Assembly: GCA_005778225.1 (NCBI GenBank)
Contig: SXPC01000088.1
Span: 1 to 37,355, forward strand
Direction of reading: 5' to 3'
From: Planctomyces sp.
GTDB taxonomy: Bacteria; Planctomycetota; Planctomycetia; Planctomycetales; Planctomycetaceae
Length of the DNA stretch: 37,355 nucleotides
This document shows, piece after piece, positions 1 through 37,355 of the stretch. The first letter of the stretch is position 1; every line of letters starts with the position of its first letter. The position numbers and the translations under genes were made by a program. The notes under the pieces are model-generated. The model was given only the letters and a program-made list of their open reading frames with translations. It had not been told where the DNA came from and searched no databases.

Positions 1-1
1 A

Positions 2-625
2 TCAACACTGCTGCGCATCATGATCGGCTTGATTGAACCTGACAGCGGCTCGGTCCGTTTCGATGGAGAAGAACTGACTCCTCAGAATGTCCTGAAACTC
101 CGCACGCGCATGGGCTACGTCCTCCAGGACGGCGGCCTGTTCCCTCACATGAGTATTCGCGACAACATCATGCTCATGGCTCGTCACTTGAAAATCATGA
201 CCCATGACGAGCGCGACCAACGCCTCGAGTACCTCTGCAATCTGACCCGCTTCCCCAAATCTGCACTCGATCGCCTCCCCTCCAAAATCTCCGGCGGACA
301 GCGCCAACGGGTTGCGATCATGCGCGCCCTCATGCTCGACCCGCCTCTTCTGCTCCTCGACGAACCCCTCGGCGCCCTCGACCCCATCGTTCGCTTTGAA
401 CTCCAGGAAGACCTCAAACAGATCTTCGAGGAACTCAAAAAGACGGTCGTCTTCGTCACCCACGACCTCAGCGAAGCCGCCTTCTTCAGCAGTCAGGTCG
501 CTCTCCTCGAAACCGGCCAGATACTGCAACTGGGCACCATCGACGAATTCGCGTCCAACCCCGCCAGCGACTTCGTCACCCGCTTCCTCCAAGCCCACCG
601 CCCGCTGATGTTAGATCCGTCCTAG
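2..625 (+). CDS. ABC transporter ATP-binding protein, glycine betaine/osmoprotectant (OpuCA-type); 5' truncated by window edge
   Basis: Open frame from base 2 (STLLRIMIGLI after the missing Walker A); signature SGGQRQRVAIMRAL; Walker B LLLLDEPLGALD; H-loop VTHD. Ends at TAG 623-625 with no CBS domains. Confidence 0.93.
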   Translation, partial: STLLRIMIGLIEPDSGSVRFDGEELTPQNVLKLRTRMGYVLQDGGLFPHMSIRDNIMLMARHLKIMTHDERDQRLEYLCNLTRFPKSALDRLPSKISGGQRQRVAIMRALMLDPPLLLLDEPLGALDPIVRFELQEDLKQIFEELKKTVVFVTHDLSEAAFFSSQVALLETGQILQLGTIDEFASNPASDFVTRFLQAHRPLMLDPS

Positions 626-779
626 GGTGGCCCAGCCGTTCATGGCTGGGTGAGCAAAGCTCACAAGAAGACTCACCATACGCATCCAGCTGAGGTCACC
701 ACGTCAACTTGAACTTGATTACGCATGGCGCTGATATCCTGTCGCTACGCGACCCAGCCATGAACGGCTGGGCCACCCC
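624..779. repeat. ~156-bp element bounded by a 27-bp perfect inverted repeat (624-650 / 753-779: agggtggcccagccgttcatggctggg / cccagccatgaacggctgggccaccct)
   Basis: Arms are exact reverse complements. Each arm contains the mini-hairpin CCCAGCC-gttcat-GGCTGGG. A related copy lies at 26493-26554. Confidence 0.9.
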
Positions 780-808
780 TAAAAATCATCCCTCCTTGAG
801 ACACCCCC

Positions 809-2308
809 ATGCCCATTCTCGTTGTCTTTCTCCTCCTGCTCTTCCCCTCTCCCACCTTCGCTCAAAGCCCCTCCAAAGCCAAAGTCACCATCGGCTCCAA
901 AGCCTTCACAGAGTCCGTCATCCTTGGCGAAATGCTCTCTCAACTTTCGTCGCACACCGGTGGCGACGTCAATCATCGCAAACAACTCGGCGGCACTCAG
1001 GTCGTCTACCAGGGGCTCCTCAAAGGCGAGATCGACGCCTACGTCGAATACACTGGCACCATCTCGACCGAGATCCTCCGCAGTCAGCCCGGCATCTCCT
1101 TCGACGAGATGAAACGCGACTTGGCAGAGCAGGGGGTCGAGATATCCAACTCACTTGGCTTTAACAACACCTACGCCATCGGCATCAAACAGGAAACCGC
1201 GAGCAAACTCGGCCTCAAGAAAATCTCCGATCTCCAGCAACACCCCGATCTCCGTATCGGCTTCTCCGACGAATTCCTCAAACGCCAGGACGGCTGGCCC
1301 GGTTTACGCCGCGTCTACAATCTCAACAATGCTTCCCCGCGAGGCATGGACCATGCACTCGCCTATCAGGCCCTGCGCACTGGTTCTCTCGACGTCATCG
1401 ACCTCTACACCACAGACGCGGAAATCCAAGCCGAGAATCTCGTCGTCCTCGAAGACGACCTCCATTACTTCCCCGAATACCAAGCCGTCATTCTCTACCG
1501 CGACGACCTGAAATACCGCGCCCCCCAAGCCGTTAACGCCCTCCTCACCCTCCAGGAGAAAATCAACGAAAACACCATGATCGCCCTCAATGCCGAGGCG
1601 ATCATCGACCACAAGTCCGAACGTCTGATCGCCGCCACCTTCCTTCAGCAGAACATTGACCCGACCATCCCCATCCCCGCTACCGGTCAGCGCCAGGACA
1701 TCCGTCGTGCCCTTACTGACTTTCTGCGCAACACCTACGATCACCTCTTCCTCGTCACCATCTCGCTGGCCGCGGCCATCATCGTCTCGATCCCTCTGGG
1801 CGTCGTCGCGTATCAAAACCCTAAATGGGGACACCTCATCCTCACCATCACCGGCATCATCCAGACGATCCCCTCACTGGCGATCCTCGTCTTCATGATT
1901 CCTCTCATCGGCCTGGGGACCTGGCCCGCGATTTTTGCCCTCTTCCTTTACAGCCTTCTCCCGATTGTCCGCAACACTTACACAGGACTCAAAAATATCC
2001 CCCAAAGCATCCACGAATCCGCTCAGGCCCTCGGCCTCCCGATGATGGCCCGTCTTCTCAAAATCGAACTTCCTCTCGCAGCCCGCTCCATCCTCGCCGG
2101 AATCAAGACAGCGGCAGTCATCAACGTCGGGACGGCAACCATCGGCGCTCTGATCGGGGCAGGGGGCTACGGCCAACCGATCCTCACAGGCATCCGCCTG
2201 CTCGATTACGGCCTCATCTTCCAGGGCGCCATCCCCGCCGCCATCCTCGCCTTGCTCGTTGAACAGGTCTTCAACGTCTTCGAAAAACGGTTCACCACAG
2301 CTTCGTAA
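809..2308 (+). CDS. Glycine betaine/osmoprotectant ABC transporter, substrate-binding domain fused N-terminal to permease domain
   Basis: Signal peptide MPILVVFLLLLFPSPTFAQ, OpuAC-like SBD (KVTIGSKAFTESVILGEML...DAYVEYTGT), then multi-TM BPD_transp_1 permease (IIQTIPSLAILVFMIPLIGLGTWPAIFALFLYSLLPIVRNTYTGL). Confidence 0.93.
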   Translation: MPILVVFLLLLFPSPTFAQSPSKAKVTIGSKAFTESVILGEMLSQLSSHTGGDVNHRKQLGGTQVVYQGLLKGEIDAYVEYTGTISTEILRSQPGISFDEMKRDLAEQGVEISNSLGFNNTYAIGIKQETASKLGLKKISDLQQHPDLRIGFSDEFLKRQDGWPGLRRVYNLNNASPRGMDHALAYQALRTGSLDVIDLYTTDAEIQAENLVVLEDDLHYFPEYQAVILYRDDLKYRAPQAVNALLTLQEKINENTMIALNAEAIIDHKSERLIAATFLQQNIDPTIPIPATGQRQDIRRALTDFLRNTYDHLFLVTISLAAAIIVSIPLGVVAYQNPKWGHLILTITGIIQTIPSLAILVFMIPLIGLGTWPAIFALFLYSLLPIVRNTYTGLKNIPQSIHESAQALGLPMMARLLKIELPLAARSILAGIKTAAVINVGTATIGALIGAGGYGQPILTGIRLLDYGLIFQGAIPAAILALLVEQVFNVFEKRFTTAS

Positions 2309-2413
2309 TGGCCGCCGAAACGCGAAAGTTTGATCGGCATCCTCTCGCAAACGGTTTCAAAACAGATAAAATGGTGGACGTTTCAATATAACTTCCAACC
2401 CGCTCAACTCAGC

Positions 2414-2430
2414 TGTGACAGGATGTCACA
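2414..2430. promoter_or_regulatory. Palindrome TGTGACA-gga-TGTCACA upstream of/overlapping alternative start of hybrid kinase gene (candidate operator)
   Basis: Perfect 7-bp arms with 3-nt spacer, read directly from sequence. Function is inferred. Confidence 0.45.
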
Positions 2431-2476
2431 TCGTGAATATTCTACCGCCACGCCACCAACGGCGAATCGGACTTCC

Positions 2477-5400
2477 ATGACCTCACTGGTGCTACGCGAC
2501 TGGCTCACCTCAAACTCTGATCCTCTCGAGCCATTTCGCATTCTGGCCGAGACGCTTCCTCAACTTGTCTGGACCGCCCGCCCCAACGGCGAACTCGAAT
2601 TCGTCAATCGACGGTGGATTGAATACACGGGTTTCGATTCCGACGACGCACAGTCAGGTGCCTGGAAAAAACTCATTCATCCTGAAGACTTTCTGGAGGC
2701 TTCCGCTCATTGGGAACATTCCCTCAAGCACTTTACCCCTCTCGAAACACAAAACCGTTTCCTCGGCAGAAACGGCGAGTATCGCTGGTTCCTTATCCGT
2801 GCCGAGCCACTCCTCGATTCGAATGGCCAGCCCGTCATGTGGTTTGGCACCTGCACCGATATCCACAACGAGCGTTCCGAACAACACCGTCTGAGAGATC
2901 GCTGCCAAACGATCGTTGAAAACGCCAACGACGGTGTCCTCGAAGTCTCCCTTTACGGGACGATCCAGTTTGCTAACCGACGCATGGCCGAACTCCTCGG
3001 TTGCCCGGTCGATGAACTCGTCGGCAGATCGGCACTCGACTTCCTTTTCGAGGAAGAACAACGTCGGGCCCGTATCCGCCTTGAAGCCCGTCGGGAAGGC
3101 CACGGCGAACGCTATGAAGCCCGCTGGCGACGAGCCGATGGTTCCGAAATCTGGATGCACACTGCCAGTACCCCTAAATACGACGCGAATGGCGAGATCA
3201 TCGGCTCCTTCGGTATCTTCACCGATCTGACCTCACTGCGTCATTCGCAAAGCCTGCTCCAAGTCTCCGAACAACGCTTCAAAACCTCAATCGATAACCT
3301 CATCGACTGCTTCGCCATCCTTTCATCCATTCGTGACGACGCCGGTCAGATCGTCGACTTCAAATTCGAGTACCTGAATCCCAACGCCTGCAAAGTCCAT
3401 CGAATGACGTTCGAGGAGCAGATTGGCCACGGCCTGCTCGAACTCATGCCTGTCCATCGCGACAACGGCCTCTTCGACGCCTACAAATCCGTCGTTGAGA
3501 CCGGCAAACCTTACACCGACGAACATCAGCACATCGAAGAACTCGAATCAGGCCACAAGATCTCCCACTGGTTTGAGATTCGTGTCACTCGCATGGACGA
3601 TGGCTTTGTTGCTTCCTGGCGAGACATCACCGCTCGCAAAACTGCTCAGCTCAAGCTCGAAGCCATGATCGAGCCCTATCGCAACCTGGCTGAATCACTC
3701 CCGCAACTCGTCTGGGTCAGCGATTACGCAGGCAACATCACCTATTACAACTCGAAAGTTGAGAACTATTCCGGCATCATGAAAGACAAGGACGGTACCT
3801 GGAAATGGCAACCCGTCCTTCATCCAGATGATCACTCTGTGACCATCCAAGCTTGGCAAGCTGCTCTCAGCACTGGCATCATCTACGAATGCGAACACCG
3901 CATCTCCATGAACGACGGCTCGTATCGCTGGCATCTCAGCCGGGCGATCCCGATGGGAGAAGATTACACCCGCCAATGGTTCGGCACCGCCACTGACATC
4001 CATGCCATCAAGCTCGCAGAACGCAACGCCCGTGAACACCATTCTGCTTTAACGCTCAGTGAAGGCAGATTCCGCGCCGCCGTCGATGCCGTCGGAGGGC
4101 TCCTCTGGACAAACTCCTCAGAAGGCCTCATGCATGGCGAACAGCCTGGCTGGGCCACCTTCACAGGCCAAACATACGACGAGTATCAAGGCTATGGCTG
4201 GGCCAAAGCCGTCCACCCCGAGGACGTCCAGCCTTCTATCGAGTCCTGGAAAAAAGCGGTCGCCCATCAATCGACTTACATCTTCGAACATCGCCTCCGG
4301 CGTCACGACGGCGTTTACCGCTTCTTCGCCATCCGCGCTGTTCCCGTCCTCAATGAAGACGGCACAATTCGTGAATGGGTCGGCGTCCACGTCGACATCA
4401 CCGAACAGCGAGAAGCCGAACAAGCCCTCCGAGTCAGCGAGGAAAAGTTTCGACTCATCGCTGACACCATGCCTCAGATCGTCTGGAGCACTCGTCCGGA
4501 CGGTTATCACGACTACTTCAACAAACGCTGGTACGAATACACTGGCATGCCTCTTCCCCATGAACCCGGCGGGGAATATGACCCGCATGAATCCGGACAG
4601 GGCTGGAACTGGAAAGAGTATTTGCATCCCGACGACTACGAGCCCTCCGTCCAACGTTGGCAGGAGTCGCTTCGGACCGGCGAACTTTACACGATCGAGT
4701 ATCGTTTTCGACGTACAGATGGTGTCTATCGATGGTTCATCGGACGCGCCCTCCCTCTCAGAAACGAAGATGGCGAAATCACCCGCTGGTTCGGAACCTG
4801 CACCGATGTGGAGGACGTGAAAGCTGCCGAGAATGCCCTGCGTGACGCCGACCGTCGTAAAGACAACTTCCTTGCCACCCTGGCTCACGAGCTTCGCAAT
4901 CCCCTCGCCCCCATCCGCAGCGCCACCGAACTCCTCAAGCTGACCTCGATCGACGATCCCGTCATCGACGAAATCCGCGACGCCATCGACCGCCAGGTCA
5001 CCCACATGGTCCGTCTCATCGACGACCTCCTCGACATCAGCCGCATCACCAACGGTAAGCTCCAACTTCGACATGAGCCTGTCATTCTTCAGCAGGTTCT
5101 TCAGTCAGCGATCGAAACCTCCATGCCTCTGATCACAGCAGGCCAGCATCAACTCAATATCCAGACTGTCAAAGAACCGATCCCGCTTGTGGGGGATCCC
5201 GTACGACTCGCGCAGATCTTCTCCAACCTCCTCACCAATGCCGCCAAATACAGCGAACCCGGCGGCGACATCTCCATCATCGTCAACCGTCTCGAATACG
5301 AAGTCTGCGTCATCGTCCGCGACCACGGCATCGGCATCCCACCCGAACACCTCCCCCGACTCTTCGAGATGTTCTCGCAAGTCCAGGCGGCCGTCGACCG

Positions 5401-5956
5401 CTCACAAGGCGGCTTAGGGATCGGCCTCTCCCTCGTCCGTGCACTCGTCGAGCACCACGATGGCACCGTCGAGGCACACAGCCAAGGCCTCGGCACCGGC
5501 AGTGAATTCACCGTCCGACTCCCGATTCGCCAACATGATGTCCCCGTTCCAATAACCGTCGCAACCCCCGCTCAACCCATCCCGAAACAAACCGTTCCGA
5601 AGTCTCGCCGAATCCTCGTCGTTGACGATAGCCCCACGATCGCCCGCATGCTCTCAATGCTTCTGGCCACCAAAGGCCACGAAGTCGAAACCGCCAGCAA
5701 CGGCGAAGAAGCCCTGTCCGCACTGCAGTCAAGCGTCTACGACCTCGTCCTCATGGACATCGGCATGCCCATCATGAACGGCTACGAAGCCGCGAAACGC
5801 GCCCGCGCCGCCGGCATCAAGATCCCCATGGTCGCCCTCACCGGCTTCGGCAGAGTAGAAGACAAACACGCCGCTACGCAAGCCGGCTTCAACGCCCACC
5901 TCATCAAACCGATCAGCAGCCAGGCGCTCGATCAGGTGCTGGGGCAGCTTCCATGA
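2477..5956 (+). CDS. Multi-PAS hybrid sensor histidine kinase (about 6 PAS, HisKA, HATPase_c, REC)
   Basis: Repeated PAS signatures (LPQLVWTARPNGELEFVNRRWIEYTG; MPQIVWSTRPDGYHDYFNKRWYEYTG), H-box AHELRNPLAPIRSATELL, G boxes GIGIPPEHLPRLFEMF / GLGIGLSLVRALVEHH, receiver ILVVDDSPTIARML...DLVLMDIGMPIMNGYEAA. Start uncertain: ORF opens at 2330, alternative ATGs at 2423 and 2477. Confidence 0.9.
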   Translation: MTSLVLRDWLTSNSDPLEPFRILAETLPQLVWTARPNGELEFVNRRWIEYTGFDSDDAQSGAWKKLIHPEDFLEASAHWEHSLKHFTPLETQNRFLGRNGEYRWFLIRAEPLLDSNGQPVMWFGTCTDIHNERSEQHRLRDRCQTIVENANDGVLEVSLYGTIQFANRRMAELLGCPVDELVGRSALDFLFEEEQRRARIRLEARREGHGERYEARWRRADGSEIWMHTASTPKYDANGEIIGSFGIFTDLTSLRHSQSLLQVSEQRFKTSIDNLIDCFAILSSIRDDAGQIVDFKFEYLNPNACKVHRMTFEEQIGHGLLELMPVHRDNGLFDAYKSVVETGKPYTDEHQHIEELESGHKISHWFEIRVTRMDDGFVASWRDITARKTAQLKLEAMIEPYRNLAESLPQLVWVSDYAGNITYYNSKVENYSGIMKDKDGTWKWQPVLHPDDHSVTIQAWQAALSTGIIYECEHRISMNDGSYRWHLSRAIPMGEDYTRQWFGTATDIHAIKLAERNAREHHSALTLSEGRFRAAVDAVGGLLWTNSSEGLMHGEQPGWATFTGQTYDEYQGYGWAKAVHPEDVQPSIESWKKAVAHQSTYIFEHRLRRHDGVYRFFAIRAVPVLNEDGTIREWVGVHVDITEQREAEQALRVSEEKFRLIADTMPQIVWSTRPDGYHDYFNKRWYEYTGMPLPHEPGGEYDPHESGQGWNWKEYLHPDDYEPSVQRWQESLRTGELYTIEYRFRRTDGVYRWFIGRALPLRNEDGEITRWFGTCTDVEDVKAAENALRDADRRKDNFLATLAHELRNPLAPIRSATELLKLTSIDDPVIDEIRDAIDRQVTHMVRLIDDLLDISRITNGKLQLRHEPVILQQVLQSAIETSMPLITAGQHQLNIQTVKEPIPLVGDPVRLAQIFSNLLTNAAKYSEPGGDISIIVNRLEYEVCVIVRDHGIGIPPEHLPRLFEMFSQVQAAVDRSQGGLGIGLSLVRALVEHHDGTVEAHSQGLGTGSEFTVRLPIRQHDVPVPITVATPAQPIPKQTVPKSRRILVVDDSPTIARMLSMLLATKGHEVETASNGEEALSALQSSVYDLVLMDIGMPIMNGYEAAKRARAAGIKIPMVALTGFGRVEDKHAATQAGFNAHLIKPISSQALDQVLGQLP

Positions 5957-6119
5957 ATCGTCTCCTGACTCAGCATCTTTCTCCGATTGTAAGAAGGCGG
6001 GGCGTCATTAAGGATTTTAACCTCGAATGTTCCATCTGCCTTCGCGGCGTAATGGCATCGTCGGAGCCGATAGTTGACATATGCAGTTACTTCGCACATG
6101 TAATCCACAAATCTTTTGC

Positions 6120-9100
6120 TCATTGAGCGACCGCGTGAATATCGATAATCCGGTCAGGATACCTGCGTCTCGCATTGCTCTTGTAACCGTATGGAATTTC
6201 GCTCGACCCGATGTTCAGCGACGATATCTGTGGCTCATTCAGAAGCCGGTCACATGCGGACTCAGAAAGCCGGCAGGGTGTGATCCACAAGTCTTTCAGT
6301 TTTGGAAACGCGAGTATCGTTTCCAGACAATCGTCGTCAATCGCGTCACTGTCAGCGACTTTCACGCCACCAACCATGAGTTTTGTCAGTTCACGACAAC
6401 CAGACAATTTGAGAAACCCTGATTGACTGATCGCAGCCTGCTGAAGATCGAGTTCTTCCAGTGATCCCAGCTTCGAAATATGGTCAATTGCTCGGTCAGT
6501 CAGTTTCGGGGTATTCATACCTACCCACATCGATTTGAGGCGAGTCAAACCCACCAAATGACGGAACCCGTCGTCAGTAAATGAATTTCCCTGAAGGGCA
6601 AGTTTTTCCAGTTTCGGCAGCGTTCCGAATGTCTCTAATGAGCCGTCTCCAAGCTTCGCATGACCAAAATGGATGTCTTTCAAATTCTCTAAGCCACGTA
6701 GCGAACGAATGCCCTCATCCGTCAATTTTTTCGCATCCCAGACGATAAGACGCTCCAGCAGTTTCATCCCACTCATGTATTTCATCGAAGCATCGGTCAC
6801 TTGACCGTCGGTGAGTGCCAGTTTTGTCAGTGAATTGCATTTTGCAGCCCACTGCATGCATTCGTCTGTTTGGGTTTGTGAGTTGTCCAGCCGAAAATTT
6901 CTCGTTTTGTCATCGTAATAGACCATATTGATCGTCTTGATGCGTTTGTCATCATTGAGTTCATACCAGCCGCCCAATCGACGAATCGCTTTGGCGACCT
7001 CCACTTCGTCTGCCACAGGCAATTCGAGTTCCACAGCCTGGGTCTTGGGGTTGCCAGGAATCTCTTCTGCATGATAGCGAAGGTCGAGACGTGTCGTTTC
7101 GCCAGCGCGAACGTCAATTCCTTTGGTCCATACATCCCAGTGTTCAAAATGTCTGGCGGTATTTCGATCACCTGGCACTCTGGGAAGATACGTGCCTGGT
7201 GGCAGACAGGTCCGAAAGCTTCCATCGCTTTGGACGGTCATATTTCTTACCCAGACAGGTCGACTGGCAATCGTTGAGTTCCGTTCAATCGAAATCGTTG
7301 TCTTGACTCCTGGAGTGATCTCCAAGTGAGGCTTACCAGTTGCATGGTCGACGATGCTCCCCTCGATCCATCCACCTTTGGTCAATGCAACCTGGACCTC
7401 TGTTTTCACTTCACCATGCCCTGAAAACTTGAAGTCGACTGGAAAAGAAATATGGTCCGCGGAATCAACGCTCAACGAGTATTCGCTGGCTGGCAATCCG
7501 TTGAATCGAAATCTTCCATTCTCATCGGTGACCGCTTGCCCCTCTTTTCCTGTCCAATTCAGCTTGCTCAGTTTGATCGGACAATCACGAATCGGCGATT
7601 GATCGGTTTGATTGACGACAACTCCTTCGACGACATTCTCTTTGAAAAGAACGATGTCTAGTTCACCAGGGATTTGCTGGTAGTAAGCCTCGACGTGAGC
7701 ATACCCGGGATGATCGATGATCAACGGACTCGCAATTTCCATCCAACCTGTCCCATTCCCCTGATCCACAGATTTTGCATTCTTCTGATTCCAGATCGGG
7801 AGATCATCGATTCGGTATTCTCCGTTACGATTGGTCCTGGCTCTGCGGCCAAGCCCATCTGTTTCTGGCCATTCGTTAAATTTTTGCGCGACCAGGACAT
7901 CTGCGAGAGGAAGTCCCTGTTCATCCATGACTTTTCCCGACAGGACGCCGGATTTCCTCATTGTCAATTCGAGGTCATTCGACTCTATGGAGTTATAGCC
8001 AATCGGAGTCATTTCCGTTGCATACCCTTCCTTGGTTAACTGCAACTTGTAGAAGCGATCAAAAAACTTTGTCTGCGGCTGTGACTCAATGAGAATTCCA
8101 CGATCCCCTGAAGGTGGTTCGAGGTCTGAGAATAGAAAAGTTCCTTCATCGTTTGAGAGTGTCTCAGCGGCAAAAGTCTGTGTCTTAGAACTTTCCGTCC
8201 ATTGGTATAACGTCGCTTTGACCCCTCGAAGGGGTTTCTCTTCTCCGTCACGAATCGAACCGGAAACACTGTAGGCGTTCTCATTCTCAGCAGGGGCTTC
8301 AACTTCATCCGCTTCTTCAACAGTCGGTGCCAATTCCCCCATTAGATTTTCGCCAATCCGCTCCGTGCGAATGATGAACGGCTCGACTGCGCCACTCACC
8401 GGAACATTCACGATCCGATGCGCACTGCCAACGGGCATCACCAGTTGATATTCGGGATGCTCCAGACTGCCATAGACGTAAGTGATGCCTGGTAAACTCT
8501 CAAAGCTCGTGAGTCCATCTTCGTCAGTTGTTCTTGTCCAAAGCTTCACAGAGGCATGATGTCGTTCTAATTGCTGTGCCTGAATCTCATTCTCATCAAC
8601 TCCGATCCAATCTTTAGCCGCACTCCACGAATGCCCCAACAAAAATGAGCCATGATGATAGAAAGTCAGATTAGGGTACACGCTGACCTTAGCACCTGTC
8701 AGCGGCTTCCCCTCCGGATCCAGGCATTTCAACGTGACACTGTTCGTTTTCTCCATCGGAATGAACACACCATCCGACTGGCTCGAAGAAACCAATTGCG
8801 GCCAAAGACTGACACCATCGATACCTTGAAGTTGTTTCAAATAGGGCTCGAATTCTGGATCATTTCGTAACTCCTTGAGTTTCGGCTGCGACGACCACCA
8901 GCCATCGCACATCGCCACCAACTGAATCGGCACATCTCGCGGCAGCGAATCGAACTTGAATGCCCCATCCGGCTGTATCTCAACAGCGTCAGCAAATGAC
9001 AATCGCTTCTGGTTATTGGGATCACTCGAATCGAGGTAGACACATTGAGCCAGCACAGAACCATTTTTAACGGGTCGAGGAACCGCCTCATCGATCCTTC

Positions 9101-12100
9101 CCGACATCGAATGTCCAGGACTCAGCAAGACATCCTTGACGATTCGCAGTTCTCCCTCCTTTATCCAGTCGCTGGCAGAGATCACGTTACTGAACAGTAT
9201 CTGGCCCGATTCCGTTCGATGTGCAACTTGCGCAATCCTCGGCTGATCGTCGCGTCGACTTGATACCAAGGTATTTGGCGGCTGAAAACTAAATTTTTTA
9301 TCGCCTCTCCAGAGATCGCTGAACATGACATGTGTCGACATCGGCCTGACCGGTGTGTTCTCTCCTGCAAACGAGATCTGGTACACGACGCCGCGCTGCA
9401 ATGGAACCCTCTGCCGCATCAAATATACCGGAGCATCTCGTCTGTTCTGCTTCAACAGATCGAGTTCATGATTCTTCGCTGCAAACTCAGGATGCTCAAC
9501 AAGAATCGAAAGCACCGACGTCCTCATCTGCTCGACGACAAACTCCGGATAATCAATCGTGATTTCACCTTTCTCATTCGAGACATCGTCTGGCTTACTA
9601 CCATGAAATTCTTCTGACCAGGTATAAGAACTTCCCCTGTCAATGAGGGTCCTCAGCCCGAGAATATCAACCTTCGCCCCCTGCACAGGTTTCCCGTCTT
9701 CATCATAGACCTCGAGCACAATCTGCCGACGCTCTTTCTGCCGCGGTGTGACTTCGACGGGGGTTTCCACGACTGGCTTTTCGTCGGTCGCCGGATTCTT
9801 AGTCTCGGCCTGCATCTCTGCAACCGCTTGATTCAGCGGTCTTGCAACCATCTCCGCGTTATGAGAAGTCTTTCGCTCCTGCTCTCCAATCGCCTTCCCA
9901 TCCTTTCGTTGCGCCTTGCGCACCTTCACTTCAAACTCTTCTGTCCGCCCCGGAACAAAATCAAACGTTGCTCCAGCCGTCCCGATGAAGTCATACCGAT
10001 ACCCATGCAGAAACGGCCCATGATCCAGCCCGAAGCCGAGCGTCTGCTTCCCGGCTGGGAGATGAACAATAATGACACCATCAGCATCACTGACGGGGTG
10101 ATAAGACAGAGGGTGCCCGACTGCCCGGTCGTACCTGTCTTCGAAGTAGCGAACTTTTCCGTTTCCGTGTTTCTTCCAGATACTGAAGCCCTCGACTCCG
10201 TGATGCGTATCCACGTCAACGATGCGAAGCTTCAAGACCGCCGCAGGGACTAGAGAGACTTTGAAAATTTCGTTTGATTCCGTGTCGACATCTATTGATG
10301 CCCTGGCAGGCAGATAGGGAACCTCTGGCGATAGAAATGAATAAACGACATTTTCTCCGCGCCTCGCGATAAGGGAAATTCGCCCGTCGCGATCTGTGAC
10401 AGCATGATCACGACCAGAAGTCCATGTACGATGACAATACGCCAAGAGTCCGGCGATTGGGCTTCCAGTCACTTCATCGGTGAACTCGACAGTGATCGGA
10501 ATCGCCTCTTGGAGAGTTAAATCTACGGCTTTGCTGTAGAGGTGGTCCTTTCGTTCCGGATCTGATGGTCCCTCGAGAGTCACTTCGTAGTACTGGCGTG
10601 TTACATATCCTTTTGCTTTGATTCTGAATGTTGCGTGGCAGTTCGATGGCAGGTCTTCGAACACAAATTCGCCGTTGCTGTCTGTTGTGATCTGTGACGA
10701 GCGTGTAAATGGTGACCATTGACTGCCAAGAGTTCGGAATTCCGCATCAGGAGAAGTCCTTGGACTCTCCACCTGTTTTGCCAGACGAATCAGCTCAACG
10801 ACAGCACCTTCAATGGGCTGGTTGCTTTCGTCGTGAATAACTCCATTTAGTTTTTTAGGTTCGGAAAACGCCAGCGTGATGTCGAATTCCTGTGGTGTCG
10901 GATGCTTAACCAGAGGCGTCGCTGACTCATCGGAGGTCATCCAATTCGCATCTGACCTCAGAGAGAGTCGTGGTTCAAATGCGACAGCATAATCGGGATG
11001 CGTTCCGTAGACCTCAAACGCCCCTTGTATTTCACCCGGTCCGTTCATCGGCAAAGCGACGCTCTCGAAACGATAATGCCCCTCATCATTTGTTGTTGTC
11101 TGAGCGAGCAGCTTCTTCTCGGTCCGGACCGATGTGACAAAGATGGTCGCGCCCGAAATCGGTTGACCATCCAAATCGACAGCACGCCCGGATACACGCA
11201 GATCAAAGAGACCATCTTTGAAATGCGGCGTTGGGGCAGGGTTCTTGCCTGTTAAAATAACAGTGACTGGCTCGCTGTTTATTTGAGACTCATTTGGTAA
11301 TGCATCCAGAGTAATCTCGTTACGCCAAATTCCAGGATGCGAAACGCTCATCACAATATCACAATCACCCGGCAGTGAACGAATCCGGAACTTGCCATCT
11401 GCCTGACTATAAAAAGCAGCCATCACTGGGAGTTGACGGATCACGTTCATGAGATTGTCTTCGCCTCGTTTAATTGACTGCAACTGCACCTTGGCCTGGT
11501 CAATCGGAGTTCCATCCGCCGCAACTGCCTGGCCTTCAAAGACGCGTTCCACTGGAAACGAAAGTCGAAAGTCTCTCTGCGTCTGATCCAAGGCAAGACG
11601 ACTCACGGCAATGCCGTAGCCTTCTGCGATTCCGACCAGGTGCATACGTGGAACGTCTCGTAACCGCGATAACGTCACATGATCGAAGTGAAACTGACCA
11701 TCTTTGTCAGTGACGACCTCTCCAACCAGTCCATCAGGAATTGATGACGAATAGAGACTGATCTTCGCGCTGGAGACCGGTTTTCCTTGAGAGTCGACTG
11801 ACTGGCCACGAATCGAGACAGAACCATCCTCATGCTCGACGACAGCATAGCTGGCTTCGTTTCTGTCGGGGATCAAACGAAAGATCATCAACGAGATCCC
11901 AGCCAGACATGAAAAAATCAGCAAGCGAGTCGCCATCGTTCGCGAAACAGCGAATCGGTTCACCGTTCGATCGAGAATCGTCTTCAGTCGCAACTCGATA
12001 CTCGGAGTCGACACGATCGCCACGCCGACTGCGGGCCACATCCGTCGCAGGCGTCCCTGTGAAACGACATCCAGTAATGAGCGGGCGTAGTCCGCTGCAC

Positions 12101-13025
12101 AGACGCCGGAGTTCAAAACCAGATCGTCACAGGCCTGTTCCCTGAATCGCTCGATCTGGCGTAACGCAAACCACAACAGTGGCTGCGGCCAGTAGATGAC
12201 TTTCGTCAACTCCACGACGACCTGCCAGAGCGGATCGCTACGTTTCACATGGGCCAATTCATGCAGCAAGACTGACCGCTGCTGCTCGATTGGCCACGAC
12301 GTGATGGTCTCGGGCACGATAATCACCGGCTGCCACAATCCCCAGACCATGGGCATCGTCTCCGGGGTCGAAAGGCGAACATCGACTGATCGCCTCAATC
12401 GCAAAGAGCTTCTCAACGAGGCGACCAGCGTTACAAGCGGCTCATCAGTCATCATGGGCAGCTGAGAAGTTTTTCGCCACAACATAAAGACAGAGGAGAT
12501 GAGTCGTAGCATGAGTAAGCACGCGATACTTCCCCAGAGGACGACTACCCATTTCAAAACGGCAGTGAAACGCCAGAGTATTGCAGATGGCATCTCGACA
12601 CGGTCAATCGGCCTAAAGATTCGAGGTTCGCCTCCCACGATGACTGTCTCTTCACGGGTGCGAACTCTCACGTTCGGTGTCGAAACAGGATCCGGAAAAG
12701 GATTCGTGGGAATACGAGTCTGTGCAGGCTCAGTTGAAGCAGCCTGATTCTTCGTGACGGTATCGGGGGGATTGTGAGTCGCTGCGATCGCGCGTTGTTC
12801 GGTTGGGGATGGATCGAACGACACCATGAACCACTCTTCCGGCAACATGTTCCATCCCGGCATCCACGCCTGTCCGACCGGCAGGACCAGCAGCGACAGA
12901 CAGGCCAGCTTCCAAACCAGATGCCTCGCCCCCGCAGACTGCTTTCGTATTGCATAGGCAACGATTGTCGCCAGCACGAGAACGACCGTCGATTTCCAAC
13001 CCAGTTCCAGAAAGTAAGTCGTCAT
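6120..13025 (-). CDS. Giant M56 (BlaR1/MecR1-like) metallopeptidase with many carboxypeptidase-regulatory-like domains and C-terminal leucine-rich repeats, 2301 aa
   Basis: N-terminal TM segments; zinc motif LLHELAHVKRSDPLWQ; about 11 modules of the form GxVxDxxGxPIxGAxVxL...TDxxGxFxFxxLP; C-terminal LRR block (LTDEGIRSLRGLENLKDIHF...LEKLALQGNSFTDDGFRHLVGL). Confidence 0.9.
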   Translation of the reverse strand: MTTYFLELGWKSTVVLVLATIVAYAIRKQSAGARHLVWKLACLSLLVLPVGQAWMPGWNMLPEEWFMVSFDPSPTEQRAIAATHNPPDTVTKNQAASTEPAQTRIPTNPFPDPVSTPNVRVRTREETVIVGGEPRIFRPIDRVEMPSAILWRFTAVLKWVVVLWGSIACLLMLRLISSVFMLWRKTSQLPMMTDEPLVTLVASLRSSLRLRRSVDVRLSTPETMPMVWGLWQPVIIVPETITSWPIEQQRSVLLHELAHVKRSDPLWQVVVELTKVIYWPQPLLWFALRQIERFREQACDDLVLNSGVCAADYARSLLDVVSQGRLRRMWPAVGVAIVSTPSIELRLKTILDRTVNRFAVSRTMATRLLIFSCLAGISLMIFRLIPDRNEASYAVVEHEDGSVSIRGQSVDSQGKPVSSAKISLYSSSIPDGLVGEVVTDKDGQFHFDHVTLSRLRDVPRMHLVGIAEGYGIAVSRLALDQTQRDFRLSFPVERVFEGQAVAADGTPIDQAKVQLQSIKRGEDNLMNVIRQLPVMAAFYSQADGKFRIRSLPGDCDIVMSVSHPGIWRNEITLDALPNESQINSEPVTVILTGKNPAPTPHFKDGLFDLRVSGRAVDLDGQPISGATIFVTSVRTEKKLLAQTTTNDEGHYRFESVALPMNGPGEIQGAFEVYGTHPDYAVAFEPRLSLRSDANWMTSDESATPLVKHPTPQEFDITLAFSEPKKLNGVIHDESNQPIEGAVVELIRLAKQVESPRTSPDAEFRTLGSQWSPFTRSSQITTDSNGEFVFEDLPSNCHATFRIKAKGYVTRQYYEVTLEGPSDPERKDHLYSKAVDLTLQEAIPITVEFTDEVTGSPIAGLLAYCHRTWTSGRDHAVTDRDGRISLIARRGENVVYSFLSPEVPYLPARASIDVDTESNEIFKVSLVPAAVLKLRIVDVDTHHGVEGFSIWKKHGNGKVRYFEDRYDRAVGHPLSYHPVSDADGVIIVHLPAGKQTLGFGLDHGPFLHGYRYDFIGTAGATFDFVPGRTEEFEVKVRKAQRKDGKAIGEQERKTSHNAEMVARPLNQAVAEMQAETKNPATDEKPVVETPVEVTPRQKERRQIVLEVYDEDGKPVQGAKVDILGLRTLIDRGSSYTWSEEFHGSKPDDVSNEKGEITIDYPEFVVEQMRTSVLSILVEHPEFAAKNHELDLLKQNRRDAPVYLMRQRVPLQRGVVYQISFAGENTPVRPMSTHVMFSDLWRGDKKFSFQPPNTLVSSRRDDQPRIAQVAHRTESGQILFSNVISASDWIKEGELRIVKDVLLSPGHSMSGRIDEAVPRPVKNGSVLAQCVYLDSSDPNNQKRLSFADAVEIQPDGAFKFDSLPRDVPIQLVAMCDGWWSSQPKLKELRNDPEFEPYLKQLQGIDGVSLWPQLVSSSQSDGVFIPMEKTNSVTLKCLDPEGKPLTGAKVSVYPNLTFYHHGSFLLGHSWSAAKDWIGVDENEIQAQQLERHHASVKLWTRTTDEDGLTSFESLPGITYVYGSLEHPEYQLVMPVGSAHRIVNVPVSGAVEPFIIRTERIGENLMGELAPTVEEADEVEAPAENENAYSVSGSIRDGEEKPLRGVKATLYQWTESSKTQTFAAETLSNDEGTFLFSDLEPPSGDRGILIESQPQTKFFDRFYKLQLTKEGYATEMTPIGYNSIESNDLELTMRKSGVLSGKVMDEQGLPLADVLVAQKFNEWPETDGLGRRARTNRNGEYRIDDLPIWNQKNAKSVDQGNGTGWMEIASPLIIDHPGYAHVEAYYQQIPGELDIVLFKENVVEGVVVNQTDQSPIRDCPIKLSKLNWTGKEGQAVTDENGRFRFNGLPASEYSLSVDSADHISFPVDFKFSGHGEVKTEVQVALTKGGWIEGSIVDHATGKPHLEITPGVKTTISIERNSTIASRPVWVRNMTVQSDGSFRTCLPPGTYLPRVPGDRNTARHFEHWDVWTKGIDVRAGETTRLDLRYHAEEIPGNPKTQAVELELPVADEVEVAKAIRRLGGWYELNDDKRIKTINMVYYDDKTRNFRLDNSQTQTDECMQWAAKCNSLTKLALTDGQVTDASMKYMSGMKLLERLIVWDAKKLTDEGIRSLRGLENLKDIHFGHAKLGDGSLETFGTLPKLEKLALQGNSFTDDGFRHLVGLTRLKSMWVGMNTPKLTDRAIDHISKLGSLEELDLQQAAISQSGFLKLSGCRELTKLMVGGVKVADSDAIDDDCLETILAFPKLKDLWITPCRLSESACDRLLNEPQISSLNIGSSEIPYGYKSNARRRYPDRIIDIHAVAQ

Positions 13026-13028
13026 CGA

Positions 13029-13424
13029 TCACTCCCCTTTCTTGTCTTGAGAACGGGCATGCTGGTCGATCAATTCTTTGAGCTTTAGCACATCCTCATC
13101 GCTCAGCTTCGCATTCGGCTTCTCCAGATGAGTTGCGAGCGCCGTCGTCATTGATCCCTCGAAGAAGGTCTCTAACACTTGCTTGAGCGCGTTCAAGCCT
13201 GCTTTCACCCGCGACTGCTTGGGAAGATAGATGAACTCCCTGCCCACCTTTTCCCGCTTGATATGTCCCTTCTCCTGGAGAATTGCCAGCATCCGACGGA
13301 CAGCCATCGGCGTCGGCGACTCCTGCAACTTCTGGCAGATTTCGAGCACGCTCATCCGCTGATTCGCAAACAGCAGATTCATAATCTCGCGCTCGCGTCG
13401 CGAGAGCTTAACAGGGCTCGGCAT
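13029..13424 (-). CDS. BlaI/MecI/CopY family transcriptional repressor
   Basis: MPSPVKLSRREREIMNLLFANQRMSVLEICQKLQES...VRRMLAILQEKGHIKREKVGREFIYLP winged helix. Start set at the ATG at 13424. Stop is 3 nt before the M56 gene start, with a GGGGAG ribosome-binding site overlapping the stop. Confidence 0.9.
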   Translation of the reverse strand: MPSPVKLSRREREIMNLLFANQRMSVLEICQKLQESPTPMAVRRMLAILQEKGHIKREKVGREFIYLPKQSRVKAGLNALKQVLETFFEGSMTTALATHLEKPNAKLSDEDVLKLKELIDQHARSQDKKGE

Positions 13425-13475
13425 GATCGACACCTGGAATAGGAGATGAGAGTAAATATTCAGCAAGACTCGATG

Positions 13476-13513
13476 CGCTACATTATTAGCGTCTTGCCAG
13501 CAGGCAGGCAAGA
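13476..13513. promoter_or_regulatory. Two adjacent inverted repeats upstream of blaI-like gene: CGCTA-cattat-TAGCG (13476-13491) and TCTTGCC-agcaggca-GGCAAGA (13492-13513)
   Basis: Read directly. Located 52-89 bp upstream of the repressor start. Operator role is inferred. Confidence 0.4.
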
Positions 13514-13675
13514 ACAAAAGCTAAAAACGTAGCGGCACAGTTCTGGTGGCTCGATTCGCACATCGACAAAAATTATGGCAACACGTTACTTAGCACTGTC
13601 ATACAACTACAAAATACCGCATTCTGATAACGCTGACATCGACGTAATCTTCCGACTCCAAGAAGGCAGTCCCCC

Positions 13676-15307
13676 ATGACCACTCCCATCCTCATCATCG
13701 GCGCCGGACCCGTCGGCCTCACGATGGCCGCTGCCCTCAATCATTACGACGTCCCCTGTCGCATCATCGATAAGTCGACTGCTCCCAGCGACAAGTCAAA
13801 AGCACTCGCCGTCTGGTGCAGAACCATGGAACTTCTCGACGGCCTGGACCTTGCCGACCGCTTCGTCCAGACCGGTCTGAAACTTACCGGCGGGAGCATG
13901 TTCGCAGGCGGGCAACGTCTCGTCCATCTTGACCTCACCAGCAGCGAAAGCAAGTTCGGCTTCCCTCTGATGATCCCTCAAAACCAGACCGAGCATCTGC
14001 TCCTGGAACACCTCGCCTCCAAAGGCATCACCGTCGAGCGTCAGGTGGAACTGCTCTCCATGACCGACACTGGCGCTGAGGTCGACTGCATCCTCCGTTA
14101 CCCTGATGGTCGGGAAGAAACTGTCTCATCTCCTTACGTCGTCGGATGCGACGGAGCCCATAGCACCGTCCGTCACTCCCTCGGCATGGAGTTCACCGGA
14201 CACGCCGAGCCCAATGACTGGATGCTCGCCGACGTCCACATCGAAGGCCCTCTCGCGAAGGACGAAGTCAGCATCTACTGGCATGAGACCGGCGTCGTCG
14301 CGTTTTTTCCCATCGATCACAACCGCTTCCGCGCCATCATGGACCTCGGAGCCTCAGGCAGTCACGTCCTCCCTTCCGAGTTGTCACTCCCCGAAGTTCA
14401 GGCTAAGGTCGACCTGCGCGGTCCCGGCGGGTTAACTCTCTCCGACCCCATCTGGCTCGCCTACTTCCGCATCAACGAACGCAAAGTGTCCAACTACCGC
14501 CAAGGCCGAGTCATGCTCGCGGGCGACGCCGCCCACATCCACAGCCCCGCCGGAGGGCAGGGGATGAACACCGGCATGCAGGATGCATTCAACCTCGCCT
14601 GGAAACTCGCACTGATTCACCAGGGCAAAGGCCAACCCGAACCACTCCTCGAAAGCTACTCTCTCGAACGCAGCGCCGTCGGTGACGAAGTCCTCAAAAA
14701 CGCCGCACGCTTCACCACCATGGCCACCCTCCGCAGCCCCGTCGCCCGCTGGTTGCGAAACCACATCGTCCCCATCCTCGGCTCCTTCCACGTCGTCAAA
14801 GACAAGATCCGCAACGACTGGTTCGAACTCTCCATCAACTACCGCAGCAGCCCCCTCACTGGCGAATGCTGGAATTCCCTCGCTAACGAAGTCCAGGCTG
14901 GCGACCGCCTCTGTGACACTCCTATCGCATCCCTCACGACCGGTCATCAAACCAACTTGTTCTCTGCTATCCATAGCAATCGTCACACGCTTCTGCTGAT
15001 CCCCGGTTCCACCGACGCAAAAGAGCTCTCCCAATTAACCCACCTCGCCACTCAGGCAAGCGAAATCTTTCCTGATGCCCTCTCAACACATATCATTCTC
15101 ACCCCAGACACAACGCCTGACACGACGCCGAATCTCGATTTCCCGGCCTGGCTCGACATCGACAACACACTTCACCACAAGTTCAATGCCATCCACCCGA
15201 CCCTCCTCCTCATCCGCCCCGACGGCTATATTGCCTATCGCAACCAACCCGCTGACATCTCCCACCTGCTCAGCTTCATGGACACCTATCTCATCCGCAA
15301 GAAGTAA
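13676..15307 (+). CDS. FAD-dependent monooxygenase (PheA/TfdB/UbiH-like aromatic hydroxylase fold)
   Basis: GAGPVGLTMAAALNHYDVPCRIIDKS Rossmann motif; DG motif VVGCDGAHSTVRHSLG; GDAAHIHSPAGGQGMNTGMQDAFNLAWKLAL. Confidence 0.92.
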   Translation: MTTPILIIGAGPVGLTMAAALNHYDVPCRIIDKSTAPSDKSKALAVWCRTMELLDGLDLADRFVQTGLKLTGGSMFAGGQRLVHLDLTSSESKFGFPLMIPQNQTEHLLLEHLASKGITVERQVELLSMTDTGAEVDCILRYPDGREETVSSPYVVGCDGAHSTVRHSLGMEFTGHAEPNDWMLADVHIEGPLAKDEVSIYWHETGVVAFFPIDHNRFRAIMDLGASGSHVLPSELSLPEVQAKVDLRGPGGLTLSDPIWLAYFRINERKVSNYRQGRVMLAGDAAHIHSPAGGQGMNTGMQDAFNLAWKLALIHQGKGQPEPLLESYSLERSAVGDEVLKNAARFTTMATLRSPVARWLRNHIVPILGSFHVVKDKIRNDWFELSINYRSSPLTGECWNSLANEVQAGDRLCDTPIASLTTGHQTNLFSAIHSNRHTLLLIPGSTDAKELSQLTHLATQASEIFPDALSTHIILTPDTTPDTTPNLDFPAWLDIDNTLHHKFNAIHPTLLLIRPDGYIAYRNQPADISHLLSFMDTYLIRKK

Positions 15308-15504
15308 CCAGACGCACCTGCTGGTCAAAGCGATTGCATCGTCAACAAAAGTGATCCCAGCCGTCCCAAAACCTGCGATCTTCACGCGGGGACAGGGATT
15401 GCTTTGCTATTGCGAGTGACGATAGATAAGATACTTTTCTACACGTTTTCAAAGCACGCAGCATCATTGCGGACAGCACCTCATTGCCGAAATTGAGGTC
15501 ATTC

Positions 15505-16692
15505 ATGCGGCTCGCTGATTTCATCGTCGCGAATATCGAGCCAATTCTTCTCGACTGGGAAGCCTTCGCCCGCAGTATCACGCCCGATAAGAATATGGAC
15601 GTTCTCGCGCTGCGAGACCACGCCGAGGTCATTCTCCTCGCAACTGTCCAGGATATGCAATCTGAGCAAAGCGATGCAGAGCGAGACGCAAAGTCCAAAG
15701 GAAACACTTCTGACGACGAAGAGGATGAAAACCTGGATGAGGCCTCGAAACTTCATGCCATCGAACGACTAGGCTCGGGTTTTGACCTGCTGGAGCTGGT
15801 GTCTGAATACCGCGCCCTGCGTGCCAGTGTCCTCCGATTATGGCATGAAAGCCGACCACAACCACAAGATAACGACGTCGATGACGTCACCCGTTTCAAT
15901 GAATCGATCGATCAATCACTGGTCAAGGCGGTCAGCAGCTACACAAACCGTGTTGATCAGTCACGCGATCTTTTTCTGGCGATCCTCGGTCACGACCTTC
16001 GCAACCCGCTAAATTCCATTGCGATGGCAGCTGCGTTGCTCCCTCACGTGGCGCCGTCAGAAACCGAAGTCAGCGAACTCGCCTCTCAGATATCGGCCAA
16101 CACGGGAGTCATGGCGAGAATGATCAGCGATCTTCTCGAATATACCCGGACGCGTCTGGGCGCAGGAATGCCCGTTTCGCCAGTCTCAATGGATCTGAGC
16201 CTCCTCTGCCAGGAGTTGTACCAGGAATTCCAGATCAGTTTTCCCAAACGCCAGATTCGCTTTCAATCCAAAAGCAACATGCGCGGCAACTGGGACGCAG
16301 ATCGACTCCGCCAGGCCATCTCGAATCTGATGGGCAACGCGATCCAGCACAGCCCCGACAACGCCCTCGTGGAACTCAGGCTCAGCGAAACAGAATCTGA
16401 TGTTGAGTTGGTCATCGCCAACGGCGGATCGCCCATTCCGGCTGGCGAACTCTCCAGAATCTTTGAACCACTCGTGCGCGGCGCAAGTTCCGCGCAATCC
16501 CAACCCGATCGCCCTGGAAGTATCGGCCTCGGTCTCTACATCGCCCAGTCCATCGTCCGATCTCACGGCGGCAAAATCACCGTAACCTCGTCCAAAGACA
16601 CCGGAACCGCATTTACCGTCAACCTCCCCCGGGAATTCTCCCCGACCACAGGAAAGTCCCCTTTAGAGAAAGCATTCAAGGCAGCTGTTTAG
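15505..16692 (+). CDS. Soluble sensor histidine kinase with RsbRD-type N-terminal domain
   Basis: N-terminal helical region without TM; H-box LAILGHDLRNPLNSIAMAAALL; HATPase GSIGLGLYIAQSIVRSHGGKITVTSS. Start at 15505 preferred (ORF opens at 15484). Confidence 0.86.
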   Translation: MRLADFIVANIEPILLDWEAFARSITPDKNMDVLALRDHAEVILLATVQDMQSEQSDAERDAKSKGNTSDDEEDENLDEASKLHAIERLGSGFDLLELVSEYRALRASVLRLWHESRPQPQDNDVDDVTRFNESIDQSLVKAVSSYTNRVDQSRDLFLAILGHDLRNPLNSIAMAAALLPHVAPSETEVSELASQISANTGVMARMISDLLEYTRTRLGAGMPVSPVSMDLSLLCQELYQEFQISFPKRQIRFQSKSNMRGNWDADRLRQAISNLMGNAIQHSPDNALVELRLSETESDVELVIANGGSPIPAGELSRIFEPLVRGASSAQSQPDRPGSIGLGLYIAQSIVRSHGGKITVTSSKDTGTAFTVNLPREFSPTTGKSPLEKAFKAAV

Positions 16693-16847
16693 GGACAGTC
16701 ACTGATCAGACCACCCACTTCGCACCTCCCCCTGGCCACTGCCGCTAATGAGCAGGGCCGAAGGTACTGCCAATCTCTATATGAATGACGAGCAGTCGGT
16801 CACTCGTGCAGCAAATCGCTCAAGTCAATGATCCAAGGCGGCAAAAC

Positions 16848-16881
16848 AAAAAAGGCCCCCGGTTCACAACCGCAGGCCTTT
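16848..16881 (-). terminator. Intrinsic terminator downstream of tRNA-Lys
   Basis: Minus strand AAAGGCCTGCGGTTGTGAACCGGGGGCCTTTTTTG: GC stem followed by T-run. Confidence 0.75.
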
Positions 16882-16907
16882 GAATAACTTACGCCGTTTC
16901 TGGCGAG

Positions 16908-16980
16908 TGCCCCCACAAGGACTCGAACCTTGAACCTGTTGATTAAGAGTCAAATGCTCTACCGATTGAGCTATAGGGGC
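16908..16980 (-). tRNA. tRNA-Lys (anticodon CTT)
   Basis: Minus strand GCCCCTATAGCTCAATCGGTAGAGCATTTGACTCTTAATCAACAGGTTCAAGGTTCGAGTCCTTGTGGGGGCA: full cloverleaf, anticodon loop CTCTTAA, T-loop TTCGAGT. CCA is not encoded. Confidence 0.96.
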
Positions 16981-17209
16981 GGGTGAAAATGCATTATATC
17001 AACGAAAAACCGCTCGGAAACTCTCACAGGCCATTTTTTCCAAGCCGCCCTCACGATTGCTGCACCACCAGCGCACATTTGTCATTTCGCCAATGCGTCT
17101 GAAGTGGCCGCAATTCGCACTTAACAGACACGCCCCTCTCTCATAAGTTCACCCCTCAACACGATTTTCCCCAAGCGCCCACGGCGAATCCCGCAAGACG
17201 AATCTGGCG

Positions 17210-18526
17210 ATGTCTCGACCGCTCCTGATCATGATGATCCTCCTGGGTATCGCGCTCGGCTGCCGGGTTTCCGATCCCCCTGTTCTCAAGAAAAATCCCC
17301 ACTCGCTCATCTACGACGGCTTCGCCACCGGCAACTTCAAAGAAAATACACCGATCTTTGTCCGCGAAGCCTTCGCTGCCCAGAATCGCGAGCTCTCCGA
17401 ACCCGTCGCTGTCGTCAACTGGGAACCCAAAAAACACGCCCAGTGGGAAGTCTTTTACGCCACCAACCGCGGCCAGGGTCAACCCGCTAATTCCACCCGC
17501 GCGACCTACACCAACGAAGTCCTCACCACCCCAACCTTCGGACGAGCCGTCATCCAGATCCCTTCGCGAGGCCGCGGCGTCGATCCTCTTCTTGAAACCC
17601 CGCGTCCTAAGTGGGGCATCATTCCGGTCAGCCAGGAACTCAAATCGGCTCCCCTCGTCGAATTCCCTCTCGTCCAGCCCACAACGCCACCCGAGTTCTT
17701 CGCAGGTATTAACAAACAACTCGCTGCGTCCGCTAACCGCGACATCCTCCTGTTCGTCCACGGCTTCAACGTCAGCTTCGACGCCGCCATCCTCCGCACC
17801 GCCCAGATTGCCTGGGACATGCCCTTCAACGGCGCGATCATCAGCTACGCCTGGCCCACACAGGGCGGCCTTAAAAATTACTCGAAAGACGAGCCGATCA
17901 ACCTCGCCTCCGTTGTCCCGTTCACGGACTTTCTCACCCAACTCATCGGCTCCGTCCCTTCCACAACGAAAATCAACATCATCGTCCACAGCATGGGCAA
18001 CCGCATCGTCATGCAAAGCCTCGATCAGCTCCCCGACTTTCCAGACGGGCAAAACCCGATCCACAACCTCGTCCTCTGCGCCCCCGATGTCGGCGTCTCC
18101 GACTACCGCAAATGGATCACCAGCTGCCAAGCACAATGTGACCAGATCACGCTGTATACGAACATTGGAGACTCTGCTTTGATCTCCTCCAAAGGGATGC
18201 ATGCCGAACAAAGGGCAGGGGACTCTCATCCCCCCATCGTGATCGCAGGCGTCGACACGGTCGACTGCACCCGCATCGAGCTCAACCTCATGGGCCACAG
18301 CTACTACGGCAGCAACCCCGACGTCCTGACTGACCTCTTCATGCTCATCAAACAGAACAAACCCGCTGCGCAGCGGTCTCACTTAAAAGCCATCACCGAG
18401 ACCGATGGCCGTCAACACTACACGTTTGAAAACCACAGCCCCTCACTTTATTACTCATGGAACTTTGAAAAGACTTCGCAACATACGGCGTCTCCGCTGA
18501 ATGACAATAGCACCCTGTTAAAATAG
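17210..18526 (+). CDS. DUF900-type alpha/beta hydrolase, putative lipoprotein
   Basis: Lipoprotein-like N-terminus MSRPLLIMMILLGIALGC; ILLFVHGFNVSFDAAILRTAQIAWDM...ISYAWPTQG; nucleophile region NIIVHSMGNRIVMQSL. Confidence 0.88.
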   Translation: MSRPLLIMMILLGIALGCRVSDPPVLKKNPHSLIYDGFATGNFKENTPIFVREAFAAQNRELSEPVAVVNWEPKKHAQWEVFYATNRGQGQPANSTRATYTNEVLTTPTFGRAVIQIPSRGRGVDPLLETPRPKWGIIPVSQELKSAPLVEFPLVQPTTPPEFFAGINKQLAASANRDILLFVHGFNVSFDAAILRTAQIAWDMPFNGAIISYAWPTQGGLKNYSKDEPINLASVVPFTDFLTQLIGSVPSTTKINIIVHSMGNRIVMQSLDQLPDFPDGQNPIHNLVLCAPDVGVSDYRKWITSCQAQCDQITLYTNIGDSALISSKGMHAEQRAGDSHPPIVIAGVDTVDCTRIELNLMGHSYYGSNPDVLTDLFMLIKQNKPAAQRSHLKAITETDGRQHYTFENHSPSLYYSWNFEKTSQHTASPLNDNSTLLK

Positions 18527-18772
18527 GACATCCCGTCAAAATCTCCTCGAAACAGCAAACCAGAGCAAATGGACAACCTGGGTATCAGCCTTCGCTTCCA
18601 TGCTCAAAACTGGTGTTTCTCTGAGTTCTCACTTTCGCTAGACTTCCCGCCCCTCCAAGAGAAACACCATCGATCGTCTCATTTCGACCAGCCAGAGACA
18701 GAACAGCCTTTTCGTCAGCCGATAAAAGAACTGACGGACCGCAACGAACAGATTGAGGGCAGGAGGCCCGTA

Positions 18773-19441
18773 ATGAAATCTCAGACAAATCGATACTGGA
18801 CAGTTTCCACGACTCAAACCATGTGGGCACTCTCAACATCCGTCGTCATTTCGTTGACTGGATGCGCTCACTCAGGCCCTCACCAGACCGCTGGCACGGT
18901 CATCGGTACTGGACTGGGAGCCGTCGCGGGTGGGATCATCGGAGCGAACACAGGTGACCCGAATACGGGTCTTCTTGTCGGGGCAGCCACCGGAGCGCTC
19001 GCCGGTGGAATCCTCGGCAACGCCAAAGACGCACGTGATGAACGCGACGCCGCTGTCGCACATGCTGCATATGTCCAGAACTCCATGACGAATTACGACC
19101 TCGTCCAGTTGACCGCCAACGGCGTCAGTCCTGACGTCATCGTCGGCATGGTGCGTGAACGCGGCGGACGTTTCGACCTTAGCCCTCCAGGCGTTATCAG
19201 CCTCAAACAACAAGGCGTCAGCGACCAGGTCATCCTCGCCTGCCAATACTCTCACTCGACTCTCCCAGCCAGACATGTCTCGGAAGTCTATCCGGCGCCA
19301 CCAGCTCCCGTTTACGTTTCCCCGGGACCCGCTGTCATTGTTGAACCCGCGCCCGTCTTCATCGCGCGACGACGTCCTCCGCACTACTGGCATCACCACC
19401 ATTGCGGCCCCGAATTCGGCGTTGGCTTCCACTTCGATTGA
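18773..19441 (+). CDS. Glycine-zipper domain lipoprotein
   Basis: RBS AGGAGG 7 nt before ATG 18773; lipobox LTGCAHSG; glycine zipper GTVIGTGLGAVAGGIIGANTGDPNTGLLVGAATGALAGGILG; His-rich C-terminus. Confidence 0.83.
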   Translation: MKSQTNRYWTVSTTQTMWALSTSVVISLTGCAHSGPHQTAGTVIGTGLGAVAGGIIGANTGDPNTGLLVGAATGALAGGILGNAKDARDERDAAVAHAAYVQNSMTNYDLVQLTANGVSPDVIVGMVRERGGRFDLSPPGVISLKQQGVSDQVILACQYSHSTLPARHVSEVYPAPPAPVYVSPGPAVIVEPAPVFIARRRPPHYWHHHHCGPEFGVGFHFD

Positions 19442-19476
19442 TGGCTCTTTCGTCTGTGAAATCGCGTCTGTCAAAT

Positions 19477-19517
19477 AATAAAAGCCTCCATCACGTATCG
19501 TGATGGAGGCTTTTATT
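19477..19517. terminator. Bidirectional intrinsic terminator between convergent genes
   Basis: AATAAAAGCCTCCATCACG-tat-CGTGATGGAGGCTTTTATT: near-perfect 19-bp stem, A-run/T-run on both sides. Confidence 0.93.
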
Positions 19518-19534
19518 CAAAACAACACTCAAGT

Positions 19535-20851
19535 CTAGCTGCGCGTCGCGTTATACGCATACGCGACATTGCGTTGAGCTTCATCGGCTCCCATTTTTCC
19601 GCCCAAGACCGCGACGGCTAATGCCAGCGCACTTGAAGCAAAGATCAGCCACAGAACGCCCTGCGTGTAATCAGAGGCTTTTTCTACGGCAGCGTTTGCC
19701 GTGACCTTCATGTCTTCGACGGTCTTGTTGTATTCATCGATCGTTGGTTTGACTTCGGCATAGACTCCGTCGACAACATCATTGACCTGCGCACGGCTCA
19801 GGTTCGTCGAGGCAACGAGAACGTTCTTAGCCGATTCAGGCTTGCCGTTGACCATGTGCATCCCGATCGTCTTCATTTCGTTGTAGTCGAGTTGGTTGAG
19901 AGCCTCTTGAACCTGTTGTTCATTCAACTCTGGTCCACCGGCTGCATCGGAGTCTGCAATTTTGCGAACTGTATAATTCTGAACGATCGTTTTCACATCC
20001 GCGACGAGATTCTGGTTGTTGTTGTCAGTACCGATCTCTTTTTGAATCTGCTTGGAAATCCCGGTCATGAGACTATCGATCTGCTCAGGACTCAAATCGG
20101 TTTTTTCTGCGATCAACTGCTTTGCCTCGTCTGGCTTATCGTCGGTCAATTTGGTAACCAGATCTGTAAAGGTTTGCTGATCAAGGTTATCCATCGCGAC
20201 GCGAACTTCGTCCTTATTGACTTGTGCGCCTTGGGGATCTTCACTATTTGCAATGACTTCCGCCGCTCGCTCTTTCATTTGAGCAGCCAGCTGGGTCACA
20301 ATTTCTGAATCCCGCATTTGCTGCAGCGGCATGCCACTGATCGCATTAGCAGCAAGGTCAGTCGTGCCTTGAGCGGCGTTGGACATCCCTTGAGCTGCTG
20401 CTGAGGTCACATTCGCTGCGGCTTGCACTGTTCCCGAAAGAACCTGATAGCCGGAGTAAATCAGATTGCTGACTCCCATGGAGACCATGACCAGCGTCGC
20501 AATCGTTCCCAGGCTCCAGACCGTCATGCCATGCAGCATGCCCGCCGTATCATCGGGACGACCCGCTAACCGAGCAGCGATCCAACCCCCGACGAAGTAA
20601 GAAACGAGCATCGAAATAATGATCCATCCCACAGTCGTCCAAGCAAGTCCTTCTCCGACCGATTCGCCATCAGTCGCATCGGCGATGGTGAAGCCGAGTG
20701 TAATGCCGAAGAAATTCATCAGCCAGCTGACCGCGAGCGCACAGATCGTGCCGGCAAAGATGGCTCCCCAGCTGATCTGAGAAAGACGTGCCTGTCGCTG
20801 CCAGATTTCGTCTCGTCGGACGGGATCGATTTCGATTGTTCTAACTTCCAT
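19535..20851 (-). CDS. Conserved membrane protein with central soluble coiled domain
   Basis: MEVRTIEIDPVRRDEIWQRQARLSQISWGAIFAGTICALAVSWLMNFFGITLGF; several TM segments; C-terminal TM. AGGAG RBS upstream of the ATG at 20851. Confidence 0.78.
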   Translation of the reverse strand: MEVRTIEIDPVRRDEIWQRQARLSQISWGAIFAGTICALAVSWLMNFFGITLGFTIADATDGESVGEGLAWTTVGWIIISMLVSYFVGGWIAARLAGRPDDTAGMLHGMTVWSLGTIATLVMVSMGVSNLIYSGYQVLSGTVQAAANVTSAAAQGMSNAAQGTTDLAANAISGMPLQQMRDSEIVTQLAAQMKERAAEVIANSEDPQGAQVNKDEVRVAMDNLDQQTFTDLVTKLTDDKPDEAKQLIAEKTDLSPEQIDSLMTGISKQIQKEIGTDNNNQNLVADVKTIVQNYTVRKIADSDAAGGPELNEQQVQEALNQLDYNEMKTIGMHMVNGKPESAKNVLVASTNLSRAQVNDVVDGVYAEVKPTIDEYNKTVEDMKVTANAAVEKASDYTQGVLWLIFASSALALAVAVLGGKMGADEAQRNVAYAYNATRS

Positions 20852-21146
20852 AGTGTGACTCCTGTTTTCACAAGGGTGTTGCGTATTAGCCAACCGACGG
20901 GAGGGCCTCTCGAAAGTGTTGAGAGGCAAAGCAGATGCCAAACGGGGGTAACATGAAGATCAATCGCGAAACGAACGCCTGTGTAGCAATGTTTCAGAAT
21001 GCTCCAGTAAGAATGGCGCTATCAGCAAGCAGAGCGCTTCGGGAGAGGACAGACGAGCGTCACCACCTGCAGAAAACAGATGTGCGTGAGCATTGCGATG
21101 GAATGCAAAACGGGAGAATGCAATTCAACCAGCCAGCGAAATGATT

Positions 21147-21572
21147 CTAAAATTTATTGATCCACTCGCGTGATAGCGTGCATGATTTCGTGATCGTTTT
21201 GCCCTTGGTCAATTTCCCCACCACCCAGGTACTGGACGCGACCGGAATCGAAACCGACACAGTAATCTGCTGCGTTTGTCCTGTGATGACCGAAGGTGTG
21301 ATGGTGACGGTCTTCTGCTTCACACCAATCAGATTCAGGTAGTGATTAACTTCTGCAGTCACTGCCGCCGCCGTCGCTCCTGGAAGGATGCCACGTCGAG
21401 CCCCTTCATAAACAGCGATCTCGGCGTTGTTTCGAATCATGCTCATCCGACTGAGTTCGATTCCGCTGAAAATGACGAAGAACGCCACCGGCGCAATCAC
21501 CGCAAACTCCACGACCGTCGCACCACAACGCTTAGACTTGGCTTGTAAAGTAGTCGATCGCAGGATTCGCAT
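21147..21572 (-). CDS. TadE-like pilus assembly/pseudopilin family protein
   Basis: RCGATVVEFAVIAPVAFFVIFSGIELSRMSMIRNNAEIAVYEGARRGILPGA. Confidence 0.88.
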   Translation of the reverse strand: MRILRSTTLQAKSKRCGATVVEFAVIAPVAFFVIFSGIELSRMSMIRNNAEIAVYEGARRGILPGATAAAVTAEVNHYLNLIGVKQKTVTITPSVITGQTQQITVSVSIPVASSTWVVGKLTKGKTITKSCTLSREWINKF

Positions 21573-21629
21573 AGGAAAATCTCGATAACGGGTGGTTCAC
21601 AAAATCGCGAGAGCCAGAATTGGCCGGAA

Positions 21630-22847
21630 CTACTCAATCAGGACCACAGGCAACGAAAGGGCCAGTCGACGAAACGCTTCCTTTAATTCGTCTTCACTAC
21701 TGGCGAAGTAATGGGTTCCGCCAGTCAGTGTTGCAATCTGTTTCATCGTTCCCTGGTCCGTGCCTTCGAGAAACGAAATGGTGTGAATGATGATCCCAGA
21801 GTTCTTCGCCGTCTGGGCTGTCGTCAGCGGATCCCCCCCTTGGTTCCATTGCCCATCGCTCATCAGAATGATGACCTTCTGAGTCATCGGACGAATATTC
21901 TTCGCTGTCAGAACAGCGATGGCTTCCGTCAATCCGGATGACATATTCGTCCCGCCGAGCATGATGTCATTGCCCAGCGACGTCACATCTCCGGTGATCT
22001 TTGTGTAGTCGGTTGTCAGTTCACGGTTCCGGGTGACCGCTGCAAATGTTCGTTTCGTCAGGTTGCCTTCGTAGTTGGAACTGGTGATCTGAGATCCCCA
22101 GGTGACCAGCCCGATCTGTGGGGTTGTTTCGAGTTGTTTGAGCGTCTGCATAAATGTTGAAATTGCGTTTGACAGGCTCGACCATCGACTTAACGCCGGA
22201 TGCGGTGAACTCGCCAGATGCTTGTCGCTGTCAGACCTGAGGTTCTTAACAAGAATTCGTGATGCCACCAGCGGCGGATAATCCCAATCATTCCCTGAGC
22301 GATCGAAGCACATGGAATGCGAACGGTCCAGGCAGAGGACGATATCCTGCTCAAATTGAGCCGCGGTCGCAATTTCTTTCGGTGTGAATATCTCAGTACC
22401 AACCAGCTTACCGAAGAATAAGCCGACCGGGGGATTCCCGCTCGTCCCGTCGAGCTTCGGCATCACTCGAACAGAGGTAAAAGGAGTTTTCCCGTTTTGG
22501 AATGACCAGGAACCATCCGGATTCATGGTCGAGTTGCCAATTTCGATATCATTACTTCTCAACACCAGCGAGCGTCCTGCGACTTTATTCTGGCTGGCAA
22601 CATGAATTGCCGCCTCAATCGCCTTCTGCTGATTCTGAGTGCGTGAAAGAGCCTCAGTCCCCGCTTTGGCAGCCGCATCGCTGGCGGCGCGCAAGTCCGT
22701 CTTCGCCAGTTCCATCCATGCAACATCGACCGTAAAGCTGACCATGATCAGCATCACAACCAGCAGCGATGTCATGAGAACAAGCATGGCACCGAGTCGG
22801 TTCGACTGATTGGTCATCAGCTCGGTTGGAACGAAGAACTTCTTCAT
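21630..22847 (-). CDS. TadG-like VWA-domain protein
   Basis: N-terminal TM (LGAMLVLMTSLLVVMLIMVSFTVDVAWMELAKTDLRAASDAAAKAG); VWA MIDAS DIVLCLDRSHSM...LGGTNMSSGLTEAIAVL...KVIILMSDGQWNQGGD. Confidence 0.88.
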   Translation of the reverse strand: MKKFFVPTELMTNQSNRLGAMLVLMTSLLVVMLIMVSFTVDVAWMELAKTDLRAASDAAAKAGTEALSRTQNQQKAIEAAIHVASQNKVAGRSLVLRSNDIEIGNSTMNPDGSWSFQNGKTPFTSVRVMPKLDGTSGNPPVGLFFGKLVGTEIFTPKEIATAAQFEQDIVLCLDRSHSMCFDRSGNDWDYPPLVASRILVKNLRSDSDKHLASSPHPALSRWSSLSNAISTFMQTLKQLETTPQIGLVTWGSQITSSNYEGNLTKRTFAAVTRNRELTTDYTKITGDVTSLGNDIMLGGTNMSSGLTEAIAVLTAKNIRPMTQKVIILMSDGQWNQGGDPLTTAQTAKNSGIIIHTISFLEGTDQGTMKQIATLTGGTHYFASSEDELKEAFRRLALSLPVVLIE

Positions 22848-23263
22848 AGACGAATCATCCGAATAGTCGATTCAAAGTAGCCACCTTTGAACAGAAAGTT
22901 GATAGGCAGCCGATTATCTTTTTCGATCACGCGAACACGCATCGAAATCTCCGTCCCGCGAAGCGTACTTGAGTTAATCGCCGGCGTCACATCGACGTCA
23001 TATTTCGTGATCCCGCGAGCATTCAGGATCTCTTTGACGCGCAGTTCCGCAGACGCCTGTGTCCCGCCGCTGGCAGTCGCGACACGGGCTCCTTCGTAAG
23101 CAGCTGTCGTTGCAGCCTGACGCATGTAGATCCCGTTGGCAGCTTCAATCGACATCAGGAGAAGCGAGAGCACCAGCGGCAAAAAGACAGCAAACTCCAC
23201 CATCGCGCCGCCGCGACGGGAGTGATTTTGAGCATTGAATTTCAGAACACGTCTGTGTCGCAT
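22844..23263 (-). CDS. TadE-like protein
   Basis: MRHRRVLKFNAQNHSRRGGAMVEFAVFLPLVLSLLLMSIEAANGIYMRQAATTAAYEGARVA. 4-bp overlap with the VWA gene. Confidence 0.87.
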   Translation of the reverse strand: MRHRRVLKFNAQNHSRRGGAMVEFAVFLPLVLSLLLMSIEAANGIYMRQAATTAAYEGARVATASGGTQASAELRVKEILNARGITKYDVDVTPAINSSTLRGTEISMRVRVIEKDNRLPINFLFKGGYFESTIRMIRL

Positions 23264-23303
23264 GTTCGCTGAGTCATTCAGGAAGAAGGCGGAATTCGAA
23301 ACT

Positions 23304-23364
23304 GTGCACGGTTTGGCACCGGGCACCGTTTGGCACCGTGCACTCAACCTTATGGTGCAAACCG
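23304..23364. promoter_or_regulatory. Iterated/palindromic GGTGCCAAACCG-like boxes upstream of TadE operon
   Basis: GTGCACGG(23304-23311)...CCGTGCAC(23336-23343) perfect inverted arms enclosing two direct copies of GTTTGGCACCG (23311-23321, 23328-23338), plus an inverted near-copy GGTGCAAACCG at 23354-23364. Confidence 0.5.
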
Positions 23365-23677
23365 ACGCACACCTGAGGTTTCTCCCGTCTGGCAACAGGA
23401 AATGTCACGTTCGGGCGAACTTTGACGGTTATGCCGATCTGCGAAACATGTCCTGATGATTCAACAGTAACGTCTTTACGATGACATTTTGTCTTCTCGA
23501 GCTCCGCTCGTCAGAGTCCGGCACATGCCCGACGCCTCTTCGTTACGATCAATACATCAGGAACAGCCTTCAAAGGCGACGTTCCCAGTCGCGCGTGGTC
23601 GATGTCGTGACACTTGAGGACAGAGGCATTCAAACACGGAAGTAACGCGTCCTGTGACGGACGTCTGGAGATCAGGG

Positions 23678-24058
23678 ATGAACTGCAACGTATCTCGCAT
23701 CGTCGTAGGAGGCCTACTCGGCCTGGGAATGCTCACCAGCTCCGCACAAGCCGGCGGGAAATGCTACGACTGCCTTCTGAAGAAGTTTCCCCCCGGACTG
23801 CCATGCTTCTTCTACCCGCATCACGGCGTCGTCTGCGAACCGCCTCGTAAGGACTACAAGCCTTACACCTACGAATGTGCCACGAAAAACCCACTGCTGT
23901 ATTACGGGCCATCTGGTCCATTGATGCGACCCCTGCAAGTCTATGTTCCGCCAATGATCCCCGACGCCCCTTACTGCCCCGAAGGCGAAATGGGACATCC
24001 CATGAGTACGCCTTTGTCTCCCACGCCTGAGCCCGGTGTTCACCACCCGCTGTATTGA
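23678..24058 (+). CDS. Small secreted Cys/Pro-rich hypothetical protein
   Basis: MNCNVSRIVVGGLLGLGMLTSSAQAGGKCYDCLLKKFPPGLPCFFYP: signal peptide with AQA cleavage motif. Start could be 23654. Confidence 0.62.
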   Translation: MNCNVSRIVVGGLLGLGMLTSSAQAGGKCYDCLLKKFPPGLPCFFYPHHGVVCEPPRKDYKPYTYECATKNPLLYYGPSGPLMRPLQVYVPPMIPDAPYCPEGEMGHPMSTPLSPTPEPGVHHPLY

Positions 24059-24194
24059 TCGCCCAGAGAGCAGAGTGGTCGTTACTCACTCGAAAGTCGC
24101 CATGAAAAAATGCGGATAATGGGTGATTACCTAACTGGCACCCGCTTTGCATTGTGTTCGTAGCGTCAACACATGGTCCATTGAAAGGAACCAC

Positions 24195-24431
24195 ATGAGT
24201 ACGCTGCGAAACCATGCCTCCAAATTATTCCTGGCAAGTCTGTGCCTCACCGGTCTGACCTTCTCATCAGGCTGTGAACGCAAGGTTCTCGATATCGAGG
24301 GTCCTGGCGGTTCGGGTATCGAAGTCAAAGAGAACCCAATCACCAACGAGAAGAAGGTGGAAGTGAAGGGAGACGAAGACACTCCCCCACCGGTCGTCGT
24401 GCCAGAACCAGCACCTGCTCCCGTTGATTAA
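24195..24431 (+). CDS. Small lipoprotein with Pro-rich tail
   Basis: GAAAGGAACCACATG RBS; MSTLRNHASKLFLASLCLTGLTFSSGCERK lipobox; tail TPPPVVVPEPAPAPVD. Confidence 0.7.
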   Translation: MSTLRNHASKLFLASLCLTGLTFSSGCERKVLDIEGPGGSGIEVKENPITNEKKVEVKGDEDTPPPVVVPEPAPAPVD

Positions 24432-24458
24432 CATCCTTGCGGCATAAATGAATGATCC

Positions 24459-24495
24459 TTTCTCCACGAGGCGACTCGAGGGGGAGGGATTTTTT
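24459..24495 (+). terminator. Probable intrinsic terminator
   Basis: TTTCTCCACGAG-gcga-CTCGAGGGGGAGGG followed by ATTTTTT. Confidence 0.6.
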
Positions 24496-24599
24496 CGTTA
24501 GCAACGCGATGTCTGCGCCCTTCCCCAATTTGACCAGCACCTCCGTCGCTGATAGCATCCGACCTGAAAGTTCAGGCTTGCACACAGGAGGTTTCTATC

Positions 24600-26342
24600 A
24601 TGGTCAGAGTTCTGCTCACACTCTTCATCGCGCTCTCATTCACCTTCACCACTGGCTGCGAAAAACCCGCGAACGCTCCCAGTAAACCCTCCGAGTCCGT
24701 CCCTCCTGAACCGTCCTTAGGCGAGCCACAAAACTCGACGTCAACCGCTCCTGCTGAAGTTTCCTCCTCGACTGGTTCGATCACAAAACCCGACTCCCCT
24801 AAAGAACCTGTGTCTATTCCTGATCCCGCAAAAGCTCGCATCCCCGGTCGCGAAGCGATCTATCACGAACTCCCCAACGGAGAACAACTCATCGCCGATG
24901 CCATCAAAACTGCTCAGCGCGAACACAAGAATGTTCTTATCGAATGGGGCGGCAACTGGTGTGGCTGGTGCTATAAGCTTCACGATGTTTTCCATAAAGA
25001 TTCTGCCGTTCAGCCCATAGTCTTCGAAGAATACGTCCTTGTCCTGATCGACCAGGGTAAAAACATGGACCTCCTCAAACACTACGACACTTCGACCGTA
25101 GATTTTGGATATCCTCATCTCACTATCCTCGACGCTGAGGGCAAACTCCTCACCAACCAAGAAACAGGTGCCCTTGAATCCGGCAAACATCACGATCCAA
25201 AAGTTGTGGCGGATTTCCTTACCAAATGGAAACCCGAAGCCCAGGATGCGCAGACACTCCTCACAACAGCTCTCGAACAAGCCAAAATCAACAAAAAGAA
25301 AATCCTCCTCCGCGTAGGTACGCCGTACTGCGGCTGGTGCAAAGTCCTCTCCAAGTTCATCGATGACTACAAAGACCTCTTTGCCAAAGACTACGTCGAC
25401 CTCAAAATCGACACCATGCGCATGACCAATGGCGAAGACGTCGCCAAACGCTTCCTACCAGGGGATAGCCTTGGCGTCCCATGGTTCGTTATTCTCGACG
25501 CTGACGCAAAAACTCTCGCCACGTCCGTCGGTTCGGGCGGCAATATCGGCTATCCCTATAAGCCCGAGGAGATCGCCCACTTCGTCTCCATGCTCAGAAC
25601 TACGCGCACGAACCTGACTGACGAAGACCTCGTCATCATTTCGACCGCCATGAACACCTATCGCAAAACCCGCGAAGCAAAAACTGACACACCCGCTGCC
25701 GAACGTGCCACCATCTATTCCGTCGAATCCGTCGCCGGCTCTCTCAAAGACGAAACTGCGACCGTGACAGCCAAAGGCACCGTCACGAGCGGCGGCTGGA
25801 GTAACCCCGACCTCCACGCAGTCACTTACATCCAACCACCACCCGATGGCATCTGGGACTACACCTTCACCGCCCAGCGCCCTTCCGGCATCGCGACCAT
25901 GGCCTTAGCCCCGATCGAAACGAGCCCCATCACCATCGAAAACGCCAAGAGCAAGAAAGGCATCCGCGTCGCCACCAACGAAAACTCGTTCACCCTCCGC
26001 TTCCTTCAGGAAACCCAGTCAGTCCCCAAGCCCGTCGACTCCGTCACCATCAAGTCTGCCAAAACCGAAGGGAACACCCTCGTATTGGACGTTTCCTACA
26101 CCGGTGGAGATCACGATAATCACGAATTCGAACTCCACTGGAACGGCATCTCGACTCGCAGCATGCCACCACAAATGAACTTCCTCCTGACTCACAAAGC
26201 CCAAGGCGACACCGCCAAAGCCATCATCGAAAAACCCATCTACTTCGCCCTCCCAGCAACCATCGCCCCGGCTGTCATCCGAATAAGATCCACCGAGGAC
26301 GGTGAACCCACCGAAATCAAACTGGAAGCCCCAACTCACTAA
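24600..26342 (+). CDS. Putative lipoprotein with two thioredoxin-like domains and a C-terminal beta-rich domain
   Basis: MVRVLLTLFIALSFTFTTGCEK; first CGWC in WGGNWCGWCYKLHDVF, second in RVGTPYCGWCKVLSKF. Confidence 0.85.
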   Translation: MVRVLLTLFIALSFTFTTGCEKPANAPSKPSESVPPEPSLGEPQNSTSTAPAEVSSSTGSITKPDSPKEPVSIPDPAKARIPGREAIYHELPNGEQLIADAIKTAQREHKNVLIEWGGNWCGWCYKLHDVFHKDSAVQPIVFEEYVLVLIDQGKNMDLLKHYDTSTVDFGYPHLTILDAEGKLLTNQETGALESGKHHDPKVVADFLTKWKPEAQDAQTLLTTALEQAKINKKKILLRVGTPYCGWCKVLSKFIDDYKDLFAKDYVDLKIDTMRMTNGEDVAKRFLPGDSLGVPWFVILDADAKTLATSVGSGGNIGYPYKPEEIAHFVSMLRTTRTNLTDEDLVIISTAMNTYRKTREAKTDTPAAERATIYSVESVAGSLKDETATVTAKGTVTSGGWSNPDLHAVTYIQPPPDGIWDYTFTAQRPSGIATMALAPIETSPITIENAKSKKGIRVATNENSFTLRFLQETQSVPKPVDSVTIKSAKTEGNTLVLDVSYTGGDHDNHEFELHWNGISTRSMPPQMNFLLTHKAQGDTAKAIIEKPIYFALPATIAPAVIRIRSTEDGEPTEIKLEAPTH

Positions 26343-26362
26343 CGATGTTCTCTCTTTCCGTC

Positions 26363-26443
26363 CCTTCTCCCTTGAGGGGAGCTGCATTTCGTTCCTTCTC
26401 CCTTGAGGGGAGAAGGCGCCCGAAGGGCGGATGAGGGTGAGGC
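26363..26443. repeat. Dispersed-type intergenic hairpin repeat, partially duplicated in tandem
   Basis: CCTTCTCCCTTGAGGGGAG(ctgc) then CCTTCTCCCTTGAGGGGAGAAGGCGCCCGAAGGGCGGATGAGGGTGAGG; hairpins CCTTCTCCC-ttga-GGGGAGAAGG and GCCC-gaa-GGGC. Confidence 0.75.
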
Positions 26444-26492
26444 ATAGGCACTAACCACCTCTCAAGCCTCTATCGACACCAGCCACTCTCCT

Positions 26493-26554
26493 CGGGTGGC
26501 CCAGCCGTTGATGGCTGGGGGAGCGCAGCTCACAAGAAACGTCACCATACGCCC
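26493..26554 (+). repeat. Third copy of the GGGTGGCCCAGCCGTT-ATGGCTGGG repeat family
   Basis: cgggtggcccagccgttgatggctgggggagcgcagctcacaagaaacgtcaccatacgc aligns with 626-688 (gggtggcccagccgttcatggctgggtgagcaaagctcacaagaagactcaccatacgc). Confidence 0.88.
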
Positions 26555-26591
26555 CCAATCCTGACTCACTCCACCAATACCATCTCCCCCA

Positions 26592-27581
26592 ATGCCCACC
26601 CCCACAACTCCCATCACCCATTACTTCCCCGTCGACCCGCCCCCTTTCAAACCCTCGCCCGGCCTGTTCCGTCTCGACCGCGATTTCGGAAACGGCCCCG
26701 CTGATCAGCAACTCACCCACCTCGATCAAGATTTCTGGCGCTACCGCAACAACAAACTCAACGCGAGACAAGAACGCCTCTCCAAATACGTCGCCCACCA
26801 TCACCTTTCTGACGAAACCCAGTCCGCCACCTGCAAACGTCTCATTCAGATCTTCACCACCGAACACCCAGACTGGTTTACCCATGAGGGTGACATCAAC
26901 ACCACCTGCCAACTGACCTGCCACCTCACCGAAGAAACTCTGACTTTCGTTAACGGACACCTCACCGGCACAACCCCAGAAGTCACTCCCGCTTACATCC
27001 ACGGCATCGACGCTCTCGTCTCCCAGATTCAGGAAGACCTTGCCATCGTCCAGCGTGATGGCCCGAACGACTGGCTCGCCGCACTCCACCTCTGCGCTCC
27101 GGGTCACTGGGCGGCAGAAGACAAAATCGGCCTCGACTTCGCCCTCGTCCACCAACCTGTCCCCGGCATCGAATCCATCGTCAAAGCACAGACCTCGATG
27201 GTCCGCGCCATGATCGACAAAAGCCCTCTCGTCCGCTTCGTCTGGGGCTTCGGCTCCGACAACCGCTTAAACCACCATCCCCAACCTCCCCCCGAATGGG
27301 ACGCTGTCGACTGGAAAGGCCGACGTCTCCTCGAAGGGCAGGGGGATGAACCACCGTTCTACCTCCGCATCGAACGTCAGACCATGCAGGGCCTCCCAGA
27401 AGTCAACGCCAGTCTGTTTTTCATCCATGTCTACCACTTAAGTGGCAAAGACATCCTCGCTAACCAGGAACAGCGCAAAAAATTGCGTGAGGCAATCACA
27501 ACAATGGATCACCTCACGCTCGTTTACAAAGGACTCGCCGAGTCCAAAGATCAGTTACTCAACTTGCTTGAATCAAAGTAG
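26592..27581 (+). CDS. DUF3445 family protein (heme-dependent oxidative N-demethylase-like)
   Basis: GHWAAEDKIGLDFALVHQPVPGIE...RFVWGFGSDNRLNHHP...FYLRIERQTMQGLPEVNASLFFIHVYHL matches the remembered DUF3445 pattern. No search run. Confidence 0.75.
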   Translation: MPTPTTPITHYFPVDPPPFKPSPGLFRLDRDFGNGPADQQLTHLDQDFWRYRNNKLNARQERLSKYVAHHHLSDETQSATCKRLIQIFTTEHPDWFTHEGDINTTCQLTCHLTEETLTFVNGHLTGTTPEVTPAYIHGIDALVSQIQEDLAIVQRDGPNDWLAALHLCAPGHWAAEDKIGLDFALVHQPVPGIESIVKAQTSMVRAMIDKSPLVRFVWGFGSDNRLNHHPQPPPEWDAVDWKGRRLLEGQGDEPPFYLRIERQTMQGLPEVNASLFFIHVYHLSGKDILANQEQRKKLREAITTMDHLTLVYKGLAESKDQLLNLLESK

Positions 27582-27630
27582 GGTGCTGGTGAGTCACTCT
27601 GTAGGAAAAACAGCGCGAACCGCACCAAAT
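27578..27630 (+). repeat. Dispersed repeat copy GTAGGGTGCTGGTGAGTC...CGAACCGCACCAAAT
   Basis: Shares GTAGGGTGCYGGTGAGTC and CGAACCGCACCAAAT with 37084-37118. Confidence 0.7.
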
Positions 27631-27676
27631 GCGTACTCCGTGGCAATCCCCCGTTGGAATCCAAAATTCGCGAGGA

Positions 27677-29284
27677 TCACTGAGCCGGCTTCTCAGCCTT
27701 CACATCCGCTTCCGCAGCGGGTTTCTTCTTCCATGGGGGAAGTTCAACCTTGGGAGGAACCAACGGACACAAGTACGACCATGTCTCGCTGAACTGTTCT
27801 TCGCCATCTTTCAGGCCGATTCGCAATTCAATCGGACCTTCCTTCGTTGGCTTGACCGTCATCTTGGCCGTCCATAAGCCTTTGTCACTCTTCTCGCATT
27901 TGTTCTCGGTGACGGCAGCACGGATCGACAGAATCTGAATCACCGGCGGCTTCGAAGCATCCCGATAATCGAGTCCCGGTCCATTGAAATCAACTTCCAG
28001 GAAGATCGTTCCGTCGGCATCTCGCGTCACGCGATGAGCGACGGCTTTTGCTTTATCATGCTCTGGACGATCACCCAGGAAATAAGAGATTTGATAGCTC
28101 AATTCAATCGAAGAACCGGGCTCGATCTTCTTCTCTGGCACCCACCAGGCTGCAATGTTATCGATCCCCTCGTGAGGTGCATCGAGTTCCAGCAGTTCCA
28201 GTCGACCAGGTCCCCAGTCTGATTTCGGCTCAATCCACACACTTGGTCGCATGTGATAAAGAGCCTCATCATCGAGATAGCTCTCTTTGCGTGTATCGCG
28301 CTGAATCAGTCCAAATCCCTTAAACGAATTCTGGTAAGGCAGCTGCACGATCGAAGGATATGACTGCTGATTCAACGCCCGCCACAACCACTTCCCATCC
28401 TGCTCGAGGACCTGCAGTCCATCAGAATCGTGAACTTCCGGACGATGGTCACCTTCCGGTCCCTTCAGCCCATCACCCCACAACCACATGCTGCTCATCG
28501 GAGCAATCCCGACCTTCTCCGGTGCCTTGCGGAAGTACAGCGTCTCATGCACATCGATCGTCGTCGCGACATTCCCAGCCGTCAGCAGAAACTCGTAGGC
28601 ACCACTGACACTCGGGCTGTCCATTAAGGCGAAGACCTTTAACGTCGTGTCGCCCGGCTTGGGCTTGACGATCCAGTACTCGCGGAAAATCGGAAACTCT
28701 TCCACCTTTGGCAACCCGCAATCCAGAGCCAATCCACGGGTCGAAGTTCCCAGGATCGTATTGGCAGCTCGAGCGCGGAAGTAGCTTGCCCCCACGAAAC
28801 TGAAGATCTCCTGCAGCTGGATATCTCCGGGGAAAACGGTCTTCACACGAAAGCCCGCAAACCCGAGGTCGTCCGGAATGGACAGCTTGGCTGCATCACC
28901 CAGATAGTGAAAGTAGTTCTTGGAAAACGGGAGTGACTTTGATTTGGCATCCGAGACAATGTTCAACTTGACATCATCAACCGCGACATAGCCTTTATGG
29001 TAAAAGCCGAGACGAAAAGGCAGAATCGTATCGTTCCAGATTTCCTTGCCGTCCGTAAAACCAATGTGTCGAAACTCGTCGTACGTCATTTCCTTCAGAA
29101 ACTGCGGTATGACCGGTTGAGGCACATAGTCCTTTCCAGCGGTCGCTTTCGCGAGCGTCTGGACGTCCGCATAAGACGCAATGTTCGGTTTCTCTTGAGC
29201 CATCACCTCTCCAAAAGAGGTCAACAGGCTGATCATCAGCATTACCGCAACAAGAAGACGTGAGCAATTCATCATTCTGGGCAT
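27677..29284 (-). CDS. opgG: Periplasmic glucan biosynthesis protein (MdoG/OpgG family)
   Basis: Signal peptide; LGFYHKGYVAVDDVKLNIVSDAKSKSLPFSKNYFHYLG...AGFRVKTVFPGDIQLQEIFSFVGASYFRARAANTILGTSTRGLALDCGLPKVEEFPIFREYWI; MWLWGDGLKGPEGDHRPEVHDSDGLQVLEQDGKWLWRAL. Confidence 0.92.
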   Translation of the reverse strand: MPRMMNCSRLLVAVMLMISLLTSFGEVMAQEKPNIASYADVQTLAKATAGKDYVPQPVIPQFLKEMTYDEFRHIGFTDGKEIWNDTILPFRLGFYHKGYVAVDDVKLNIVSDAKSKSLPFSKNYFHYLGDAAKLSIPDDLGFAGFRVKTVFPGDIQLQEIFSFVGASYFRARAANTILGTSTRGLALDCGLPKVEEFPIFREYWIVKPKPGDTTLKVFALMDSPSVSGAYEFLLTAGNVATTIDVHETLYFRKAPEKVGIAPMSSMWLWGDGLKGPEGDHRPEVHDSDGLQVLEQDGKWLWRALNQQSYPSIVQLPYQNSFKGFGLIQRDTRKESYLDDEALYHMRPSVWIEPKSDWGPGRLELLELDAPHEGIDNIAAWWVPEKKIEPGSSIELSYQISYFLGDRPEHDKAKAVAHRVTRDADGTIFLEVDFNGPGLDYRDASKPPVIQILSIRAAVTENKCEKSDKGLWTAKMTVKPTKEGPIELRIGLKDGEEQFSETWSYLCPLVPPKVELPPWKKKPAAEADVKAEKPAQ

Positions 29285-29631
29285 AAAGTGTCAGAGCGCT
29301 CGCGAGAGAAAGATGGACAGGAAATTGTTCGGGCCAACGAACAACCACGCACACTGTTCAACCAGTGAACGCAATCACTCCGAAGACCGTTATAGCGTAT
29401 CGGCACGGCAACCGACGTCAAGCAGAGACCCAATTTCCGAGAACTCTCCCAAGCAATTCGTCCCCTCCAATCAACACCTCGCGATTCGACTTGGCGTCTA
29501 TAATTCAAAAACTTCCCGATTACCGCCCCCCAAAATGCTCATTCTTATCCCGCCCCTACTCCCCCCCGGACGCAAGGGCTGGTTCCGACCGAAGCATTCT
29601 TCTTACAAGACAAACACCCTGAAAGCCCCCC

Positions 29632-30834
29632 ATGGATCTTACCTCCGCTCACCCCTACTGGCTTCTCAATAACGGCCTCCTCCACAATTACCCCCACCTT
29701 GACCGTCACCTCGAAGCTGACGTCACCGTCATCGGCGGCGGCATCACAGGTAGCCTCATCGCCCACAAGCTCACCGAGATCGGCAAGAAAGTCATCGTCC
29801 TCGACAGACGCGATATCGCCCTCGGCAGCACCGCCGCCTGCACGGCACTCCTGCAATACGAGATCGATCTCTCCCTCGTCGACATGGCCGAAAAAATCGG
29901 TTTGGAAAACGCCAATCGCGCCTACCGATTATCCCACTGGTCCATCGACGAACTCGCTCGCATCTGCTCAACACTCAATCCCAGCATCGGCTTCGAAAAG
30001 AAAACCAGTATCTACCTCGCGGACACCGAAGACGCTGCAGAGCACTTGCATCGCGAGTTCATCGCCCGTGACGCGATCAGACTTGATGTCGAACTCCTCG
30101 ACAACACCCAGATCCAAAACCGCTTTCCCCTCAAAGGCACTGCCGCCCTTGTCACGAATCAGGCCGCGACTTGTGATCCTCACCGCCTCTGTCACGAACT
30201 CCTCCAAGCCGCCATGTCCCAAGGCTGCCAGGTCTATGACCGCACCGAAATGCTCAAGCTCGAAACCCGCAACGACAAGCTCGTGATTCGCACTAGCCGA
30301 GGATATGACATCACAACAACCGACATCGTCATGGCGACTGGCTACGAAGCCTCCGACATGCTCAAGGAAAAAGTCGTCGACCTCGACTCCACCTATGCCC
30401 TCGTCTCGGAACCTCTCGATCAATCATGCCCCTGGAAGAAAGATTGGATCCTCTGGCAGGCACAAACCCCGTACCTCTATCTGCGTCTCACACCCGACGG
30501 CAGACTGATGGCCGGCGGCGAAGACGATGAATTCCAGAACCCGACCTTGCGCGATGCAAGCCTCCCCTCAAAAACCAAAACGATCCATCGCAAACTCCAC
30601 GACCTCCTCCCCGGCATGGTCTGGGAACCCGAATTCTCCTGGGCGGGCACTTTCGGCAAAACTCAAGATGGCCTCGCCTACATCGGCATCCCCGAAGAAC
30701 ACCCTCACATCTACTTCGCATTAGGCTTCGGCGGCAACGGCGTCACCTTCAGCTGCATCGCCCGGGACGTCATCGCCGCTGAACTCCAGGGCAACTCCCA
30801 TCCGGACGCCGATTTGTTTCGATTTGGCAGATAG
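29632..30834 (+). CDS. FAD-dependent oxidoreductase (DAO family)
   Basis: ADVTVIGGGITGSLIAHKLTEIGKKVIVLDRRDIALGSTAAC; C-terminal FALGFGGNGVTFSCIARDVIAAEL. Confidence 0.92.
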   Translation: MDLTSAHPYWLLNNGLLHNYPHLDRHLEADVTVIGGGITGSLIAHKLTEIGKKVIVLDRRDIALGSTAACTALLQYEIDLSLVDMAEKIGLENANRAYRLSHWSIDELARICSTLNPSIGFEKKTSIYLADTEDAAEHLHREFIARDAIRLDVELLDNTQIQNRFPLKGTAALVTNQAATCDPHRLCHELLQAAMSQGCQVYDRTEMLKLETRNDKLVIRTSRGYDITTTDIVMATGYEASDMLKEKVVDLDSTYALVSEPLDQSCPWKKDWILWQAQTPYLYLRLTPDGRLMAGGEDDEFQNPTLRDASLPSKTKTIHRKLHDLLPGMVWEPEFSWAGTFGKTQDGLAYIGIPEEHPHIYFALGFGGNGVTFSCIARDVIAAELQGNSHPDADLFRFGR

Positions 30835-30900
30835 CTTAGTTAATTGTGGTTCAGCAGGTGGGACAACTATCTGTGATCCAAATTCGTTGATGCAGCTTGA

Positions 30901-31461
30901 TCAGACTTTTTCTGTTTCGAGCTGCTTCGTATTTCTTATCAACTCGATTGATTCGAGCGAAGTGGACGCTAAAAGGCTACCAGGAAATTCGAGCAGAACT
31001 TCCTGGTAGGCTCGAGTTGCTTCATCAATTTTCTGATCACGTGTCAGCGTGAAAGCAAGATTACAAAGGCACATCTCTCGAAACGAGATTGCAGAAGCAC
31101 TGAGCATCGTTACAACTCGAAATCGGTCGATCCATTGATGTTCAGCCAGAAAATCAGCACATTCCCGAAATGACAAAATTGCCGCGTCGAATGCTTTCGC
31201 ATGCAGACACTTCATCCCCCGATAGTAGCCACTGAGAATGATGCGCCGAGATACGAATGCATATCCAGCGAAAAGTATCCCCGAAGCAATCATCCCATAA
31301 ACACCACCGACAGAATGACCAATCAGCACCAAGGCCAACTGGATACCGACTAGCAGTGGCAACGTCAGCCAGTTGATGGGTCGATAAGTTATTTGTCTCT
31401 TTGATGGCATCCCTAGTTTTCCCATCTGGCAAGTAGTTTGAGTTCTTTCCATGCGGATCAT
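30901..31461 (-). CDS. Hypothetical membrane protein with TPR-like C-terminal region
   Basis: Two hydrophobic segments (LTLPLLVGIQLALVLIGHSVGGVYGMIASGILFAGYAFV) followed by helical repeats ending DEATRAYQEVLLEFPGSLLA. Start uncertain. Confidence 0.62.
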   Translation of the reverse strand: MIRMERTQTTCQMGKLGMPSKRQITYRPINWLTLPLLVGIQLALVLIGHSVGGVYGMIASGILFAGYAFVSRRIILSGYYRGMKCLHAKAFDAAILSFRECADFLAEHQWIDRFRVVTMLSASAISFREMCLCNLAFTLTRDQKIDEATRAYQEVLLEFPGSLLASTSLESIELIRNTKQLETEKV

Positions 31462-31667
31462 ACTTTTTACAAGCTAGCGATACCAGAATTCCTAACTCAA
31501 AAATAAAAGTGCCTCGTCGCTTTGTGTCGTTTTGTTTCGCTGAGACATTTTTGATGATCCATCTCAACCCGAAATAAAGAAAACTTTATCCCCACTTTAC
31601 TCCGCTCTCATTACCGCCGCTAAAATCACATCACTCTATCACCGTTTCTCACATAGCGTACGCCCCC

Positions 31668-32360
31668 ATGAGCATCCGCATTCTCGCCATCGAAGACGAA
31701 AAACCGATCGCCGACTTCCTCATCCGCGGCTTGACCGAAGAAGGGTATCAGGTCGAGCACGCCCCCGATGGGCAATCCGGCTGGCTAGCTCTTCAGCAAC
31801 AGACCTGGGATCTCGTCCTCCTCGACTGGTGGCTTCCAGGCGAAGACGGCATCAACCTTCTCAAACGCTTTCGCACACGTAACCGCACGACTCCCGTCCT
31901 CTTTCTCACCGCCCGCGATGGCATCAACGAACGGGTCAACGGACTCGACGCCGGCGCTGACGATTACCTCACCAAACCCTTTGCCTTTGAAGAACTCCTC
32001 GCCCGCATCCGAGCCTTACTCCGACGTCCCACCCAATCCGATTCCCTCCATCTCGAATTCAGCGATATCAAAGTCGACCTCGCCCGCCAGTCCGCCACCC
32101 GCGCCGGAGAACCTCTCGACCTGACCGCTAAGGAACTCTCGCTGCTCATCTACTTCCTGCGCAATCCCCATCGCGTCCTCACCCGCACCCGCATCTACGA
32201 GACCGTCTGGGACGAAAACTTCGACGGCCTCTCCAACACCCTCGAAGTCCACGTGAAAGAGCTTCGTCGCAAACTCGAGAAACTCGGCCCTCGAGTCATC
32301 AGCACACGACGAGGCCAAGGCTACATTCTCGAGGAGTCAAGCACATGCTCCGACGCATGA
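31668..32360 (+). CDS. OmpR/PhoB-family response regulator
   Basis: ILAIEDEKPIADFLIRGLTEEGYQVE...DLVLLDWWLPGEDGINLLKRFR...GADDYLTKPFAFEELLARIRALLRR; winged helix C-terminus ISTRRGQGYILEE. Confidence 0.95.
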   Translation: MSIRILAIEDEKPIADFLIRGLTEEGYQVEHAPDGQSGWLALQQQTWDLVLLDWWLPGEDGINLLKRFRTRNRTTPVLFLTARDGINERVNGLDAGADDYLTKPFAFEELLARIRALLRRPTQSDSLHLEFSDIKVDLARQSATRAGEPLDLTAKELSLLIYFLRNPHRVLTRTRIYETVWDENFDGLSNTLEVHVKELRRKLEKLGPRVISTRRGQGYILEESSTCSDA

Positions 32361-33766
32361 CACTGACAACTCGCGTCTGCGCCTTCTTCCTGGGCATCCT
32401 CGCGATCTGCTTTGGCGTCTACTCCATCATCTTCTACGGCATCGCGGCTCATCACATTCGCTATGAGTTCGATCACGAACTCCACTCGGCACTCAGTTCA
32501 CTGGCAGCCGCCGTCGAAGTCGAAGAGACCGAAGCCAAATGGCAGCCCCTCGAACACGCCATCTCTCTGGGCCCCAATCAAGCCGCTGACAACATCGCCT
32601 GGCTTGTCCTGGGCGATCAAAACCAAATCGTCGAACAATCGACCAATTCGATCAGCGATCTCTACGAAACCGCCAAACGACTCTCAGCCAGACAGCCCCT
32701 CCCTTCGCATGTCTTCTCACTCCGCGAGCCCCATAACCACCGGGACTATATCTACGAACGACTCCGAGCCCCGAAACCCGCACGCGAAGACCGTCAACCC
32801 GATGAGTTCGACGAACTCCTGATCATCGTCTCACGTTCCACCATTCCGCGAAATCAGGTTCTTTATCAACTCGCCCTGCTCGTCACATTCGTTCCATTGA
32901 TTGTCCTTGCCATTGTCGCCATGTTAGCTCGCTGGATGGTCCAGAAAGCCCTCCGCCCCGTCCACGACATGGCTTACCAGGCCCAGTCCATCCAGGGCAG
33001 CGACTTCAATCAACGCCTCAATCTCCCCCCCTACAACGACGAACTCACCAACCTCGGCTACGCGTTCAACCAACTCCTCGACCGCCAGCAACTCGCCTTC
33101 GACCAGCAACGACGCTTCGCCGGCGACGCCGCTCACGAACTCCGCACACCGCTGACTGTCCTGCTTGGCCACATCGACGTCACCCTCCGTCGTCAACGCA
33201 GCACGGACGAATACACCAGCAACCTCCAACTCCTGCGCAACCAGACGATCGACCTTCAGCGCATCGTCGAATCTCTGCTCTTCCTCGCTCGCGCCAACAA
33301 CGACGCCATTCCGCCTCAACTCGAAGACGTCTCACTCCATCACTGGCTCACCAACTACTGGCAGAGCAGGGCGGACACCACCCGTCGCAGCGATCTCCAC
33401 CTCGACAACCAGATCCCCACCTCAACCATAATTCGCGCGACCAGCCCACTCCTCAGCCGCATCGTCGATAACCTGGTCTCAAACGCCATCAAGTACACAC
33501 CCCCCGGCTCGAAAATCACCCTCACCGGCCGCATCGAAAATCAATCCGCCGTCATCTCTGTCATCGACGAAGGCCCCGGTATCCCCGACGCAGACCTCCC
33601 TCACATCTTCGAACCCTTTTTTCGCTCCCACACCTCCACCATCCCCGGCACCGGCCTGGGCCTCGCCATCGCCCAACGCATCACTCACGTCCTCGGCGGT
33701 ACGCTCACCGTCGCCAACAACACCCTCAGAGGCAGCACCTTCACTCTTGAACTTCCTGCGAAATAA
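32345..33766 (+). CDS. Sensor histidine kinase (two TM, HAMP, HisKA, HATPase_c), partner of the upstream OmpR regulator
   Basis: FAGDAAHELRTPLTVLLGHIDVTLRRQR; HATPase DEGPGIPDADLPHIFEPFFRS...GTGLGLAIAQRI. Overlaps the regulator gene (alternative start 32357, ATGA overlap). Confidence 0.94.
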   Translation: MLRRMTLTTRVCAFFLGILAICFGVYSIIFYGIAAHHIRYEFDHELHSALSSLAAAVEVEETEAKWQPLEHAISLGPNQAADNIAWLVLGDQNQIVEQSTNSISDLYETAKRLSARQPLPSHVFSLREPHNHRDYIYERLRAPKPAREDRQPDEFDELLIIVSRSTIPRNQVLYQLALLVTFVPLIVLAIVAMLARWMVQKALRPVHDMAYQAQSIQGSDFNQRLNLPPYNDELTNLGYAFNQLLDRQQLAFDQQRRFAGDAAHELRTPLTVLLGHIDVTLRRQRSTDEYTSNLQLLRNQTIDLQRIVESLLFLARANNDAIPPQLEDVSLHHWLTNYWQSRADTTRRSDLHLDNQIPTSTIIRATSPLLSRIVDNLVSNAIKYTPPGSKITLTGRIENQSAVISVIDEGPGIPDADLPHIFEPFFRSHTSTIPGTGLGLAIAQRITHVLGGTLTVANNTLRGSTFTLELPAK

Positions 33767-33803
33767 TTGACTACCACCCGACGAAGCATTTAGAACCTTT
33801 CGC

Positions 33804-34547
33804 TCAAATCCCGTCGTCATCTTCTACGGCGTTGGAACGAAACAGGGTGCCGTCAGGCATCTTGAAATCAAGGCTCTCAGCACCGTAAATCTTTTTGATG
33901 ACCAGCGTAGGAAGGGTGGTTACGGAGTATTGGATTGCATAAACAATCACGATAGCACCGAGTATTTTAAACCATCCTGTGTTCTTGACGAGGAAATAAC
34001 GTTTGACTTTTGAAGTTCGAAAGTAGATCAGAAACGCCAACGCAACCACGGCGTAAATCAGTTGAAATACCATGATCATTTCGGCAGTGACATTGGGAGG
34101 AAGATTCGTCTGACGAGACATTCCCAACAAGAATGAGTAGGCCGTGCTCACCAACACCATGACGGCGGAGCCAATGGTATACCACCATGCCCACTGAAAA
34201 CCTTTCAGGTAGGCCACTCCGATCGCCACTTTGATCGCTAGTGACACGATCGATGTCGCTAAAGATACCCACATAAGTACTTGATTCTGCTGACCGATGG
34301 TCACCACAATCCCGACAAGTCCAAATGCCCCAAAAATGGCGCTGATAAAGTCGAGATAAGCCAGTGCTTTCACGCCTCCTGGAACCTTAGGCCGAGTCAA
34401 TTCGTCATGTCTTGCAACATCCGTCTGGCAATGCGGGCAGACCGTGGCTATCAAATCAATCGCTTCACCGCACACAGGACATTCATGATCCGTATTCGGC
34501 TCGACGGGAGGAGCATAAAAGTTGACGTTTCCATCTGTTTTTTCCAT
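33804..34547 (-). CDS. Zinc-ribbon multi-TM membrane protein (paralog A)
   Basis: NVNFYAPPVEPNTDHECPVCGEAIDLIATVCPHCQTDVARHDELTRPKVPGGVKALAYLDF then 4-5 TM segments. ORF opens at 34568. Confidence 0.75.
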   Translation of the reverse strand: MEKTDGNVNFYAPPVEPNTDHECPVCGEAIDLIATVCPHCQTDVARHDELTRPKVPGGVKALAYLDFISAIFGAFGLVGIVVTIGQQNQVLMWVSLATSIVSLAIKVAIGVAYLKGFQWAWWYTIGSAVMVLVSTAYSFLLGMSRQTNLPPNVTAEMIMVFQLIYAVVALAFLIYFRTSKVKRYFLVKNTGWFKILGAIVIVYAIQYSVTTLPTLVIKKIYGAESLDFKMPDGTLFRSNAVEDDDGI

Positions 34548-34667
34548 GTTCTCTGGCATACTCGACACTAATCTTTCTGCATGAAACGTAGAAGGCGATT
34601 GAACTCGGTAATGGGACCGTGAAGATCAGTTGAATGACGTGTTGTCAAAAACCTGTAAGTTCTCACC

Positions 34668-35333
34668 TTACTGCCGTAGTCCACCCGGCCCGAGTAACGC
34701 AATCGCCAGTAAGATCGGACCAGCGAAGAAGACGAACTGGCAGACAAAGACCACAACAATCGCGATGATCGTCTTCAATACCCCGGCATCCTTGACCAGA
34801 AAGAAGTCCTTTACATCCTGCTTACGAAAAGAATATAGGATTACGACGGCCACGAATGACATGAAAACCAGTGGCAGAATCTGAGATCTTTCAGCCCGAT
34901 TTTGAATCAGAGCAACCACAGTCACGATGGGATATATGATTGACGCAAGCGTGGACACGGCAATGGTGTACCACCAGGACCAACGGTAGCCCTTCAAATA
35001 AGAGATGCCCAGCGACAGAAATAGCGTGGTCACAATTCCTATCGAAACCACAGGAATCCAAATGGCAACCGGAAATTTCGCTGACTTTGGCTGGATGGAC
35101 AACAGCGACAGAAAACTGATTCCAAACAAAAACACGCAAAAGAAACACAGGTAAGCCAATGCTCTGACACCACGAGGAACCTTGGAACGAATATTGCCGC
35201 CTATCGCGACAAAATCGGCCTGGCAATACGGGCAGATCCGAGCCTTGAGTTCTATCGTCTCACCGCAGGCTGGGCATTCGTGATCATCTGCAGCAGTTGC
35301 GGGGGCTTCGTAAAAGTTAACTGCCTCAGTCAT
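34668..35333 (-). CDS. Zinc-ribbon multi-TM membrane protein (paralog B)
   Basis: AVNFYEAPATAADDHECPACGETIELKARICPYCQADFVAIGGNIRSKVPRGVRALAYLCFF; same architecture as paralog A. ORF opens at 35348. Confidence 0.75.
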   Translation of the reverse strand: MTEAVNFYEAPATAADDHECPACGETIELKARICPYCQADFVAIGGNIRSKVPRGVRALAYLCFFCVFLFGISFLSLLSIQPKSAKFPVAIWIPVVSIGIVTTLFLSLGISYLKGYRWSWWYTIAVSTLASIIYPIVTVVALIQNRAERSQILPLVFMSFVAVVILYSFRKQDVKDFFLVKDAGVLKTIIAIVVVFVCQFVFFAGPILLAIALLGPGGLRQ

Positions 35334-35456
35334 TAACACATTTCGCATGATAAGAGTGGAGATCGCGAGCGAGCCCCATTCAACCTCAACTGGCTGAGCG
35401 TGTCAAACATTCACCAGGAGAAACCGATGGAAACTTGAAATCATTCGTCGCGAGTC

Positions 35457-36242
35457 CTACTTCTTCGCTTTCACCGCCTGCCCCGCACAAATCGCCGCGA
35501 ACCAGCGAGGAATAAAACGCGGTCCCTCCGTCAGCAGCTTGTTCTTGAATCCATCCACGACGAGGCTCTTCTTGCGATCCAGCCCCTTCAGCGCCGTCGC
35601 AACAACCTGCTGGACCGTTCGTACCCCACCAACCGCGGCGTTCTGAGCTGAAGCACGTTCGAAGAGCTCCGTCTTCGTCGTCCCCGGACACAGCCCCAGC
35701 ACGCGGACATTGCGACCTCGACATTCTTCCCACAACGCCACCGAGAACGAAATCACAAACGCCTTAGTCGCCGCGTAGGTCGTCAGCAGAGGGATCGGCT
35801 GGAAGCCTGCAATCGACGCCACGTTGATCACGCCCCCCATGCGACGCTCGAGCATCCCCGGGAGGTAGATGTGAGTCAGGTCGACCATCGCAGTGATGTT
35901 GACCATGATCTCCTTATGTTCTTGAGCAGGATCGATCGTCTCGAACGGGCCATACGTCATGAAGCCGGCGTTATTAATCAGCAGGTCGACTGTGACGCCG
36001 GTCTTTTTGACCTCCTCGGCGAGTTCCGTCGCTGCGGTATCTCGACTCAGGTCGCAGCCGATAACATGGACCTGAGTTCCATGCTTGGTCCTGAGGTCAC
36101 TGGCAATCACGTTCATCTGGTCGGTATTGCGAGCCACCAGAACGAGGTTCATCCCTCGTGCTGCGAGCACTCGCGCGAACTCTTCGCCAATACCAATCGA
36201 TGCGCCAGTAATGAGAGCCGTGTGACCGCGATAAGGAAACAT
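35457..36242 (-). CDS. SDR family NAD(P)-dependent oxidoreductase
   Basis: TALITGASIGIGEEFARVLAARGMNLVLVARN; LLINNAGFMTYG; catalytic YAATKAFVISFS; start set at 36242 (MFPYRGHTALITG). Confidence 0.92.
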   Translation of the reverse strand: MFPYRGHTALITGASIGIGEEFARVLAARGMNLVLVARNTDQMNVIASDLRTKHGTQVHVIGCDLSRDTAATELAEEVKKTGVTVDLLINNAGFMTYGPFETIDPAQEHKEIMVNITAMVDLTHIYLPGMLERRMGGVINVASIAGFQPIPLLTTYAATKAFVISFSVALWEECRGRNVRVLGLCPGTTKTELFERASAQNAAVGGVRTVQQVVATALKGLDRKKSLVVDGFKNKLLTEGPRFIPRWFAAICAGQAVKAKK

Positions 36243-36318
36243 GTCGTAGAGCCGTCCTGAATAGTTTTCGCAGATGAATGGAAGAAATCTTCCGCTGAAG
36301 ATTACTTCAAACGCCCGC

Positions 36319-37077
36319 TCAAACCAACCGACGCAAGGGGAAGACTTCGACATTCACTCCGGGACTGGCCACCATATGCGCCGGCTCCCCGCTGACTGGA
36401 ATTCCCGCCGCATCAAGCAATGACTGCTCGCAATGCTCAAGCGTCGCGTCTCGCAAAGAGTAGGGACGATGATGCACATTACCCTGATACAACCCGCCGC
36501 GTGGTGATTGGGCATAGAGAATGTACCGCTCGATCAGAAAGTGATCGAGCGTCCCCGGCTCAGCGCAGGGCAGGGGACTGCCAAGTCGGGCTGCACAGTT
36601 CAATTGACCGGTCGTCTGATTTTTACGTTGACTGGAGAACGCCCAGTAATCCGTCTCGATCCGCGACATCATCCTCGCGTCATAGTAACTCAGATACCAG
36701 AACCACCGCGCCAGCTTGACGGCAATCGGATTAGATGCATCCAGACTGAAAAACCACACGCCGGGATCGCGTCCCCGGTAATGCACATAGGTCCGCACGT
36801 TCGTTTCAAGAAACGCAGAAATCCCACGCACCGCTGGCGACCACCACGGCCTTACCCCTGACATCTCAAAAGGGACCAACCCAATCCACGCATCCCCGTC
36901 CCAGGTATCGAGAGTCAATTGAGACGGTATCAGAGGAGCAACAAGCTCCGCCGGAACACGCCAGTGAATAAACAACAAATTCGACCACCGATGATACCCC
37001 ACCAGCGGATAACCTGGCCGAAGCGTCGGAGTCATTCGATCAATCGACAACATAGTCATGACAATGAACATTCGCAT
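36319..37077 (-). CDS. DUF2071 (YqjF-like) family protein
   Basis: HRWSNLLFIHWRVPAELVAPLIPSQLTLDTWDGDAWIGLVPFEMSGVRPWWSPAVRGISAFLETNVRTYVHYRGRDPGVWFFSLDASN. Start uncertain (37077 or 37053; ORF opens at 37176). Confidence 0.8.
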   Translation of the reverse strand: MRMFIVMTMLSIDRMTPTLRPGYPLVGYHRWSNLLFIHWRVPAELVAPLIPSQLTLDTWDGDAWIGLVPFEMSGVRPWWSPAVRGISAFLETNVRTYVHYRGRDPGVWFFSLDASNPIAVKLARWFWYLSYYDARMMSRIETDYWAFSSQRKNQTTGQLNCAARLGSPLPCAEPGTLDHFLIERYILYAQSPRGGLYQGNVHHRPYSLRDATLEHCEQSLLDAAGIPVSGEPAHMVASPGVNVEVFPLRRLV

Positions 37078-37083
37078 GTAACT

Positions 37084-37118
37084 GTAGGGTGCCGGTGAGT
37101 CTTCGAACCGCACCAAAT
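37084..37118 (+). repeat. Dispersed repeat copy GTAGGGTGCCGGTGAGTCTTCGAACCGCACCAAAT
   Basis: Shares both blocks with 27578-27630. Here it sits just upstream of the DUF2071 gene. Confidence 0.7.
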
Positions 37119-37218
37119 CGACACCCAGCGTCATTAAACTTTCGTACCGCATTTGCCTCGATTCGCAAAGCCTCACGAACGTCCTACTGCTTTAACCGCA
37201 GATATACCAAAGTGTTCA

Positions 37219-37260
37219 CAAAAAAAAGACGCCCCGGCTTTCACACGCGGGACGTCTTTC
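37219..37260 (-). terminator. Intrinsic terminator of the gene entering from the right edge
   Basis: Minus strand AAAGACGTCCCGCGTGTGAAAGCCGGGGCGTCTTTTTTTTGTG. Confidence 0.85.
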
Positions 37261-37286
37261 TGAGTTGTCAGTCGTCGGGATGACGA

Positions 37287-37355
37287 TTAGTTCTGTCCAA
37301 CGACAACGGAAGGAGTTGCCTTCTTCGGTTTGTTGACCAGGTCGTAACGATCCAG
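37287..37355 (-). CDS. C-terminal fragment of a truncated CDS (…LDRYDLVNKPKKATPSVVVGQN*), function unknown
   Basis: Open frame to window edge on the minus strand, TAA at 37287-37289, followed directly by a strong terminator. Confidence 0.55.
   Translation of the reverse strand: MDRYDLVNKPKKATPSVVVGQN

Follow-up and report, generated by a model that had tools for sequence, protein, structure and literature searches.

The window, a 37,355-nucleotide stretch of Planctomyces sp. DNA, carries on its reverse strand two adjacent genes, one for a BlaI-type repressor and one for an M56 (BlaR1-type) membrane metallopeptidase of 2301 residues (Table 1). The repressor matches Penicillinase_R (PF03965) in Pfam over residues 7-121 with E 1.7e-23 and 83.6 bits against a curated cut-off of 22.6, and its match in the PDB is MecI (1sd6, E 2.7e-5). 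The blaI reading frame begins with the ATG at 13424 and ends with the TGA at 13029-13031; the M56 ATG, at 13025, comes 3 nt after this stop and is preceded by AAAGGGGAG, which overlaps the end of blaI. Residues 155-350 of the M56 protein match Peptidase_M56 (PF05569) with E 2.2e-30 and 106.3 bits, the cut-off being 31. A sequence-only reading of the window had proposed the BlaI-M56 pairing, the 3 nt spacing and a ribosome-binding site lying over the end of blaI, and the profile matches, coordinates and sequence agree with it on each point.

Several other genes surround the pair. The gene at 2330-5956 (forward strand), convergent with that of the M56 protein, encodes a hybrid histidine kinase of 1208 residues in which several PAS domains are combined with a receiver domain. 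Genes for TadE/Tad-type pilus assembly, of which one encodes a VWA domain, occupy 21147-23395 on the reverse strand, and a protein resembling the alpha subunit of haem-dependent oxidative N-demethylase (PF11927) is encoded at 26592-27581 on the forward strand. A FAD_binding_3 monooxygenase (13676-15307, forward strand) is divergent from blaI and shares its upstream region. This monooxygenase was considered as a BlaI target and not adopted, because no homologue was found at any other surveyed BlaI-M56 locus; the genes next to the pair are in general not conserved at other BlaI-M56 loci.

Table 1. Positions of genes, predicted regulatory sites and protein segments of the BlaI-M56 locus in the window; residue numbers refer to the 2301-residue M56 protein.
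Feature	Positions	Strand	Evidence or remark
Second, weaker operator-like site (CCGCTACGTTTTTAGCTT)	13518..13535		8.4-9.0 bits
Sigma-70-like promoter TTGCCT-18-AATAAT, -10 inside dyad	13482..13511	-	9/12 matches, 0.3 expected in shuffles; weak alone
Predicted BlaI operator dyad CGCTA-N6-TAGCG, 52-67 nt upstream of blaI ATG	13476..13491		Held-out matrix 16.3 bits; class-wide motif
blaI-type repressor gene, 131-residue winged-helix protein	13029..13424	-	PF03965 Penicillinase_R and PDB MecI 1sd6
M56 (BlaR1-type) membrane metallopeptidase gene with giant ectodomain, 2301 residues	6120..13025	-	ORF and Pfam
Predicted TM helix 1, residues 2-25	12951..13022	-	AlphaFold2 model and hydropathy
Predicted TM helix 2, residues 31-54	12864..12935	-	AlphaFold2 model; under 1.6 hydropathy cut-off
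Low-confidence loop, probably outside, residues 58-146, BlaR1 EL1 position	12588..12854	-	pLDDT ~50; position by comparison with PMC9834060
Long helix containing predicted TM helix 3, residues 147-188	12462..12587	-	AlphaFold2 model and hydropathy
Zinc-protease domain, probably cytosolic, residues 189-351	11973..12461	-	PF05569 and BlaR1 fold match
HELAH zinc-binding motif, residues 255-259	12249..12263	-	H, E, L and H invariant in 23 rows; equivalent to BlaR1 H201-H205
Third zinc ligand E296 (BlaR1 E242)	12138..12140	-	Alignment and BlaR1 structure
Predicted TM helix 4, residues 362-381; chain should be outside afterwards	11883..11942	-	AlphaFold2 model and hydropathy
Four CarboxypepD_reg modules, residues ~400-840	10506..11828	-	Every slice significant
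Block B, residues 594-1043	9897..11246	-	Common to an 892-residue BlaI-linked M56 protein (L224) and a free-standing 556-residue ORF (L223)
Block C, residues 1088-1570, no Pfam family	8316..9764	-	Homologous free-standing proteins of ~480-590 residues; all-beta AlphaFold2 model
Further CarboxypepD_reg modules, residues ~1588-1930	7236..8264	-	Slice scan and local HMM
Block D, residues 1833-2226, last modules and LRR	6348..7529	-	Free-standing 529-residue homologue L205, 31% identity, E 1.9e-55
C-terminal leucine-rich repeat block, residues 2041-2290	6156..6905	-	Closest in PDB: F-box/LRR proteins

The protease was compared with S. aureus BlaR1, in which His201, Glu202, His205, Asp210, Glu242, Asp246 and Tyr261 are zinc ligands and auxiliary residues (PMC9834060). 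Alignment to the BlaR1 structure maps these onto His255, Glu256, His259, Asp264, Glu296, Asp300 and Tyr313 of the window protein, all seven of which are invariant in an alignment of 23 rows, the window protein and 22 relatives. The HEXXH...EXXXD zinc site and the conserved aspartate and tyrosine of the M56/BlaR1 family are thus present, and conservation at these positions supports a protease that is intact. The AlphaFold2 model of the N-terminal part is confident overall (mean pLDDT 81), the exceptions being a single long loop and a short segment around residue 330. When this model was used to search the PDB, all six fold matches with E<=0.001 were S. aureus BlaR1. The chain restricted to the transmembrane and protease region (8exr_A) gave a TM score of 0.62 by target length and an rmsd of 3.7 over 184 columns; full-length BlaR1 entries align to the model with high rmsd. 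The earlier description of a BlaR1-like M56 peptidase with a HELAH motif and flanking transmembrane helices is therefore upheld by profile, alignment and fold. Basic residues occur in the loop at 26-35 and acidic residues past helix 4. The predicted topology fits that of BlaR1, with the protease inside and everything beyond residue ~385 outside.

The M56 protein is without a recognisable form of the C-terminal penicillin-binding sensor of the BlaR1/MecR1 receptors. No transpeptidase or penicillin-binding domain was matched in Pfam by the whole protein or by overlapping slices, and the NCBIfam model blaR1_generic scores 78.5 bits against a cut-off of 400, the match being confined to the protease. 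A transpeptidase hidden in the unannotated stretch of the chain was considered and rejected, since neither profile nor fold matches place one there: the AlphaFold2 model of block C is almost all beta (pLDDT 83) and no transpeptidase is found among its 50 listed fold matches. Scanning of 20 neighbouring ORFs revealed no beta-lactamase or penicillin-binding protein gene. Both absences, of the sensor and of an adjacent resistance gene, had been anticipated from sequence.

What follows helix 4 includes CarboxypepD_reg modules, a family that the 2301-residue protein matches in Pfam with E 6.9e-62. A local HMM identifies ten modules at E<0.01 and an eleventh at 0.039, close to the approximately 11 of the sequence-only reading. 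That reading had placed them in one long run; the modules are present but the run is not uniform, as slices over residues ~836-1700 taken alone gave no Pfam match, and block C, a distinct unit predicted to be all-beta and pilin/Cna-B-like, makes up part of this stretch. The leucine-rich tail was correctly recognised, with LRR_8 and LRR_14 matches in Pfam, LRR_8 reaching E 1.3e-7 in a scan of the tail by itself.

No orthologue of the whole 2301-residue protein was found in homology searches with the whole protein or with the ectodomain alone, and it is as separate blocks that the ectodomain has relatives. Block C aligns with free-standing proteins at 22-30% identity across the aligned block, with E values down to 1e-50 in the ectodomain-only search. 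Several of these proteins, and the block D homologue L205, have apparent signal peptides as judged by eye. In the stretches retrieved, neither BlaI nor M56 lies close to the free-standing copies of block C or block D. The comparisons support the view that the ectodomain is a mosaic, parts of which exist elsewhere as free-standing and apparently exported proteins. An origin by fusion of once-adjacent genes was considered and set aside, as in those same stretches the free-standing homologues do not lie beside BlaI-M56 pairs. The block C family itself (L206, L208-L213, L215-L231) comprises unnamed planctomycete proteins of about 500 residues, sometimes encoded in tandem (L220, L222), with a shared block for which there is no Pfam model.

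The best Foldseek matches of block C are pilin shafts and similar Cna-B-type rods. TM scores are only ~0.15-0.2 by query length, so that the likeness to Gram-positive pilin shafts and Cna-B/SpaA modules is one of module type only. In our reading, beta-sandwiches form the stalk of the ectodomain and the LRR block its tip.

Upstream of blaI there is a predicted operator dyad, and related dyads recur at other BlaI-M56 loci. Among 118 blaI upstream regions TGCTA-N6-TAGCA occurs in 28 and GCTA-N6-TAGC in 42, compared with none or one in mononucleotide shuffles, and with an iterated matrix 87 of the 118 have a site that scores more than 8 bits, versus 0-5 in shuffled sets. A held-out matrix, trained on loci of the named collection only (some planctomycetes included), identifies sites in 26 of 41 regions from the source genome and its relatives as opposed to 2.9% of random windows from the same loci, with the caveat that a few Gimesia pairs occur in both training and test sets, which are not fully independent. 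Applied to the window, the held-out matrix gives the dyad upstream of blaI the highest score of any site in 37 kb. A single sigma-70-like promoter was found in the blaI upstream region, and its -10 box lies within this dyad. The operator consensus of BlaI/MecI in Staphylococcus and Bacillus is TACA-N2-TGTA, from which the TGCTA-N6-TAGCA of the class differs. The second blaI of the source genome (L034) is not preceded by the TGCTA-N6-TAGCA form; an ACTAA-N4-TTAGT dyad of similar geometry, a variant of the class operator, was read there by eye.

Few copies of the dyad exist in the rest of the source genome. Exact YGCTA-N6-TAGCR sequences occur at three places in the 5.1-Mb draft, one being the window operon, in a search by patterns that miss degenerate targets. 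As candidates for a wider regulon we considered a site on contig C136, which falls inside an aldo/keto reductase gene, a site on C272, which has a GC-rich centre and is not flagged by the matrix, and sites with two mismatches, which scored lower and lie mostly inside ORFs. None was retained, and the pattern searches of the draft identified no target gene beyond the operon itself. The Gimesia genomes G101 and G152 each have one exact site just upstream of a BlaI-M56 pair; of their other seven sites four are inside long ORFs and three are between genes. The third genome searched (G041) contains no exact dyad, though M56 pairs are present. Because the predicted dyad overlaps the -10 box and is rare elsewhere in the genome, these patterns suggest that the operon is an autoregulated, self-contained cassette with no obvious wide regulon.

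Is the arrangement peculiar to this locus? The source genome has two M56 and three BlaI matches in profile searches. Its second pair (L034, G000:C199:1-7000) is built alike, the M56 protein having 893 residues, a HEWSH motif and CarboxypepD_reg modules. The third BlaI (L190, G000:C27) is near a 306-residue ORF (3298-4218, reverse strand) that appears M56-like by eye and has no PF05569 match. In a sample of 99 genomes, the source genome and relatives, M56 matches are found in 76; the highest count is 22 M56 genes in a single planctomycete genome, and open frames range from a few hundred to 3704 residues. Among the matches listed, a scan of GTDB adds Verrucomicrobia, Acidobacteria, Gemmatimonadetes, Armatimonadetes, Latescibacterota, Zixibacteria, Poribacteria and others. 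Where the surveyed loci include enough upstream sequence, blaI is directly upstream of the M56 ORF and on the same strand in 117 of 120 cases from many phyla; these loci were picked by M56 similarity and partly by length, so the fractions describe the sample and not a phylum. Verrucomicrobial records include BlaI-linked M56 proteins of more than 3000 residues (L065, L066 and L107, 10532-19882 of an Akkermansia muciniphila record), and the C-terminus of that in L107 matches only PSCyt2 (DUF1549).

The regions that follow the protease vary widely. Among 31 relatives of the window protein the C-terminal families are CarboxypepD_reg (19), WD40 (6), PSCyt2 (5) and LRR (4), and in 66 proteins of the named collection CarboxypepD_reg (14), HEAT (9), TonB_C (9) and TPR (8); the counts cover the 25 commonest families listed, so that an occasional class member ending in a penicillin-binding domain could escape them. 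A few C-termini contain an S41 processing protease or thioredoxin-like domains (NCBIfam), and in most related pairs the ectodomain is much smaller than that of the window protein. The window's own combination of M56, CarboxypepD_reg and LRR recurs in L152, L153 and L177, while L165, which the tree places closest to the window's M56 (42% identity), has a PQQ/BamB-like propeller in place of this ectodomain. On a tree of M56 domains the CarboxypepD_reg label requires 20 changes, compared with 28 for shuffled labels, and well supported branches force no fewer than 10 of the 20; the tree is a quick one with long branches and the change counts are rough. The label is thus clustered, yet has been gained or lost many times. 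The architecture in the window does not stand alone: it belongs to a very large class whose ectodomains are exchangeable. The sequence-only reading had the pair, the BlaR1-like protease, the missing sensor and the large ectodomain right; it missed the class, the operator dyad and the rarity of that dyad.

The pair shares with the BlaR1/MecR1-BlaI/MecI systems of Staphylococcus and Bacillus the coupling of repressor and protease, the M56 fold, the zinc ligands and auxiliary catalytic residues, a predicted four-helix membrane scaffold and, by prediction, a dyad operator at the promoter. It differs in having a multi-domain ectodomain of ~1900 residues in place of a recognisable penicillin-binding sensor, in having no linked resistance gene and in the scissile motif of the repressor.

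S. aureus BlaI is cleaved at an Asn-Phe bond in the dimerisation domain. The equivalent position is His-Leu in the window BlaI and mostly Ala-Leu or Leu-Leu in the class. Thermolysin-like enzymes favour a hydrophobic P1' residue, and such a residue is retained in the window BlaI although the Asn-Phe site itself is not. That site may be a staphylococcal feature and not one that defines the whole BlaI/MecI family. Since the scissile motif is not conserved, cleavage of the window BlaI at this point is not assured.

A core without a penicillin-binding domain has precedent, as the BlaI/BlaR homologue of Mycobacterium tuberculosis is already known to have an M56 protease and no such sensor (PMC9834060). 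That homologue has no equivalent sensor domain, in contrast to the giant ectodomain of the window protein. Planctomycete ECF sigma factors and Ser/Thr kinases with WD40 repeats are likewise lineage-expanded regulators that carry repeat domains (PMC8567305); their core differs from the proteolytic BlaI-M56 pair considered here.

We consider that the locus encodes a self-regulated, two-gene transmembrane switch of the BlaI/BlaR1 type, acting by proteolytic derepression on an input other than beta-lactams, and give this reading a probability of about two in three. We infer the following sequence of events. BlaI would bind the predicted dyad over the -10 region and repress its own operon. Four helices would anchor the M56 protein in the membrane and its zinc site would face the cytosol; past helix 4, some 1900 residues would extend outside as a transthyretin/Cna-B-like beta-sandwich stalk tipped by the LRR block. 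The ectodomain would change in response to a ligand, a surface or a partner protein, proteins and polymers of the cell surface being the likeliest candidates; the signal would cross the helices and the protease would cleave or otherwise inactivate BlaI. Derepression of blaI-M56, and perhaps of a few unlinked genes, would result.

The main rival, which we regard as unlikely, makes the ectodomain the effector, so that the M56-BlaI pair would adjust the amount of a surface stalk, adhesin or scaffold in reaction to the state of the membrane or of assembly. The near confinement of the dyad to the operon's own promoter, the existence of free-standing, apparently exported blocks unlinked to BlaI-M56, the resemblance of block C to pilin shafts and the functional-looking S41 protease, thioredoxin and TonB units of some related M56 proteins are all compatible with such a role, whereas the much smaller ectodomains of most related pairs and the precedent of BlaR1, which is one of sensing (PMC9834060), argue for a receptor. 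Less probable again is a protease directed at a membrane or envelope protein other than BlaI, with BlaI inactivated only indirectly; loss of the S. aureus cleavage motif would be consistent with this, and the near-universal coupling to blaI is against it. That the protein is an ordinary beta-lactam sensor with a penicillin-binding domain too diverged to recognise is suggested by the role of BlaI and M56 in beta-lactam signalling among staphylococci and bacilli (PMC9834060), but we judge it very improbable given the failure of whole protein and slices to match such a domain, the restriction of the low-scoring blaR1_generic match to the protease, the beta-rich model of block C, which is unlike a transpeptidase, and the lack of a beta-lactamase among the neighbouring ORFs scanned. 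Just as improbable is that unrelated genes were joined in assembly, or that the gene is decaying, as a draft of 305 contigs and blocks that match separate genes elsewhere might suggest: a single open frame crosses all the block junctions, GC stays at 0.48-0.55 throughout the gene, and other genomes have M56 with CarboxypepD_reg and LRR and open frames of up to 3704 residues.

We return to the switch and to the class in which it belongs. On balance we favour, with less assurance than for the locus itself, the view that BlaI-M56 pairs in Planctomycetes, Verrucomicrobia, Acidobacteria, Gemmatimonadetes and other groups make up a general class of modular systems for transmembrane signalling. A conserved proteolytic core and operator would be combined with freely exchanged ectodomains, much as histidine kinases are with their sensor domains, and beta-lactam sensing in Firmicutes would be one specialised case. 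No published account of planctomycete BlaI-M56 systems or of the class was found in the literature searched, the coverage of which largely omits subscription journals, and the class with its exchangeable outside parts is apparently undescribed as such.

This class-wide picture is of more interest than the single locus. The common operator motif and the exchangeable ectodomains make the proposal testable, by exchanging ectodomains on the core to search for ligands and by use of the dyad as a reporter for many pairs. BlaR1-type signalling has been treated mainly as a mechanism of antibiotic resistance. If the proposal is true, it would be a widespread route by which environmental bacteria convey outside events to transcription by proteolysis, and the beta-lactam receptors would be one branch of it.
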